Below are positions 1 to 64,000 of a stretch of 64,000 bases of DNA, piece after piece (position 1 is the stretch's first letter; every line of letters starts with the position of its first letter). A program made the translations under genes and the position numbers. The notes below the pieces were generated by a model. That model was not told where the DNA came from and searched no databases. It saw only the letters and a program-made list of their open reading frames with translations. The stretch is from Rhizobium halophilum (lineage in GTDB: Bacteria; Pseudomonadota; Alphaproteobacteria; Rhizobiales; Rhizobiaceae), in NCBI RefSeq assembly GCF_021648825.1, contig NZ_JAKJHS010000003.1:124001-188000 (forward strand), read 5' to 3'.

Positions 1-352
1 GCTCCCGCTCGATATCGGCACCGTCTTCGATGTAAAGGCGATTGACCTGCTTGCCGGCATCACCCGTCTGCGCCGTTACCAGAGTATTGCCGAGCATGTC
101 CTTGGCGTGAGCCACGACTTCCTCGATCGACTTCGCCAGGCGTACGCCACCCTTGGCGTCAGGTCCAAGCTCCTTGAACTTGCCCTTGCCGCGGCCGCCG
201 GCGTGGATCTGGCTTTTGACCACGTAGAGCGGACCCGGCAGGGACTTTGCAGCTGCCTCGGCCTCCTCGACCTTCATGATCGCCACACCTTCGGCAACCG
301 GAGCGCCATAACCCTTGAGCAGAGCCTTGGCCTGATATTCGTGGATGTTCAT
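1..352 (-). CDS. sucC: Succinyl-CoA synthetase (ADP-forming) beta subunit, N-terminal part
   Basis: The first 117 codons of sucC run off the left edge of the window. The product starts [16 protein letters not shown], the typical SucC opening, and continues into the ATP-grasp domain with a basic, glycine-rich stretch ([14 protein letters not shown]). SucCD makes succinate and ATP/GTP from succinyl-CoA in the TCA cycle. It lies 29 bp downstream of mdh on the same strand, the mdh-sucCD order usual in rhizobia, so co-transcription from the mdh promoter is likely. The C-terminal two thirds are outside the window. Confidence 0.95.
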
Positions 353-381
353 CAGCGTTTCCTTGGATGTAGCTGGCGCGA

Positions 382-1511
<1,130 letters not shown>

Positions 1512-2672
1512 TCAGGAATTGTACTTCTGGCGATGCAGGGCCGCATAATCCTGGCTCTGCATCTCGAACAACCGCGACACTGTCCGATCGAATTCGAAGC
1601 CTTCCGTGCCACGCCGCTCCGTCAGAAGGTCCTCCGGCGCCACTGCCGCCGAGATGTAGACTCGGATGGCATTGTCATAGAACGTATCCACGAGATTGAT
1701 GAAACGTTTCGTCTCGTTCCGCTTTTCCGGACCAAGCGTCGGCACGTTCTCAACAAAGATGGAGTCGTACCGCTTCGCGATCGCGAGGTAATCGGCCGCT
1801 CCTAGAGGCTTCTCGCAGAGATCGGCGAAGCCAAAACGCGCAACCCGCTCCGTCGCCGCTGGCACTGCAATCGTTCGACCTTTCCGCGGCACCTCCGCCG
1901 GCCCAGCCCGATGCCCATCTGTCACCTGATGCCAGGTCGCTTCCATCACAGCGTCAGCCTGCGGCCCAAGGGGTGTAATGTAAACCGGCAGATTGGCGAG
2001 CTTCTCCATCCGGTAATCCGTCGGTGAGTCCAGCGTCACCGTATCCACATGTTGCCGCAGTATCTCGATGAACGGAAGAAACAGGCCACGGTTGAGGCCA
2101 TCCTTGTAAAGGTCCCCAGGCTCGACATTGGAGGTGGCGACCAGGGTGCAGCCAAGGGAGAAAAGTTCGTTAAACAATCGCGCGAGGATCATTGCATCGG
2201 TGATGTCCGTCACCGAGAATTCGTCGAAGCAGAGGAGTTCGGCGTCGGCAAAAAGCGCGGCAGCGACAGGCGGAATGGGATCGGCTTCCCGGGTGTCGCC
2301 GTTCTTGAGCCTCACCCGATGCTCATGAACACGTGAATGAACGTCGGCCATGAACTCATGGAAATGTGCCCGCCGCTTCTTATCGGTGGCGGCCTTCTTG
2401 AAGAACATCTCCATGAGCATGGTCTTGCCACGCCCGACACTGCCATGGATGTAGAGACCACGGACCGGCTCCGGCCGCGCGCCGCTTTTGGCAAAGAGCC
2501 ACCCGAGCGCGCTTTTCTTCTTTGCCGGCCGTCGGTCGCGCAAATCACTCAGAACGCGATCAAGTTTGGACGCAACCTCCAACTGCCCTCGGTCCGGCGT
2601 CAACCGACCGCTCTCCGTCAGCGTCTTCAACTCTTCGACGACGCTGTGGGTATAGTTTGGGACAGCTTCCAT
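1512..2672 (-). CDS. zapE: Cell division protein ZapE (AFG1-like ATPase)
   Basis: A 386-residue P-loop ATPase of the AFG1/ZapE family. Walker A (HGSVGRGKTML) lies near residues 76-86 and Walker B (LLCFDEFSVTD) near 145-155, followed by the family's ATSNVEPGDLYKDGLNR block. In E. coli, ZapE associates with the Z-ring and modulates FtsZ; the mitochondrial relative AFG1/LACE1 is linked to turnover of respiratory-chain proteins. The position beside mdh-suc is common in Rhizobiales. The start at 2672 gives MEAVPNYTHSVVEELK, and I see no better one downstream. Confidence 0.9.
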   Translation of the reverse strand: MEAVPNYTHSVVEELKTLTESGRLTPDRGQLEVASKLDRVLSDLRDRRPAKKKSALGWLFAKSGARPEPVRGLYIHGSVGRGKTMLMEMFFKKAATDKKRRAHFHEFMADVHSRVHEHRVRLKNGDTREADPIPPVAAALFADAELLCFDEFSVTDITDAMILARLFNELFSLGCTLVATSNVEPGDLYKDGLNRGLFLPFIEILRQHVDTVTLDSPTDYRMEKLANLPVYITPLGPQADAVMEATWHQVTDGHRAGPAEVPRKGRTIAVPAATERVARFGFADLCEKPLGAADYLAIAKRYDSIFVENVPTLGPEKRNETKRFINLVDTFYDNAIRVYISAAVAPEDLLTERRGTEGFEFDRTVSRLFEMQSQDYAALHRQKYNS

Positions 2673-2714
2673 GAAGGTGGAGGCGCTCCTTGGCGATCGG
2701 CTGCTTTGGATCGA

Positions 2715-3242
2715 TCAGCGGCTCAGGCTGACGGGCTGACCAGAGTTCGTCGTGCCGTCAAAGCGGTTCTCTGCTGTCTTGTAGACCCGTCCGATGACGT
2801 TGCCCGCACGGTCCTTGAACTGCACCATCTTTCCAGAGACCTCCCAGGACCCCATCGCGGTCAGTTCGCCTGCACAACCACGGGTTCCTCCACGCGATCC
2901 ACTGCCGAGGTTGGTGAGCGTCAGGAACATGTCGCAGGATGCGCCGGCATTGGACACACGCCAGTTTCCGACCATCTGCTCCTTGGTAACGTCCAGAGCC
3001 GACGTAGGTGCGGCCGAAGCATTGGGGTCAAGCGACGCGGTTTCCTGCGCCGGAGCGGTTGGGAACTGGCTCGCGCCCGCCGCCGGCGGCAGCTGACCCG
3101 ACTGCACCGAAGGAACCGGCTGCGCCTGCAGCGGTGCGGGCTGCGACGGAAGATCGTTGTACGGATTATAAGAGGTGCGCTGGCAACCGGCGAGGGAGAC
3201 GGCGACCATCAAGCCGGCGGCGACATACCTGAACTGCATCAT
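2715..3242 (-). CDS. Omp19-like outer-membrane lipoprotein (AprI/Inh protease-inhibitor fold)
   Basis: A 175-residue lipoprotein. A short signal peptide ends in the lipobox SLAGC with the lipidated cysteine at residue 20. A Pro/Gln/Ala-rich linker (about 25-80) follows, then a C-terminal beta domain of the AprI/Inh metalloprotease-inhibitor type. The end ([16 protein letters not shown]) closely parallels Brucella Omp19, a surface lipoprotein that inhibits proteases. The two cysteines in the mature domain (SCDMF and RGCAGE) fit the disulfide of this fold. Function in this organism is inferred from the family. Confidence 0.85.
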
Positions 3243-3413
3243 CTACTCCGATCGTTTGCTGCACCCGGTGCTAGTGATGAAAGACGGCGGAATTATCGCG
3301 CAAGGCTGCGCCGAATCAACCGTGTAGTGTTCCCCGTCCTAGCATCACCTGCTTACGACGGCAAAAATGGTACAGCCGGCACCGACATCAACCGCGGCGG
3401 TACCGGAAATTCA

Positions 3414-4193
3414 CTATACGCGGCGCTCGACCATCATCTTCTTGATCTCGGCGATCGCTTTGGCCGGGTTAAGGCCCTTCGGACAGGTCTGCGCGCAGTT
3501 CATGATCGTGTGGCAGCGATAAAGCCGGAAGGGATCCTCGAGATTGTCGAGGCGCTCACCCTTGGCTTCGTCGCGGCTGTCGATCAGCCAGCGGTAGGCC
3601 TGCAGCAGGACGGCGGGTCCGAGATAGCGGTCGCCGTTCCACCAGTAGCTCGGACAGGACGCAGAACAGCAGGCGCAGAGAATGCACTCGTAGAGGCCGT
3701 CAAGCTTCATGCGATCTTCGTGGCTCTGCTTCCATTCTTTAGCCGGCGGCGGCGACACGGTCTTGAGCCACGGCTCGATCGAGCGGTGCTGCGCGTAGAA
3801 GTTGGTCAGATCCGGCACGAGGTCCTTCACCACCGGCATGTGCGGCAGCGGATAGACCTTCACCGTCCCGTTGATGTCGTCCATGCCCTTGGTGCAGGCC
3901 AGCGTGTTTGCCCCGTCGATGTTCATCGCGCAGGAGCCGCAGATACCTTCGCGACAGGAGCGACGCAGCGTCAAGGTCGGGTCGATGTTGTTCTTGATGT
4001 AGAGAAGGCCATCGAGAACCATCGGGCCGCAGTCGTCGATATCGACATAGTAGGTGTCGATCCGCGGGTTCTGGCCATCGTCCGGATTCCAGCGATAGAT
4101 CCGGTACTCGCGAACATTCTTCGCGCCTTCCGGCTTCGGCCAGACCTTGCCCTCAGTCATCTGAGAGTTCTTGGGAAGAGCGAGTTCAACCAT
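3414..4193 (-). CDS. sdhB: Succinate dehydrogenase iron-sulfur subunit
   Basis: A 259-residue SdhB, the electron-transfer subunit of respiratory complex II. The N-terminal plant-type ferredoxin domain carries the 2Fe-2S ligands in [12 protein letters not shown]. The C-terminal domain carries the 4Fe-4S and 3Fe-4S ligands in [12 protein letters not shown] and [17 protein letters not shown]. It is the last gene of sdhCDAB, 18 bp after sdhA. No clean terminator is visible in the 171 bp that follow. Confidence 0.97.
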
Positions 4194-4211
4194 GTCCGGT
4201 TCCTCTCAAAA

Positions 4212-6065
4212 TCAGTAGACGCGGGCCTTGGGCTCGATCTTGGCGGGATCGATGCCTTCCGCAATGAGATCGGTGTGAACCGGGCGGTAGTCCAACTTCA
4301 CGTCGCCCGCCTCGTTGACCCAGGCTAGAGTATGCTTGCGCCAGTTCACGTCGTCGCGGCCGCCGAAGGGACCCTCGGTGTAGTCCTCGCGGGCATGCGA
4401 TCCACGGCTTTCCTTGCGCGCCTCGGCGCCGTAGACCGTGGTGATCGCGTTCGCCATCAGGTTTTCCAGCTCGAGCGTCTCGACAAGGTCGGAGTTCCAG
4501 ATCATCGAGCGGTCTGTGACCTTCACGTCCTTCAGTTCGCCCCAGATCGCCGACATCCGCCGACAACCGGACTCCAGCGACTCCTGTGTGCGGAACACCG
4601 CTGCGTCTTCCTGCATGGTCCGCTGCATCTTGTCACGCAGCACAGCCGTAGGAGTGCCGCCATTGGCGCTCCTCAGGCGGTCGAAGCGGTCCATGATCTT
4701 GTCGCAGGCGGCGGTGTTGAGCGTCGGGACGGGTGCCGCGCGGTCGATGACCTGGCCGGCGCGTATCGCAGCCGCACGGCCAAAGACCACGAGGTCGATC
4801 AGCGAGTTTGACCCGAGGCGGTTGGCACCGTGAACCGATGCGCAGCCGGCTTCGCCGACAGCCATGAGACCCGGCGCGATCCGCTCCGGGTTGTCGCTGT
4901 CCGCATTCAGCACTTCACCCCAGAAGTTGGTCGGGATCCCGCCCATGTTGTAGTGAACGGTCGGCAGAACCGGGATCGGCTCGCGGGTCACATCGACGCC
5001 GGCGAAGATCTTCGCGCTTTCGGAAATGCCGGGCAGGCGCTCGTGCAGAACCGCCGGATCCAGGTGATCCAGATGCAGGAAGATGTGGTCCTTGTTCTTG
5101 CCGACACCGCGGCCTTCACGAATTTCCATCGTCATGCAGCGGGACACCACGTCACGCGATGCGAGGTCCTTCGCCGAAGGTGCATAGCGCTCCATAAAGC
5201 GCTCGCCTTCGGAGTTGACGAGATAGCCTCCCTCGCCGCGCGCACCTTCCGTGATCAGACAGCCTGAGCCGTAGATCCCGGTCGGATGGAACTGAACGAA
5301 CTCCATGTCCTGCAAGGGCAAGCCGGCGCGGGCAATCATGCCGCCGCCGTCACCGGTGCAGGTGTGCGCTGAGGTTGCCGAGAAGTAGGCGCGGCCATAA
5401 CCACCGGTCGCCAGCACCACCATCTTTGCGGCGAAGCGATGGATCGTGCCGTCGTCGAGGTTCCATGCCACGACGCCGGTGCAGCGGCCGTCTTCCGACA
5501 TGATCAGGTCGAGCGCGAAATACTCGATGAAGAATTCGGCGTTGTTGCGCAGCGACTGGCCGTAGAGCGTGTGCAGGATCGCGTGGCCCGTGCGGTCGGC
5601 GGCAGCACAGGTGCGCTGCACCGGTGGGCCGGCGCCGTAGTTCTGCATGTGGCCACCGAACGGCCGCTGGTAGATCTTGCCTTCCTCATTACGCGAGAAG
5701 GGCACGCCGTAATGTTCGAGCTCGTAGACCGCCTTCGGCGCTTCCATGGCGAGATATTGCATGGCATCGACGTCGCCGAGCCAGTCGGAGCCCTTGACGG
5801 TGTCGTAGAGGTGCCACTGCCAGCTGTCCGGCGTCATATTCTGCAGCGAGGCGGCAATGCCGCCCTGAGCCGCCACCGTGTGCGAACGTGTCGGGAAGAC
5901 CTTCGTGATGCAGGCCGTCTTGAAGCCCTGTTCGGCCATCCCGAGCGTTGCTCGAAGCCCGGCCCCACCGGCGCCCACGACGATCACGTCGTAGGAATGG
6001 TCGACATAGGTATAGGCCTTGCCGGCCTGAGATGTCCCTTGGGCGATGGGAGTGATCGATGCCAT
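4212..6065 (-). CDS. sdhA: Succinate dehydrogenase flavoprotein subunit
   Basis: A 617-residue SdhA. The dinucleotide-binding motif [11 protein letters not shown] lies near residues 30-40, and SHTVAAQGG contains the histidine that binds FAD covalently. The active-site segments HPTGIYG and RGEGG and the late [13 protein letters not shown] block are present. It oxidises succinate to fumarate and passes electrons to SdhB. The start at 6065 lies 7 bp after sdhD, so the operon is tightly packed. Confidence 0.97.
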
Positions 6066-6072
6066 GGCGGGA

Positions 6073-6453
6073 TTATCCTGCGAATGCGATTTTCAGGACG
6101 GCGACGAGACAGAGACCGCCGATCAGTAGCGAAAAGAAGGCGTTGAGCACGAGGCAGAGCAGCTTCATGCTTTCCGAATGGACGTAGTCCTGGATGACCT
6201 CTTCCATGCCGAGACGCATGTGGATCACGCTCGCGATCACCGTCAGCGCATTGATCGTCGCGACGAAGGGATTGGCAAGCGCGCCGACGACTTCTGCGTA
6301 GGGCCGTCCGACATACATCACCAGGAAGACGACGTAGAAGAGAAGCAGCGGAACAAGGGCGACGGAGGTGGTCCGGACTTTCCAGAAATGATCCGTTCCG
6401 CTTTTGGCTGAACCGAGACCACGGACCTTGCCGAGGGGTGTGCGCATGTCCAT
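6073..6453 (-). CDS. sdhD: Succinate dehydrogenase hydrophobic membrane anchor subunit
   Basis: A 126-residue membrane protein with three predicted transmembrane helices, one of the two anchors of complex II. The segment [21 protein letters not shown] fits the SdhD helix that contributes the haem-b ligand and part of the quinone site. It lies 12 bp downstream of sdhC and 7 bp upstream of sdhA. Family length and position agree. Confidence 0.93.
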
Positions 6454-6465
6454 GACTGTTCCTCC

Positions 6466-6858
6466 TCAGCGAACCACGAGAACAACGATCCAGACGAGGA
6501 TCGTAAGGCCGACGGATGCGGCAAGATTGGCCTTGGCGAGCATGGTGGAGAATTCCTTTTCGAAGCCATAGCCGAGGTCCCACATGATGTGGCGAAGGCC
6601 GCCGAGAAGGTGGTGAAGCAGCGCCCAGGTGTAAGCGAACAGGATGATCTGCCCGACCAGCGACCCGAAAAGTCCGTTGACCTGGTTGAAGCTTTCCTCA
6701 CCGGAGGCAGCGGCAATCAGCCACGCCGCAACAAGGACCGTGCCGAAATAGAGTGCCGCACCAGTGATGCGGTGCATGATCGACATGGCCATGGTGGGGA
6801 TGAATTTGTAAACCTGCAGATGCGGCGACAGGGGCCGGTTTTTTGTCACGTTCGCCAT
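6466..6858 (-). CDS. sdhC: Succinate dehydrogenase cytochrome b556 subunit
   Basis: A 130-residue SdhC with three transmembrane helices. It starts with the family signature RPLSPHLQVYKF, followed by MSIMHRITGAALYFG (quinone-site Ser/Arg region) and the histidine-rich ALLHHLLGGLRHIMWD, which includes the haem-b axial histidine. It is the first gene of sdhCDAB. The promoter should lie in the 267-bp gap shared with the divergent gene at 7126. Confidence 0.95.
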   Translation of the reverse strand: MANVTKNRPLSPHLQVYKFIPTMAMSIMHRITGAALYFGTVLVAAWLIAAASGEESFNQVNGLFGSLVGQIILFAYTWALLHHLLGGLRHIMWDLGYGFEKEFSTMLAKANLAASVGLTILVWIVVLVVR

Positions 6859-7093
6859 CAGGACCTCACGGCTTCGAAGCGTCTACGGGCCTTCTACCCG
6901 TCATGCCGAAGAAATGTGCATTGCATCAATCGGCGTGTGTAAAGCCCGATATACACTACGACAAGCGATTTCAAACGGATTTCAAATTTAAATCGATTGG
7001 GGTCGAAACCTTCAATCTCCACCTCTTCCGCCCGGCGGTTAACCAAACTCCGGATTCGCCCCACAGCCATGAGGACTTCCTAGAGTCACTGTG
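6859..7093. promoter_or_regulatory. Divergent promoter region, sdhCDAB / small secreted protein
   Basis: A gap between divergent genes containing an AT-rich stretch (about 6945-7000). On the minus strand a TTGAAA-like -35 near 6968-6975 and a TATATC-like -10 near 6948-6953 could serve sdhC; their spacing of about 15 bp is short, so this is tentative. A TTAACC half-site lies near 7040, ahead of the full CtrA-type site listed separately. Confidence 0.35.
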
Positions 7094-7108
7094 TTAACCT
7101 TCCGTTAA
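7094..7108 (+). promoter_or_regulatory. CtrA-type binding site
   Basis: A perfect TTAA-N7-TTAA motif (TTAA CCTTCCG TTAA), the full consensus for the alphaproteobacterial cell-cycle regulator CtrA. It ends 17 nt before the ATG of the downstream gene. CtrA control is inferred from the motif only. Confidence 0.6.
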
Positions 7109-7125
7109 CGCTTGAGCTGGAGGTC

Positions 7126-7479
7126 ATGATGACCGGAAAACCATTCATCGTGGGTGCACTGGCATCCGCAGTCGCGCTGGCCGCGGCCTATCCCGTTTTT
7201 GCCGGAAACGGCTGGAACAGCTCCTCGCATGGTTTCGGCTACCGCCACTACGACGGGGGTGGCTCTTCCGTTGGCTATTCCGGCCCCGTCACCCATGTTC
7301 GCCGCGTTGGCACGTTCAGTCGTTCGGTCTGGGTGTTTCATCGCGACCGGGCAAGAGTGCCCGCACCGGTTCTCGCGCCAAAGGCCACCATCACCCACGT
7401 CGACAGCAACCTGAGGGTTCAAGGTGCGGCAAGTGCGTGTTCCTACGAAGCTGGCGTCTGCGTTATCCGCGGCAACTAG
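7126..7479 (+). CDS. Small secreted protein of unknown function
   Basis: A 117-residue protein with a clear Sec signal peptide (hydrophobic stretch at residues 8-24, cleavage likely after PVFA). The mature part is rich in Gly/Ser/His/Tyr, then basic (RSVWVFHRDRARVPAP), and ends with a Cys pair in ACSYEAGVC that could form a disulfide. I do not recognise a family. The start ATG follows the ribosome site GGAGG at proper spacing. A perfect CtrA-type site lies just upstream, which hints at cell-cycle-timed expression of an envelope protein. It converges with the methyltransferase gene; the two stop codons share the palindrome CTAG. Confidence 0.75.
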   Translation: MMTGKPFIVGALASAVALAAAYPVFAGNGWNSSSHGFGYRHYDGGGSSVGYSGPVTHVRRVGTFSRSVWVFHRDRARVPAPVLAPKATITHVDSNLRVQGAASACSYEAGVCVIRGN

Positions 7480-8120
7480 CTGAACTGCCACACCGTGGTC
7501 TTCTTGACCTCGCTGTCTTCAAGGGCACGCGTGACCGGCACCTCATAGGTCGCAGCCACCTTCAAGCAGTTTTTCGGAAGATAGCTCCGTCCGGGATCGC
7601 CAACCAGGACAACCACGTCTTGTCTCGCCAGTTGCTGGAACCATGGCACGAGCAGATCGGCGAGACTACGGTCATAGAACACGTCGCCGGCAAGAACTAC
7701 GTCTGCCTCCACGGCGCGGCCAATCCAGTTCTCCGACCTGAACTCCACTGTCACCGCATTCGCCGCCGAATTCAAGGAGACGGCATGGGAGCTCCAGGGA
7801 TCGATATCCGCCCCGAAAACCTTGGCTGCCCCTGCCAGGCACGCCGCTATCGCGACCAGCCCCGAGCCGGTCGCAAAGTCCAGCACACGCTTTCCTCGCA
7901 CCGTTTCCGGATGATCGAGGATGTATCGGGCCAACCCTTGGCCGCCGGCCCAGGCAAACGCCCAGAACGGCGGCGGCAGACCGATTGCCTCCAGTTCCTC
8001 CTCTGTCTTATGCCAGAGGTCATGCGCCTCGTCGGCGAGATGCAGCCGGATCTCCGGCACATGCGGCGGCGCCTGCAGCGTGGTATTGGCAAGGATGAAG
8101 CTGCGCGGATCCGTCTTCAC
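7476..8120 (-). CDS. METTL20-like class I SAM-dependent protein lysine methyltransferase
   Basis: A 214-residue methyltransferase. The SAM-binding motif VLDFATGSGLVAIAA lies about residues 80-95, and the post-motif DPGRSYLP matches the bacterial relatives of METTL20 (ETFB-KMT). An Agrobacterium member of this family has been reported to methylate the electron-transfer flavoprotein beta subunit and ribosomal protein L7/L12. The start is uncertain: GTG at 8120 (chosen) or TTG at 8123. An ATG at 8130 is out of frame. It is the last gene of the tsaD-gpsA-YciI-EVE cluster. Confidence 0.8.
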   Translation of the reverse strand: MKTDPRSFILANTTLQAPPHVPEIRLHLADEAHDLWHKTEEELEAIGLPPPFWAFAWAGGQGLARYILDHPETVRGKRVLDFATGSGLVAIAACLAGAAKVFGADIDPWSSHAVSLNSAANAVTVEFRSENWIGRAVEADVVLAGDVFYDRSLADLLVPWFQQLARQDVVVLVGDPGRSYLPKNCLKVAATYEVPVTRALEDSEVKKTTVWQFS

Positions 8121-8126
8121 CAAAGC

Positions 8127-8567
8127 TCATTCCGGCGAACGAGGCGGGTTCTCCAACCCACCGAGGCGGCAGATCTCGAGGTATTCTTCATCCGTCACCG
8201 GCTGTACAGACAGTCGCATGGATGTCACCAGCGACATCGCCTCGAAGTTCGGGTTCGCCTTGATGTCCTTCAGCGTCACCGGCTTCGGCATATCGCATAC
8301 GGCTCGAATGTCGACACAGTCCCAGCGCGCGTCATCCCCCGCGGTCGAATCTGGATGGCTGAGCGCGCAAACCTCAACGATCCCCACGATCTCCAGCCCC
8401 TCGTTCGAGTGGTAGAAGAAGCCCTTGTCGCCAAGCTTCATCGCGCGCATGTTGTTGCGGGCCTGATAGTTGCGGACGCCCGTCCACTCCTCGCCGGCGT
8501 CGGCTTTCGCCTTCTGCATTTCCCAGGACCAGACATTCGGCTCGGACTTGAAAAGCCAGTATGCCAT
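8127..8567 (-). CDS. EVE domain protein
   Basis: A 146-residue single-domain EVE protein (PUA-like fold), similar to thymocyte nuclear protein 1. It opens with the characteristic MAYWLFKSEPNVWSW and contains GVRNYQARNNMRAMKLGDKGFFYHS, here split by the family's conserved RNYQARN core. EVE domains bind modified bases in nucleic acids, but the substrate here is unknown. The start is supported by GGAGG about 10 nt upstream. It lies between the YciI-like gene (4-bp gap) and the METTL20-like gene, which it nearly abuts. Confidence 0.9.
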   Translation of the reverse strand: MAYWLFKSEPNVWSWEMQKAKADAGEEWTGVRNYQARNNMRAMKLGDKGFFYHSNEGLEIVGIVEVCALSHPDSTAGDDARWDCVDIRAVCDMPKPVTLKDIKANPNFEAMSLVTSMRLSVQPVTDEEYLEICRLGGLENPPRSPE

Positions 8568-8571
8568 CGCT

Positions 8572-8865
8572 TCAGGCCTCCGGCTTGTTGAAGACCCAGT
8601 TGTAGGGCTTCACCTCGACCTTCTCGAAAAGGCCCGCCTGATAATATGGATCCGCCTCGGCAAGCGCTCTCGCGGCAGCCATGTCTTCCGCTTCAACGAT
8701 CACGAGGCTGCCGTTCGGCTTGCCGTCGTCGTCCAGGAAGGGTCCCGCCATCTTCAGCGTACCCTCGGCATTGAGCCTGTCGAGGTGATCGAGATGCGCC
8801 GGACGCGTCTCCATCCGCACGCTCAGATGGCCGGGCTTATCCGTGCAAAGGAAGGCAAAAAGCAT
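8572..8865 (-). CDS. YciI family protein
   Basis: A 97-residue YciI-like protein (dimeric alpha-beta barrel fold). It has the family features: an N-terminal strand and KPGHLSVR, the central RPAHLDHLDRL, GPFLDDDGKPNGSLVIVEA, and DPYYQAGLFEKVEVKPYNW near the end. Some relatives are dehydrochlorinases or putative peroxidase-like enzymes; the physiological role is generally unknown. AGGAG lies upstream of the ATG at 8865. It is 19 bp downstream of gpsA and probably co-transcribed. Confidence 0.9.
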   Translation of the reverse strand: MLFAFLCTDKPGHLSVRMETRPAHLDHLDRLNAEGTLKMAGPFLDDDGKPNGSLVIVEAEDMAAARALAEADPYYQAGLFEKVEVKPYNWVFNKPEA

Positions 8866-8884
8866 TGAATCGTCTCTCCTTGAA

Positions 8885-9868
8885 CTATTCGGTCGTGATC
8901 GGGCGCGTCATCAACTGCTCGACAGCGGCTTGGATGGAAAGCTTACCGCCAATGATGTTGGCAACAGCATTGGTGATGGGAAGATCGACGCCCTGCCTCT
9001 TCCCGAGCTCGGCTGCAATCGACGCCGCGAAGGCTCCCTCGACCAGATCCGGGCTTTCCCCAGCGTCCTGCCTGCCCAGTGCGATCCCGTAACGGAGATT
9101 GCGCGACTGATGACTGGTGCCGGTCAGGACGAGATCGCCAAGCCCGGAGAGCCCGCGCACCGTTTCTGCCCGTCCTCCCATGCGCTCCACGAGACGCGAC
9201 ATTTCGGCCAGTCCACGCGAAACAAGTGCCGCCCGCGCAGATTCACCAAGCCCTGCCCCTTCGACAATCCCGCAGGCGATCGCCAGCACGTTTTTCAGCG
9301 CCCCCCCCAACTGCACGCCGCTTCGATCATCTGAGGGATAGAGCCTGAACGTCCGGGTCGAAAGGGTCTGCGCAAGCGTCTCCGCAACGCTGGCGTCCTT
9401 GGCGGCAATCGTCATTGCCGTCGGCAGCCCTCGAGCGATGTCTGCGGCAAATCCCGGACCACTCAAAGCTGCTGCAAAATGATGCGGAAGCTCTCGTTCG
9501 AGCGCCTCTGTCAGAAGTAAGCCGGACCCGCGCTCCAGTCCCTTGGCACAGGTGATGACGGCCGCGTCGTCGGCAAGGTAAGGTCCATAATAGCGAGCAG
9601 CATCCGACTGCGCCTGGGAGGGCATGGCAAAGAGCACGAATCCTGCTTCGGAAACAACGTCCGGTTCCGCCGAAAACTCAAGTGCGTCCGGCAGCGGCAC
9701 GCCCGGCAGCGCCGCATCGTGCGTTCGCAGGTCGCGTAGGTCGGCCATCAGAACTGGGTTGCGACCTAAAAGAATTACTTGCAGGCCGTCCTGCAGGGCC
9801 ATGACCGTGGCAAGAGCGGTGCCGAAGGCCCCTGCTCCGATGACGACCACGTTCTGCCGCTTCCTCAT
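8885..9868 (-). CDS. gpsA: Glycerol-3-phosphate dehydrogenase (NAD(P)+)
   Basis: A 327-residue GpsA that reduces dihydroxyacetone phosphate to sn-glycerol-3-phosphate for phospholipid synthesis. The N-terminal Rossmann motif is [12 protein letters not shown] (residues 7-18). The catalytic lysine segment [14 protein letters not shown] and the substrate-binding [14 protein letters not shown] are present. The start ATG overlaps the stop codon of tsaD (ATGA), indicating translational coupling. The frame is open further upstream inside tsaD, but that part is a shadow. Confidence 0.96.
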
Positions 9869-10962
9869 GCCTTCGCTCCCCGCTTTCCCGACCCGAGGAC
9901 GGTCTGGGCGCTGCTGTCCAGCGGCCAGCGCGACCGTGGCTGCACGTCCAGCGGATCCGGTGGAAGCTCGCCCGCCATACGCTCGAGCCCCGCCCAGGCG
10001 ATCATCGCTGCGTTGTCCGTGCAAAGCCGCATGGGAGGTGCGATGAACCGGAAGCCATGCTCGAGGCACAGCGCCTGCAATGTGCGGCGGATTTCCTGGT
10101 TGGCGGCAACCCCACCGGCGACCACGAGCGCCGGCTGCACATCGACAGCCGCATATTCGGTGCGGAAGCGCGCAAGTCCTCGGCCGATCCGGTCCTGCAG
10201 CGTCCGCGAGATCGCCTTCTGAAAAGATGCGCAGATATCGTCGACGTCCTGATCGCTCAGCGGGGCGATTGCCGTGGCAGCTTGCCTCACGGCCGTCTTG
10301 AGCCCGGAGAAGGAAAAGTCCAGCCGCGCCTCGCCCACCAGCGGCCGCGGCAGCTTGAACCGATCCGGGTTGCCACGCAGTGCCGCCTGCTCGACGGCCG
10401 GACCTCCCGGATACGGCAGTCCCAGCAACTTGGCCGTCTTGTCGAAAGCCTCGCCGAGCGCGTCATCGATGGTCGTCCCCCAGCGTTCATACTCCCCGAC
10501 CCCGCGCACCAGGATGAGTTGCGTGTGGCCACCGGAGACGAGCAGCATCAGGTAGGGAAACGCAAGTCCGTCAGTCAGTCGCGCGGTTAGCGCATGGCCC
10601 TCGAGATGGTTGATCGCGAAGAGAGGCTTGCCGGTGACCCGGGCGATCGCCTTGCCGGTCATCAGCCCGACGAGCAGCCCGCCGATCAGGCCGGGCCCGG
10701 ACGTGGCGGCCACGGCATCGATTTCCGACAGGGAGACCTTCGCCTGCACCAGCGCCTCCTCGACCAGCCCATCCAACGCCTCCACATGCGCTCGCGCAGC
10801 GATCTCCGGTACTACGCCGCCGAAGGCGCTATGCTCCTCGAGTTGCGACAAAACGACATCCGAGAGGATCTCACCTCGCCCGTCGGCGTGCCGGCATACT
10901 ACGGCGGCTGCAGTTTCGTCGCAGCTTGTTTCGATCCCGAGAATGCGGAGAAGGGACGCCAT
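9865..10962 (-). CDS. tsaD: tRNA N6-adenosine threonylcarbamoyltransferase TsaD
   Basis: A 365-residue TsaD (Kae1/Gcp family) that transfers the threonylcarbamoyl group to A37 of ANN-decoding tRNAs. It starts [18 protein letters not shown], has the metal-binding HLEGH motif near residue 110, and the ASHSP-fold blocks SGGHTQL and [11 protein letters not shown] chose the ATG at 10962; a TTG at 10992 would add ten residues. It heads the tsaD-gpsA-YciI-EVE-methyltransferase cluster and is divergent from hemC, 72 bp away. Linkage with mtaB elsewhere in the window is functional only: MtaB acts on the t6A product. Confidence 0.96.
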
Positions 10963-11034
10963 GAGCCTATCGTTGATTGCGGGAGTGGACAAAGCCGGTT
11001 ACCAAGGCCTCCGGTTAACAATGGACGAAAGCGG

Positions 11035-11964
11035 ATGCAAACGAAACCTTTCCGGATCGGTACGCGCGGTAGCCCGCTTGCTCTGGCGCAGGCGGCGGAA
11101 ACGCGGGCACGGCTGATGGCCGCCCACAACCTGCCCGAGGAGATGTTCGAGATCGTCGTCCTGTCCACCACGGGCGACCGCGTGGTCGACCGGCCACTGA
11201 GCGAGATCGGCGGTAAGGGTCTTTTCACCCTTGAACTGGAAGAGCAGCTGACATCCGGTGAACTCGATTTCGCGGTTCATTCCTCCAAGGACATGCCGAC
11301 AGTCTTGCCGGAGGGACTGCACATATCGGCATACCTACCGCGCGAGGATATCCGGGATGCCCTGATCGGGCGCACGGCACCCAGTCTAACCGCCCTTCCC
11401 GACGGCGCGACCGTGGGCACAGCTTCGCTTCGCCGGCAGGCCCTCGTCCGCCGGATCCGGCCGGACATCCAGGTGACCATCTTCAGAGGCTCGGTCGGCA
11501 CGCGGCTGCGAAAGCTCGATGAAGGTCATGTCGATGCCACATTGCTTGCCTTCGCCGGGTTGAAACGGCTGGCGAGGGAGGAGGTGGTGACCGAACTGCT
11601 TGACCCGACAGAATTTCCGCCGGCACCGGCACAAGGCGCAATCTGCATCGAGAGCCGCATCGGCGACAAACGGATTGATGCCCTGCTGGAGGCCGTCAAC
11701 CATCGACCGACCTATGACGCCGTAAGTTGCGAGCGCGCCTTCCTCCTCGCACTAGACGGTTCCTGCCGCACTCCGATCGCGGGCTATGCGCTTTGCGAAG
11801 GGGACAAGCTCCGCGTTTCCGGGTTGATCCTGACGCCTGACGGGCAGCAGGAATATGCGGTGGAACTGGAGGGTGAGCGTGCCGACGCCGAACGCATCGG
11901 CCGGCGGGCCGGCGAGACCGTCCGCACAGCCGCTGGACCCGGTTTCTTCGAAACCTGGACCTGA
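11035..11964 (+). CDS. hemC: Porphobilinogen deaminase (hydroxymethylbilane synthase)
   Basis: A 309-residue HemC that joins four porphobilinogens into hydroxymethylbilane. It opens [15 protein letters not shown]. It carries the basic substrate-binding region ([23 protein letters not shown]) and the loop [11 protein letters not shown], whose cysteine anchors the dipyrromethane cofactor. The frame is open upstream, but family similarity starts at the ATG at 11035. First gene of the haem cluster hemC-hemD-Mic60-hemY. Confidence 0.97.
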
Positions 11965-11969
11965 CCCGC

Positions 11970-12692
11970 GTGCGCGTTCTTGTCACGCGTCCGCAACCGG
12001 CGTCACAACACACCGCGGGGCGCCTCTCGGCCCTTGGTCATGCGCCGGTCCAGTTGCCTCTGACGCAGGCCGAACACCATCCGGACGAGGTGTTGGAAGG
12101 GCTGCGGCTCCCCCATGCGGCGATCGCAATCACCAGCGCAGAAGCCGTGCGAGTGTTGCAGTCGCTGGGAACACGCATCCATGCATACTTGAGCGAACCC
12201 GTCTTTGCAGTTGGGGACGCGACGGCGACGGCCGCTCGGGAGGCAGGATTCACGTCCGTAGAGGCGGCGGATGGGACAGCGGTCAGCATGATCGCGCTCT
12301 TCGGCGACAGACTCCGCCAGCTCACGACCGATCTCCCCGTTGTTTACATTGCCGGCCGTCCCCGCAGCTCGACTTTCGAAGATGGCCTTGCAAAGCTTTG
12401 CATCCCCGCTGTCACGGTAGAGGGTTATCGGATGGAACCGATAGCTGTCGATCAAGCCACACTCTCGGCCACCCTCGGGCAGCAGCCGGTGGACGTTGTC
12501 CTGTTCCATTCACGAGCGACTGCGGATTGTTTCTTCGCGCTGCCACTCCAAGAGCGTGAACTGGATGTTCTGAGCCGAGCCCGCATTCTCTGTCTCAGCC
12601 CGAATGTGGCGCAAGCCGTGCCAGTTTCGTTGCGGGGCCGGGTGGCAATTGCAGAGCATCCGGACGAAGACAGCCTGTTTGCCCTCCTTTAG
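11970..12692 (+). CDS. hemD: Uroporphyrinogen-III synthase
   Basis: A 240-residue HemD that cyclises and inverts ring D of hydroxymethylbilane. Sequence is weakly conserved, as is normal for HemD. The opening VLVTRPQPASQHTAGRL and the C-terminal DVVLFHSRATADCFF block are typical. It begins with GTG, five bases after the hemC stop, so the two are coupled. The next gene starts about 90 bp downstream. Confidence 0.93.
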   Translation: MRVLVTRPQPASQHTAGRLSALGHAPVQLPLTQAEHHPDEVLEGLRLPHAAIAITSAEAVRVLQSLGTRIHAYLSEPVFAVGDATATAAREAGFTSVEAADGTAVSMIALFGDRLRQLTTDLPVVYIAGRPRSSTFEDGLAKLCIPAVTVEGYRMEPIAVDQATLSATLGQQPVDVVLFHSRATADCFFALPLQERELDVLSRARILCLSPNVAQAVPVSLRGRVAIAEHPDEDSLFALL

Positions 12693-12784
12693 TCGGCCTC
12701 AACGGGTCAAATTGGCCCGCACCTCTTCCCATGATCAGTCTCGGCCCCTAGTTTCGGTCTATGAAGTTGCAGAACGAGGTCTCG

Positions 12785-14068
12785 ATGGTCACGGATAAGC
12801 CGCCCCGCCGCACGAAGTCCAATAAGGAGCCTCTGACGATCGACGCGACCACCTCTGAGTCAGAGGCGGTTGCCGAACCTGTGCGGAGCAACGACACCGA
12901 CAACATTTCGGACGCTGCGGTCGATGCCCAAGGTCTAGAAGCGCCGCCCAATGTCCCGGCAGAAAGCACCGCGGACGAAACATCTGAATCGACGGCCGAG
13001 AACATACCGGCGGGGACGCCGCCGTCGCCAGCCGAAGAAACCATTGCAGATGAGGCTCTTCCTCCATCAGAAAGTGGCTCCGCTGCTTCTCCCTCCACTC
13101 ATCCAGACGAAGAGACAACCACGCATCCGCCATCAGCGGCGGGACAGGCGCGGCACGGGCCGGCCATCTCCACGCTTGTAGCGTCAGGCATCTTCGGCGG
13201 CATCGTCGCGCTCGCACTCGCCGGCAGCATGCAGTACGCGGGCTATCTACCGGGAGGAAGTGCGGAATCCGGCGCGTCGGAAGAGATCGCGGCCCTGCGC
13301 CAGCAAGTCGAAGCCTTGGGCCAGGACCAAGGGCCGGATCCAGACCTTCAGGCAAGGGTCGAAGCGCTGGAGACCGCAGCAGGAGAAAGCACGAGCGACG
13401 ATACGCCCGAGCGAGTATCAACCCTGGAGCAAGACGTGCAGGCGATCCGCTCGACCGCCGAAACGGCATCCACTGAAACGGCAAGCCGGCTCGATCAGCT
13501 CCAGCAACGTCTCGACGCGCTGGAGGAGCACGTGAACCAGCCCGGCCCGGAGCAGGCTGCCGCTCGTGCCATCACGGCCGCGGCTTTGAAAGCGGCGGTG
13601 GACCAGGGCGGCGCCTTTGAAGGAGAGCTCGAAGCCTTCGCCGCGACAGCGCCAGACGACCCGGCCGTGGCTCAGTTGCAGCCCTACGGGCCGGAGGGCG
13701 TTCCGACGCAGGCAGAGCTCGCCGCGCGCTTCTCCGAAGTCTCGTCCGCAATCCTCGAGGCCGTCGATCAGCAGGACGACGAGGCGGGCATCGCCAGCCG
13801 GCTGATGTCGAGCGCCATGTCTGTCGTCAAGGTCAGACGCACTGGCGAGGTTGAGGGCGACAGTGCGGAGGCAACCGTTTCCCGCATCGAGACCGCCCTT
13901 AAAAGCGGAAATCTGCAAGCCGCGGCCTCTGCCTGGGAGACTCTTCCCGAGGAAGGCAAGACGGCTTCGCAGGACTTTAAGCAGGCGCTCGATGCGCGCA
14001 TCGCAGTAGATGCGCTCATTGCCGATACGGTCTCCCGCGCCGTCAGCGAAACAACCCAGCAGAACTGA
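12785..14068 (+). CDS. Alphaproteobacterial Mic60/mitofilin-like membrane protein (COG4223)
   Basis: A 427-residue protein. The N-terminus is long, acidic and low-complexity (about 1-120). One transmembrane helix follows at about 128-147 (ISTLVASGIFGGIVALALAG), then a periplasmic coiled coil (EEIAALRQQVEALG; RLDQLQQRLDALEEHV) and a C-terminal mitofilin-like helical domain. This is the layout of alphaproteobacterial Mic60, the bacterial relative of the MICOS crista-junction protein, and the position between hemD and hemY is its conserved place. I preferred the ATG at 12785 (CGAGG ribosome site) over 12761. A role in shaping inner-membrane folds is inferred from the family. Confidence 0.85.
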   Translation: MVTDKPPRRTKSNKEPLTIDATTSESEAVAEPVRSNDTDNISDAAVDAQGLEAPPNVPAESTADETSESTAENIPAGTPPSPAEETIADEALPPSESGSAASPSTHPDEETTTHPPSAAGQARHGPAISTLVASGIFGGIVALALAGSMQYAGYLPGGSAESGASEEIAALRQQVEALGQDQGPDPDLQARVEALETAAGESTSDDTPERVSTLEQDVQAIRSTAETASTETASRLDQLQQRLDALEEHVNQPGPEQAAARAITAAALKAAVDQGGAFEGELEAFAATAPDDPAVAQLQPYGPEGVPTQAELAARFSEVSSAILEAVDQQDDEAGIASRLMSSAMSVVKVRRTGEVEGDSAEATVSRIETALKSGNLQAAASAWETLPEEGKTASQDFKQALDARIAVDALIADTVSRAVSETTQQN

Positions 14069-14079
14069 AGGAGGGCAGC

Positions 14080-15744
14080 ATGATCAGATTGTTTGCGTTC
14101 ATCCTTGTCGTCCTTGCACTCGGTTGGGGCTTTGCCTGGCTCGCCGACAGGCCCGGCTCGATTTCCATCGCTTGGCAGGACTACCTGATTGAGACCAGCC
14201 TCATTGTGGCGGCCACCGCCGTCGCCGTTCTCATCGGCGCGGTGATGTTGCTTTGGTGGTTGATCCAATTGATCTGGACCTCTCCCCACTCGGTCCGGCG
14301 TTATTTCCGCAGCCGTAAGCGGGACCGCGGCTATCAGGCGCTGTCCACAGGACTGATAGCGGCAGGGGCCGGCAATGCCACGCTCGCCCGCAAGATGAGC
14401 CTGCGCGCGCAGGGCTTACTGCGCGCCGACCAGGAACCCCTTCTGCAACTGCTCGACGCCCAGGCCGCCCTGATCGAAGGAAGGCACGACGATGCCCGGG
14501 CAAAGTTCGAGCGTATGGCCGACGACCCGGAGACGCGCGAGCTCGGCCTGCGCGGGCTCTACGTGGAGGCTCGCCGCCTGGGCGCCGACGGGGCTGCCCG
14601 TCAGTATGCCGAGCGCGCGGCCGAAAATGCCCCCTATCTCCCATGGGCGGCACAAGCAACATTGGAATACCGCTGCCGCGCTGGCCGCTGGGACGATGCT
14701 ATCCGCCTGCTCGACCAGCAGCGGATCGCAAACGTCATCGAGAAGAAGCAGGCGGAGCGCTGGAAGGCGGTTCTGCTTACGGCAAAGGCCGGCGAGCGGC
14801 TGGAGGCTGATCCGAAAGGAGCGCGTGACGACGCTCTGGCTGCACTCAAACATGCAAAAGACCTTGTTCCCGCCGCTATCATCGCCGCCAAGGCCTATCT
14901 GCGCGAGGACAACATCCGCCGCGCTGCCTCCGTTCTCGAAGGCGTCTGGAAGACGGCACCGCATCCGGAGATTGCAACCAGCTACGTGCGGGCCCGCAGC
15001 GGCGACAGTGCTGTGGATCGGCTGAAGCGGGCAGAGAAGCTTGAGGCGATGCGGCCGAACAATGTCGAATCGCTGATTGCCGTGGCAGAGGCCGCTCTGG
15101 ACGCAAGGGAACTGGAGAAGGCGCGTTCGAAGGCGGAGGCCGCCGCCCGGATGAGCCCGCGCGAGAGCATTTATCTTCTGTTGGCCGACATCGAGGAGGC
15201 CGACACTGCCGACCAGGGTCGTATCCGCCACTGGATGGGGCAAGCGCTCCGTGCGCCGCGTGATCCAGCCTGGGTCGCCGATGGCATCGTATCTGAACGA
15301 TGGCTGCCGGTTTCGCCGACCACCGGGCGCATCGACGCCTTTGAATGGAAGGTGCCATATGGCCAGTTGGAAGGACCGATCGAGGAAGGTGATCTGGCGG
15401 AGCGAGCGATCGCCGAACTTCCCCCTGTCGACGAGCCACCTGAACCGGAGCTGACGGAAGAGGAACCTCGAGAAGAGCCTCTGCAGCCGCAACAACCCGA
15501 TGTGAAAGCTGCCCCTACGGAGACGCCCGCGGCTGCGCCAGACGTGGCCGAAAAGGCCGAGCAAAAAAAAGAGATGATCACGCTTCCTGCAGCAGCGCCG
15601 GCCAAGCCCGACGCGACCCAGCGCGACGCAGCCAATGTGGATGAAACGGAGGAAGATCCGTTCTTCCACCGCCGGCCTGACGATCCGGGTGTTAAGGACC
15701 CCAATGCTTCTCGGGAGCCTTCCAACCGGCTTCGCCTCTTTTGA
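14080..15744 (+). CDS. hemY: HemY family TPR membrane protein
   Basis: A 554-residue protein of the HemY family, which is named for its place in haem clusters and is distinct from protoporphyrinogen oxidase. Two N-terminal transmembrane helices (about 3-22 and 42-66) precede the cytoplasmic or periplasmic TPR region (about 80-400), rich in AxxA-type helices. The last roughly 110 residues are a Pro/Glu/Gln-rich tail of low complexity. It is 11 bp after the Mic60 gene with GGAGGG upstream of the ATG. Its biochemical role is unclear; genetic context ties it to late haem synthesis or membrane organisation. Confidence 0.88.
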   Translation: MIRLFAFILVVLALGWGFAWLADRPGSISIAWQDYLIETSLIVAATAVAVLIGAVMLLWWLIQLIWTSPHSVRRYFRSRKRDRGYQALSTGLIAAGAGNATLARKMSLRAQGLLRADQEPLLQLLDAQAALIEGRHDDARAKFERMADDPETRELGLRGLYVEARRLGADGAARQYAERAAENAPYLPWAAQATLEYRCRAGRWDDAIRLLDQQRIANVIEKKQAERWKAVLLTAKAGERLEADPKGARDDALAALKHAKDLVPAAIIAAKAYLREDNIRRAASVLEGVWKTAPHPEIATSYVRARSGDSAVDRLKRAEKLEAMRPNNVESLIAVAEAALDARELEKARSKAEAAARMSPRESIYLLLADIEEADTADQGRIRHWMGQALRAPRDPAWVADGIVSERWLPVSPTTGRIDAFEWKVPYGQLEGPIEEGDLAERAIAELPPVDEPPEPELTEEEPREEPLQPQQPDVKAAPTETPAAAPDVAEKAEQKKEMITLPAAAPAKPDATQRDAANVDETEEDPFFHRRPDDPGVKDPNASREPSNRLRLF

Positions 15745-15752
15745 AGGGAGCG

Positions 15753-16232
15753 ATGATGTTAGACCGGCTCCAGGCCTTCATCCAGAATTTGTCTGCGCGT
15801 CAGCCTGAGGGAGATTTTCCGCCGGGGGACCCGCGCGTTGCCTTTGCCGCACTTTGTTTCCAGGTCATGGAAGCCGATGGAACCATATCCGAAGACGAAC
15901 AGGAGAAGCTGCACGACTTGCTGCGGGAACGTTACAGCCTGGCAGGGGAAGAACTCGCATCCCTGATCCACGCCGGTCGCGAGGCTGGACAGGAGGCGGT
16001 TGACTACTATCGTTTCACCTCCGATCTTAATCGGCATCTTGACCCTGACGAGCGGGTCGAACTGATGGGCGTCCTTTGGGATCTCGTGCACGCCGATGGC
16101 GAACGCAGCGAGATGGAGGATCATGTCATCTGGCGGATTGCAGATCTGATGGGGGTGTCGGCGCGCGATCGGGTTCTGCAGCGCCAAGAGGCTGCAGCGC
16201 GACAACCGGGAGGAGACGCGGGAGGCGAATGA
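15753..16232 (+). CDS. TerB-like (tellurite resistance/co-chaperone) domain protein
   Basis: A 159-residue soluble, mostly helical TerB-fold protein. The two acidic loops typical of the fold are visible: FQVMEADGTISEDEQEKL and LVHADGERSEMEDHVIW, each with an ADGxxSxxE pattern. A TTG at 15741 is in frame, but the ATG at 15753 has AAGGGAG ahead of it. It follows hemY with no gap, so it is probably part of the haem/Mic60 transcript. The function of stand-alone TerB domains is not settled. Confidence 0.8.
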   Translation: MMLDRLQAFIQNLSARQPEGDFPPGDPRVAFAALCFQVMEADGTISEDEQEKLHDLLRERYSLAGEELASLIHAGREAGQEAVDYYRFTSDLNRHLDPDERVELMGVLWDLVHADGERSEMEDHVIWRIADLMGVSARDRVLQRQEAAARQPGGDAGGE

Positions 16233-16243
16233 GAAGGTAACTG

Positions 16244-17014
16244 ATGCTGATGACACCGCCCCAGGGCACGAAGAAGCTCCCGGTTCTAGTCGTGCTCCAC
16301 CAAGAAACCTCCTCCCCCGGCCGCGTCGGTCAGATGCTGGTTGAAAAGGGCTATCCGCTCGATATTCGTCGGCCGGTTCTGGGAGATCCTCTCCCGCCCA
16401 CCTTGGCGCAGCATACCGGCGCGGTCATATTCGGCGGCCCGATGAGCGCCAACGACCCGGATCCCTTCGTCAAGGCGGAGACGGATTGGGTCAGCGTTCC
16501 ACTGAAGGAGAACAAACCCTTCCTCGGCATCTGCCTTGGCGCCCAAATGATGGTGCGCCATCTCGGCGGCACGGTTGCTGCGGACAAGGACGGCATGACG
16601 GAGATCGGCTGGTATCCTTTGCGCGCAACAGAGCATGGAAGGCTGCTGATGCCGCACTGGCCCGCGATGGTTTATCACTTCCACCGCGAAGGCTTCAGCC
16701 TACCGCACGGCGCACGGTTGCTGGCAGAAGGGGATGTTTACCCCAACCAGGCGTTCCGCTACGGCGACAATGCCTGGGGCGTGCAGTTTCACGCGGAACT
16801 GACGCGTGCGATGATGCAGCGCTGGGTCGTGCGCGGTGAGCACCGTTTCATCATGCCAAATGCCCAGAAGGGCAGCGCGCATCTCGAAGGCCGGATGATC
16901 TTCGACGCGCCGCTCAAGCGGTGGCTGTCTGACTTCCTGTCGCTCGTCTTCGAGCGTGAAGACCAGCAAAAGACGGTTGATGCTTGCGCGCCGCCGGCTT
17001 TTTGTTATTCGTGA
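16244..17014 (+). CDS. Glutamine amidotransferase class-I domain protein
   Basis: A 256-residue GATase1 protein similar to stand-alone GMP-synthase-like amidotransferases. The nucleophile elbow GICLGAQ carries the catalytic Cys (about residue 93), and VQFHAEL carries the catalytic His and Glu (about 180). [11 protein letters not shown] is typical of the oxyanion side. The synthetase partner and substrate are unknown. The stop lies 4 bp before the metA start. The last 15-20 residues (after EREDQQ) are not family-like and simply fill the approach to metA. Confidence 0.85.
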
Positions 17015-17018
17015 CCGC

Positions 17019-17948
17019 ATGCCGATAAAAATTCCCGACACGCTTCCCGCTTTTGAGACCCTCATGCATGAAGGCGTGCGGGTGATGACCGAGACGGTCG
17101 CGGTGCGGCAGGACATCCGTCCGTTGCAGATCGGGCTTCTCAACCTCATGCCCAACAAGATCAAGACAGAGCTGCAGATGGCGCGTCTGGTCGGCGCCAC
17201 GCCCCTGCAGGTGGAGCTCTCGCTCATTCGCATCGGCGGCCACAAGGCGAAGAATACGTCTGAGGAGCATCTGCTCTCCTTTTACGAGACCTGGGAGGAG
17301 GTGAGGCATCGCAAGTTCGATGGCTTCATTATCACCGGAGCTCCGGTAGAGACGCTTCCGTTTGAAAGCGTGACCTATTGGGACGAGATGCAGCAGATCC
17401 TCGACTGGACGACCACCAACGTCCATTCGAGCATGAATGTCTGCTGGGGTGCCATGGCGGCGATCTACCACTTCCACGGCGTGCCGAAGCATGAGCTCAA
17501 GGAAAAGGCGTTCGGCGTCTATCGCCACCGCAATCTTTGCCCCTCCTCCGTGTTCCTTACGGGCTTTTCGGACGATTTTCAGGTTCCGGTCTCGCGCTGG
17601 ACAGAGGTGCGCCGCGAGGACATCCAAAAGATACCGGACCTCAAGATCCTGATGGAATCCGAGGAAATGGGTGTCTGCCTGGTCGAGGAGAAGAATGGCC
17701 GCCGGCTTTATATGTTCAATCATGTGGAATACGACTCCACCTCGCTCGCGGAAGAGTATTTCCGCGACTTGGATGCAGGCGTGGCGATCAAGCTGCCCCA
17801 CAATTATTTCCCGCAGGACGACGCATCGATGCCGCCCCAGAACCGCTGGCGGAGCCACGCACACCTCCTGTTCGGCAACTGGATCAACGACATCTACCAG
17901 ACGACGCCCTACGATCTCGACCAGATCGGCAGGGTCGAGGCGGCCTGA
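17019..17948 (+). CDS. metAA: Homoserine O-acetyltransferase (MetA family)
   Basis: A 309-residue MetA-family homoserine acyltransferase, the first committed step of methionine synthesis. The catalytic Cys is exactly residue 142 (SSMNVCWGA), and the His-x-Glu pair is in MFNHVEYD. Residue 111 is Glu in ITGAPVE. In this family Glu111 favours acetyl-CoA, whereas Gly111 (as in E. coli) favours succinyl-CoA, so I call it an acetyltransferase. The start at 17019 gives [11 protein letters not shown]; in-frame codons upstream lie inside the amidotransferase gene. The 4-bp gap leaves no room for the SAM-II riboswitch often found before metA in alphaproteobacteria. Confidence 0.9.
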
Positions 17949-18038
17949 AGAAACGTCCTGCCACGATCTGAGACCTTCACCGTTGCTCGGATGGCGCAAA
18001 TCATCCAGGTTCGGCCCACTTGAATTTGAGGAGTTGCA

Positions 18039-19052
18039 ATGGCTGAGCGTGAAGTGTTCGGAACGACGGCAAAGGGTGAAACCGTCCATCGTGTGAAGAT
18101 CTCCGGTGGCGGCCTGACGGCATATGTCATGACCTGGGGCGCGGTAATTCAGGATCTGCGGCTTGAGGGACACGAGGCGCCTCTGGTGCTCGGTTTCGAG
18201 CGCTTCGAGGATTATCCCCAGCATTCGTCCTACTTCGGCGCCACGCCCGGCCGCTGCGCCAACCGGATCACCGGCGGACGGTTCGAGCTCGACGGCAAAC
18301 AGGTTCAGCTGGAGCTGAATGAGAAAGGTGTCACGCACCTCCACGGCGGCAGCGACGGAATGGCGAAGCGCAATTGGGAGATCATTGAGCTTGTCGACGA
18401 CCGGGTGGTGCTGCAGATCGTCGATCCCGACGGTCGTGCCGGCTATCCCGGCAACTGCACCGTCACCGCCACCTATCATCTTCACGGCGATGGCGTTCTA
18501 ACGGTCCTGTACGAGTCGAGCGCCGACCAGCCGTCACCCTGCAGCATCTGCCAGCATACCTATTTCAACCTCGACGGCAGCGACACGGCACTCGGCCACG
18601 ACATCCAGATCGCCGCCGACCGCATCACTGCCGTGGACGAGCATCAGTGCCCGACCGGCGTCCTGCTTCCCGTTGAGGACACAGTCTTTGACCTGCGCGG
18701 AATGGGCCCGATGGACCGGCAGGAGAACGGCGAACGGGTGTTGTTCGACCACAACTTCTGCCTTTCCGACCAGCGGGTGGAAAAACGACACGTAGCGACG
18801 GCCCGTAGCGACCGCTCCGGTGTTTCTCTGGAGGTGCTTACGACAGAGCCTGGCGTACAGTTCTATTCCGGCTACAAGCTCAATGTTGCCGTACCCGGCC
18901 ACGGCGGCCGCCGCTACGGTCCGTTCGCCGGCTTCTGCCTAGAAACCCAGATCTGGCCGGACGCGATCAACCACAACAACTTTCCCGAAGCGGTACTGCG
19001 CCCAGGCGAAATCTTGCGTCAGGAGACGGAGTACGTCTTCAGGAGGAACTGA
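18039..19052 (+). CDS. galM: Aldose 1-epimerase (galactose mutarotase)
   Basis: A 337-residue GalM-like epimerase that interconverts alpha and beta anomers of aldoses. TPGRCANRI and the substrate-binding THLHGG are near residues 70-105. The catalytic His is in CQHTYFNLDG (about 172), and the catalytic Glu is in CLETQIWPDAINH (about 305). The ATG follows TGAGGAG. It stands alone between metA and the tRNA gene. The actual sugar substrate cannot be told from sequence. Confidence 0.93.
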   Translation: MAEREVFGTTAKGETVHRVKISGGGLTAYVMTWGAVIQDLRLEGHEAPLVLGFERFEDYPQHSSYFGATPGRCANRITGGRFELDGKQVQLELNEKGVTHLHGGSDGMAKRNWEIIELVDDRVVLQIVDPDGRAGYPGNCTVTATYHLHGDGVLTVLYESSADQPSPCSICQHTYFNLDGSDTALGHDIQIAADRITAVDEHQCPTGVLLPVEDTVFDLRGMGPMDRQENGERVLFDHNFCLSDQRVEKRHVATARSDRSGVSLEVLTTEPGVQFYSGYKLNVAVPGHGGRRYGPFAGFCLETQIWPDAINHNNFPEAVLRPGEILRQETEYVFRRN

Positions 19053-19158
19053 GGATCTGGGAGGAGGCGCTTCGGCTCGGGCCGGAGCGCCGGCCAATGC
19101 TCCTGCACGAGCGCCAAGGCGCCGCTGCAGACGTTTTCATCTTCAAGTTTGGGAGAAA

Positions 19159-19233
19159 TGGAGCGGGTGAAGCGATTCGAACGCTCGACCCCAACCTTGG
19201 CAAGGTTGTGCTCTACCCCTGAGCTACACCCGC
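19159..19233 (-). tRNA. tRNA-Gly (GCC)
   Basis: A complete cloverleaf on the minus strand. The acceptor stem GCGGGTG pairs with CACCCGC, the D arm is GCTCAGGGGTAGAGC, the anticodon stem CAACC/GGTTG has loop TTGCCAA (anticodon GCC), and the T arm contains GTTCGAATC. CCA is encoded at 19159-19161. It is divergent from the deacylase gene at 19515. Confidence 0.97.
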
Positions 19234-19514
19234 TCATAACCGCGATCCGGGGGTAGTCGGTGGATCGTGGGCCGTCCGCGTCGCGGCGACGGGCGGTATA
19301 TGGCCTAACTGATTTTTGAATGCAACAGAGAAATGAAGGGCGGAAAAGAAAAATTGCACGGCCTCGCTCTTCCGCGGACTGCGCCCAAATCGGCGCCTCC
19401 GGCTGCTATCCCAGCAAGCTTCTGGCGCCGCGTCTGTGGCTTGCGAAGGGCTCCGCTGCGCGCTAAGCCTCGGCCCGACACGCTGCGGCCGCACCTTCTC
19501 GACGAAGAGAACCC

Positions 19515-20030
19515 ATGAACGACCTTTCCTCCACGCCAAGAACAGCCAACGACTTCCATGCTTTTCTGGATGGGCTCGGGATCGCCTACAAGACGCACCA
19601 CCACGAACCGGTCTTCACCGTGGCTGAATCGGTCAACCTACGCGACGAGATCCCCGGCGGACACACGAAGAACCTCTTCGTCAAGGACAAGAAGGATCGT
19701 TATTTCGTGCTGACGGTCGAGGAGAACGCTGTTGTCGACCTGAAGACCGTCCACAAGATCATCGGCGCGGCGAGCCGGGTATCCTTCGGCCGGCCGGAGA
19801 AGATGCTGGAATATCTTGGCGTGGCTCCGGGATCCGTGACTGTCTTCGGCGCGATCAACGACACCGGCGGCAATGTCACCTTCGTGCTCGACGAAGACCT
19901 GATGCGCCATGAGATCATCAACGGACACCCGCTGTCGAACGATGCGACGACGTCCATCAGACGAGATGATCTCTTGCGTTTCCTCGAGGCAACGGGACAC
20001 ACCCCGCTTGTCTTGAAAGTGACCGACTGA
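19515..20030 (+). CDS. Ala-tRNA(Pro) deacylase ProX/PrdX-type
   Basis: A 171-residue stand-alone YbaK/ProX editing domain of the PrdX/ProXp-ala type, which hydrolyses mischarged Ala-tRNA(Pro). It contains HHHEPVFTVAES, the core GGHTKNLFVKDKKDRYFVLT with its conserved Lys, and GAINDTGGNVTFVLDEDL. Many alphaproteobacterial prolyl-tRNA synthetases lack the editing insertion, which would explain a free-standing deacylase. The ATG at 19515 follows GAAGAGA. It may be co-transcribed with the thioredoxin gene 56 bp downstream. Confidence 0.9.
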   Translation: MNDLSSTPRTANDFHAFLDGLGIAYKTHHHEPVFTVAESVNLRDEIPGGHTKNLFVKDKKDRYFVLTVEENAVVDLKTVHKIIGAASRVSFGRPEKMLEYLGVAPGSVTVFGAINDTGGNVTFVLDEDLMRHEIINGHPLSNDATTSIRRDDLLRFLEATGHTPLVLKVTD

Positions 20031-20086
20031 CATACGATGTTCCACGCCAGTGGATAGGTCAGCACCAGAACCGGGAGAGAGAAATC

Positions 20087-21064
20087 ATGAGCGGCTCAGA
20101 CAATCCCTATGGCGGCGGCGCCTATGGCGGCCAAATGACCGGTTCGGCGCAATTCGGCGGCGGTGCATCTGCCCCGCCTCCTGCGGGCGGATTCATCAAG
20201 GATACGAGCACCGCAGCCTTCGCAGCCGATGTCATCGATGAAAGCCGCCGCCAGCCGGTGCTGGTGGATTTCTGGGCGCCCTGGTGCGGTCCGTGCAAAC
20301 AGCTGACGCCGGTTCTCGAAAAGGTGGTCAACGAGGCGCAGGGCCGCGTCAAGCTGGTCAAGCTCAACATCGACGACCATCCGGCGATCCCCGGACAAAT
20401 GGGCGTCCAGTCAATCCCTGCGGTCGTGGCCTTTGCCGATGGCAGGCCGGTCGATGGCTTCATGGGCGCGGTTCCGGAAACGCAGCTTCGCCAGTTCATC
20501 GACAAGGTGGCCGGGCCAGCAGGGGCAGATCAGGCTGCGGCGATCGAGGCCGCGATTGGCGACGCGGACAACCTGCTGGCAAGCGGCGACATCCAGGGCG
20601 CAGCACAGCTTTACGGCGCCGTGCTGCAGGCCGATCCGGAGAATGCAAAGGCCGCGGCCGGCATGATGCGCTGCCTGATCGAGCTTGGCGACATGGCTCG
20701 CGCCTCGCAGATGCTGCAATCGCTGCCGCCGGAACTTGCCGGCGATCCGGCCGTGCAGGCCGTGGCGAAGAAGCTCGAGCAGTTCGAGGAAGCCCGCAAG
20801 CTTGGTGATCCGGCCGCTCTGGAGCACGAGCTGTCGCTCCATCCAGACAATCACGAGGCGCGGATGAAACTCGCCAAGATCCGCAATGCGGAAGGCAAGC
20901 ACGAGGAAGCAGCAGAGCACCTCTTGATCATTATGCGCAAGGATCGTGAATTCGAGGAGGATGGTGCGCGCCGTCTGCTCCTCGAATTCTTCGAGGCATG
21001 GGGTCCCAAAGATCCGGCTACCACCGCGGCGCGTCGACGGATGTCTTCCATCTTGTTTGCCTAG
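20087..21064 (+). CDS. CnoX/YbbN-type thioredoxin-TPR protein
   Basis: A 325-residue protein. It has a Gly/Ala-rich N-terminus (about 1-40), a thioredoxin domain (about 40-145) with an intact FWAPWCGPCKQL active site and cis-Pro (QSIPAV), and a TPR-like helical C-terminal half. This is the layout of CnoX/YbbN, a chaperone-redox protein. E. coli CnoX lacks the CxxC motif; this one keeps CGPC and so should be redox-active, as in Caulobacter. GGAGAG lies upstream of the ATG. Confidence 0.9.
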   Translation: MSGSDNPYGGGAYGGQMTGSAQFGGGASAPPPAGGFIKDTSTAAFAADVIDESRRQPVLVDFWAPWCGPCKQLTPVLEKVVNEAQGRVKLVKLNIDDHPAIPGQMGVQSIPAVVAFADGRPVDGFMGAVPETQLRQFIDKVAGPAGADQAAAIEAAIGDADNLLASGDIQGAAQLYGAVLQADPENAKAAAGMMRCLIELGDMARASQMLQSLPPELAGDPAVQAVAKKLEQFEEARKLGDPAALEHELSLHPDNHEARMKLAKIRNAEGKHEEAAEHLLIIMRKDREFEEDGARRLLLEFFEAWGPKDPATTAARRRMSSILFA

Positions 21065-21174
21065 AATCGGCAAATCGATCCCGTAAATCGGCCTTGCGAT
21101 CCCCGTCGGGTGCCCCACATTAGACTGCCATGGGCGGCGCATTTTGGTGCGTGCGGTCCTGGAGGTTGGGGCCT

Positions 21175-21852
21175 ATGATTGTGGGAAATGCAAGATATGT
21201 GAAGCGTGAGGACCTGCCGGAAACGGTGCGTGTCTTCCCTCTGACAGGGGCGCTTCTGCTGCCGGGCGGACAATTGCCGCTCAACATCTTTGAACCCCGT
21301 TATCTTGCCATGTTCGATGCGGCGCTGTCGGGAGATCGTCTGATCGGCATCATCCAGCCGACGCTGACGGAGTATGCGAGTTCGGGAGACATCACACGGC
21401 CGGCACTCAGCAGTATCGGCTGCATCGGCAGGATAACTTCCTTCGCTGAGACCGGCGACGGGCGCTATATTACGTCACTCAGCGGAGTGTGCCGTTTTCG
21501 GCTCCTCGAGGAGCTCGGCACCGGGCACCCGTATCGCACTTTCAAGGCTGCGCCGCTTCTTGCTGATCTGTCCGCCGAAGACGACGAGGGCAAAGTTGAT
21601 CGGGCTGAGCTTCTGCGCGTCTTTCGCGCTTACCTTGAAGCCAATAAGCTGGAGGCGGACTGGGAAAGCGTGGAGCGGGCCGGAAACCGGACCCTGGTCA
21701 ACTCGCTTTCGATGATGTCTCCCTTCGGCCCAGCTGAAAAACAGGCGTTGCTCGAGGCGCCGGACCTCAAGACGCGGGCCGAGACACTGATCGCCATCAC
21801 CGAGATTCTTTTGGCGCGGGGTGCAGGGGAAACCGACACGAGGCTGCAGTAG
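21175..21852 (+). CDS. Lon N-terminal substrate-binding domain protein
   Basis: A 225-residue protein made of the Lon N-terminal (LON/PUA-like) domain only, with no ATPase or protease part. It has the family opening [19 protein letters not shown], the segment [15 protein letters not shown], and the IGCIGRI strand. The start at 21175 follows GGAGG; an upstream in-frame start at 21130 lacks such a site. It is followed four bases later by the Trm112-like gene. In E. coli the comparable YcbJ/LonN proteins have no clear function. Confidence 0.87.
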
Positions 21853-21856
21853 ATCC

Positions 21857-22045
21857 ATGGACGAAAGACTGAGCAAGGTCGATCCAAAGCTTCTCGAGCT
21901 CCTGGTCTGCCCGGTATGCAAGGGACGGCTAACCTTCAACCGCGAAACGAACGAACTGGTTTCGGAAAAGGCCAGGCTTGCCTATCCCGTCCGCGACGGT
22001 GTGCCGATCATGCTCGTTTCCGAGGCGAGACGTCTGGAAGGCTAG
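21857..22045 (+). CDS. Trm112-like zinc-ribbon protein
   Basis: A 62-residue Trm112/YcaR-family protein. [14 protein letters not shown] carries the CxxC zinc-ribbon half, and the C-terminal half ([15 protein letters not shown]) is the conserved Trm112 signature. In eukaryotes and archaea Trm112 activates methyltransferases; bacterial roles are less clear. The ATG at 21857 lies just after the stop of the Lon-N gene (21852), so the pair is likely one transcript. It converges on the UbiH-like gene with a 4-bp gap. Confidence 0.9.
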
Positions 22046-22049
22046 CTGC

Positions 22050-23264
22050 TCAGATCGCCTCGCCAGCCAGCAATTTCGGCTGTTCGCTGCCGGCGGTTCC
22101 GGCGGCCTGCCCGATGAAGTAGGATTTCAGGGCGGGAACCCGCTCCACGAGGCCCAGACCGAAGTCGCGGACGAAGCGAACGGGTGTAATGTCATTGGAA
22201 AACAAGCGGTTCAGGACGTCGGTGGTAACGCCCATCCGGAAGGTATCGAAGCGGCGCCAGGACTGGTAGCGCTCAAGAACATCCAGCCCTCCGATATCTA
22301 GCCCCAGACGATCCGCATCGACGATCGTCTCTGCGAGAGCCGCGACATCCTTGAACCCCAGATTCAGTCCTTGGCCGGAGATCGGATGAATGCCGTGGGC
22401 CGCGTCCCCAGCCAGCGCGAGCCTTGGAGCGACAAATGCGCGCGACAGCGTGAGCCCGAGTGGAAAGGCCTTGCGCCCCCCTTCAACGCTAATCTCGCCG
22501 AGCTTATGTCCGAAGCGGCGCTGAAGCTCAGCCTCGAATACGAGAGCATCGGATTGAACGAGGCGATCCGCATCGGCCGTCCGCTCCGTCCAGACGAGCG
22601 AGGAGCGGTTGCCGGTCAGCGGCAGGATGGCGAAAGGGCCGGCAGGCAGGAAATGCTCTTCGGCAACGCCCCCATGCGGCCGTTCATGCACAACGGTGGC
22701 AACGATACCCGACTGACCGTAACTCCAGGTTACGGTCTTGATCCCGGCCATGTCGCGCAATTTCGAGCGGACGCCGTCACACGCCACGAGGAGGCGCGTG
22801 TCGATCGTGCTTCCATCGGCCAGCGTGATCGTGGTCTTCGCCCCTGCTGTGTTGAAGCCGGCGGCGGAGAGCCCGTGGCGGATGGTGATGCCGAGGCGCT
22901 TGCAGGCGCCGCGCAACGCGCGGACCATGGCGACATTGGGGATCATATGGGCGAAGGGCCGCCCCTCCTCCACTGTGCCGTCGAAGGTCAGGAAAATCGG
23001 ACGAACGGGGTCGGACGTGCGCGAATCAGTCACGATCATCCGATTGATCGGCTGGGCTTCAGGCAGGATCTCGTCCCAGACCTTCAGCACCTGAAGCATC
23101 TTGCTCGCCGCGGCGATAATGGCCGAGGCGCGCTCGTCCTTCTCCCAGACATGCTCCGGTGCGGCCTCGATCACTTCGACATTGAGGTGCGGAGCAGATT
23201 GCTTGACCGCCACGGCTACCGAAAGCCCGACGTAACCGCCGCCGACCACCAAGATATTAAGCAT
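22050..23264 (-). CDS. UbiH/UbiF/VisC-family FAD-dependent ubiquinone hydroxylase
   Basis: A 404-residue flavin monooxygenase. It has the N-terminal FAD motif LVVGGGYVGLSVAVA, the internal LLVACDGVRSKLR and the second FAD motif LALAGDAAHGIHPISGQGLNLG. It belongs to the UbiH/UbiF/VisC family, which hydroxylates the ubiquinone ring. Alphaproteobacteria often use the broad UbiL or UbiM members, and I cannot tell which ring position is used here. The start ATG at 23264 follows AGGGAA; the 12 extra upstream codons have no ribosome site. Confidence 0.88.
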   Translation of the reverse strand: MLNILVVGGGYVGLSVAVAVKQSAPHLNVEVIEAAPEHVWEKDERASAIIAAASKMLQVLKVWDEILPEAQPINRMIVTDSRTSDPVRPIFLTFDGTVEEGRPFAHMIPNVAMVRALRGACKRLGITIRHGLSAAGFNTAGAKTTITLADGSTIDTRLLVACDGVRSKLRDMAGIKTVTWSYGQSGIVATVVHERPHGGVAEEHFLPAGPFAILPLTGNRSSLVWTERTADADRLVQSDALVFEAELQRRFGHKLGEISVEGGRKAFPLGLTLSRAFVAPRLALAGDAAHGIHPISGQGLNLGFKDVAALAETIVDADRLGLDIGGLDVLERYQSWRRFDTFRMGVTTDVLNRLFSNDITPVRFVRDFGLGLVERVPALKSYFIGQAAGTAGSEQPKLLAGEAI

Positions 23265-23351
23265 TTCCCTGCACTCCCGTCTCACTTGAGAAGATGTCAC
23301 CGTCCATATAGATCATCCGGCATCTGCTTCCTATTGCCGGAGTCCGCCTTA

Positions 23352-24236
23352 ATGTCGCGCCCGCCTGAATCTCAAGCCGCCATGGACCAGCTCTTGTCCA
23401 CGCTCAACCTCGAGAAGCTCGAGGAAAACCTCTTCCGAGGGCTGAGCCCGCAGGTTGGCTGGCAGCGCGTGTTCGGCGGCCAGGTCATCGCACAGGCTCT
23501 CATGGCGGCACAGCGGACGGTAGAGAAAGATCGCTATGTTCATTCGCTGCACGCCTACTTCATGCGTCCAGGCGACCCGTCGGTTCCGATCGTCTATCAG
23601 GTGGAGCGCATTCGCGACGGATCAAGCTTTGCGACGCGCTGGATCGTTGCCATCCAGCATGGTCGGCCGATCTTCTCGATGTCCGCCTCGTTCCAGTTGG
23701 AGGAGCAGGGCCTCGATCACCAGGTGGCCATGCCGCCGGTGACACAGCCTGACAAGCTGATGGGGGAGAAGGAATTCAAGGAACTCTTCCTTGCGCAGGC
23801 CCCGGCGGTCGTACGCAAGTACTGGAACCAGGACCGGCCCATCGAGGTGCGGCCGGTGTCGCTGGTGCATTATCTGACCAAGGACAAGCTGGAGCCGCGC
23901 CAGGACATTTGGGTTCGGGCCGTCGGCGAAGTGCCGGCAGACCGCCACTACCAGGCCTGCGTCCTGGCCTATCTGTCCGACATGACCCTGCTCGACACCT
24001 CCCTCTATCCGCACGGGACTTCGATCTTCGATCCGAAGCTGCAGGTAGCAAGTCTGGATCACGCCATGTGGTTTCACCGCCCCTGCACGCTCGACGACTG
24101 GTTGCTCTACACCCAAGACAGCCCCAGTTCATCCGGCGCTCGCGGTATGACGCGAGGCAGTCTCTATACCCGCTCCGGCACCCTGATCGCGTCCGTCGCG
24201 CAAGAGGGTTTGATCCGCAAACGGGCAGATGAATAA
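23352..24236 (+). CDS. tesB: Acyl-CoA thioesterase II
   Basis: A 294-residue double-hotdog thioesterase. It has ENLFRGLSPQVGWQRVFGGQVIAQAL at the start (core VFGGQVIAQAL), SLHAYFMRPG in the first hotdog, and VASLDHAMWFHRP with the catalytic Asp near residue 238. It hydrolyses medium- and long-chain acyl-CoA. The start at 23352 (MSRPPESQ) has GGAGT upstream; an internal ATG at 23382 is possible. The frame is open to 22371, but that part is antisense to the hydroxylase and not coding. Divergent from the UbiH-like gene. Confidence 0.93.
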   Translation: MSRPPESQAAMDQLLSTLNLEKLEENLFRGLSPQVGWQRVFGGQVIAQALMAAQRTVEKDRYVHSLHAYFMRPGDPSVPIVYQVERIRDGSSFATRWIVAIQHGRPIFSMSASFQLEEQGLDHQVAMPPVTQPDKLMGEKEFKELFLAQAPAVVRKYWNQDRPIEVRPVSLVHYLTKDKLEPRQDIWVRAVGEVPADRHYQACVLAYLSDMTLLDTSLYPHGTSIFDPKLQVASLDHAMWFHRPCTLDDWLLYTQDSPSSSGARGMTRGSLYTRSGTLIASVAQEGLIRKRADE

Positions 24237-24258
24237 ATATTCGGCAGAAGCAACAAAT

Positions 24259-24298
24259 TGCCTGCAGATTGAGCAGGCGCTGCATTTTTCACTGCCCT
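24259..24298 (+). terminator. Possible tesB terminator
   Basis: Inverted repeat GCCTGC-N7-GCAGGC followed, after six bases, by a short T-run (ATTTTTC). The offset of the T-run makes it a weak intrinsic terminator candidate. Confidence 0.4.
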
Positions 24299-24359
24299 CA
24301 CTTTAGGCGACCTAATTTTTTACTCGATATTTCAACCAGATACTCCTCCATCTCAAATC

Positions 24360-24375
24360 TGGCACGGCCTTTGTA
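24360..24375 (+). promoter_or_regulatory. Sigma-54 (RpoN) promoter of glnK-amtB
   Basis: TGGCACG-N4-TTGTA matches the -24/-12 consensus TGGCACG-N4-TTGCA except for T in place of C at the -12 element. It lies about 85 bp before the glnK start. NtrC/RpoN control of glnK-amtB under nitrogen limitation is standard. I did not find a convincing NtrC dyad upstream. Confidence 0.75.
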
Positions 24376-24400
24376 TGTAGAGCCCCAGTCGCTCACCTGA

Positions 24401-24796
<396 letters not shown>

Positions 24797-24821
24797 TAAA
24801 CGGCTGATTGGGGAGCTACCA

Positions 24822-26183
24822 ATGCAATTTTCCAGAATTTCAACCTCGCTGGGACATTTCAGCGCTGCCACTGCAGCCCTGTTCTCGCCCGTCGTTGCCT
24901 TCGCCCAGGATGCAGCCGCACCCGCCGCCGAGGCTGCCGCTGCGGCACCCGTGCCGGACAAGGGCGACACCGCCTTCATGTTCCTGTGCACCCTGCTCGT
25001 TCTCTTCATGCTGATGCCGGGCCTCGGCCTGTTCTACGGCGGCCTCGTACGTGCCAAGAACATGCTGTCTGTGCTGATGCAGTGCACGGTGGTCGGCGCG
25101 GCCATGATGCTCGTCTGGGTCATCTACGGCTATTCGTTCGCCTTCGGCGGTTCGGAGAATGCCTATTTCGGCGGCACAGCAAAACTCTTCCTGTCCGGCA
25201 TCACGATGGATTCCACCGCCGCGACCTTCTCGGATGCGGTCATCCCGGAATACATCTTCATGCTGTTCCAGATGACGTTTGCGGCGCTGACGCCGGCGCT
25301 CATCGTCGGCGCCTTCGCCGAACGCATCAAGTTCTCCGCGGCGATCCTGTTCTGCATCCTCTGGGCCACCTTCGTCTATTTCCCGGTCGCTCACATGGTG
25401 TGGGACGCCAATGGGCTTCTGTTTGGCATGGGCGCGCTTGACTTCGCCGGCGGCACCGTCGTGCACATCAACGCCGGCGTGGCTGGCTTGATCGGCGCGA
25501 TGATGGTCGGCAAGCGGACGGGCTTCGGCAAGGACATGATGGCTCCGCATTCGATGACGCTGACGCTCGTCGGTGCGGCCATGCTCTGGGTCGGCTGGTT
25601 CGGCTTCAACGCCGGCTCCAACCTGGAAGCCTCCGGCGGTGCAATGCTGGCGACGGTCAACACCTTCATCGCAACCGCAGCTGCCATCGTCTCCTGGTGC
25701 ATCGTGGAAAGCTTCGCCCGCGGCAAGGCTTCCATGCTGGGTGCCGCTTCCGGCATGATCGCCGGTCTCGTCGCCATCACGCCGGCGGCCGGTATCGCCG
25801 GGCCGATGGGTGCGATCGTCATGGGTCTGCTCGTTTCGCCGATCTGCTACTTCTTCATCGCCGTGATCAAGAACAAGTTCGGCTACGACGACACGGCAGA
25901 CGTATTCGGCGTCCATGGCGTTGGCGGCTTCTTCGGTGCGCTTGCCACCGGTATCTTCGCCTCCTCGTCGCTAGGCGGCATCGGCTATGCCGAAGGCGTC
26001 ACCATGGGCGGCCAATTCATGACGCAGCTCACCGCCGTCGTCATCACCATCGTCTGGTGCGGCATCGTCTCGGCGATCCTCTACAAGGTCGTTGATGTGA
26101 TCGTCGGCCTGCGCGTCACCGTCGAAGCCGAACGCGAAGGTCTCGACCTCGCGACCCACGGCGAAGCGGCTTACCATTCGTAA
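24822..26183 (+). CDS. amtB: Ammonium transporter
   Basis: A 453-residue Amt channel. A cleavable signal peptide (about 1-28, ending VVAFAQ) is followed by an Ala/Pro-rich linker and about 11 transmembrane helices. Typical blocks are GLGLFYGGLVR, the first pore histidine in FPVAHMVWD and the second in VHGVGGFFG. It conducts ammonium across the inner membrane and is blocked by GlnK when nitrogen is plentiful. The start at 24822 follows GGGGAG; the frame is open upstream through glnK in another phase. Confidence 0.96.
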   Translation: MQFSRISTSLGHFSAATAALFSPVVAFAQDAAAPAAEAAAAAPVPDKGDTAFMFLCTLLVLFMLMPGLGLFYGGLVRAKNMLSVLMQCTVVGAAMMLVWVIYGYSFAFGGSENAYFGGTAKLFLSGITMDSTAATFSDAVIPEYIFMLFQMTFAALTPALIVGAFAERIKFSAAILFCILWATFVYFPVAHMVWDANGLLFGMGALDFAGGTVVHINAGVAGLIGAMMVGKRTGFGKDMMAPHSMTLTLVGAAMLWVGWFGFNAGSNLEASGGAMLATVNTFIATAAAIVSWCIVESFARGKASMLGAASGMIAGLVAITPAAGIAGPMGAIVMGLLVSPICYFFIAVIKNKFGYDDTADVFGVHGVGGFFGALATGIFASSSLGGIGYAEGVTMGGQFMTQLTAVVITIVWCGIVSAILYKVVDVIVGLRVTVEAEREGLDLATHGEAAYHS

Positions 26184-26196
26184 GCAATCGATAGCT

Positions 26197-26284
26197 TTCG
26201 GCGGCAACCTGCCGCCGAAGGACCTCCCGTCGTGATTGCCCTATGGGCACCGTATGTTGCCCGGGCCCTGGTTCGGGCTTTTTT
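26197..26284 (+). terminator. amtB terminator region
   Basis: Two hairpins. A 10-bp perfect stem, TTCGGCGGCA/TGCCGCCGAA with a 3-nt loop (26197-26219), comes first. A second stem, GCCCG/CGGGC (26259-26278), is followed directly by TTTTTT, a typical intrinsic terminator. A third stem, GGGCA/TGCCC (26245-26262), overlaps the last one and is mutually exclusive with it. Confidence 0.75.
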
Positions 26285-26317
26285 GTGTCTCATCACCACA
26301 GGCGCCGACCATCGTGG

Positions 26318-26332
26318 TTAAAGCCACGTTAA
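26318..26332 (+). promoter_or_regulatory. CtrA-type binding site upstream of ftsK
   Basis: A perfect TTAA-N7-TTAA motif (TTAA AGCCACG TTAA) about 90 bp before the ftsK start. CtrA control of cell-division genes is known in alphaproteobacteria; here it is inferred from the motif. Confidence 0.65.
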
Positions 26333-26420
26333 CTAAGCCCGCGCTACCTTCCGGCCACCATGGCGGATATCGTCTTCAAAAAGCCGCCACATCGGAATGT
26401 AGTTGGAACGGGCAGAAGAG

Positions 26421-29072
26421 ATGGGCAGAAGCACTTCGGCAACGATGGGCCACGGATCGGCGAAGGCGATGCTGACCGCCTTTGTGCTGCGGCAGGCGAT
26501 GGCTCTGGCGGGCTTCGCCATCTTCATTGGCCTGGCGCTCGCCGTCGTGGCTCTCGCCACCTGGAACGTTGCGGATCCGAGTTTCTCCTACGCCACTGAC
26601 AACGAGCCCACCAACTTGCTCGGCTATGGCGGCGCGGCATTCGCCGACCTGATGATGCAGTTCCTCGGACTGGCAAGCCTTGTTGCCCTACTACCCGCAC
26701 TGGCACTGGCGCTGGCGTTGATCTCCGGCCGAGACTTCAATCGCGTTCCCGCTCGCCTTGCCGCCTGGGGCGGCGGCACACTTCTCGCTTCTGCGTCGCT
26801 TGGGTGTTTTCCCGCTCCCGTCACCTGGCCTATCCCCAACGGCATCGGCGGCGTGATCGGCGACATGATCCTGCGCTTCCCCGCCCTTTTCGTAGGCGCT
26901 TACCCCACCGGCACCTTGGCAACCGTTCTCGGTTTCGTCGCCGCCGTTCCGGCCGTTTGGCTGCTCCTGTTCGCGTCCGGCCTTGTCGGCGAGGCCTTCG
27001 ACGACCATGACGAAGACATGCTGCCAATAAAGGCATCCGCCCACGCGCGGCACCCTGAAGACGAGGAAGACGACGACGAAGACAGCGGCTTTGCTGGCTT
27101 CCTGGCACTCGGCGCCTTGGCGCATCTTTGGTACATTGCCCAAGCCCGCACACGTCGGCTCTTCGGCATCAAGCGGGCATCCCGCAATTCCTTCGACCAA
27201 CCCTACGATTTCAACGAGGACGAGTTTGGCACGCTCAACGAGCCGGTCCGGCCAAAAGCCGCAGCTCCCGGGTACCGGGTGGAGCCATCCCTTGACGGTC
27301 CTGCCGAAGGCCTCGCTCGGCGCTCGATCGCCGCACCCCCGATGGCCATTGACGACGATGATGACGAAGAGGACACCTTCGCTCGCCCCGCAGGCATCCT
27401 TCCGGATGACGACGATGTTCCCTTCGCCGTTTCGCGCGCCCCGGCAGCGGCTGGAGCACCGGCACGGCCACGGGTGGTCGCGCCGCCTCCACCACCGAAA
27501 CCCAGTGCCAGGGTGGCTCGTGAAGCGCAGGCCTCCTTCATCGACGCAGATGGCTTCCAATTGCCGTCCGTCCACCTGCTGGCCGAGCCGAAAGCCGTTG
27601 CACGCGACGCGACCCTGTCGGCCGATGCGCTGGAACAGAATGCCCGCATGCTGGAAGGCGTTCTGGAAGATTTTGGGGTCAAGGGCGAGATCATCCATGT
27701 CCGGCCGGGTCCCGTGGTTACCCTCTACGAACTGGAGCCGGCCCCTGGCATCAAGTCGTCGCGCGTCATCGGCCTCGCAGACGATATCGCCCGCTCGATG
27801 AGCGCCATCGCGGCCCGCGTCGCTGTCGTTCCGGGCCGCAACGCCATCGGCATTGAGCTGCCGAACCGCACCCGCGAAACAGTCTATCTGCGCGAGATGA
27901 TCGGCTCGAAGGATTTCGAGGCCAGCAAGGCGAAGCTCGCCATGGCGCTTGGCAAGACCATCGGCGGCGAGCCCGTCGTTGCCGACCTTGCCAAGATGCC
28001 CCACCTGCTGGTGGCAGGTACAACGGGTTCGGGTAAATCCGTCGCGATCAACACCATGATCCTTTCGCTTCTCTATCGCTACACGCCGGAGAAGTGCCGC
28101 CTAATCATGATCGACCCGAAGATGCTGGAACTCTCCGTCTATGACGGCATCCCGCACTTGCTTTCGCCCGTCGTCACCGATCCGAAGAAGGCCGTTGTCG
28201 CGCTCAAGTGGACCGTTCGCGAAATGGAAGAGCGCTACAAGAAGATGTCGAAGATCGGCGTGCGCAACATCGACGGCTTCAACAGCCGGGTCGAACAGGC
28301 GCTGGCCAAGGGCGAGGTGCTGACCCGCACGGTGCAGACCGGTTTCGACCGTCAGACGGGCGAGGCGATGTACGAGACGGAGGAATTCGATCTCCAGCCG
28401 ATCCCCTATATCGTCGTCATCATCGACGAGATGGCCGACCTGATGATGGTTGCCGGCAAGGACATCGAAGGCGCTGTCCAGCGCCTGGCGCAGATGGCCC
28501 GTGCGGCGGGAATCCACGTCATCATGGCAACCCAGCGCCCGTCGGTCGACGTCATTACCGGCACGATCAAGGCGAACTTCCCGACCCGCATTTCCTTCCA
28601 GGTCACTTCCAAGATCGACAGCCGAACGATCCTTGGCGAGCAGGGCGCCGAACAGCTGCTCGGCATGGGCGACATGCTCTACATGGCCGGCGGCGGTCGC
28701 ATCCAGCGCGTGCATGGGCCGTTCGTCTCGGACAATGAAGTCGAAGAAATCGTCGCCTACCTGAAGAGCCAGGGCGCCCCACAATATCTTGAGGCTATCA
28801 CGGCAGACGATGACGAGGAGAACGACGGTGGCGGACCCGCCGGTACCGCAAACCTCTCGGAGTCGGAAGATCCTTATGACCATGCGGTCGCGATTGTTCT
28901 GCGTGACGGTAAGGCATCGACCTCCTATATCCAGAGGCGGCTCGGCATTGGCTACAACCGCGCCGCCTCGCTGATCGAGCGAATGGAAAAGGAAGGGCTG
29001 ATCGGTCCCGCCAACCACGCAGGAAAGCGCGAGATCCTGGTGCCCACGGAAGCCGACATCCTGGAACGCTGA
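26421..29072 (+). CDS. ftsK: DNA translocase FtsK
   Basis: An 883-residue FtsK. Four transmembrane helices lie in the first roughly 200 residues, followed by an acidic linker (about 215-380, with [10 protein letters not shown] and DDDDEEDTF). The RecA-like motor has Walker [13 protein letters not shown] (about 540) and Walker [13 protein letters not shown]. The C-terminal gamma winged helix ([17 protein letters not shown]) reads KOPS sites. It pumps chromosome dimers through the septum for XerCD resolution. The start is the ATG at 26421; a TTG at 26403 is in frame. The linker is short compared with E. coli. Confidence 0.96.
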
Positions 29073-29144
29073 CCCCGCATTCCGCGTTGGCCATCAAGCC
29101 GCCGCCTTTGGCGCCCAGAAAGCGGTGGAAGGAGACTAGAGAAG

Positions 29145-29798
29145 ATGACGAAGAAGACTGCCAACTCCCCTTGGACCGGATCACTCGGCCGCCGAGGCTT
29201 TTCTCTCGGCCTTGTTGGGTTCGCGGCTGCCGCAGCACTCCCGCTTCCGGCGACGGCGCAAGGTTCGGCCGGATCGGCTGCCGCGCAGAAGATCGCCGAC
29301 CACTTCTCCTCGGTACGGACGATGATGGGGGAGTTCGTGCAGTTCGGTCCGCGCGGCGAGCAGACGGGCGGCAAGTTCTTTATCGAGCGCCCTGGCAAGC
29401 TGCGCTTCAATTTTGAGGACCCTTCGCCGATTCGCGTCATCGCCGACGGCTCCAACGTCGTTATCGGCAATATGAAGCTGAAGACCTGGGACGTTTATCC
29501 GCTATCGAAGACTCCGCTCAGCCTGCTCCTCGCCCAGCGGATCGATCTTTCCGACCAGATGGTCAGGAGTGTGCGCGAAGAGCCGGATCTGACCACAATC
29601 GTACTTGGGAACCGCACCGTCTTCGGCGACTCGACGATCACGATGATGTTCGATTCGAGCACCCATGAGCTCCGCCAGTGGACGATCACTGACGCGCAGA
29701 ACAAGGACACGACAGTGATGATCTACAACGTCAAGAACGGCGTCAGCTTCGACGACAAGATCTTCCGCATTCCTTATGACGAGGTCCGCAAGATCTAG
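29145..29798 (+). CDS. lolA: Outer-membrane lipoprotein carrier protein LolA
   Basis: A 217-residue periplasmic carrier. It has a signal peptide (about 14-39, RRGFSLGLVGFAAAAALPL) and then a LolA-type beta fold: VRTMMGEFVQFGPRGEQTGGKF (core GEFVQ) and FIERPGKLRFNFEDPSP. It shuttles lipoproteins from the inner to the outer membrane. It is 72 bp after ftsK, the same order as in many proteobacteria. The RR near the start also resembles a Tat motif, but Sec is more likely. Confidence 0.9.
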   Translation: MTKKTANSPWTGSLGRRGFSLGLVGFAAAAALPLPATAQGSAGSAAAQKIADHFSSVRTMMGEFVQFGPRGEQTGGKFFIERPGKLRFNFEDPSPIRVIADGSNVVIGNMKLKTWDVYPLSKTPLSLLLAQRIDLSDQMVRSVREEPDLTTIVLGNRTVFGDSTITMMFDSSTHELRQWTITDAQNKDTTVMIYNVKNGVSFDDKIFRIPYDEVRKI

Positions 29799-29888
29799 TT
29801 GCCCGCTGTCTGGAACTCCGGCTCCCTTTTTGCTTCACCCTTCGGGCTAAATCTCCTAAACCTCGGGCATCCCGCCTGAGGTTCATGC

Positions 29889-30692
29889 ATGACATTCTCG
29901 ATCACCACTTGGAACATCAATTCGGTGCGGCTTCGCATGCCCATCGTGCAGCAGTTCGTCGTCCGCCACCAACCGGACATCCTGTGCCTGCAAGAGATCA
30001 AGTGCCAGCAGCACGAATTCCCGCTGCAGCCGCTGAAGGATCTCGGATACCAGCACATCATCATTCACGGTCAGAAGGGCTACCATGGCGTTGCCATCGT
30101 ATCGCGCGTGCCGCTGACGGAGGACCATCGGCAGAACTATTGCGGCGTCGGAGACGCACGTCATATTTCCGCGGTCTTCGAGCGCGGCTCCCGCCGCATC
30201 CGCCTGCACAATTTCTACGTTCCAGCCGGTGGAGATGAGCCGGACCGAGCCGTCAATCCGAAGTTCGGCCACAAGCTCGATTTCGTGGAGGAGATGAAGT
30301 GCCTGAAGGCGGACCTCATGCCAGGGGTCTCTTCCATCTTGGTCGGCGACCTTAACATCGCCCCGCTGGAGCATGACGTTTGGTCGCACAAGAAGATGCT
30401 CAAGGTCGTCAGCCATACCCCCGTCGAAACGCAAGGAATGCTGGAGATCATGGAGAAGGGAAACTGGCTCGACCTCATGCGCCAGCACGTGCCCCAGGAC
30501 CAAAAGCTCTATACGTGGTGGAGCTACCGCGCCAAGGACTGGGAAGCAGCAGATCGGGGGCGACGGCTCGACCACATCTGGTCTTCACACGACCTGGGAC
30601 CGTTTCTTGACCGCGTCGACGTGCTGAAGGAAGCCCGAGGCTGGAACCAGCCTTCCGATCACGTGCCGGTCACGGCCGTCTTCAAGTTTTAA
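29889..30692 (+). CDS. xthA: Exodeoxyribonuclease III
   Basis: A 267-residue AP endonuclease/3'-exonuclease of the ExoIII family. The opening FSITTWNINSVRLR, the metal-binding LQEIKC, the active-site VGDLNIAP and the final WNQPSDHVPV with the catalytic Asp-His are all present. It repairs abasic sites. Start 29889 with TGAGG upstream. It converges on the cNMP-binding gene with a 14-bp gap. Confidence 0.95.
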   Translation: MTFSITTWNINSVRLRMPIVQQFVVRHQPDILCLQEIKCQQHEFPLQPLKDLGYQHIIIHGQKGYHGVAIVSRVPLTEDHRQNYCGVGDARHISAVFERGSRRIRLHNFYVPAGGDEPDRAVNPKFGHKLDFVEEMKCLKADLMPGVSSILVGDLNIAPLEHDVWSHKKMLKVVSHTPVETQGMLEIMEKGNWLDLMRQHVPQDQKLYTWWSYRAKDWEAADRGRRLDHIWSSHDLGPFLDRVDVLKEARGWNQPSDHVPVTAVFKF

Positions 30693-30706
30693 CCGTCAGC
30701 GTTCGC

Positions 30707-31162
30707 TTAGTTGAATCGGCTTTGCATCGCCGTAGCGGCGCTCGCCATGGCGATGATGTTGTCGCGGATACGGGCCTCCACGATCCGCCCCACCTGAGGA
30801 TACTCCTCAAGCAGCCGTTGAAAAAGGCTCCTGCTTATGCGCAGCGCTTCCGAATCTTCGGCCGCCACGGCCGTGAATTTCCGCTCCACCATTGTGACCA
30901 GTGCCAGTTCGGAAAGAAGTGTCCCCGGCGATGCCACCACTTCCAGCCGCGCGGAACCGTCCCTATTCAGTGCCAGAAGCTCGAATTTCCCCCGCGTGAC
31001 CACGAAGGCGGATTCGGCCGGCGATCCTTCGCGAAACAGTTCCTGACCTGCCGCCAGCGAACGGCGCTCGGCGCCGAATGCCAGCAGCCGCAGCTGGTCG
31101 CTGTCCAACTCCCGAAACAGCGGCATTTCTGATAAAATGCGAATGTCGTCGTTGAGCGACAT
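30707..31162 (-). CDS. Stand-alone cyclic-nucleotide-binding domain protein
   Basis: A 151-residue cNMP-binding (Crp N-terminal) domain with no DNA-binding helix-turn-helix. It opens LSEMPLFRELDSDQLRLLA. The phosphate-binding cassette is changed: GTLLSELALVT keeps the Glu but lacks the usual RSA, so cyclic-nucleotide binding is doubtful. It starts 5 bp after the response-regulator stop, so the two are one operon. A sensing or partner role for the regulator is an inference from this linkage. Confidence 0.82.
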   Translation of the reverse strand: MSLNDDIRILSEMPLFRELDSDQLRLLAFGAERRSLAAGQELFREGSPAESAFVVTRGKFELLALNRDGSARLEVVASPGTLLSELALVTMVERKFTAVAAEDSEALRISRSLFQRLLEEYPQVGRIVEARIRDNIIAMASAATAMQSRFN

Positions 31163-31167
31163 CGGCG

Positions 31168-31851
31168 CTACGGCACGATCTTGTAGCCGCCATTCTCGGT
31201 CACGAGGATAGCGGCGTTGGAGGGATCGCGCTCGATTTTCTGGCGCAGCCTGTAGACGTGGGTCTCCAGCGTGTGGGTTGTGACGCCGGAGTTATAGCCC
31301 CACACCTCTTCGAGAAGCACGTCGCGGGTCACGACCTTCTGGTCAGCCCGGTAGAGGTAGCGGATAATGGCTGCCTCCTTCTCGGTTAAACGGATCTTCT
31401 TGCCATCTTCGGTCGTCAGCAGCTTCTGGCTCGGCTTGAAAATGTAAGGTCCAACTGTGAACGTCGCATCCTCGCTCTGCTCGTACTGGCGCAACTGGGC
31501 CCGGATACGAGCCAGAAGCACGGCGAAGCGGAAAGGCTTGGTCACATAATCATTGGCGCCGGCTTCGAGCCCAAGAATGGTGTCAGAATCGGTGTCATGC
31601 CCGGTCAACATGATGATCGGGGCCTTGAAGCCGTTCTTGCGCATCAGCTTTACCGCTTCCCGGCCATCCATGTCCGGCAAGCCGACATCCATGATCAGGA
31701 GGTCAACCTGGCTGCTCTTCGCGGTCTGCATCGCTTGCGTGGCGTTCGCCTCCTGCAACAGCGAAAACTCCTCGTAGAGCGACAACTGCTCCATCAGCGT
31801 TTCGCGCAGATCCTCGTCATCATCCACCAGTAGAATCGTGCGAGCAGCCAT
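31168..31851 (-). CDS. cenR: OmpR/PhoB-family response regulator, CenR-like
   Basis: A 227-residue response regulator. The receiver domain (about 1-125) has the acidic pocket in LLVDDDED, the phosphoacceptor Asp in LLIMDVGLPDMDG (about 54) and the Lys in DYVTKPF. The C-terminal winged helix (about 130-225) reads DNA (THTLETHVYRLRQKIE). The receiver resembles Caulobacter CenR, an essential envelope regulator, in LSLYEEFSLL and LARIRAQLRQYEQSEDATF. The symbol is therefore tentative. AGGAGAAAGC lies before the ATG; the 19 upstream in-frame codons are not family-like. Confidence 0.85.
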   Translation of the reverse strand: MAARTILLVDDDEDLRETLMEQLSLYEEFSLLQEANATQAMQTAKSSQVDLLIMDVGLPDMDGREAVKLMRKNGFKAPIIMLTGHDTDSDTILGLEAGANDYVTKPFRFAVLLARIRAQLRQYEQSEDATFTVGPYIFKPSQKLLTTEDGKKIRLTEKEAAIIRYLYRADQKVVTRDVLLEEVWGYNSGVTTHTLETHVYRLRQKIERDPSNAAILVTENGGYKIVP

Positions 31852-31990
31852 GCTTTCTCCTGCCTTTTGTTGGTCTCGCCCGATCTCTGTTACGTCAGGA
31901 GAGGGCAATTGGTTCAGGCACTTGATCTAAGTCTCTTCGTGCTATGAATTCAAACCAAATCATCTTCAAAGCAAAAACTCGTGAGGAAAA

Positions 31991-32539
31991 ATGGCTGTTT
32001 TGTGCAGGCACTGGGCCAATCGAGCCGGTGCGGTAACCGTTCGACCCTCGCCCGGCGATCCCCGAAGAGGGCTTCTGTCCTTTGGTGGCATCACCGTTCC
32101 TGCCGCGCTTGGCCGTTCCGGCCGGACGGTCTTCAAACGCGAAGGCGATGGCGCAACGCCGATTGCCACCATGCGCCTACTCTGCGGGTTCTACCGCGGC
32201 GACCGGGCGCTCGGCCTGCACACAGCCCTGCCGATGCGGCGGATCCGCAAGGACATGCTCTGGTGCGATCAGCCGGAGCACGCGAGCTACAATCGGCTGG
32301 TACGCACACCCTTTCGGCCCAGCCATGAGGAGATGATGCGCCAGGACGGCGTCTACGACATCTGCCTCGTGCTCGACTGGAACATCACCTCGCGCCGGCG
32401 TCACCGCGGCTCGGCCATCTTCTTTCATCTCATCAAGCCAGGTTATCAGCCGACAGCCGGTTGCGTTGCCATCAGCCTCAAGCACATGCGGCGATTGCTT
32501 CCCCACTTGCGTCGCGGAACGATCGTCCGGGTGCTGTAA
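31991..32539 (+). CDS. L,D-transpeptidase catalytic (YkuD) domain protein
   Basis: A 182-residue YkuD-family protein. The active-site region reads AIFFHLIKPGYQPTAGCVAI, with the conserved His and the catalytic Cys in the TAGCVAI motif. KREGDGATPIATM is also typical of the short alphaproteobacterial YkuD proteins. It has no clear signal peptide. The family cross-links peptidoglycan or attaches proteins to it, but cytoplasmic-looking members like this one are uncharacterised. The ATG follows GTGAGGAAAA. Divergent from the regulator gene. Confidence 0.85.
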   Translation: MAVLCRHWANRAGAVTVRPSPGDPRRGLLSFGGITVPAALGRSGRTVFKREGDGATPIATMRLLCGFYRGDRALGLHTALPMRRIRKDMLWCDQPEHASYNRLVRTPFRPSHEEMMRQDGVYDICLVLDWNITSRRRHRGSAIFFHLIKPGYQPTAGCVAISLKHMRRLLPHLRRGTIVRVL

Positions 32540-32622
32540 CGGCCTGCGGTGTCTCATAACCGTAATGGAGGAACCCTAGTGTTGCGCGGATAAAGATCCC
32601 ACCCCGCCAGCAGGAGGCTGCC

Positions 32623-34611
32623 ATGACCGAAGAACTCTGTCCCAAGATGTTCCCCACCACCCAGCTCGAAGAGGCCGATGGCGAAGGTCACAATGCCAGC
32701 GCCAATCCGACCATGGGCGAGATCATCAGCCGGCGCTTTTCCCGCCGCAACTTCCTGCAGGGTTCGCTCGCCGTTTCCGCCATCGCAGCGACCGTCAGCC
32801 CCGTCGCCCTGATGACGGCCGAGAAGGCGAGGGCAGCCACCGGCTCGGCCTTCTCCTTCCCGGAAGTGGAAGCCGGGGTCGATGCCCACCACCATGTGGC
32901 GGAAGGCTATGATGCCGATGTCCTGCTGCGCTGGGGCGATGCTCTGTTTCCCGACTCCCCCGACTTCGACCCCGCCAACCAGACGGCGGAGGCCCAGGCC
33001 AAACAGTTCGGCTACAATAACGACTATGTCGGCTTCATTCCGATCGATGGCGCCGCCGATCACGGCTTCCTCGTCGTCAACCACGAATATACAAACCCGC
33101 ACCTGATGTTCCCAGGCCTGGTGAAAGTGGTCGACGGCAAGGTGGAGCAGGGCCCGCTTAGCAAGGAGCAGGTGGATGTCGAGATGGCAGCCCACGGCGG
33201 CACCATCGTCGAGATCCGTCGCGTCGATGGCAAGTGGCAGGTGGTTCGCGATGGCGCCAACAACCGCCGCATTACGGTCAACACCGAAATGCAGCTGACC
33301 GGCCCCGCGGCCGGCCACGACCGTCTGAAGACCTCCGCCGACGAAACCGGCACCAAGGTTATCGGCACGGTCAACAACTGCGCCGGCGGCGTCACGCCCT
33401 GGGGCACCTACATCATGGCCGAGGAGAACTTCCACGGCTACTTCATGGGCGACCTGCCGGCGGACCATCCGGAGGCGGCGAACTACGAGCGCTACGGCGT
33501 GCCGGAAGGCAGCTATGAATGGGGCCGTTTCTACGACCGCTTCGACCTGTCGAAAGAGCCAAATGAGCCGAACCGCTTCGGCTGGGTCGTCGAAGTCGAT
33601 GTGATGGACCCGAGTTCGACGCCGAAGAAGCGCACTGCGCTTGGCCGTACCAAGCACGAAGGCGCGGAATCGATTGTCGCCGACAATGGCAAGGTGGTCT
33701 TCTACCTCGGTGACGACGAGCGTTTCGACTATGTCTACAAGTTCGTGACCGACGGCACCTACAATCCGGATGACCGTGCCGCCAATATGGACCTGCTCGA
33801 CGCCGGCACGCTCTATGTCGCAAAGTTCGAGGAAGACGGCACCATGGAATGGCTGCCGCTCGTCCATGGACAGGGGCCGCTGACGGAAGAAAACGGCTTC
33901 GCCAGCCAGGCCGATGTTCTGATCGAGACCCGCCGCGCAGGCGATGTTCTCGGCGCCACGAAGATGGACCGCCCGGAAGATATCCAGCCGAACAGTGTCA
34001 ACGGCAAGGTCTACGTGATGCTGACCAACAACACGAAGCGCAAGCCGGATCAGGTCAATGCGGCAAACCCGCGGGCGGAGAACGCCTTCGGCCACATCAT
34101 CGAGATTTCAGAAGCCGATGGTGACTTCTCCGCAACCAAGGGCAAGTGGGAAGTGATGCTGAAGTGCGGCGATCCTTCGGTGGCGGAAGTCGGCGCAACC
34201 TTCTCGACGGAAACGACGAAGAACGGCTGGTTCGGCATGCCGGACAACTGTGCCGTCGATTCCGCCGGCCGCCTATGGGTTGCCACTGACGGCAACAGCA
34301 ACAAGGCAACCGGTCGCACCGATGGTCTCTGGGCCGTCGACACGGAAGGCGATGCACGGGCAACGTCGAAGCTCTTCTTCCGCGTTCCAGTCGGCGCGGA
34401 AATGTGCGGCCCGCTCTTTGCGCCGGATGACGAGACGGCCTTCGTCGCCGTCCAGCATCCGGGCGATGGCGGCGAGGACTGGGACGGCCATGGCCGCCCG
34501 TCCTATTACGAGGATCTGTCCACCCGCTGGCCGGATTTCAAGGACGACATGCCGGTCCGCCCGTCGGTGCTCGCCATCACCAAGATTGGCGGCGGCAAGA
34601 TCGCCGTCTGA
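32623..34611 (+). CDS. phoX: PhoX-family alkaline phosphatase, Tat-exported
   Basis: A 662-residue protein of the PhoX (DUF839) family, Ca/Fe-dependent alkaline phosphatases. A twin-arginine signal lies near residues 41-75 (SRRNFLQGSLAVSAIAATV), preceded by about 40 extra residues. The mature domain contains NNCAGGVTPWGTYIMAEENF, with the metal-site Cys and Glu, and FGWVVEVDVMDP. It releases phosphate from organic esters in the periplasm. CAGGAGG lies ahead of the ATG. I see no clear Pho box in the 83 bp upstream. Confidence 0.9.
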   Translation: MTEELCPKMFPTTQLEEADGEGHNASANPTMGEIISRRFSRRNFLQGSLAVSAIAATVSPVALMTAEKARAATGSAFSFPEVEAGVDAHHHVAEGYDADVLLRWGDALFPDSPDFDPANQTAEAQAKQFGYNNDYVGFIPIDGAADHGFLVVNHEYTNPHLMFPGLVKVVDGKVEQGPLSKEQVDVEMAAHGGTIVEIRRVDGKWQVVRDGANNRRITVNTEMQLTGPAAGHDRLKTSADETGTKVIGTVNNCAGGVTPWGTYIMAEENFHGYFMGDLPADHPEAANYERYGVPEGSYEWGRFYDRFDLSKEPNEPNRFGWVVEVDVMDPSSTPKKRTALGRTKHEGAESIVADNGKVVFYLGDDERFDYVYKFVTDGTYNPDDRAANMDLLDAGTLYVAKFEEDGTMEWLPLVHGQGPLTEENGFASQADVLIETRRAGDVLGATKMDRPEDIQPNSVNGKVYVMLTNNTKRKPDQVNAANPRAENAFGHIIEISEADGDFSATKGKWEVMLKCGDPSVAEVGATFSTETTKNGWFGMPDNCAVDSAGRLWVATDGNSNKATGRTDGLWAVDTEGDARATSKLFFRVPVGAEMCGPLFAPDDETAFVAVQHPGDGGEDWDGHGRPSYYEDLSTRWPDFKDDMPVRPSVLAITKIGGGKIAV

Positions 34612-34632
34612 CACCGTTTGATCTGTACGATG

Positions 34633-34662
34633 GAAGCTCTGCCCGCCAGGCGGGGCTTCTTC
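34633..34662. terminator. Terminator between phoX and the phosphatase gene
   Basis: GAAGC-N4-CCCGC-CAG-GCGGG-GCTTC followed by a T-rich stretch. It lies in the 50-bp gap between convergent genes, so it probably serves phoX and perhaps both. Confidence 0.55.
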
Positions 34663-35210
34663 TATTTGAGAGAGCGTGGCGCCACGAACTGCGCAAGATA
34701 GCCGGAGCCGGGCTCGATGTCCTTCCAGTCGAAGGCCGGGAAATCGATCACCGCCAAAGCGCCCGTCGGATATTTTTCCGCCATGGCGGCGCGCGCACTG
34801 GCCTTGCCGTCACCGACCAGGAGCAGCGCCACTTCCTGTAGACCGGGATTGTGCCCGACGATGACAACGGTATCGGCGCTCGCTTCAGCCCGGCGCAACA
34901 CCTGGAGCATGTTTGCCGCGGTTGCATCATAAAGCTCAGGTGTGACCCGCGTCTCGATCTCCCCCGGCAGCCGTTTCCGCACCAGCTCCCAGGTCTCCTG
35001 CGTCCGCGTCGCATCAGAGACGAGCGCCAGGTGCGGCACGAGATGCTCGCGCGCCATGTGGTTGCCCATGGCCGGGGCTGCCTTGAGCCCGCGCTCCGCC
35101 AGCGGCCTCTCGTGGTCCTCCACGCCTTCCGGCCAATCGGACTTCACATGGCGCAGGAGAAGCAGCCGGCGTTGCCGGGGAAAAGGCTCTTTCGTGGGAT
35201 GTTCGGCCAT
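34662..35210 (-). CDS. SixA-like histidine phosphatase
   Basis: A 182-residue member of the histidine phosphatase superfamily. The motif is LLLLRHVKSDWPE (RHV in place of RHG), the second catalytic His is in VIVGHNPGLQ, and SDATRTQETWEL supplies the arginine. SixA removes phosphate from phosphohistidine, for example on PTS proteins. The substrate here is unknown. GGGAGGAC lies upstream of the ATG. Confidence 0.88.
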   Translation of the reverse strand: MAEHPTKEPFPRQRRLLLLRHVKSDWPEGVEDHERPLAERGLKAAPAMGNHMAREHLVPHLALVSDATRTQETWELVRKRLPGEIETRVTPELYDATAANMLQVLRRAEASADTVVIVGHNPGLQEVALLLVGDGKASARAAMAEKYPTGALAVIDFPAFDWKDIEPGSGYLAQFVAPRSLK

Positions 35211-35307
35211 CGCTGTCCTCCCGTTGTCGCTGCTCTCCTCATTATGGGGCGCACGGGAGGTCAGGACCAGTCGCTCTTCCCGGCACGTTTGTCAGGAGAA
35301 AGCAAAA

Positions 35308-35332
35308 TGCCGCCGAGAACACCCCGACGGCA
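35308..35332 (-). terminator. leuC terminator
   Basis: On the minus strand TGCCGTCG-N9-CGGCGGCA forms an 8-bp stem with one G-U pair, followed by TTTT. It begins 28 bases after the leuC stop. Confidence 0.75.
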
Positions 35333-35360
35333 CTTTAAACTGATCAATCGAGCAGAAGGC

Positions 35361-36770
35361 TTACTGCCATTCACGGATGTCGACGAAATGTCCGGCCACC
35401 GCCGCCGCTGCCGCCATGGCGGGCGAGACGAGGTGCGTCCGGCCCTTGTAGCCCTGGCGCCCTTCGAAGTTTCGGTTCGAGGTCGAGGCGCAACGCTCGC
35501 CGGGCTTCAGCCGGTCGTCGTTCATCGCCAGGCACATGGAGCAGCCCGGCTCGCGCCATTCGAAGCCTGCCTCCTTGAAGATCTTGTCGAGACCTTCCGC
35601 CTCTGCCTGTTCCTTCACGAGACCCGAGCCCGGCACGATCATCGCCGACACGGTGGGCGCGACGGTGCGGCCCTCGACCACCTTGGCGGCAGCCCGCAGA
35701 TCCTCGATGCGGCCGTTGGTGCAGGAGCCGATGAAGACGCGGTCGACGGCGATGTCGGTGATCTTGGTGCCCGGCTTCAGGCCCATGTAGTCGAGCGCGC
35801 GCCACTTGGAGGTCCGCTTCGTTTCGTCCTTGATGTCGTCCGGATTCGGCACCACGCCCTGCACCGAGATCACGTCTTCGGGAGAAGAGCCCCAGGAAAC
35901 GATCGGCGGCAGGTTGGCGGCATCGAGTACGACCACCTTGTCGAAATGCGCACCTTCATCCGTGTGCAGCGTCTTCCAGTAGTCCAGCGCCATGTCCCAG
36001 GCAGCACCCTTCGGCGCGCGCGGCTTGTCCTTGATATAGGCGAAGGTGGTCTCGTCGGGCGCAATCAGGCCGGCGCGGGCGCCGCCTTCGATCGTCATGT
36101 TGCAGATCGTCATGCGACCTTCCATCGAGAGCGAACGGATCGCCTCGCCGGCAAACTCGATGACATGGCCGGTGCCGCCGGCGGTGCCGATTTCGCCGAT
36201 GATCGCAAGGATGATGTCCTTGGCGGTGACGCCGTCCGGAAGCTTTCCGTCGACGCGCACCAGCATGTTTTTCGCCTTCTTCTGCACCAGCGTCTGGGTC
36301 GCCAGGACATGCTCGACCTCGGACGTGCCGATGCCGTGCGCCAGCGCTCCGAAAGCGCCGTGGGTCGAGGTGTGGCTATCGCCGCAGACGATGGTCATGC
36401 CCGGCAGGGTAAAGCCCTGCTCCGGCCCGACGATATGGACGATGCCTTGGCGCTTGTCCTTTTCGGAATAGTATTCGACGCCGAAGTCGTGGGCGTTCTG
36501 TGCCAGCGCCTCGACCTGGATGCGGCTTTCCTCGTTCTTGATGCCGATATGACGGTCGGGCGTCGTCGGCACGTTGTGGTCGACCACGGCCAGCGTCTTC
36601 TGTGGTGCGCGAACCTTGCGGCCGGCCAGGCGCAGGCCCTCGAAGGCCTGCGGGCTCGTCACCTCATGCACGAGGTGACGGTCGATGTAGAGAAGACAGG
36701 TGCCGGTCTCGTCGGTGGAGACGACGTGGTCGTCCCAGATCTTGTCGTACAGGGTGCGGGGTGCGCTCAT
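35361..36770 (-). CDS. leuC: 3-isopropylmalate dehydratase large subunit
   Basis: A 469-residue aconitase-family LeuC, which with LeuD isomerises 2- to 3-isopropylmalate in leucine synthesis. It has the opening [13 protein letters not shown], the 4Fe-4S ligands in [13 protein letters not shown] and GCSMCLAMN, and [14 protein letters not shown]. The start at 36770 ([10 protein letters not shown]) matches the family; 3 codons upstream are in frame. leuD is not in this window. The 5' region contains a possible leaderless small ORF. Confidence 0.96.
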
Positions 36771-36843
36771 GGCTGCCATCCATTGGAACTGTCGAGAAAG
36801 GAAGATTGCCGGCTTGTATCGCGGCCGGTGCGATTGGATCGGC

Positions 36844-36960
36844 TTAGCTAAGTCGGCTGTTCAGAGCGCCGGAGACGCGCGCGAAGAAGCGTGCCGGCAG
36901 ACGCTTGTGGTCCTGCAGCACGATGAACTGGTTCGCGAGGCATCCGAATTTCGATCCCAT
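36844..36960 (-). CDS. Putative leaderless small ORF upstream of leuC
   Basis: A 38-codon ORF ending 73 bp before leuC, encoding a basic peptide ([16 protein letters not shown] at the start, then [20 protein letters not shown]). It has no ribosome site. Its ATG sits 7 nt after a -10-like TAAATA paired with TTGAAC at 17-bp spacing, so the transcript would start on or next to the ATG. It may be a leader peptide or a small protein, or chance. I do not recognise it. There is no run of Leu codons as in classic attenuators. Confidence 0.4.
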
Positions 36961-36967
36961 GGCGCGC

Positions 36968-36996
36968 TATTTATCAGTTTCGCGACGCCCGTTCAA
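36968..36996 (-). promoter_or_regulatory. Promoter upstream of leuC
   Basis: On the minus strand TTGAAC (36991-36996), 17-bp spacer, TAAATA (36968-36973). It lies just past the stop of the DoxX gene and is the best sigma-70-type promoter for leuC. Confidence 0.55.
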
Positions 36997-37020
36997 TATC
37001 GATAGGTTCGGATGCGGCCC

Positions 37021-37491
37021 TCAGCCGCGAACGCGGGCGGCGAGCAGATGGTCCAGCGACAGTCGCCCGGGGCCCCGAGCGATGATGATCAGCAGGCAGG
37101 CGGCCCATGTCCCGTGCGTTGGCCAGGCGCCGGGGTAGACGAAGATCTGGATCACCAGCGTCATGGCGAGCAGCCCGAGTGCGGCAAGCCGGCTGCCGAG
37201 GCCAAACACCAGCAGGAGGGGAAACAGATGCTCCGCCAGCGCCGCCAGATGGGCGGCAATCACGGGGCTGATCAGCGGCAGTGCGTATTCGTGCTCGAAC
37301 AGGTAGATGGCGTTTTCCGAAACCTGCCAGCCGTCCAGCTTCGTTTGTCCTGACTGCCAGAAAACGGCGGCAATGGAGAGGCGTGCGACGACGGCGATCA
37401 GGTCGTGGGGGATGCGCTCCAGCAACATGACACCCTCCTGCAGGCGGCGCGATAGGCTGTGATCTGCGGAAACAATGGCGGGCGTGCTCAT
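37021..37491 (-). CDS. DoxX family membrane protein of the bufferin operon
   Basis: A 156-residue DoxX-like protein with four predicted transmembrane helices. It has the family core [19 protein letters not shown] and [18 protein letters not shown]. DoxX proteins are small membrane proteins tied to redox or thiol stress. The ATG overlaps the stop of the DUF2063 gene (ATGA), so it is the last gene of the bufferin operon. DoxX genes are a frequent companion of such operons. Confidence 0.88.
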
Positions 37492-38261
37492 GGCTGGTCT
37501 CCCGGTTGGGTTTGGATGGTTGAGAAGGCGCCGCCGCTCAAGGCACAGGCGAGAGTGGCGGTGAGGTCAAAATCAGGATGCGCCGCTGCACCGGCCTCGG
37601 CTGCGTCTGCCAAGGGCCCGCCAGCCGCCAATGCGTCGAGGAAGACAGCGCCGGCTGGCGGCAAGCGCAGGACCTCCACCGTCAGATGCGGGCGGATCAC
37701 CAGCGCATCCTCCGGCGTCCAGTCGCTGATCGGTGCCACAGGCGCCTCGCCGGCATTCATCGCCCAGATGGTGACGACGGGAAAGGCGGAGCGGAGAACC
37801 GTCGCGGAGGGGTGGAGAGTAAAACGCACCGCCGCCAGATCATCCGGTGCCACTGCCGCAAGCCGTGCGGGATCAAGCGGCGCGACATCGGCTGCATGAT
37901 AGGCACGGCCACGGCCGATTTCCAGCCGCATCACATCGGCCAGATAGGGAACGGACTGGGCGGGCGGAAAGGCCGCGGCGAAATCGGGAAAATCGTCGCC
38001 GTAGAGAAAGAGCAGCGGCGAGCGCGGCGGGTGTTCGCAGATGAAGATGTCCGCCATCGCCGCGAAGAAGTCCTCCCCGACGATCATTTCTGCAGCCGGA
38101 AAGCGGCTGGCAAGTGCGCGGCGCAGACTGACCATGACGTTGTTGCGGTAGACATCGTAGCGCACCTTCGGCTGTCGACAGTTCCACGATGTCAGGCCCT
38201 CCGGCAGCGCACTCTCCGGCTTCATCAGGCCCGCCGCAAATCTCTGCTGCATCGTCGACAT
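37488..38261 (-). CDS. bufC: BufC/HvfC-like DUF2063 protein (MNIO partner)
   Basis: A 257-residue DUF2063 (putative DNA-binding domain) protein. The N-terminal part has the typical [42 protein letters not shown] and [10 protein letters not shown]. In bufferin and methanobactin-like pathways the partner of the MNIO enzyme presents the precursor peptide to it. The gene starts 9 bp after the DUF692 enzyme stop. The assignment rests on the domain plus context. Confidence 0.88.
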
Positions 38262-38270
38262 CGCCGCCTC

Positions 38271-39119
38271 CTATGCTGCAAGTGCCGAGCGCTGGAGAAT
38301 AGCTTGCGCCGCCTGGGCTTCCGCCCGCAGCACCGGCCAGTCCGGCACGTCGTTGTCCCATTCGATCAGCGTCGCCACCGGCCCGATGCGCCGAACCACG
38401 TCGGCATAAAGCGCCCAGACAGGATCGCGCACCGGCGTATCGTGCGAGTCGATCAGCAGCGTTGCGCCAAGGTCATCTTCCGTCTCCGAATGGCCGCCGA
38501 GGTGGATCTCGCGCACGTGTAGGACGGGAAAGCGTGCGAGGTAGCTGGCCGGGTCGGTGTTGTGGTTCGTGGAGGCGACGAAGACGTTGTTGACGTCGAG
38601 CAGAAGGCCGCAGCCGCTGCGCTTCACCACCTCGTCGAGGAAGTCAGTCTCTTCGTAGGTGCTTTCCTCAAAGAGCAGATAGGTTGCCGGATTCTCCAGC
38701 AGCATCTGTCTTCCCAGCGCCGTCTGCACCTCATCGATATGCCGGCACACCTGCGCAAGCGTCTCTTCCGTGTAGGGGAGGGGCAGCAGGTCGTTCAGGA
38801 AGGTCGTGTCATGGGTGGACCAGGCGAGATGCTCCGAAAAGCTCTCCGGCTGGTAGCGATCACAGACCTGCTTCAGCCGCTGCAGGTGATCCTGGTTAAG
38901 CGGCTGTATGGAACCGATCGAAAGGCCAACGCCATGGACGGACAGGACATAGTCTTCCCTGAGCCGGCTAAGCTGAGCATGAGGCGGCCCGCCGGCACCC
39001 ATGTAGTTTTCGGCGTGAACCTCAAAGAACCCAACTGGCTGCCGCTCTTGATCGATGCTGGCGAAATGTTCGGGCTTGAAACCGACGCCCGCCTGGGCGG
39101 GGAGCTGTGAAGGGCGCAT
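38271..39119 (-). CDS. bufB: MNIO-family (DUF692) bufferin-modifying enzyme
   Basis: A 282-residue DUF692 TIM-barrel enzyme, family of multinuclear non-haem iron oxidases (MbnB relatives). Likely iron ligands are conserved: EVHAEN (about 33-38), His62 in SVHGVG, SEHLAW (95-100), LLENP (Glu142), LLLDVNN (Asp175, Asn177), EIHLGGH (His206, His210) and DSHDTPV (Asp224, His226). Relatives turn cysteines of a DUF2282 peptide into thiooxazole copper ligands. The frame runs far upstream to 39674, but the family start is the ATG at 39119. Confidence 0.93.
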
Positions 39120-39178
39120 GTCTCTCTCCTGAGAAAATCGGCGCCGCAACCCTTGCGACGCCGAGCTGCACATCGACC

Positions 39179-39463
39179 TCAGGCCGGTGCCGGTCCGGCT
39201 TCCAGCATGCCGTGGCCGTTCGGCGTCATCATCGCTTCGCAGGTGCCGGCGGGCACGAGCTTCCAGGCGTTCTGCTGGTAATCGACGGTGGAGGTTCCGG
39301 CGCAGGTGGTGCCGGGGCCGGCGGCGCAATCGTTCTGGCCCTTCAGCGCGACGCCGTAGCATTTTTCCTTGCCATCCTGCTGGGCAAGGGCCGGCGATGC
39401 GATGGCGGCAAGAGCCGAGGTGACGGACGCCGCGACGGCAAGCGAAATGATGCTGGTCTTCAT
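39179..39463 (-). CDS. bufA: Bufferin-type RiPP precursor (DUF2282)
   Basis: A 94-residue DUF2282 precursor. It has a Sec signal peptide (1-28, ending SPALAQ) and a mature part with four cysteines (35, 46, 54, 75) in [26 protein letters not shown] and PAGTCEAM, the hallmark pattern of bufferins. These exported peptides bind copper after modification by the MNIO enzyme. The start at 39463 follows AGGGAG; 13 codons upstream are open but lack a site. First gene of the operon, with an ECF-type promoter. Confidence 0.92.
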
Positions 39464-39507
39464 GTTCGATCTCCCTGGTAAGCAAACCCCGTTGGCTTGC
39501 ATGGAGA

Positions 39508-39535
39508 CCTACGCCGGGCGACGGAGCGGCGTTAC
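39508..39535 (-). promoter_or_regulatory. ECF-sigma-type promoter of the bufferin operon
   Basis: On the minus strand GTAACG (39530-39535), exactly 16 bp, CGTAGG (39508-39513). The same boxes and spacing occur before the divergent ECF sigma gene. The predicted start lies about 38 nt before the bufA ATG. GTAAC-type -35 boxes are typical of ECF factors, including Caulobacter SigF. Confidence 0.75.
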
Positions 39536-39658
39536 AGCGCGGAGCACGATTTTTTTCTGAGCCGGCCGGACTTGTCGGTGAAGGGCAGCGGCGAGCACAT
39601 GGCATTGTTGTGGTAGAAACTCTCCGGGGGCGCTTGCGTAAAAAAGATGAAGGCAGGC

Positions 39659-39686
39659 GTAACGATCGACCCATCCTCTGCGTAGG
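39659..39686 (+). promoter_or_regulatory. ECF-sigma-type promoter of the sigma factor gene (autoregulation)
   Basis: GTAACG (39659-39664), 16 bp, CGTAGG (39681-39686), identical in boxes and spacing to the promoter of the divergent bufferin operon. The ATG at 39697 is only 10 nt after the -10, so the mRNA would be nearly leaderless, or a later start (ATG at 39736) is used. Confidence 0.7.
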
Positions 39687-39696
39687 GCTCTACAGA

Positions 39697-40248
39697 ATGA
39701 GTGATCTGGCGCGCGAAGAGCAATGGTCCGCATGGATGCGGGCGGCGATCGGCGGTGATGCGCAGGCGTATCACCGCTTTCTGACGTCGGTCACGCCCCA
39801 TCTGCGGGTCATGGCCCGCCGGCGTTGTGCCCAGTTCGGTGCGCCTGCGAGTGAAGCGGAGGACGTCGTGCAGGAAGTCTTGCTGTCGATCCACCTGAAG
39901 CGCGGCACCTGGGATCCGTCCCGCCCGATTGCACCATGGATATCCATCATGATCCGCAACAAACTGATCGACAGCCTGCGCCGGCGCGGGCGCCATGTGG
40001 ATGTGCCGCTTGAGGATGTCATGGCGGTGCTTGAGATCGATGATCAGAGCCAGACGCAGGAGCGCCTCGATGTCGACCGGATCCTCAAGACGCTGAAGGA
40101 GCCGCAGCGGACCATCGTGCAGGCAATCTCCGTGGAGGGCAGCAGCGTGCGCGAAACGGCAGGACGCGTGAACATGACCGAGGGAGCGGTGCGCGTCGCG
40201 CTGCATCGCGCTCTCAAGGCGCTAAGCCTCACCTATCGGAGCCAATGA
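39697..40248 (+). CDS. ECF RNA polymerase sigma factor, SigF-like
   Basis: A 183-residue ECF sigma factor. Region 2 (about 25-90) contains AEDVVQEVLLSIHLKRGTWDP and the -10-reading PWISIMIRNKLIDSLRRRGR (core IRNKLID). Region 4 (about 120-175) contains LKEPQRTIVQAISVEG and the helix-turn-helix SVRETAGRVNMTEGAVRVALHR (core GAVRVALHR). The DUF1109 gene follows one base later, matching the Caulobacter sigF-nrsF pair that responds to metal stress. A start at 39736 is possible. Regulation of the divergent bufferin operon is inferred from the shared promoter motif. Confidence 0.93.
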   Translation: MSDLAREEQWSAWMRAAIGGDAQAYHRFLTSVTPHLRVMARRRCAQFGAPASEAEDVVQEVLLSIHLKRGTWDPSRPIAPWISIMIRNKLIDSLRRRGRHVDVPLEDVMAVLEIDDQSQTQERLDVDRILKTLKEPQRTIVQAISVEGSSVRETAGRVNMTEGAVRVALHRALKALSLTYRSQ

Positions 40249-40249
40249 C

Positions 40250-40885
40250 GTGAAGACAGACGAACTCATCAACATGCTGTCCGAGGATTCCACCGTCCGC
40301 TTCCGGCTCGGCCATGCACTGACGCTGGCCTTCGTCGCCGCCATCCTGCTGGCGGGTACGCTGTTCTTTGCCCTGATGGGCTTTCGGCCGGACATCGAGA
40401 CGGCCCTCACCAGCCTGCGCTTTGTGTTCAAGCTGCTGGTGACGATCGTTTTCTTCCTGGTGGCAGCAAACCTGATGGTTCGCATCGGCCGTCCGGGCGT
40501 CCGGGTTCTTCCGTGGGAGCTGGCGCTGCTGCTGGTGCCTGTCCTGATGACCGTCTCCGTGCTGGCGGAACTTGCGGTGCTCCCGGCAGGAGACTGGGCG
40601 GCGCAGATGATCGGGCACAACGCACACGAATGCCTATCGCTGATCCCGCTTCTGTCGACGGGACCGCTGGCGGCCTTCATCCTCGCACTTCGCCAAAGTG
40701 CCCCGGAAAACCCCGGCCGCGCCGGCGCAGTGGCAGGACTTGCGGCGGGCGGCATCGCCGCAGCCTTTTACGCCTCCAACTGCACGGACGACAGCCCGCT
40801 CTTTGTGGCCCTCTGGTACACGGTGGCAATCGGTATTGTTACCGGTGCCGGCTATCTTGCCGGCCGTCGCTGGCTCGCCTGGTAG
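40250..40885 (+). CDS. NrsF-type DUF1109 membrane anti-sigma factor
   Basis: A 211-residue DUF1109 protein with six predicted transmembrane helices. Two cysteines, C128 (HNAHECLSLIP) and C178 (YASNCTDDSP), lie 50 residues apart. That matches the two conserved cysteines needed for metal-stress release of SigF by NrsF in Caulobacter. It begins with GTG one base after the sigma stop, so synthesis is coupled. It should hold the sigma factor at the membrane until the thiols react with metal or oxidant. Confidence 0.9.
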   Translation: MKTDELINMLSEDSTVRFRLGHALTLAFVAAILLAGTLFFALMGFRPDIETALTSLRFVFKLLVTIVFFLVAANLMVRIGRPGVRVLPWELALLLVPVLMTVSVLAELAVLPAGDWAAQMIGHNAHECLSLIPLLSTGPLAAFILALRQSAPENPGRAGAVAGLAAGGIAAAFYASNCTDDSPLFVALWYTVAIGIVTGAGYLAGRRWLAW

Positions 40886-40893
40886 GTCAACCA

Positions 40894-40945
40894 GCCGCTT
40901 GAGAAGCGGCAACAAAAAAGGCGGCTCGAGAGCCGCCCTTTTCGT
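40894..40945. terminator. Bidirectional terminator between nrsF-like gene and rplS
   Basis: Two hairpins. GCCGCTT-GAG-AAGCGGC (40894-40910) comes first, then GGCGGCT-CGAG-AGCCGCC (40920-40937) with AAAAAA on its left and CTTTT on its right. The second works in both directions and is strongest for rplS (six T on the minus strand). Confidence 0.85.
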
Positions 40946-40961
40946 GTTCCTGTGAGGAGGC

Positions 40962-41495
40962 TTATTCTGCCGAGCCCTCAGCAGCCTTTGCTTCTTCTGC
41001 GGCCTTTGCCTCGGCGGCGTCAGCTGCTGCCTTCTCGGCAGCAAGCGCCTGAGCTGCTGCGACCTTCTCAGCCTCGAGACGCGCCTTTTCCTCGGCGATC
41101 GCGGCGCGCTCTGCTTCGTTCAGCTTGCGTGCGCGGGTGCCGGTGTTCTCGACAATACGAGCCGACTTACCGCGACGGTCGCGAAGGTAGTAAAGCTTTG
41201 CACGACGAACCTTACCACGGCGAACCACTTCGACGCTCTCGACGAGCGGGGAGTAGACAGGGAATACGCGCTCGACGCCTTCGCCGTAGGAGATCTTGCG
41301 AACCGTGAAGCTCTCGTTGATCCCGCCGCCGGAACGTGCGATGCAGACGCCTTCGTATGCCTGGACGCGGGTCCGGGCGCCTTCACGGACGCGAACGTTG
41401 ACGCGAACGGTGTCGCCGGCTTCGAACTCGGGGAGCTTGCGCTGGGCTTCGATCTTGGCGGCCTGTTCGGCTTCCAACTGCTGAATGATGTTCAT
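40962..41495 (-). CDS. rplS: 50S ribosomal protein L19 with long Ala/Glu/Lys tail
   Basis: A 177-residue L19. The first roughly 115 residues are standard ([59 protein letters not shown]). The last roughly 55 form an Ala/Glu/Lys-rich, probably helical tail ([20 protein letters not shown]) absent from E. coli L19. The ATG at 41495 is used; the TTG two codons before is a shadow. In most relatives rplS follows trmD; here a transporter gene separates them. Confidence 0.95.
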
Positions 41496-41783
41496 GGTCA
41501 AACCTCTATATTCTTCTGAAACAGCCAGAGCGCTCGTGTCTGTCCTTCGGTCACGCCTTTAGGCCATGCCTCTGGAGTCTGACCCTTCGGGCCAAGAGCG
41601 GGTTCGCCATTCTTTGTTGCTGGTCGACGGGGATCTCCCCATGTCCGGGTGCGCCAATACACGAAAGAAACTGCTTTGTCATCCCGTCCCGCCCTATTTT
41701 CTAGCGTACCGGAGTGCAACCGACCGTCCTTGTCGACCGTGTGCCATCCCGCTATGTGCACTGCGTCGTCACGGAGGAAGTCA

Positions 41784-42527
41784 ATGACCGTTGCTACTAT
41801 GCTGATGCTTTTCGTTTCAGCCTTTCTCGCCGGTGCGGTCAATGCCATTGCGGGCGGCGGCACGTTTCTGACTTTCGGTGCGCTCACCGTCGCCGGTCTA
41901 CCGCCGATCACCGCCAATGCCACCTCCTCCATCACCCAGTTTCCGGGCTACATCACGTCGACGCTCGCCTACCGCGACGAAATCGCCAAGAGCTGGAGGA
42001 GCGCGATCGCGCTTTCGATCGTCTCGATTGTTGGTGCCGTCGGCGGCTCGCTGCTGCTTCTATCCCTCGACAACCCGTCCTTTCGGCAGATCGTCCCATG
42101 GCTGCTGGCGGCAGCAACGATCATCTTCGCCGCCGGGCCATGGCTGAAGCCGAAGGCGTCGGCGGAGCGGCCGGTCAATTCGCCGCTCAGCGTCATCGCG
42201 CAGTTCTTCACCTCGATCTATGGCGGCTTCTTCGGCGCCGGCATGGGAATCATGATGCTCGCCGTGCTGGGGATCACCTCCGGCGGCACCTACCATCACC
42301 TCAATGCGCTGAAGAACCTGCTGTCGATCCTGATCGCTGCCGTCGCCATCGTGATCTTCGTCTCCGGCGGCGTCGTCGCCTGGCTGCAGGCCCTGGTGAT
42401 GATCCCGGGCGTGGCACTGGGCGGCTATGCCGGCGTCTGGATGGCGCGACGTGTTTCGCAGACGGTGATGCGGGTCATCGTTGTCGGTGTCGGGATCGCT
42501 TTGACCGCCTACTACTTCATCTATTGA
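41784..42527 (+). CDS. TSUP (TauE/SafE) family membrane transporter
   Basis: A 247-residue membrane protein with seven or eight transmembrane helices. The TSUP repeats are visible: FLAGAVNAIAGGGTFLTFGAL and, in the second half, TSIYGGFFGAGMGIMMLAVL. TSUP members move sulfite, sulfonates or related anions; the substrate here is unknown. GGAGGAAG lies before the ATG at 41784. It sits on the opposite strand between trmD/DUF4260 and rplS, splitting a normally continuous ribosomal block. Confidence 0.9.
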   Translation: MTVATMLMLFVSAFLAGAVNAIAGGGTFLTFGALTVAGLPPITANATSSITQFPGYITSTLAYRDEIAKSWRSAIALSIVSIVGAVGGSLLLLSLDNPSFRQIVPWLLAAATIIFAAGPWLKPKASAERPVNSPLSVIAQFFTSIYGGFFGAGMGIMMLAVLGITSGGTYHHLNALKNLLSILIAAVAIVIFVSGGVVAWLQALVMIPGVALGGYAGVWMARRVSQTVMRVIVVGVGIALTAYYFIY

Positions 42528-42879
42528 GCGACCTGCCGATGCGCCCGAGGTGAGTGTCGGCAAAGCCGCTTTCGTACTTCAGGCCGTAGCCGAGCGCCCT
42601 GTCCAGGGCGATGTGGAAGGTCCAGATGAGGGCGATGGGAACGGCGAGGCTCCAGCCTGCGGCATAGCCTGCCGCCGACAGCAGGCCGACGCTGATGAAG
42701 CTGTGGAAGGTGTTGTAGCCGATCGCCCCGGCGCGCAGGCCAAAGACATAGGCCAGCATCGAGATGTCCGGTGCCAGGACGAGCAGCAGGAACAATCCCC
42801 AGCCGTCGCCCCACTGCCAGTAGGCGCCCAGGGCCAGGAGCGCGATCGCAAGGTTCTCGAGCCGGAGTAGCAGCGTCAT
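42517..42879 (-). CDS. DUF4260 family membrane protein
   Basis: A 120-residue protein with four predicted transmembrane helices and the DUF4260 features LAPDISMLAYVFG, GYNTFHSFI and HIALDRALGYGLKY. Function unknown. Its start codon overlaps the trmD stop (ATGA) and its 3' end overlaps the convergent TSUP gene by 11 bp, so it is squeezed between the two. Confidence 0.88.
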   Translation of the reverse strand: MTLLLRLENLAIALLALGAYWQWGDGWGLFLLLVLAPDISMLAYVFGLRAGAIGYNTFHSFISVGLLSAAGYAAGWSLAVPIALIWTFHIALDRALGYGLKYESGFADTHLGRIGRSLNR

Positions 42880-43571
42880 CAGGTTTTCGCCGAACCATCC
42901 AGGAGGTCAGGGCGGCGTTCCGCCGTCAGCTTCAGCGCCTGCTCCCGCCGCCACCGATCGATTTCTGCATGATTTCCAGACGTCAACACGGCCGGGATCT
43001 CGCGGCCTTCGAAGACCTGCGGTCGCGTGTAATGCGGATATTCGAGCAGCCCGTCCTCGAAGCTCTCATGCGTACCGGAAAGTGCATTGCCCATCACGCC
43101 CGGGAGAATGCGCACGACGGCATCGAGCAGCGTCAATGCCGCCGGTTCTCCGCCGGAGAGAATGTAGTCGCCGATCGAGACCTCTTCGAGCTGGCGTGCC
43201 TCGATCACGCGCTGATCCACCCCCTCAAAGCGGCCGCAGACGATCACGACGCCCTCCCCGGTTGCCAACTCGCGAACCCGCTTCTGGGTAAGCGGCCTGC
43301 CGCGCGGGCTCATCAGCAGCCGAGGCCGATGATCGTCAGCCGAGATATGATCGATCGCCTTTGCCAGGATGTCGGGCTTAAGCACCATGCCCGCGCCGCC
43401 GCCGGCCGGCGTGTCATCCACCGTGCGATGGCGATCCTCGGCCAAGTCGCGGATCTGCACAGGCTCGATCGCCCATTGCCCGCGCTCCAGTGCCTTTCCG
43501 GCAAGCGAATGGCCGAGGTGGCCTGGAAACATCTCCGGGTAGAGGGTCAGGATGGTGGCGCGAAAGGTCAT
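42879..43571 (-). CDS. trmD: tRNA (guanine-N1)-methyltransferase
   Basis: A 230-residue SPOUT methyltransferase that makes m1G37. It has the opening [31 protein letters not shown], and the SAM-binding trefoil knot region [14 protein letters not shown]. It follows rimM by 6 bp. TrmD is essential in most bacteria for reading-frame maintenance. Confidence 0.97.
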
Positions 43572-43577
43572 CTTGAA

Positions 43578-44144
43578 CTACCGGCCGCGGCCTTTGGGCG
43601 GAATTCGATCGTCCTTCTCGCCTGGATCATCGATCAGGCCCGCCGCCCGTGGATCGATCAGGATGCGCCCCCCTTCCAGATCGATTTCCAGCACGGCCGC
43701 CTCCGAGAAGGGAATGAGCGTCGGGCGACGTCCAGGGCCCTTCAGCTCCAGAAGGTCGCCGGCGCCGAAGTCGTAGACGCCGCTCACGGTGCCGTAGCTC
43801 TTGCCTGTCTCGTCGATAGCCTCGAGCCCCTCGAGGTCGGCATAATAGAACTCATCGTCGTCCAGCTCGTCGTCAGGCAGGTTCTCGCGCTCGATGAAGA
43901 GCTCCAGCCCATTCAAAGCTTCGGCGGCATTGCGGTCGTTGATGCCGCGGAAACGGACGATGACGATGGTCTTCGCCTCCCGGATCTCCAGGATCTCGAA
44001 CATGCGGCCATCTGCGCTATGCAGCTTGCCGTAATCACCGAGGGCCAAGGGGTCGTCTGTATAGGAACGAACCCGCACTTCTCCACGCAGTCCTTGCGCG
44101 GCGCCGATGGTCGCCATCAGGATCGGATTCTGGAGCTTGCCCAT
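43578..44144 (-). CDS. rimM: Ribosome maturation factor RimM
   Basis: A 188-residue RimM. The N-terminal beta-barrel domain has the family core [19 protein letters not shown]. The C-terminal PRC barrel has [21 protein letters not shown] and [14 protein letters not shown]. It helps mature the 30S head by binding S19. The start at 44144 ([14 protein letters not shown]) is family-like, and the 26 codons before it are not. Confidence 0.95.
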
Positions 44145-44264
44145 ACGTGCCTCGTCCCGCAACATTGCGTGGCGCGCTTTTACCCACAGCGCGCATAAAT
44201 GAAAACACAAAACGGGCGGCACGTCGCCGTGCCGCCCGTCGTCCGCTGTCAGAGCGGTTTAAAA

Positions 44265-44639
44265 TTATTCCGCAGCAGCTTCGGCTGCAGCAGCCTTGGC
44301 GTCTTCTTCGCGCTGGGCGCGCTCGGCGGCACGCTCCTGAGCCCTCTTGCCGGGCTTTGCCTTTTCCGGATTGTTGCGGGCTTCGCGCTGCGCAACGCCG
44401 GCATCGGCGAGAAAGCGCAGGACGCGATCGGTCGGCTGCGCACCCTTGGCAATCCATTCCTGGATGCGCTCGATGTTCAGCTCGACGCGCTTTTCATTGT
44501 CCTTCGGCAGCATCGGGTTCCACGAACCGAGCTTCTCCAGGAAACGACCGTCGCGCGGGGCGCGGGCGTCGGCAACGACCACGTGGTAGTATGGGCGCTT
44601 CTTGGAACCACCACGGGCGAGACGAATCTTCAGGGACAT
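44265..44639 (-). CDS. rpsP: 30S ribosomal protein S16 with Ala-rich tail
   Basis: A 124-residue S16, longer than the E. coli protein (82). The core is standard ([35 protein letters not shown]). From about residue 85 an Ala/Glu/Arg/Lys tail follows ([20 protein letters not shown]), similar in style to the L19 tail in this window. It lies between the chorismate mutase and rimM genes. Confidence 0.97.
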
Positions 44640-44678
44640 CTTGTTACTCCTTCAAGTCTTTTGTCGGTTTGCCTGATC

Positions 44679-44993
44679 TCAGGCGGGTTGTTTCATACCG
44701 CCGTGTTCGGCGGCGATGGCTTCATGATGCCGGATGACTTCCTTGATGACGAAGTTCAGGAACTTCTCGGCGAAATCCGGGTCCAGATGAGCATCCTTCG
44801 CCAGGCGGCGGAGGCGTTCGATCTGGTATTCTTCGCGCGCCGGGTCGGCCGGCGGCAAATCGTACTGGGCCTTCAGGAGGCCGACTTCCTTGGTGCAGCG
44901 GAAGCGTTCGGCGAGCATGTGCACCAGCGCCGCGTCGATGTTGTCGATCGACTGCCGATAGCTTGCGAGCTTCTGCTTGACGTCCTCGGCCAT
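44679..44993 (-). CDS. Chorismate mutase (AroQ type)
   Basis: A 104-residue all-helical AroQ-class chorismate mutase that converts chorismate to prephenate for Phe/Tyr synthesis. The pattern LASYRQSIDNIDAALVHMLAERF, with its Arg and Asp, and the KAQYDLPPADPAREEYQ region are typical. It sits between ffh and rpsP in the targeting/translation operon, a placement found in rhizobia. Starts 12 bp after the ffh stop. Confidence 0.92.
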   Translation of the reverse strand: MAEDVKQKLASYRQSIDNIDAALVHMLAERFRCTKEVGLLKAQYDLPPADPAREEYQIERLRRLAKDAHLDPDFAEKFLNFVIKEVIRHHEAIAAEHGGMKQPA

Positions 44994-45005
44994 GGTTCCC
45001 CCTCT

Positions 45006-46568
45006 TTACTTCTTCTTCGGCAGGCCGGGCAGACCCGGGAAGCCGCCGCCGCCGAGGCCCGGCAAACCACCACCACCCATGCCCGGCATGGAGCCCGGCT
45101 TGAAGCCTGCGGCTTCCGCCTGCTTCTGCAGTGCTTCGAGCTGCTTCGGATCGAGCTTGGAAAGGTCGGGCATGCCGCCCATTCCCCCCATGCCGCCGCC
45201 CATGCCACCAAGGCCCATCTTGCCGGCAAGGCCGCCCATCATCTGCTTCATCATGCCGCCGCCTTTGCCCTTGCCGCCCATGGCTTTCATCATGTCGGCC
45301 ATCTGGCGATGCATTTTCAGGAGCTTGTTGATCTCGGCAGCGTCGGTGCCGGAACCGGCGGCGATGCGCTTCTTGCGGGAGTGCTTCAGAATATCCGGAT
45401 TGGCGCGTTCCGCCTTGGTCATAGACGAGATGATGGCGATCTGGCGGTCGAACACCTTGTCGCTCATGCCGGATGCGGCGAGCTTGTCCTTCATGCCGGC
45501 CATGCCGGGCATCATGCCCATGATCCCGCCCATGCCGCCGAGCGACTTCATCTGGCGCAACTGGTCGGCCAGATCATTCAGATCGAACTTGCCCTTGGCC
45601 ATCTTCTCGGCCATGGCGCGCGCCTTTTCGGCGTCGATGTTCTCCGCGGCCTTTTCAACGAGCGAGACGATGTCGCCCATGCCGAGGATGCGGTCGGCGA
45701 TGCGGCGGGGGTGGAATTCCTCCACCTCCGTCATTTTCTCGCCGGTCCCGATCAGCTTGATGGGCTTGCCGGTCACGGCACGCATGGAAAGGGCGGCACC
45801 GCCACGGCCATCGCCGTCCATGCGGGTCAGGACCAGGCCGGTGATGCCGACGCGTTCGTCGAAATTGCGGGCAAGGTTGACGGCATCCTGACCGGTCAGC
45901 GCGTCGGCGACCAGCAGGATCTCGTGCGGATTGGCGCGCCGCTTGATCTCGGCCATCTCGGCCATCAGCGGCTCGTCGATATGGGTGCGGCCGGCGGTAT
46001 CGAGGATGACGACGTCGTGGCCGCCGAGCTTGGCTGCCTGCACGGCGCGCGCAGAAATGTCGGTTGGCGACTGGCCGGCAATGATTGGCAGCGTGTCGAT
46101 GCCCGTCTGCACGCCCAACTGGCGAAGCTGTTCCTGGGCGGCAGGGCGGCGCGTGTCGAGCGACGCCATCAGCACCTTCTTGCGGTCGCGATCCGTCAGC
46201 CGCTTGGCGATCTTGCCGGTGGTCGTGGTCTTGCCCGAGCCCTGGAGGCCGACCATCATGATGACGACGGGGGCAGGTGCATGCAGGTCGATGCCGACGC
46301 CTTCGGCGCCCAGCATCTCGACCAGTTCGTCATGGACGATCTTGACGACCATCTGGCCGGGCTTGATCGACTTCACGACATCGGCGCCGACGGCCTTCTC
46401 GCGCACGCGGTCGGTGAAGGATCGGACGACCTCAAGCGCCACGTCCGCTTCCAGCAGCGCACGACGAACCTCGCGCAGCGCTGCGGAGACATCCGCCTCG
46501 GAGAGCGCGCCACGGCCGGTCAGTCCATTCAGGATGGAGCCAAGACGGTCCTGGAGGTTTTCAAACAT
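45006..46568 (-). CDS. ffh: Signal recognition particle protein Ffh
   Basis: A 520-residue SRP54 GTPase. It has N-domain helices (1-90), G domain motifs GLQGSGKTTTTGKIA (about 108), DTAGRTHID and TRMDGDGRGGAAL, and the methionine-rich M domain (about 300-440). A Gly/Met/Pro-rich tail (GGMGGMGGMPDL and onward) ends in PKKK. It delivers nascent membrane proteins to FtsY, also encoded in this window. First gene of the ffh-CM-rpsP-rimM-trmD operon. Confidence 0.97.
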   Translation of the reverse strand: MFENLQDRLGSILNGLTGRGALSEADVSAALREVRRALLEADVALEVVRSFTDRVREKAVGADVVKSIKPGQMVVKIVHDELVEMLGAEGVGIDLHAPAPVVIMMVGLQGSGKTTTTGKIAKRLTDRDRKKVLMASLDTRRPAAQEQLRQLGVQTGIDTLPIIAGQSPTDISARAVQAAKLGGHDVVILDTAGRTHIDEPLMAEMAEIKRRANPHEILLVADALTGQDAVNLARNFDERVGITGLVLTRMDGDGRGGAALSMRAVTGKPIKLIGTGEKMTEVEEFHPRRIADRILGMGDIVSLVEKAAENIDAEKARAMAEKMAKGKFDLNDLADQLRQMKSLGGMGGIMGMMPGMAGMKDKLAASGMSDKVFDRQIAIISSMTKAERANPDILKHSRKKRIAAGSGTDAAEINKLLKMHRQMADMMKAMGGKGKGGGMMKQMMGGLAGKMGLGGMGGGMGGMGGMPDLSKLDPKQLEALQKQAEAAGFKPGSMPGMGGGGLPGLGGGGFPGLPGLPKKK

Positions 46569-46875
46569 CGTGTCTTCCTTCTTCGCTTCCGGGGGATCCC
46601 AGAAACGTCGTCATCCCGACCGGCAAAAGCAAGACGCCCGAGAACGAGCAAAGCCAAAAAGCACCCGAGGGCGCATCGCGCTGTCGGGTGTTGACCTCCG
46701 GGCTCAGTATCATCGGCCCCGGTCGGCGGCTCCAAGTCTTGTCACTTGTCAGCAGATGCGGGCGATAAACAGGAAAAGGGCACGGAAGTCAAGGGATGGG
46801 GAATCAGACCAGAGCTTGCGCGAATATTCCTTATGCCTATATTGAATATTCACCCTTATGGAAGGCAGTGACGCG
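46569..46875. promoter_or_regulatory. Divergent region ffh / vapBC with two GAATATTC operator-like boxes
   Basis: 307 bp between divergent genes. The right end holds two copies of the perfect palindrome GAATATTC at 46822-46829 and 46844-46851. They flank a -10-like TATATT (46838-46843), with a TTGCGC at 46817-46822 as a possible -35 (15-bp spacer). The arrangement fits a VapB(C) operator for autoregulation. The left 240 bp carry an inverted pattern near 46660-46690 and the ffh promoter, which I cannot place. Confidence 0.6.
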
Positions 46876-47121
46876 ATGTCTCTCTATATTCGCGATGCCA
46901 AGGTCAACGAGCTCGCAGATGAGCTAATGCACCGGCTTGGCACAAAGACAAAGACGGAAGCCGTGCGGGTGGCGCTCGAGAACGAACTCAAGCGCTCTGG
47001 CGAGGAGTTGACGCTGGAAGAGCGGGTGCGAAAGATCCAGGATCGCGTGGCAAGCAGAATGGGGCCGCATCCGGTGGAATTTGACGAGAAAGCCTACATG
47101 GACGAGATGTGGGACGACTGA
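46876..47121 (+). CDS. vapB: VapB-type antitoxin
   Basis: An 81-residue antitoxin of the VapB / PSK-operon transcription factor type. The N-terminal DNA-binding ribbon-helix-helix begins MSLYIRDAKVNELADEL and continues TKTEAVRVALENEL. The C-terminus is acidic (VEFDEKAYMDEMWDD) and should wrap the toxin. The in-frame ATG at 46858 is possible but less family-like. The stop overlaps the toxin start (TGATG), so translation is coupled. Confidence 0.9.
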   Translation: MSLYIRDAKVNELADELMHRLGTKTKTEAVRVALENELKRSGEELTLEERVRKIQDRVASRMGPHPVEFDEKAYMDEMWDD

Positions 47122-47558
47122 TGTTCTTAGATGCTTCTGCAGTTGTCGCAATCATGACCCGAGAGGAGGGGGCAGATGCTCTGCTGGGCAAGATCAAGAT
47201 GTCACAGACCTCTATCTGCTACTCGTCGCTCACTGTCTTCGAAGCCGTCATAGCGATTGCCCGCAAGACATCCATCAGTCTCAATGGTGACCAACGGCCT
47301 ACGCCCCCAAGCGTAATCGCGGACGCGCAAGCTGATGTTAGAGCATTTCTCGAGAACATTGGCGCTGTGGAGGCGCCACTTCCCGCAGGCCTCCACGATA
47401 CCGCTCTTGAAGCCGCGCGAACCTATGGCCGCTTTGTCGGCCATCCTGCTCGCCTCAACTTCGGCGACTGCTTCTCCTATGCCGCGACAAAGGCTTTGAA
47501 GCTGCCGCTTCTCTTCGTCGGCGACGATTTCAGCTATACCGATATCAAGATCGCGTAA
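47121..47558 (+). CDS. vapC: VapC-type PIN-domain toxin
   Basis: A 145-residue PIN-domain ribonuclease. Acidic active-site residues are in MFLDASAVVAIM (Asp4), SSLTVFEAV (Glu), FGDCFSYA (Asp) and VGDDFSYTD (Asp). VapC toxins cleave initiator tRNA or other RNAs when released from VapB. Overlaps vapB by one base. The pair looks intact: no frameshift, all four acidic positions kept. Confidence 0.9.
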   Translation: MFLDASAVVAIMTREEGADALLGKIKMSQTSICYSSLTVFEAVIAIARKTSISLNGDQRPTPPSVIADAQADVRAFLENIGAVEAPLPAGLHDTALEAARTYGRFVGHPARLNFGDCFSYAATKALKLPLLFVGDDFSYTDIKIA

Positions 47559-47609
47559 TTGTGCGGGCGCGGCCTCCCGTTCAGGTGCACAGCCTGCTAC
47601 ACAATCTTC

Positions 47610-48692
47610 ATGAACCGTCGAAATTTCCTCAAATGGTCCGGCCTCGCAGCCCTCGTCGCGCTTGCCGGCGGCGTTACGGCAAGGAGTGCCATGGCTGGCA
47701 ACAAATACTATTCCGGGCCCGTCAGTGACCATTTCGACGGCAAGCTCTTCTTCAACCCGAACGGAGAGGAGCCGAGTGGTTTCCTGAACCTCATCCGCTG
47801 GAAGCTCGGCAATGGCAACAAGCCCTGGCCGGAAAGCTTCCCCAGTCCCTTTCCGCAGGCTGTGCCGGAAGAGCGTGTCTCCGGTGATCGTCTCGTAGTC
47901 ACCCTGGTCGGTCACGCCTCCTTCCTGATTCAGGTCGCCGGCCTCAATATCCTGACTGATCCGGTGTGGGACGAGCGTGCGAGCCCCCTGCGGTTCGCAG
48001 GTCCGAAACGAGTCAACCAGCCGGGCATCAACATGGGCGACCTGCCGCCCATCGATCTCGTCATCGTCACCCACAACCACTACGACCACATGGACCTGGA
48101 AACGCTCTGGGTCCTCCAGGGCCGCGACAAGCCGCATTTCGTCACGCCGCTCGGCAATGACGATATCATCCGCGACCGCGTCCCCGATGCCCGCATCGAT
48201 GTGATGGATTGGGGCGGGCGGCTTGATCTCGGCCGCGACATCACCCTGCATTGCGAGCCCTGCCACCATTGGTCGGCTCGCGGGCTCGGCGACCGCCGCA
48301 TGGCGCTCTGGGCTGCCTTCGTCATCGAAACGCCGGTCGGCAAGATCTACCACATCGGCGATACGGGCTTTCACAGCGGCATCAACTACCGTGCCGCGCG
48401 GGAGAAGCACGGCGGTTTCCGTCTCGCCAACCTGCCTTTCGGTGCCTATGAGCCGCAGTGGTTCATGAAGGCGCAGCACCAGAACCCCGACGAGGCGGTG
48501 GAAGGCATGCTCCTTTGCAATGCAGCGCATGTGGCCGGGCACCACTGGGGCACCTTCAAGTTGACGGACGAGGGCATCGAGGAGCCGGTGGAGGCATTGC
48601 ATGCGGCCCTCGACAAGCGCAGCCTGCCGCGCGATCGCTTCCGGCCGATGCGACCCGGCGAGGTGTTCGATGTGCCTGCGGCAACAGCCTGA
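47610..48692 (+). CDS. Tat-exported metallo-beta-lactamase-fold hydrolase
   Basis: A 360-residue protein. The twin-arginine signal MNRRNFLKWSGLAALVALAG is followed by a metallo-beta-lactamase-fold domain with the metal motif VTHNHYDHMD, GHASFLIQ, CEPCHHWSARG and IGDTGFHSG. It resembles the NAPE-PLD/UlaG-like lipid or phosphodiester hydrolases. The real substrate is unknown. The frame is open to 47559 but the Tat signal fixes the start. Confidence 0.87.
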   Translation: MNRRNFLKWSGLAALVALAGGVTARSAMAGNKYYSGPVSDHFDGKLFFNPNGEEPSGFLNLIRWKLGNGNKPWPESFPSPFPQAVPEERVSGDRLVVTLVGHASFLIQVAGLNILTDPVWDERASPLRFAGPKRVNQPGINMGDLPPIDLVIVTHNHYDHMDLETLWVLQGRDKPHFVTPLGNDDIIRDRVPDARIDVMDWGGRLDLGRDITLHCEPCHHWSARGLGDRRMALWAAFVIETPVGKIYHIGDTGFHSGINYRAAREKHGGFRLANLPFGAYEPQWFMKAQHQNPDEAVEGMLLCNAAHVAGHHWGTFKLTDEGIEEPVEALHAALDKRSLPRDRFRPMRPGEVFDVPAATA

Positions 48693-48694
48693 TC

Positions 48695-48717
48695 CGAGGA
48701 CATGAGGCCTCGTTTTT
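48695..48717 (+). terminator. Terminator after the metallo-beta-lactamase-fold gene
   Basis: CGAGG-N8-CCTCG followed directly by TTTTT, starting 3 bp after the stop codon. Confidence 0.75.
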
Positions 48718-49242
48718 GCACACCTGCCTCAACGGTCTCAAAGACTTAAGCCACTCGACATTCACCTGGTCCGACGTGGAGCGACAATGCTCCCGCTTCC
48801 GTCGCCGGAGTGTTTCGCGAGACGTTCGCGGGCAGGCGGGAGCCGGCGCTCTGTCTCGATGCCGTAACGTGCGGTGAGAGGCAGGGAGGCGGAAGTCATG
48901 GCGGTGCTGTCGCAAGATGCCGCTGCCTATCAAGTCTCCCCCGGGCTGCCAGGTTCCGGTTCGGTTTAGCCGTGCAAGTGCGAGCGCTGCTCGCACGCAG
49001 CGAGACGAGATGACTGCCTGTAGGGACCGGAAGTCCCGAGAGAACGCCGAAGGCCACGCACATGCGGAGCCACACTTTATTACTTTGAGAGGTTTCGCAT
49101 GTGCGTGGGCTCTCCTTGGAACGTATTTGCAACCGCGCCGGCGTCCGGTGGCGGCGGCTCGGCATGTCCAAGCACTGGTAATTATCCTTGGTTTCCGCCA
49201 TATACGGCGGCAAGCGGCAAAGGCCGAACGGGATCGAAGGCG
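48718..49242. other. Gene-free stretch rich in inverted repeats upstream of dapF
   Basis: About 525 bp with no convincing gene but many perfect inverted repeats: GCTCCCGC/GCGGGAGC (48789-48796/48836-48843) enclosing CGCGA/TCGCG (48816-48830); GTGCGAGC/GCTCGCAC with a 3-nt loop (48978-48996); GGGAC/GTCCC (49023-49037); and CCACGCACATGCG/CGCATGTGCGTGG (49054-49066/49096-49108). It does not match tmRNA, RNase P RNA or SRP RNA by their conserved cores. dapF's frame is open from 49099 behind GAGAGG. Confidence 0.5.
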
Positions 49243-50160
49243 ATGGCAGATCAGGTCGAATTTGCAAGGATGAACGGGCTTGGCAACAAGATCCTCGTCA
49301 TCGACATGCGCGGCCGGGCGGACAAGGTCACGCCTTACGCGGCGATTGCCTTGAATGCCGATCCTGCCACGCAGTTCGACCAGATCATGGCCATCCATGA
49401 TCCAAAGGCCGAAGGCACGGATGCCTGGATCGACATCCTGAATTCGGATGGCTCGAAGGCGCAGGCCTGCGGCAATGGCACACGCTGTGTCGTGCAGGCG
49501 CTCGCCGCTGAAACGGGCCGCAAGTCCTTCACCTTCCAGACGGTTGCCGGCATCCTGAACGCGAGAGAGCACGACGACGGCTCGATCTCCGTCGACATGG
49601 GCAAGCCGGTGTTTGCCTGGAACCGCATCCCGCTGTCGGAGGAGTTCTTCGACACGAGCCGCATCGAGCTGCAGATCGGCCCGATCGACGCGCCGATCCT
49701 CCACTCGCCCTCCGCCATGTCGATGGGCAATCCCCATGCCGTCTTCTGGGTGGACAAGGACCCGATGGACTTCGACCTGGAACGTTTCGGCCCGCTGCTC
49801 GAGAACCATCCGATGTTCCCGGAAAAGGCGAACATCACGCTGGCGCAGGTGACGTCGGACCAGTCGCTGCGAACGCGGACGTGGGAGCGCGGCGCCGGCC
49901 TGACGCTGGCCTGCGGTTCTGCCGCCTGCGCCGCCGCCGTCTCCGCCGCCCGCACCGGCCGTACCGGTCGCAAGGTCGAGATCGACGTCGCCTCCAGCCC
50001 CATCCGTCAGCCGCTGGTGATCGAGTGGCGCGACGACGATCATGTCATCATGACCGGGCCTGCGGAATGGGAATGGTCGGGCAAGGTCGATCCCGCCACC
50101 GGCAGTTTCAACCGCGATGTGGAGCCGGAAAACCACGGGCAGGGGGCTCAGGCGCATTGA
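49243..50160 (+). CDS. dapF: Diaminopimelate epimerase
   Basis: A 305-residue DapF that interconverts LL- and meso-diaminopimelate for lysine and peptidoglycan synthesis. It has [15 protein letters not shown] at the start and the two catalytic cysteines in QACGNGTRC and [18 protein letters not shown] is also conserved. I start at 49243 ([10 protein letters not shown]). An in-frame ATG at 49099 has a good ribosome site (GAGAGG) and would add 48 Gly/Ser/Pro-rich residues; I consider this less likely. First gene of dapF-mtaB-ftsY. Confidence 0.94.
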
Positions 50161-51431
50161 GCGGCGTCGAGGTCATCACCTTCGGCTGCCGGCTGAACAC
50201 CTACGAGTCGGAGGTGATGAGGGCCGAGGCGGAGAAGGCGGGGCTGAACAACGCCGTGCTCGTCAACACCTGCGCCGTAACTGGCGAGGCGGTGCGCCAG
50301 GCACGCCAGGCCATCCGCCGTGCGCGGCGTGAAAATCCGCACGCCCGCATCATCGTCACCGGCTGCGCGGCGCAAACCGACAAGAAGACCTTCGCCGACA
50401 TGGCCGAAGTGGATGCGGTGCTCGGAAACGAGGAGAAGCTGACCGCCACGTCCTACCGCGCCCTCCCAGACTTCGGCGTTTCGGCAGAAGAGAAGCTGCG
50501 CGTCAACGACATCATGAGCGTCAAGGCCACCGCGCCCCAGATGGTGAAGCACATCGACGGACATGTGCGCGCCTTTATCCAGGTGCAGAACGGCTGCGAC
50601 CATCGCTGTACCTTCTGCATCATTCCCTATGGCCGCGGCAATTCGCGATCGGTGCCCATGGGTGCGGTCGTCGATCAGGCGCGCAAGCTGGTGCAGAGCG
50701 GCTATCGCGAGATCGTGCTGACCGGCGTCGATGCCACCAGTTACGGCGCCGATCTTCCGGGGGAGCCGACGCTCGGGCTCCTGGCCAAGACCTTGCTGAA
50801 GCAGGTGCCGGAGATTCTCCGGCTGCGCCTGTCCTCGATCGACAGCATTGAAGCGGATAGCCATCTGTGGGACCTGATCGCTGATGAACCGCGCTTCATG
50901 CCGCATCTGCACCTGTCGCTGCAGCACGGCGACGACCTGATCCTGAAGCGGATGAAGCGCCGGCACAGCCGCGCGGATGCACTGGCCTTCGTGGAGCAGG
51001 CACGGCAGTTGCGGCCCGAGATCACCTTTGGCGCAGATATGATTGCCGGCTTCCCGACGGAGACCGAGGAGATGTTCGAGGGCGCTGCAACGCTCGCGGA
51101 AGAAGCGGATATTTCCTTCCTGCACGTCTTCCCCTACAGCCCCCGCCCTGGCACGCCGGCTTCGCGCATGCCGCAGCTCGACCGGAAGCTGGTGAAGGAG
51201 CGGGCGTCGCGGCTTCGCGTCCGCGGCGAGGCACTTCTGAGCCGGCACCTTGACCGGATGGTCGGAACGCAACAGATGATCCTGGTGGAGAACAACGGTT
51301 TCGCTCACACCGAGAACTTCGCGCTCGTAGCAGCCCCCGGGCTTGCACCGCGCGAGTTCAGGCAGGCGACGATCACCGGCCACAACGGCAGACATCTCGA
51401 AATGCAGCTTGCAGAAGCGCAGGCGGCGTAA
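50157..51431 (+). CDS. mtaB: tRNA t6A37 methylthiotransferase MtaB
   Basis: A 424-residue radical-SAM enzyme that adds methylthio to t6A37 (ms2t6A). It has the N-terminal UPF0004 domain with [17 protein letters not shown] and VTGCAAQ cysteines, the radical-SAM cluster [16 protein letters not shown] (CxxxCxxC), and a C-terminal TRAM domain. It starts with TTG at 50157, overlapping the dapF stop (TTGA); the next residues SGVEVITFG match the family start. Its substrate depends on TsaD, also in this window. Confidence 0.94.
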
Positions 51432-51440
51432 GGAAAGCAC

Positions 51441-52823
51441 ATGGCGCTCGGCTTCATCAAAAAGGTCTTCACCTTCGGCAAGGACAAGCCGGTCGAGGAG
51501 CAGCAGGTCTCGGAAGAGCACCTGACGCCGGCAGAGGCTGCCGCGCTTGAAGCGGAAAGCGAACCGCACTCCCGCGAGGAGGATTTGCCGGTCTCGCCGG
51601 TCGACCCGGTTGCAACTGTGGAGATGGAAACCGCTGGCGGGCCGGCTGCCGACGATTTTGCCGAGGTGTCCGAGCGCGAGATGGAGTCCGAGGTTGAGCC
51701 AGAGCCCGAGGCCGTCGAAGAGGACCTGCCTCCGATCCTGCCCGGTGCCGATGACAATACCGAGATCGGCATCGTCCCGCTGTCGCTGCTGGAGGCGGAA
51801 GGCGAAGCCGGGACGGAAGCTTCCCCTGTCAGCGAGCCGGTTCTGCCGAAGGGATTTGCCACGCGCGCGGAGGTCGTTGCGCAGCCGGAGGTGCCGGCGC
51901 CGCGGCTCAGCTGGTATCAGCGTCTGCGCGCCGGCCTTGCTCGCACCTCGTCGCAGTTGACGGGCCAGATCACGGCGCTGTTTACCAAGCGCAAGCTCGA
52001 CGACCAGACGCTGGAGGACCTCGAAGACCTGCTGATCCAGTCGGATCTCGGCGTGGAAACCGCCATGCGCATTACCGGCGCCCTGTCTTCTGAGCGTTAC
52101 GGCAAGGATGTGACCGGCGAAGACGTCTCGCGGATCATGGCGGCCGAGATCAGCAAGGTGCTGACACCGGTCGCTAAGCCGCTGCAACTCGACCTCAACC
52201 ACAAGCCGCACGTCATCCTGGTGGTCGGCGTCAACGGCACGGGCAAGACGACGACGATCGGTAAGCTTGCTGCAAAGCTATCAGGTTCGGGGCTCAAGGT
52301 CATGCTGGCGGCCGGCGACACATTCCGCGCTGCCGCTATCGAACAGCTAAAGATCTGGGCGGATCGCACCGGCTCGGAATTCATCGGCACCAAACTCGGC
52401 GCCGATGCCGCCGGTCTTGCCTATGACGCCTTCGAACAGGCGCGGGCGAAGAAGTCGGACGTGCTGATCATCGATACCGCCGGACGCCTGCAGAACAAGG
52501 CGGAGCTGATGGCGGAACTGGAGAAGATCGTCCGCGTGCTTGGCAAGCTCGATCCGGAAGCGCCGCATACCGTCCTGCAGACGCTCGATGCCACTACCGG
52601 CCAGAATGCCCTGCAGCAGGTGGAGATCTTCCGCAATGTCGCAGGGGTCAGTGGCCTGATCATGACCAAGCTTGACGGCACGGCGCGCGGCGGCATCCTG
52701 GTCGGCATCGCTGCCAAGCACAAGCTGCCGGTCTATTTCATCGGTGTCGGTGAAGGCGTCGACGATCTGGAGCCGTTCGAGGCAGATGATTTCGCCAAGG
52801 CCATTGCCGGCCTGACGCATTGA
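51441..52823 (+). CDS. ftsY: Signal recognition particle receptor FtsY
   Basis: A 460-residue SRP receptor. Residues 1-155 are an acidic, low-complexity A domain (SEEHLTPAEAAALEAESEPH and similar), followed by the NG GTPase (GVNGTGKTTTIGKLAAKL, DTAGRLQNKAELM, TKLDGTARGG). It docks Ffh-ribosome complexes at the membrane. 9 bp after mtaB with AAGGAAAG upstream. Confidence 0.96.
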   Translation: MALGFIKKVFTFGKDKPVEEQQVSEEHLTPAEAAALEAESEPHSREEDLPVSPVDPVATVEMETAGGPAADDFAEVSEREMESEVEPEPEAVEEDLPPILPGADDNTEIGIVPLSLLEAEGEAGTEASPVSEPVLPKGFATRAEVVAQPEVPAPRLSWYQRLRAGLARTSSQLTGQITALFTKRKLDDQTLEDLEDLLIQSDLGVETAMRITGALSSERYGKDVTGEDVSRIMAAEISKVLTPVAKPLQLDLNHKPHVILVVGVNGTGKTTTIGKLAAKLSGSGLKVMLAAGDTFRAAAIEQLKIWADRTGSEFIGTKLGADAAGLAYDAFEQARAKKSDVLIIDTAGRLQNKAELMAELEKIVRVLGKLDPEAPHTVLQTLDATTGQNALQQVEIFRNVAGVSGLIMTKLDGTARGGILVGIAAKHKLPVYFIGVGEGVDDLEPFEADDFAKAIAGLTH

Positions 52824-52874
52824 TGCCACAGAAACAGCGTTTCCAGCCGAACCCCATCAGCAGAAGTTGAATCG

Positions 52875-53522
52875 ATGCAGATCGAAAGCGATACCAAGGC
52901 CACCCCAGAAGAAAAGCATCACCCGATGCTGAAGTTCGCGCTCGAGATCGGGCCGCTGCTGGTCTTCTTCTTCGGCAATATCCGGGGCGAGTGGCTGGCG
53001 GAAACCTTCCCGGCCCTGGGCGTCGTCGGCGGTCCGCTCCTGATTGCGACAGCGCTCTTCATGGTCGCGACGGTGATCTCGCTGATCGTGTCGAAGATCG
53101 TCTTCAAGCACCTGCCGGTCATGCCCTTCGTGTCGGGTGTCGTCGTCATGGTTTTCGGCACGCTGTCCATCTGGCTGCAGGACGAAACCTTCATCAAGAT
53201 GAAGCCAACGATCGTGAACACGCTCTTCGGTGTGGTTCTGCTCGGGGGCCTCTTCTTCGGCAAGTCGCTGCTCGGCTATGTCTTCAACGCCGCCTTCAAT
53301 CTCGATGAACTGGGCTGGAAGAAGCTGACCTTTCGCTGGGGTATCTTCTTCCTTTTCCTCGCCGTGCTGAACGAAGTGGTCTGGCGCAACTTCTCCGACG
53401 ACTTCTGGGTCAACTTCAAGGTGTGGGGCACGATGCCGATCACCCTCGCCTTCACCTTCTCCCAGCTGCCGCTGATCATGCGGCATACGATCCCGGATGC
53501 GGCGGCGGAAGCCAAGAAGTGA
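52875..53522 (+). CDS. yciB: Septation protein A / inner-membrane protein YciB
   Basis: A 215-residue YciB/IspZ family protein with five or six transmembrane helices. Family blocks are [29 protein letters not shown] and [20 protein letters not shown]. It is needed for normal septation and envelope integrity in several bacteria. Overlaps the next gene by 4 bp (GTGA). Confidence 0.93.
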
Positions 53523-54106
53523 GTTCTGTAACGGCTCGTTCTTCCTCGTCTTCGGGGCGCTGGCTTGTTGCAGCAGTCGCGCTGTTCGTGCTGCAGATCG
53601 TCGTGCTCTACGCCATGGGCCGCCTACCGATCTGCGAGTGCGGCTATGTGAAGCTCTGGGAAGGCGGGGTGAACTCCAGCGGCAATTCCCAGCACCTGTC
53701 GGACTGGTACACGCCCTCCCACATCATCCACGGCTTCCTGTTCTACGGCCTCGCCTGGCTGCTGTTCCGCCGCGCGCCGCTGACGGCGCGGCTGTCCTTC
53801 GCAGTCCTCATCGAGGCGGCGTGGGAGGTGCTGGAAAACACGCCGATGGTGATCGACCGCTATCGCACGACGACGATGGCGCTCGGCTATACGGGCGACA
53901 GCATTCTCAACTCGGCGATGGATACCGTCTTCATGGCGCTCGGTTTCTTCGCTGCTGCGCGTCTGCCGGTCTGGCTGACGGTTACAATTGCGCTCGGCTT
54001 CGAGCTCCTGACCGGCTGGATCATCCGCGACAACCTGACTCTCAACGTGCTGATGCTGCTCTGGCCGGTCGATGCGGTGCGCGACTGGCAGGCGGCGCTG
54101 GGCTGA
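53519..54106 (+). CDS. DUF2585 family membrane protein
   Basis: A 195-residue protein with four or five transmembrane helices, restricted mainly to alphaproteobacteria. It has [36 protein letters not shown] and the DUF2585 core [18 protein letters not shown]. Function unknown. It begins with GTG in the yciB stop (GTGA), so it is coupled to yciB. It converges on ccmG with a 4-bp gap. Confidence 0.9.
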
Positions 54107-54110
54107 CCGT

Positions 54111-54710
54111 TCAGGCCCCGGCGGCCGCTTTCTCGATGGCCGGCAGCAGTTCCTGGGTCAGCGTCCGCTCGTCGAACGGACCGACCTTTTTGTAAAGGAT
54201 GGTGCCGTCGGGGCCGACAAGATAGCTCTCCGGAATGCCGTAGACACCCCAGTCAATCGCGGCCTTGCCGTTCGGATCGACGCCGATCGCATCATAGGGA
54301 TTGCCGAGTTCACCGAGGAACCGCAAGGCGTTGTCGTTGCGGTCCTTGTAGTTGATCCCAACCACCGTCAGCCGCTCGTCCTTCGCCAGTTCCTTAAGGA
54401 GCGGATGCTCCTGCCGGCATGGTACGCACCATGAGGCGAAGACGTTGACCAGCGTCAGCTTCCCGTCGACGGCAGCATCTGTGAGCGCCGGCGTATTGGA
54501 GCCTTCAAGCTGTGGCAAGGCGAGCGACGGCGCCTTCTGCCCGATCAACGCGGAAGGAATGGCAGAGATGTCGCGGCCGTTGACGTCCTGATCGTAGAGC
54601 ATCTTGCCAGCAACGAAGGCAAAGCCCGCGAAGACGAGCAGCGGCAGGAGGGCAAGCACGTAGCGGCCAAGGCCGCGGCGGCGGGTCGGTGATTCGCTGT
54701 CGGTGGTCAT
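54111..54710 (-). CDS. ccmG: Cytochrome c maturation thioredoxin CcmG/DsbE
   Basis: A 199-residue membrane-anchored periplasmic thioredoxin. One N-terminal transmembrane helix (about 17-37) precedes the active site NVFASWCVPCRQEHP (CVPC). YGIPESYLVGPDG with the cis-Pro is typical. It reduces apocytochrome c before haem attachment. The ATG at 54710 overlaps the ccmD stop (ATGA). Last gene of ccmABCDG here; ccmE, F and H must be elsewhere. Confidence 0.93.
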   Translation of the reverse strand: MTTDSESPTRRRGLGRYVLALLPLLVFAGFAFVAGKMLYDQDVNGRDISAIPSALIGQKAPSLALPQLEGSNTPALTDAAVDGKLTLVNVFASWCVPCRQEHPLLKELAKDERLTVVGINYKDRNDNALRFLGELGNPYDAIGVDPNGKAAIDWGVYGIPESYLVGPDGTILYKKVGPFDERTLTQELLPAIEKAAAGA

Positions 54711-54877
54711 TGCGCTTCCCCCGCGGGGGCGGAGGAGCGGCGACGGACCCCTGCCCGTTCCAGTTCCGCCAGTTCCTTCTGGCGCGCCTTGCCGTCCCAC
54801 CAGACCCAGCCGATTAGCACAGCCACGATCAAGGCCGAAACGGCGTAGGAAAGACCGATGTAGAATCCGTGGCTCAT
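54707..54877 (-). CDS. ccmD: Haem exporter protein CcmD
   Basis: A 56-residue single-helix membrane protein. It has MSHGFYIGLSYAVSALIVA and the basic cytoplasmic tail KARQKELAELERAGVRRRS. It links CcmC with CcmE during haem loading. 1 bp after ccmC and overlapping ccmG. The frame is open 17 codons upstream inside ccmC, which is not coding for this protein. Confidence 0.92.
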   Translation of the reverse strand: MSHGFYIGLSYAVSALIVAVLIGWVWWDGKARQKELAELERAGVRRRSSAPAGEAQ

Positions 54878-54878
54878 C

Positions 54879-55637
54879 TCACGCCTCCCTGCTGGCCATC
54901 CGGGCGGCCAGGCGGCGTTGCGCGCCAACGCGCCGGCGCCAGATCTCGTTGCGCATCGCCATCAGATGCAGCGTGAAGAAGAGGAGTGTGAAGGCGACTG
55001 CCATGACCAGCAGCGGGGTCAGGAATTCCGGGTCGATCGTCGGACCATCAAGCCGCACGACACTTGCCGGCTGGTGCAGCGTGTTCCACCACTCCACCGA
55101 GAACTTGATGATAGGAATGTTGACAAAACCGACGAGAATGAAGACCGCGCTGACGCGGGCAGCCTTGGACGGATCGTCCATGGCCCGGTTCAGCGCGATC
55201 AGGCCGAGATACATCAGGAACAAGATGAAGACGGAGGTCAGGCGCGCGTCCCAGACCCACCAGGTGCCCCACATCGGCTTGCCCCAGAGCGAACCGGTGG
55301 CGAGCGCGATCAGCGTGAAGGCTGCACCGAGCGGAGCGGCCGCCTTGTGGCTGACATCCGCGAGAGGATGGCGCCAGACCAGCGTTCCGATCGCCGAAAG
55401 CGCCATCACCGTGTAGCACATCATTGACAGCCAGGCCGCTGGGACATGCACATACATGATGCGCACCGTGTCGCCCTGCTGGTAATCGCCTTCGGTGGTG
55501 AAGCTCAGGTAGAGGCCAATCGCGAAGAGACAGAGGGTCAGGCCGGCAAGCCACGGGATGATGCGGCCTGTCAGCGATAGGAACCGCGCCGGATTGGCGA
55601 GATCGCTGAACTTGGTGATGGCGAGGCTTTCGGTCAT
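54879..55637 (-). CDS. ccmC: Haem ABC transporter permease CcmC
   Basis: A 252-residue CcmC with six transmembrane helices. The WWD domain is WGTWWVWDARLTS, and the two flanking histidines are in YVHVPAAW and LHQPASV. It loads haem onto CcmE. It is separated by 44 bp from ccmB. Confidence 0.95.
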   Translation of the reverse strand: MTESLAITKFSDLANPARFLSLTGRIIPWLAGLTLCLFAIGLYLSFTTEGDYQQGDTVRIMYVHVPAAWLSMMCYTVMALSAIGTLVWRHPLADVSHKAAAPLGAAFTLIALATGSLWGKPMWGTWWVWDARLTSVFILFLMYLGLIALNRAMDDPSKAARVSAVFILVGFVNIPIIKFSVEWWNTLHQPASVVRLDGPTIDPEFLTPLLVMAVAFTLLFFTLHLMAMRNEIWRRRVGAQRRLAARMASREA

Positions 55638-55681
55638 GGCGTCTTTCTAGGCGATCACGGCTGCGGCAGACTTGATTCTAG

Positions 55682-56341
55682 TCAATCGCCGGCGTTTCGC
55701 AAAGCCAGCGCCGCACCCAGCGGACCGATGACGGCAAAAAACAGCGTGATGGCCGACAATATCAAGAAAGGCGGCATAAACGGGGCAGGATCCTCGACGG
55801 CGGCATAGGAGGCGCTGACACCGAAGATCAGCACTGGAACGGCGAGCGGCAGGACGAGGATCGAAACCAGCAGCCCACCCCGTGGTAACGCAACGGCCAC
55901 GGCCGCGCCGACTGCGCCGATAAAGGTCAAAGCCGGGGAGCCGACCAGCAGTGTAAGAGCCACCGCGCCGATGGCGACCTCGCTCATGTTCATGAACAGC
56001 CCAAGCAGCGGGGAGGCAATGACCAGCGGCAGGCAATTGGCGAGCCAGTGCGCCAGGCATTTAACCAGCACCGTCAACACCAGCGGGTGTTCCTGCATCA
56101 GGATCAGATCCAGCGAGCCGTCCTCCCGCTCCGTCTGGAAAAGGCGGTCGAGCCCCAGCAAAGCGGACAACAGCGCCCCAATCCAGACGATCGCCGGGCC
56201 GATGCGCGACAGTAGGTTGAGGTCGGGACCGACACCGAAGGGGATGACGGCGACAACCGTCATGAAGAACAGGACCCCGATCAGGGCTCCGCCACCAGCG
56301 CGGACGGAGAGTTTCAGGTCTCGGAGGAGAAGCGCCATCAT
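55682..56341 (-). CDS. ccmB: Haem exporter permease CcmB
   Basis: A 219-residue CcmB with six transmembrane helices; family blocks are LLRDLKLSVRAGGG, EREDGSLDLILMQEHPL and LLVSILVLPLAVPVLIFG. It pairs with CcmA as an ABC module needed to release holo-CcmE. It shares its start region with the ccmA stop. Confidence 0.95.
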   Translation of the reverse strand: MMALLLRDLKLSVRAGGGALIGVLFFMTVVAVIPFGVGPDLNLLSRIGPAIVWIGALLSALLGLDRLFQTEREDGSLDLILMQEHPLVLTVLVKCLAHWLANCLPLVIASPLLGLFMNMSEVAIGAVALTLLVGSPALTFIGAVGAAVAVALPRGGLLVSILVLPLAVPVLIFGVSASYAAVEDPAPFMPPFLILSAITLFFAVIGPLGAALALRNAGD

Positions 56342-56979
56342 CAGAGCAGGCTCTCCGGCAGATCCGAAAAGCCGGTCATCTGCAGTTCCTGTGCATTATC
56401 TAGGCCGAGCGGTTGATGGGTTGCCGCCAGAAGCAGCCCTCCGGACCGGAGGTGCCGCTTGATCAGGTCGGTGAAGGTTTGTTCGGCGCGGATATCGAGC
56501 GCGGCCGTCGGCTCGTCCAAGATCCAGATCGGTCGGTAAGCGACGAGCAATTTGGCGAAGGCCATCCGTCGCTGTTGGCCCGCTGACAGGTAGCCAAAGG
56601 GAAGATGCGCGATCCCGCCGAGCCCGACCATGTCGGCGGCTTCGGCAACGGAGGCACCAGCGCCGCCAGCGGAGTCACGGAAGAAGGTCTTCCAGAAGGA
56701 AAGATTTTCCGCCACGGTCAGTTCCGCCTTCATGGCATTACGGTGGCCGAGATAGTGGCAGGCCTCACCCGGACGGCCCGCTTCACCTGAGCCGCTCCAG
56801 GTGACGCGGCCGGCATCGAGATGCAGGAGCCCGGCGACGGCGCGAAGCAGGGTCGACTTGCCCGAACCGTTGCGTCCCGTCAGAACCAGTGCATCGCCCG
56901 CGCCGAGATCAAAGGAAATGTTGGAGAAAAGCAGGTCTTCGCCACGCCTTGCGGCCAACCCTTGCGCCTTCAGCCGCAT
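56341..56979 (-). CDS. ccmA: Haem exporter ATP-binding protein CcmA
   Basis: A 212-residue ABC ATPase. Walker A is LTGRNGSGKSTLLR (about 36), the signature is YLSAGQQRRMAFAKLL, and Walker B is WILDEPTAALD. It energises the Ccm system. First gene of the ccm cluster, divergent from acnA across 263 bp. Confidence 0.96.
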   Translation of the reverse strand: MRLKAQGLAARRGEDLLFSNISFDLGAGDALVLTGRNGSGKSTLLRAVAGLLHLDAGRVTWSGSGEAGRPGEACHYLGHRNAMKAELTVAENLSFWKTFFRDSAGGAGASVAEAADMVGLGGIAHLPFGYLSAGQQRRMAFAKLLVAYRPIWILDEPTAALDIRAEQTFTDLIKRHLRSGGLLLAATHQPLGLDNAQELQMTGFSDLPESLL

Positions 56980-57242
56980 GCGCGATGCCTTTGTTAGGAT
57001 TTTAATTACCGGACCGAAAAAATTTGCGCGATTGCCACTTTAGCAGTCTGGAACCCTTCTTAGAAACAATCTATATGCTTCGCAACCACGCCAGCGACCG
57101 GCGTGATTATCATCTTGCGCCGAACCTGAAGACAAAAATCTTCTCGTGCGGACAGCGGAAATGGTCGTACCCGCATCCTGATGTGCAGTAGTGCATAGGC
57201 GTCCGCACGCGCGTGTTGGCTCTATAATCAGCGGGGTTTTCC
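56980..57242. promoter_or_regulatory. Divergent promoter region ccmA / acnA
   Basis: A perfect TATAAT at 57223-57228 lies just before acnA, but there is no matching -35, and the GTG start is only 14 nt after it, giving a very short leader. The region near ccmA (57000-57070) is AT-rich. I see no clear Irr or RirA iron-box. Confidence 0.4.
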
Positions 57243-59936
57243 GTGACCAAATCTCTCGACAGCTTCAATTGTCGCTCCGTCCTCACCGTCGATGGCAAGG
57301 ACTATGTCTACTACAGCCTGCCCAAGGCGGAAGCGAACGGTCTCCCCGGCGTCTCGAAACTCCCCTTCTCCATGAAGGTTCTGCTCGAAAACCTGCTGCG
57401 CCACGAAGACGGCGTTTCTGTTACCAAGGACCAGATCCTGACAGTGGCCGACTGGCTGAACAACAGGGGCTCGGTCGAAAGCGAAATTGCCTATCGTCCC
57501 GCACGCGTCCTGATGCAGGACTTCACCGGCGTTCCTGCCGTGGTCGATCTTGCCGCCATGCGTGACGCAATGGTGTCGCTCGGCGGCGATCCAGAAAAGA
57601 TCAACCCGCTCGTGCCAGTCGATCTCGTGATCGACCACTCGGTCATCGTCGACGAATTCGGCACCCCAACCGCGTTTGCCCGCAACGTCGAACTCGAATA
57701 CGAGCGTAACGGCGAGCGCTACCGCTTCCTGAAGTGGGGCCAGCAGGCGTTCAAGAACTTCCGCGTCGTGCCGCCCGGCACCGGCATCTGTCACCAGGTC
57801 AATCTGGAATACCTCGGCCAGACGGTCTGGACCAAGGATGAGGACGGCGAAACGATTGCCTACCCCGACACCTGCGTCGGCACCGATTCGCACACGACGA
57901 TGATCAACGGCCTTGGCGTTCTCGGCTGGGGCGTCGGCGGCATCGAAGCAGAAGCGGCCATGCTCGGCCAGCCCGTCTCCATGCTCCTGCCGGAAGTCAT
58001 CGGCTTCAAGCTGACCGGCAAGCTTCGTGAAGGCGTGACCGCAACCGACCTCGTGCTGACGGTCGTGCAGATGCTGCGCAAGAAGGGCGTCGTCTCGAAG
58101 TTCGTCGAGTTCTTCGGTCCGGGCATGGACAACATGCCTCTCGCAGACCGTGCGACGATCGGCAACATGGGCCCGGAATACGGCGCCACCTGCGGTTTCT
58201 TCCCGGTCGATGGCGAGACGATCAACTACCTCAACATGTCTGGCCGCACCAAGGATCGAATCGCGCTTGTTGAAGCCTATTCGAAAGCTCAAGGGATGTG
58301 GCGGGAAGGCGACGGGTCAGACCTCGTTTTCACCGACACGCTCGAACTCGATCTGGGCGACGTTGTTCCGTCCATGGCCGGTCCGAAGCGTCCGGAAGGT
58401 CGCATCTCGCTGGAGAACATCGCATCCGGCTTCGCCAGTTCCATGGACGCGGACTACAAGAAGCCCGGTCAGCTTGCCAACCGCTACCCGGTCGAGGGCA
58501 CGGAGTTCGATCTGGGCCATGGCGACGTGGCGATTGCCGCCATCACATCCTGCACCAACACGTCAAACCCCAGCGTTCTCATCGCAGCCGGCCTGCTGGC
58601 CCGCAATGCTGTCGCCAAGGGGCTTAAGACCAAGCCGTGGGTGAAAACCTCGCTGGCACCGGGATCTCAGGTGGTAGGTGAATATCTCGCCAAGTCCGGC
58701 CTGCAGGAAGATCTCGACAAGCTCGGCTTCAACCTGGTCGGCTTTGGCTGCACAACCTGCATCGGCAACTCAGGGCCACTCCCGGGCCCGATCTCCAAGA
58801 CGATCAACGACAAGGGCCTAATTGCGGCCGGTGTGCTGTCCGGCAACCGCAACTTCGAAGGCCGCATTTCGCCGGATGTCCAGGCGAACTACCTGGCGTC
58901 CCCGCCGCTCGTCGTCGCTTACGCGCTGGCCGGTTCGGTCCAGAAGGACCTGACCTCGGAGCCGATCGGTGAGGACCAGAACGGCAACCCGGTCTACCTG
59001 AAGGACATCTGGCCGACCTCGCAGGAAGTGCAGGAGTTCATCCTCAAGTACGTCACGCGCGAGCTCTACGAGACGAAGTATGCCGACGTCTTCAAGGGCG
59101 ACGAGAACTGGCAGGCCGTGCAGATCCCGCCGGGTCAGACCTATACCTGGGACGACGAGTCCACCTATGTCCAGAACCCGCCCTATTTCGTGGGCATGGG
59201 CAAGAGCGGCTCCGGTCTCAAGGACATCAAGGGCGCCCGCGTGCTGGGCCTCTTCGGCGACAAGATCACCACCGACCACATCTCGCCGGCCGGTTCGATC
59301 AAGGCGGCTTCGCCTGCCGGTGCGTATCTGATGGATCATGGCGTCGGCGTCGCCGACTTCAACCAGTACGGCACGCGCCGCGGCAACCATGAAGTGATGA
59401 TGCGCGGCACGTTTGCCAATATCCGCATCCGTAACTTCATGCTCGGCCCGAACGGCAAGGAAGGTGGATACACGATCCACTATCCGTCCAAGGAAGAGAT
59501 GTCGATCTACGATGCGGCGATGAAGTACAAGGCGGAGGGCGTTCCGCTCGTGATCTTTGCCGGCGTCGAATACGGCAACGGTTCTTCGCGTGACTGGGCT
59601 GCCAAGGGTACGAACTTGCTTGGGGTCAAGGCCGTGATCGCCCAGTCGTTCGAGCGCATCCACCGCTCCAACCTCGTCGGAATGGGCGTTGTGCCCTTCG
59701 TGCTCGAGGAAGGCACCACCTGGGCAAGTCTCGAGCTGAAGGGTGACGAGACGGTGACCATCGAAGGCCTCGAAGGCCCGATCAAGCCGCGTGAATGGAA
59801 GACGGCGAAGATCACCTATGGCGACGGATCGGTGAAGGAGGTCAACATCCTCTGCCGCATCGATACGCTCGACGAGGTCACCTACATGAACAATGGCGGC
59901 ATCCTGCAGACCGTTCTTCGCGATCTCGCAGCCTGA
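57243..59936 (+). CDS. acnA: Aconitate hydratase A
   Basis: An 897-residue aconitase (AcnA/IRP type) converting citrate to isocitrate. The 4Fe-4S ligands are in [12 protein letters not shown] and [12 protein letters not shown]; the active-site arginine region is [14 protein letters not shown]; the opening is [21 protein letters not shown] in style (core [12 protein letters not shown]). It begins with GTG at 57243. The TCA enzymes mdh, sucC and sdh are at the other end of the window. Confidence 0.96.
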
Positions 59937-59945
59937 CCTGATCGG

Positions 59946-59974
59946 AACACCCGCCGGCCATGCCGGCGGGTGTT
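59946..59974 (+). terminator. acnA terminator
   Basis: A perfect stem, AACACCCGCCGGC/GCCGGCGGGTGTT with a 3-nt loop, followed by TT. Strong intrinsic terminator 9 bp after the stop. Confidence 0.9.
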
Positions 59975-60010
59975 TTCGACCATTGAGGTGTCTCCACCAG
60001 GAGCCGATCT

Positions 60011-60751
60011 TTGAGCGCCGCCATCCTCTTCGGCATGGCATGCACCGTCTTCCTGACGTCGCTCCTTTCCGGCGTGTTCGGGATGGCCGGCGGCCTCATC
60101 CTGCTCTGGGTGCTGCTTTTGCTGATGCCGGTCGGGACGGCGATCGCGGTTCACGGCGTCATTCAGATGGTGGCGAATGGGTCGCGGGCATGGTTTTCCC
60201 GCGAGCATGTCGACTACCGCATCCTCAGCATCCTCTGCCTGGGACTTGCCTTGTCGGCAGTGGCGCTGCTTTTCCTCAACTACAAGCCGAACATCATCGT
60301 GGTCTCGATTGCCATCGGGCTGATGCCGATCCTGGTCTGGCTGCCGGTGCAGCGGCTGCACCTCAATGCGTCGCGCCCCTCTCATGCGCTGGTCTGCGGG
60401 CTGATTGCCGGCGCGCTGACCGTTGGTGTCGGCGTGTCCGGCCCGACGATCGACATCTTCTTCATCCGGACGATGATGGACCGGCGAACGGTGATCGCCA
60501 CAAAGGCCGCCACGCAGCTGGTCTCGCATGCCACGAAGGTTGTGTTCTACTGGAATGCAGCAAGCCTGCTGCCGGCGGCGGACTGGCTAGCCATCGCGCT
60601 TGCGGCGCCGATCGCCATTCTTGGCACACGTGCAGGCAATGTCATCCTGCAACGGCTTACGGACGCCAACTTTCGAGCCTGGACGCGTTGGATCGTCACC
60701 GGGATCGGCCTCGTCTACCTCGTGCAGGGCCTGAGTCCGCTGATGTTGTAG
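60011..60751 (+). CDS. TSUP (TauE/SafE) family membrane transporter
   Basis: A 246-residue membrane protein with seven or eight transmembrane helices; TSUP repeats include LLSGVFGMAGGLILLWVLL and LTVGVGVSGPTIDIFF. It starts with TTG at 60011 behind AGGAG; an ATG at 60035 is the alternative. Substrate unknown. It is not closely similar to the TSUP protein at 41784. Confidence 0.88.
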   Translation: MSAAILFGMACTVFLTSLLSGVFGMAGGLILLWVLLLLMPVGTAIAVHGVIQMVANGSRAWFSREHVDYRILSILCLGLALSAVALLFLNYKPNIIVVSIAIGLMPILVWLPVQRLHLNASRPSHALVCGLIAGALTVGVGVSGPTIDIFFIRTMMDRRTVIATKAATQLVSHATKVVFYWNAASLLPAADWLAIALAAPIAILGTRAGNVILQRLTDANFRAWTRWIVTGIGLVYLVQGLSPLML

Positions 60752-60916
60752 ATCACGGATCGGTTTCCCGGTCACATCTGAGCCGACTTCAGTCCTCACC
60801 CCATCGTGACTTCCTCTTTAGGTCCCTGTCCAGTTACTTTCGGCCCTCCCCGCGTTAGTCCTTGATCCTCGCGCTCAAGCGTGGCTAACAGGCTGCAATC
60901 GAAGAGGTCCGCGTTC

Positions 60917-61666
60917 ATGCCCCTGATTATCCGCAGAGCTATCTTTCTTGTAGCGCTGGCGCTTGCGGGAACTGCTCTCGCCCAGGAGAGCAGCGCGCCA
61001 AAGGGCGTGGTGGAATTGTTCACCTCTCAGGGATGCTCATCCTGCCCCCCGGCCGATACCGCGCTGAAGGAACTTGTCCAGCAGGGAGACGTCGTCGCCC
61101 TGTCTTACCACGTCGACTACTGGAACTACCTCGGCTGGACCGATACCCTCAGTTCCAAAGAAAACACCGATCGCCAGTATGGCTATGCGCATTCCCTAGG
61201 CCGAAGCGGTGTCTATACGCCACAGGCCGTGATCAACGGGCGCGACCATGTCAAAGGGACGGATCTTGCTGCGATCAACAACAAGATTGCCAGCCTCGCA
61301 AGGTCGGGCGAAGGGCTGACCGTCCCGGTCCAGGCGCACATGCGCGGCAAGGAGATCGAGATCAAGATCGGCGCCGGCAAGGGCGACGCGGAAGTAGTTG
61401 TTGCTTACTTCACGAAGCGTCAGCACGTGGAGGTCGACAAGGGTGAGAACGCTGGAAAGCGGATGGAGTATTGGCACAGCGTCTACGACGTGCAGTCGAT
61501 CGGCATCTGGGACGGCAAATCCCTGACCCTGACGATCCCGGGCAAATTCATGGGAAAAGGCAAGAAAGACGGATGCGCTGTTCTGCTTCAAACATCCGGA
61601 CCCGAAGGAGAACCTGGTGCCATTCTCGGCGCAACGGTGCTTATGGCGGGGCGCCACAAACGCTAG
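60917..61666 (+). CDS. DUF1223 secreted thioredoxin-fold protein
   Basis: A 249-residue exported protein. The signal peptide (about 5-24) ends ALAQES. The mature part starts with the DUF1223 pattern VVELFTSQGCSSCPPADTAL (CxxC), followed by SYHVDYWNYLGW and YTPQAVINGRD. It is probably a thiol-redox protein, but its partner is unknown. The ATG at 60917 follows AGAGG; a GTG at 60881 is in frame. Confidence 0.88.
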   Translation: MPLIIRRAIFLVALALAGTALAQESSAPKGVVELFTSQGCSSCPPADTALKELVQQGDVVALSYHVDYWNYLGWTDTLSSKENTDRQYGYAHSLGRSGVYTPQAVINGRDHVKGTDLAAINNKIASLARSGEGLTVPVQAHMRGKEIEIKIGAGKGDAEVVVAYFTKRQHVEVDKGENAGKRMEYWHSVYDVQSIGIWDGKSLTLTIPGKFMGKGKKDGCAVLLQTSGPEGEPGAILGATVLMAGRHKR

Positions 61667-61679
61667 CAAAGGCGGATTA

Positions 61680-61735
61680 GATCCGGCCCGGAGCATTGGG
61701 GGCTGGGGGTAAGGGTCAATGCACCGGACCGGATC
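61680..61735. repeat. 19-bp imperfect inverted repeat with G-rich loop
   Basis: Arms 61680-61698 and 61717-61735 match at 17 of 19 positions (GATCCGG and CATTG parts identical). The 18-nt loop is almost all G and T, with GGGG, GGGGG and GGG runs. There is no T-run after it, so it is not a classic terminator. It lies 14 bp after the DUF1223 stop. Confidence 0.7.
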
Positions 61736-61915
61736 ATGATGGCCACCAGAAGAGGCCAATCAACAACCGGACTGTCGCCCTCCAATTCGGCGGTCTTTTG
61801 TTCGAATTGAGGCGAGAATAAATCCGCTTCTCTCAGCACCGCAGCGTCCCCTGAAGGTTGCATTTTGTGCACCGTGAGGCAAACTGCCGTCTCATTGACA
61901 TCATAGGGAGCCGTG

Positions 61916-62302
61916 ATGACCGATGCATCAGATTTTTCTGGGAGCAAGAGCAACCAGGACAGCGTGGTCGTCAGCCTCACGGAGTACCGACACAACAGAG
62001 ATCCTGCACCGATCATGTTCCACCGGCGCGAGCTTGACGCGATCCTGCGGATCTACGGGCGCATGGTCGGCGAAGGGGAATGGAAGGACTACGCGATCGA
62101 CCAGCTGAAGGATCGCGCGGTCTTTTCGGTGTTCAAGCGATCCGGCGAGATGCCGCTCTACCGCATCGAGAAGATCCCCAAGCTTGCCGCAAAGCAGGGC
62201 GCTTACTCAGTGTCCAATACACATGGCATGATCCTGAAGCGTGGACATGAGTTGCCGCAGGTGCTCAAGGTCTTCGACAAGGCGCTGAAGCTGATCGACT
62301 AG
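61916..62302 (+). CDS. DUF2794 family protein
   Basis: A 128-residue soluble protein with the alphaproteobacterial DUF2794 core (FHRRELDAILRIYGRMVGEG, WKDYAIDQLKDRAVFSVFKR). Function unknown. ATG at 61916 with AGGGAG upstream; a GTG three bases earlier is in frame. Its stop shares CTAG with the convergent acetyltransferase. Confidence 0.88.
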   Translation: MTDASDFSGSKSNQDSVVVSLTEYRHNRDPAPIMFHRRELDAILRIYGRMVGEGEWKDYAIDQLKDRAVFSVFKRSGEMPLYRIEKIPKLAAKQGAYSVSNTHGMILKRGHELPQVLKVFDKALKLID

Positions 62303-62856
62303 ACGGCGTAGAGTGTGCCCGGATAGATCTGGTCGTCGGGCTCCGAGGCCGTGCCATCTCCAAGGGCGATCTGCATCAGTACCGTATCGAGCCAGCGGCC
62401 GTGCTTGAAGCCGGTGCCCTTGAGGGTGCCGGAGAGCTCGAAGCCGAGCGCCTGGTGAAGCGCAATGGAAGCCGGGCTTGCACCACCGATAACGGCGACC
62501 ATCTGGCGGAACCCGAGTTCGGTGGCGCGGCGCAGGAGTTCCGCCAGCAGAGCCTTCCCTATCCCCTTCCCGCGCGCGCTCCGCGCAAGGTAGATGGAAT
62601 CCTCCACCAGCCATCGGTAAGCTGGCCTTGTGCGGAAGGCGGATACGTAGGCGTAGCCAACCAGAGTACCCTCGGCGTCCTCGGCCACGATGTAGGGGTA
62701 TCCCTTCGCGATGATCGCGGCGAAACGTTCCGCCATCTCCAATTCGTCTGGAGGCGACAATTCGTAGCTCGCAGTGCCGTTGAGCACGCTGTCGGCGTAG
62801 ATGTCAGTGATCTCGGCAAGATCGGCGGGGCGGGCGTCGCGGAGGGAAACGTGCAT
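62299..62856 (-). CDS. GNAT acetyltransferase, phosphinothricin-acetyltransferase-like
   Basis: A 185-residue GNAT enzyme. It has LRDARPADLAEITDIYADSV, NGTASYELSPPDELEM, the acetyl-CoA loop SARGKGIGKALL and LHQALGFELSGTL. It resembles the PAT/Bar-like N-acetyltransferases that act on phosphinothricin or methionine sulfone/sulfoximine. The natural substrate is uncertain. Confidence 0.88.
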   Translation of the reverse strand: MHVSLRDARPADLAEITDIYADSVLNGTASYELSPPDELEMAERFAAIIAKGYPYIVAEDAEGTLVGYAYVSAFRTRPAYRWLVEDSIYLARSARGKGIGKALLAELLRRATELGFRQMVAVIGGASPASIALHQALGFELSGTLKGTGFKHGRWLDTVLMQIALGDGTASEPDDQIYPGTLYAV

Positions 62857-62913
62857 GGGAAGGCGTCTGGTTGCGGTTGGCGAAGCCTAGTCCGCGCCTT
62901 GACCCCCGGCAAC

Positions 62914-62943
62914 AAAAAAGGCGGAGCCGAAGCCCCGCCTTTT
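62914..62943 (-). terminator. Terminator of the Bax1/YbhL-family gene
   Basis: On the minus strand, AAAAGGCGG-loop-CCGCCTTTTTT. It forms a strong intrinsic terminator 23 bp after the stop. Confidence 0.85.
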
Positions 62944-62965
62944 GGTGTCGAACAGACCTGTTCCG

Positions 62966-63703
62966 TTACTCGTTGCGGTTGCCCATGAACTGCAGGAGGA
63001 ACATGAACAGGTTGATGAAGTCGAGGTAGAGGGTGAGGGCGCCCATGATGGCCTTGCGGCCAGCAACCACGGCTTCGTCGCCTTCCCAGTACATTTCCTT
63101 GATCTTCTGCGTGTCGTAGGCGGTGAGGCCAGCGAAGATCAGCACACCGATCACCGAGATGGCGAAGCCCATCGCGGACGACTGCAGGAAGATGTTGACG
63201 ATCGACGCGATGATCAGGCCGAACAGACCCATGATCAGGAACGTGCCGAAGCCGGAAAGGTCCTTCTTCGTCGTGTAGCCGTAAAGCGACAGCGCGCCAA
63301 AGGAGGCGGCCGTCACAAAGAACGTCTGCACGATGCTCTGCCCGGTGAACACGATGAAGATCGAGGACAGGGAGAGGCCCATCAGGGCGGCATAGACCCA
63401 GAAGGTCGTCTGCGCGGCAGAGACGCTCATCTTGTTAATACGGAAGCTCAGGAAGAAGACCATGCCAAGCGGTGCGAGCATGATCACCCAACGGAGCGGG
63501 GATGCGAACAGAAGGTTCGCGAAGGCCGGGTTGGAGACCGCCAGAGCGTAGGTGCCGTAAGCAGCGACGCCGGTGATCGCCAAGCCGAGTGCCATAAGGT
63601 TGTAAACCTTGAGCATGTAGGCGCGAAGGCCCTCATCAATCATCGCGCCCGTCTGCGCGCGGTTTTGCGCCATACGGTTCTGGTAGTTGTGTAGGTCAGC
63701 CAT
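62966..63703 (-). CDS. ybhL: Bax inhibitor-1/YccA (YbhL-family) membrane protein
   Basis: A 245-residue Bax1 family protein with seven transmembrane helices. It has LRAYMLKVYNLMALGLAITG, the conserved LTAYDTQKIKEMYW with the pore Asp, and ALTLYLDFINLFMFLLQF near the end. Family members are pH-sensitive calcium leak channels or FtsH modulators. The frame is open upstream to 63850, but MADLHNYQNRM at 63703 is the family start. A ybhL leader RNA precedes it. Confidence 0.95.
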   Translation of the reverse strand: MADLHNYQNRMAQNRAQTGAMIDEGLRAYMLKVYNLMALGLAITGVAAYGTYALAVSNPAFANLLFASPLRWVIMLAPLGMVFFLSFRINKMSVSAAQTTFWVYAALMGLSLSSIFIVFTGQSIVQTFFVTAASFGALSLYGYTTKKDLSGFGTFLIMGLFGLIIASIVNIFLQSSAMGFAISVIGVLIFAGLTAYDTQKIKEMYWEGDEAVVAGRKAIMGALTLYLDFINLFMFLLQFMGNRNE

Positions 63704-63705
63704 TG

Positions 63706-63775
63706 TTTCCTCATTAAGCTCCGTAATTGGTACGGTGTCGGGATCGAAATCCCAGGCGCCGCTGCGGAGCTCCAG
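63706..63775 (-). ncRNA. ybhL leader RNA
   Basis: On the minus strand an outer stem, AGCTCCG/CGGAGCT (63717-63723, 63765-63771), encloses a hairpin, GGGAT-TTCG-ATCCC (63740-63753, a UUCG tetraloop). It lies directly before the ybhL start. It fits the ybhL motif, a conserved alphaproteobacterial leader RNA of unknown ligand. Confidence 0.7.
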
Positions 63776-63906
63776 CAAGCCTGCTTGAAATATGATGTGA
63801 TATCGCGCGCCGTACAAGTGTGCGGCACCGCAAATGCGACGATTCGACAAGGCCTCTACGCCTTCAAGTCGCTATTCTGACGCGGATGTGATCACGCCGC
63901 CGCTGT

Positions 63907-64000
63907 TTAGAGTTCCCGCAGCACCGGCGCCGCCTTCTGCCCGAGGATACGCCAGGTGCCGATCAGGCCGATCCCGACCGTCAGGACCAGCGCCGCCACA
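63907..64000 (-). CDS. ABC transporter permease (FtsX/LolC-like), C-terminal end
   Basis: The last 31 codons of a minus-strand gene that runs off the right edge. The visible end (ALVLTVGIGLIGTWRILG, then QKAAPVLREL) is one transmembrane helix plus the short tail typical of FtsX/MacB-type ABC permeases. The rest is outside the window, so its substrate cannot be told. Confidence 0.75.
   Translation of the reverse strand, partial: VAALVLTVGIGLIGTWRILGQKAAPVLREL

Follow-up and report, generated by a model that had tools for sequence, protein, structure and literature searches.

The best-described counterpart of the locus analyzed here is the sigF-nrsF//CC3254-CC3257 (buf1) region of Caulobacter crescentus/vibrioides, in which DUF2282, DUF692, DUF2063, and DoxX genes lie beside a sigma-DUF1109 gene pair (PMC3511200). 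The Caulobacter sigF genes are reported to be induced by Cu, Cr, and Cd (PMC3511200, PMC8224329), and a sigF::Tn5 mutant is described as Cu sensitive (PMC8224329). A rhizobial form (ECF16) is rpoE7-ecfR7//SMb20527-SMb20530 of Sinorhizobium meliloti, for which promoter motifs were predicted before both transcription units (PMC6180224). Bradyrhizobium EcfF/OsrA and Brucella BcrS/AbcS likewise combine an ECF16 sigma factor with a two-cysteine DUF1109/NrsF protein, and GTAAC-type promoters are reported for BcrS, as found here (PMC3420878, PMC8315932). However, these two systems are described with oxidant signals and methionine-sulfoxide repair outputs in place of a bufferin (PMC3420878, PMC8315932). 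Finally, the captophorins (i.e., bufferins, oxazolin, fontiphorin, and gonophorin) are copper-associated products for which an MNIO enzyme and a DUF2063 partner are reported to form 5-thiooxazoles on precursor cysteines (PMC13097082).

We analyzed a 64,000-nt stretch of the Rhizobium halophilum genome (the window; NZ_JAKJHS010000003.1, positions 124,001 to 188,000), in which a block at 37021-40885 (window coordinates, used throughout) has a six-gene content identical to that of the Caulobacter region. Since this arrangement is known from Caulobacter and Sinorhizobium, the block is a further example and not a new type of system; the novelty that a sequence-only reading of the window had attached to the gene linkage was overstated, given its earlier publication (PMC3511200, PMC8224329, PMC6180224). 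We propose, with a probability of roughly 0.7, that the block is a Buf1-type bufferin operon governed by a divergent, autoregulated ECF16 sigma/NrsF switch, which metal would release and whose output would be a copper-holding peptide.

Gene content and family membership

Family searches identified all six genes, with Pfam scores above the cut-offs for every protein. On the (-) strand lie bufA (39179-39463; 94 aa; a Buf1-type bufferin precursor, DUF2282; PF10048, 7e-26), bufB (38271-39119; 282 aa; an MNIO enzyme, DUF692, and bufferin maturase by family; PF05114, 2.1e-107), bufC (37488-38261; 257 aa; a DUF2063 partner protein; PF09836, 1.2e-23), and doxX (37021-37491; 156 aa; a DoxX-family membrane protein; PF07681, 1.8e-17). 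The spacing is 59 bp between bufA and bufB and 9 bp between bufB and bufC, while the bufC and doxX frames share 4 bp (37488-37491). Divergent from this operon across a 233-bp gap, the (+) strand carries the gene of an ECF16-type sigma factor (39697-40248; 183 aa; sigF/rpoE7-like; Sigma70_r2 and r4_2, 2e-11) and, 1 bp further on, nrsF (40250-40885; 211 aa; a membrane anti-sigma factor, formerly DUF1109; PF06532, 5.6e-50). The operon, its gene order and 4-bp overlap, and the divergent sigma/anti-sigma pair were thus all recovered as the sequence-only reading had described them. The reading frame originally listed for bufB (38271-39674) proved to be over-extended. The module is flanked by leuC and rplS, a placement shared with the relative G009; the Sinorhizobium module is reported to be missing from some S. 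meliloti strains (PMC6180224).

BufA contains exactly four cysteines (positions 35, 46, 54, and 75) behind an N terminus that, judged by eye, resembles a signal peptide. BufB exceeds the NCBIfam MNIO_BufB cut-off (388.4 versus 310 bits) and has 3bww, 8hci, and MbnB as solved relatives, while a sequence search for a solved relative of BufC returned a single chance-level match (E = 0.033) and none that was credible. A four-cysteine DUF2282 precursor followed by MNIO and DUF2063 genes in bufABC order supports classification of the operon, by gene content, as a Buf1-type bufferin cluster. Because BufA scored 23.6 bits against NF050166 (BufA2; cut-off, 60), DoxX scored 54.3 bits against NF050144 (HvfX; cut-off, 80), and BufC scored 44.2 bits against NF050145 (HvfC; cut-off, 142), the block was assigned to neither the BufA2 nor the Hvf type. 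The genome contains a single match each for bufA, bufB (its only MNIO gene), and nrsF, whereas the reported Caulobacter regulon includes a second buf operon and msrPQ (PMC3511200, PMC8224329).

The sigma factor scored 268.6 bits against NCBIfam NF009165 (cut-off, 198) and is followed by an NrsF-domain membrane protein, as in ECF16 (SigF)/NrsF pairs. The latter scored 78.1 bits against the narrow equivalog NF042994 (AntiSigF_NrsF), below its curated cut-off of 300, and is therefore named here as an NrsF-family protein on the basis of Pfam. A simple hydropathy scan gave five separate segments (residues 24-42, 59-77, 93-111, 129-147, and 184-202); the published NrsF model has six membrane segments with periplasmic cysteines (PMC3511200), and C129 of OsrA has been placed within the membrane (PMC3420878). 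A profile search of solved structures found no solved chain or relative of NrsF.

NrsF cysteines and the predicted signal

By analogy with close relatives, the sigma factor would be held at rest by NrsF, a membrane protein predicted to carry two cysteines near the periplasmic face. Excess envelope metal, with copper the likeliest candidate, would act on these thiols by binding or oxidation and free the sigma factor. Transcription of both the sigma operon itself and bufABC-doxX would follow, from a pair of near-identical outward promoters in the shared gap. BufB and BufC would convert the two central BufA cysteines to thiooxazoles prior to Sec export, and the exported peptide would hold periplasmic copper. 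Buf1 is reported to chelate Cu via thiooxazoles formed on central cysteines and to bind both Cu(I) and Cu(II), and bufferins are said to sequester copper in the periplasm (PMC12452194); BufA of the present block would be expected to behave likewise.

The two anti-sigma cysteines on which the sequence-only reading had built its thiol sensor are present (C128 and C178, the only two in the protein) and lie 50 residues apart, as do C131 and C181 of Caulobacter NrsF (PMC3511200). The first is kept in all 119 NrsF proteins that we compared. The second is absent from 33 of the 119, and every one of these 33 has a cysteine at one of two other sites, corresponding to window residues 109 and 131, so that re-alignment gave a cysteine pair of some form in 119/119. 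Because proteins lacking the second cysteine all carry one at an alternative site, the family comparison favors a working thiol pair. The residues that replace cysteine at the C178 position are His (28/119 proteins), Glu, and Gln; the idea that His at this site rules out a dithiol was dropped, since the re-alignment gave a substitute cysteine in each case. This compensatory pattern may be a new observation, and it supplies concrete NrsF residues for mutation. We consider it an even bet that NrsF senses through a mobile thiol pair, i.e., a metal- or redox-reactive dithiol consisting of the invariant C128 and a partner that moved among positions 178, 109, and 131 more than once, with a clade-dependent third ligand. 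If so, the pair would offer a route to asking how a common anti-sigma fold can be adapted to either copper or oxidants. The trees covered 109 of the 119 proteins, ten Mesorhizobium rows having been omitted as near-identical (L134-L139, L141, L143, L144, and L147).

Such thiols might instead sense oxidants (e.g., peroxide, hypochlorite, or sulfur species), with the bufferin and DoxX forming one arm of a redox-envelope defense and metal induction being indirect. Counting against the copper-holding circuit and for this alternative, ECF16 relatives respond to oxidants: Bradyrhizobium EcfF/OsrA is reported to respond to H2O2 and to require the matching cysteine (PMC3420878), and Brucella BcrS to respond to HOCl (PMC8315932). 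Other NrsF pairs in the genus also adjoin msrPQ-like genes. However, agents that generate reactive oxygen species are reported not to induce the Caulobacter sigF genes (PMC3511200), and buf-linked and msr-linked NrsF proteins differ beside the second cysteine: C-x-[DN]DSP occurs at 24 buf-linked and 0 msr-linked loci, and C-x-EN occurs at 8 msr-linked and 0 buf-linked loci, a difference that follows clades and is only suggestive. As a general rule, the notion that residues beside C178 report the output was rejected, since 18 of the 42 buf-linked NrsF proteins lack C-x-[DN]DSP. We regard oxidant sensing as unlikely, if the most serious of the alternatives. Also counted against release by metal is the reported lack of response of Sinorhizobium rpoE7 to H2O2, Cd, and chromate; in the available portion of that source, copper is not named among the agents (PMC6180224).

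It is quite improbable that a soft metal other than copper (gold, silver, cadmium, or chromate) is the main one served by the peptide or the switch, a proposal that partly overlaps with ours. It draws on the induction of the Cupriavidus gig/dax cluster by Au, Ag, and Cu (cited in PMC8224329) and on that of the Caulobacter sigF genes by Cr and Cd (PMC3511200), but the Caulobacter sigF mutant is described as sensitive to Cu and not to Cr or Cd (PMC3511200, PMC8224329), and the metal reported for Buf1 is copper in both oxidation states (PMC12452194).

Paired promoters and their distribution

The motif (C/T)GTAAC-N17-CGTA has exactly two copies in the window, both within the 233-bp gap and pointing outwards: TGTAAC-N17-CGTA before bufABC-doxX (39510-39536, (-)) and CGTAAC-N17-CGTA before sigF-nrsF (39658-39684, (+)), the latter implying autoregulation. 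Since the -10 element of the second promoter ends at 39684, its spacing makes ATG 39697 the most likely start of the sigma gene, in preference to GTG 39610. In comparison with the ECF16 promoter (T/C)GTAAC-N16/17-CGAA, both sites agree in the -35 element and spacing; the published -10 (CGAA), also that of Caulobacter (PMC3511200), has no match here, and CGTA takes its place, as it also does at related loci. The expectation for the exact motif is 0.02 per window, and two copies arose in 0/100 shuffles. Counted against the motif are the choice of the CGTA variant after inspection of the sequence (i.e., post hoc) and the 1.46 matches expected per window with one mismatch. Both promoters are preserved in all four aligned genomes (the window, G366, G009, and G345), although the sequence separating them has diverged and only 35% of the alignment columns are identical. 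These results support a shared ECF16-type motif for the bufA operon and the sigma gene, so that the wiring between them, asserted in the sequence-only reading, is now backed by sequence evidence and conservation. That the two units are chance neighbors without co-regulation is highly improbable and already disfavored by the shuffles, the conservation, and the presence of both promoters in 16 of the 26 buf-linked loci in which NrsF is of the C178 type and a sigma gene is adjacent, even though sigF-nrsF often occurs without linked buf genes and no tested output lies near 61 of the 119 NrsF loci (some being truncated by contig ends).

Genome-wide, the N17 motif showed no excess over a reversed control in either the CGTA form (7 versus 13) or the CGAA form (6 versus 22), and no exact copy was found near the three Oxidored_molyb genes. 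A wider regulon in this genome is not supported by the N17 search, since most of the 11 further exact matches coincide, by eye, with long mechanical reading frames and the totals do not exceed the control. The block would represent a minimal version of the Caulobacter-type copper-peptide circuit in a rhizobium-like genome, with a single switch, a single precursor, and no additional target sites that are convincing, and as such it would be well suited to studying the reading of metal by NrsF.

Among the NrsF loci, 109 of 119 have an adjacent sigma gene, upstream of which the motif is ~52-fold denser than elsewhere (107 matches in 78,396 bases versus 76 in the remaining 2.9 Mb). One survey set of 80 loci yielded 38 NrsF reading frames, and only loci with such a frame were analyzed; wide flanks were confined to matches above the cut-off, which excluded the weak match L027 among the relatives and four other matches. 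The motif also lies upstream of bufA in two single-operon relatives and at 6 of 10 further MNIO loci (the four without it being counted against our proposal), which came with 10 of the 15 MNIO matches in genomes picked for unlinked sigF-nrsF. At four of the six (L202, L203, L205, and L207), a sigma or NrsF gene adjoins buf, and at the other two (L201 and L206), the sequence ends just past doxX; sigma control of distant buf operons is thus only weakly indicated. In 6 of 17 genomes picked for NrsF loci lacking the tested outputs, there was no MNIO match at all. The sequence-only reading's description of the module as self-contained thus fits this genome, where bufA, bufB, and nrsF are single and further motif sites are unconvincing, but it does not hold generally. 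In G366, one of the three close relatives, bufA-bufB is broken whereas sigF-nrsF is retained; this counts against our proposal, in that the output can be dispensed with or else the sigma/NrsF pair serves some other function.

Terminator-like hairpins

A terminator-like hairpin (12 pairs followed by TTTTCT) lies between bufA and bufB (39138-39164, (-)) and may lower bufBC-doxX relative to bufA. The support from the fold of the region is weak (z = -1.67; 13 of 200 shuffles equally good). Of the 42 buf loci, only three have the hairpin (those of the window, G009, and L205), with 0.1 expected from shuffles. Another candidate terminator hairpin, detected by the consensus scan only, lies past nrsF (40920-40937, (+)).

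Layout of the module and its published counterparts

The sequence-only reading described a bufA-bufB-bufC-doxX operon divergent from an ECF sigma factor gene and an NrsF-like anti-sigma factor gene (37021 to 40885). The six genes, their order, and their strands (minus for bufABC-doxX, plus for the sigma factor gene and nrsF) were confirmed, and all scored above the Pfam cutoffs. BufB scored 388.4 bits with the NCBIfam bufferin maturase model (cutoff, 310), and the sigma factor scored 268.6 bits with NF009165 (NCBIfam; cutoff, 198). The bufC and doxX genes overlap by 4 bp; a protective role in oxidative or sulfur stress has been proposed for DoxX. BufA (94 amino acids) has a signal-peptide-like N terminus and Cys residues at positions 35, 46, 54, and 75. 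In Buf1, modification falls on the two central Cys residues, and a disulfide joins the first Cys to the last (PMC12452194); by analogy, C46 and C54 would be modified and C35 and C75 would form the disulfide in BufA of the window. A weak, lineage-limited hairpin with a T-run lies between bufA and bufB and could favor the precursor over the enzymes. The module is flanked by leuC (35361 to 36779) and rplS (40962 to 41501), which also flank the locus of a same-genus relative (L041 of genome G009), indicating an insertion site common to at least two genomes.

The linkage of buf genes with a sigma-NrsF pair is already in print for Caulobacter and Sinorhizobium, and the sigma factor and NrsF genes are listed among the features of Buf1 clusters (PMC12452194). 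The module is well supported as a further example of a known arrangement, and its modest interest lies in the minimal regulon in this genome and the NrsF Cys pattern.

Paired ECF16-type promoter motifs

The gap between bufA and the sigma factor gene (39464 to 39696) contains two matches to (C/T)GTAAC-N17-CGTA, one before bufA (39510 to 39536; minus strand) and one before the sigma factor gene (39658 to 39684; plus strand). The -35 element and spacing agree with the published ECF16 consensus, (T/C)GTAAC-N17-CGAA (PMC8315932), whereas the -10 element differs (CGTA here, CGAA there); the CGTA variant was chosen after inspection of the two window sites. The exact motif is expected 0.02 times per window, and two matches occurred in 0 of 100 shuffles; with one mismatch tolerated (1.46 expected), the same two window matches and no others were found. 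The most likely start of the sigma factor gene is ATG 39697; with the -10 element of its own promoter ending at 39684, the spacing suggests a very short leader of a few bases.

Across the 4.35-Mb genome, the N17 motif was not enriched over the reversed control in either form, because the counts (7 versus 13 for CGTA; 6 versus 22 for CGAA) stay below those of the controls. Two of the 13 genomic sites of both forms lie in the bufA-sigma gap, and most of the remaining 11 overlap long mechanical reading frames, as judged by eye. No exact N17 match was found near the three Oxidored_molyb genes of this genome.

A sigma factor match was detected at an E value of ≤1e-60 in 15 of the 57 genomes searched (own included), and the locus is present in three same-genus genomes (sigma identity, 96% in G366, 93% in G009, and 89% in G345). 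When the gap and short coding ends of these loci were aligned with the window, both motifs were kept in 4/4 gaps, with only 35% identical columns. The comparison was then extended to 119 NrsF reading frames, comprising that of the window, 21 of relatives, 59 of a class sample, and 38 of named genomes (the last being a nonrandom set assembled by sigma similarity to the window). For the 109 of these loci with an adjacent sigma gene, a pool that includes the training loci of the motif, motif density (N16-17; -10, CG[AT][AC]; both strands) in a 360-bp interval covering the sigma start and its upstream region was approximately 52-fold that of the rest (107 matches in 78,396 bases versus 76 in the other 2.9 Mb of all loci). 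Buf-linked loci with C178 in NrsF and an adjacent sigma gene (n = 26) carried the forward motif in 19 cases, the reverse motif in 19, and both in 16. At buf-linked loci with His at the C178 position (n = 11; e.g., L102, L104, L105, and L110), the forward motif, i.e., a recognizable sigma self-promoter, was found in 0/11 and the reverse motif, i.e., a bufA promoter, in 7/11, which hints that autoregulation may have been lost. In the relatives G017 and G006, bufABC-doxX-sigF-nrsF are all codirectional, and the motif precedes bufA.

NrsF thiols and the proposed signal

NrsF of the window (211 amino acids) has Cys residues at 128 and 178 only. The C128 column is Cys in 119/119 NrsF proteins (two alignments, agreeing in 119/119), while the C178 column contains 86 Cys, 28 His, 4 Glu, and 1 Gln. 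Of the 33 proteins without C178, 26 carry a Cys aligned with residue 109 and 7 carry one aligned with residue 131, where it forms a CxxC with C128. A Cys also occurs at position 109 in 2 of the 86 proteins that have C178 and at 131 in none of them. These columns suggest that the second Cys has relocated, of which a limited search of partially accessible literature yielded no mention; NrsF family papers describe two conserved Cys residues (PMC3511200, PMC3420878, and PMC8315932). His at 178 marks one clade. A quick tree (109 rows; Cys columns excluded) gives at least four changes of partner position in total, but well-supported branches alone require fewer than four, and the number of moves is unsure. 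The nearest named rows to NrsF of the window are from Ensifer and Rhizobium. On the simplest reading, the thiol pair would be the feature that the family must keep, with disulfide formation and metal binding both possible.

In a simple hydropathy scan, one membrane segment starts immediately after C128, and another starts six residues beyond C178. Since the scan recovers just five of the six published segments, the periplasmic placing of the Cys residues rests on the Caulobacter model (six segments; PMC3511200); in a Bradyrhizobium NrsF-type protein, the first Cys was assigned to the membrane (PMC3420878).

The gene identities, the operon layout, the paired, conserved promoters, the single copies of bufA, bufB, and nrsF, and the Cys pattern were established from the sequence. 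We propose that NrsF would sequester the sigma factor and let it go once envelope copper (or an oxidant) has acted on its thiols, whereupon both transcription units would be activated. In Caulobacter, NrsF C131S and C181S raise sigF-dependent expression, sigF turns up in the cytoplasm on chromate (PMC3511200), the regulon is copper induced, and a sigF::Tn5 mutant is copper sensitive (PMC8224329). Against a metal switch, as the sequence-only reading had it, ECF16 relatives in Bradyrhizobium (PMC3420878) and Brucella (PMC8315932) respond to oxidants, and in Sinorhizobium, H2O2, CdCl2, and K2CrO4 all failed to induce rpoE7 or its target (PMC6180224; the passage on these agents does not name copper). 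The very close relative G366 also counts against the mechanism: an in-frame stop in bufA and a deletion from the bufA end into bufB (L212, 1000 to 1296) accompany retained sigF and nrsF genes and both promoters. This damage may reflect decay or an assembly error.

Outputs of the sigF-nrsF pair

NrsF was found in 17/30 genomes and, in a class-wide draw, in 60/289 (57 above the cutoff), own included in both. Within approximately 4.5 kb of the 119 NrsF genes, we detected buf genes at 42 loci, msrP-like genes at 13 (some at just 33 to 38% identity), alpha/beta-hydrolase genes at 3, and none of these at 61; the first three counts are lower bounds owing to contig ends and tblastn limits. An MNIO (DUF692) match was present somewhere in 11 of 17 genomes chosen because sigF-nrsF was not seen buf linked, and absent in 6. 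Ten MNIO loci from those genomes carried the motif upstream of bufA in 6 cases and lacked it in 4. There is little evidence for buf control from a distance, since sigma or NrsF adjoins buf after all at 4 of the 6 motif-bearing loci.

L047, L048, and L049 carry an alpha/beta-hydrolase-like gene oriented divergently to sigF-nrsF, which may represent a third output type of the switch; the sigma gene is preceded by an ECF16-type motif at 3/3 of these loci. L203 has two tandem bufA genes followed by bufB and a divergent sigma gene; an ECF16-type motif precedes the first bufA. At L046 (G016), two different tandem nrsF genes follow one sigma gene, which suggests that both anti-sigma factors act on the single sigma factor.
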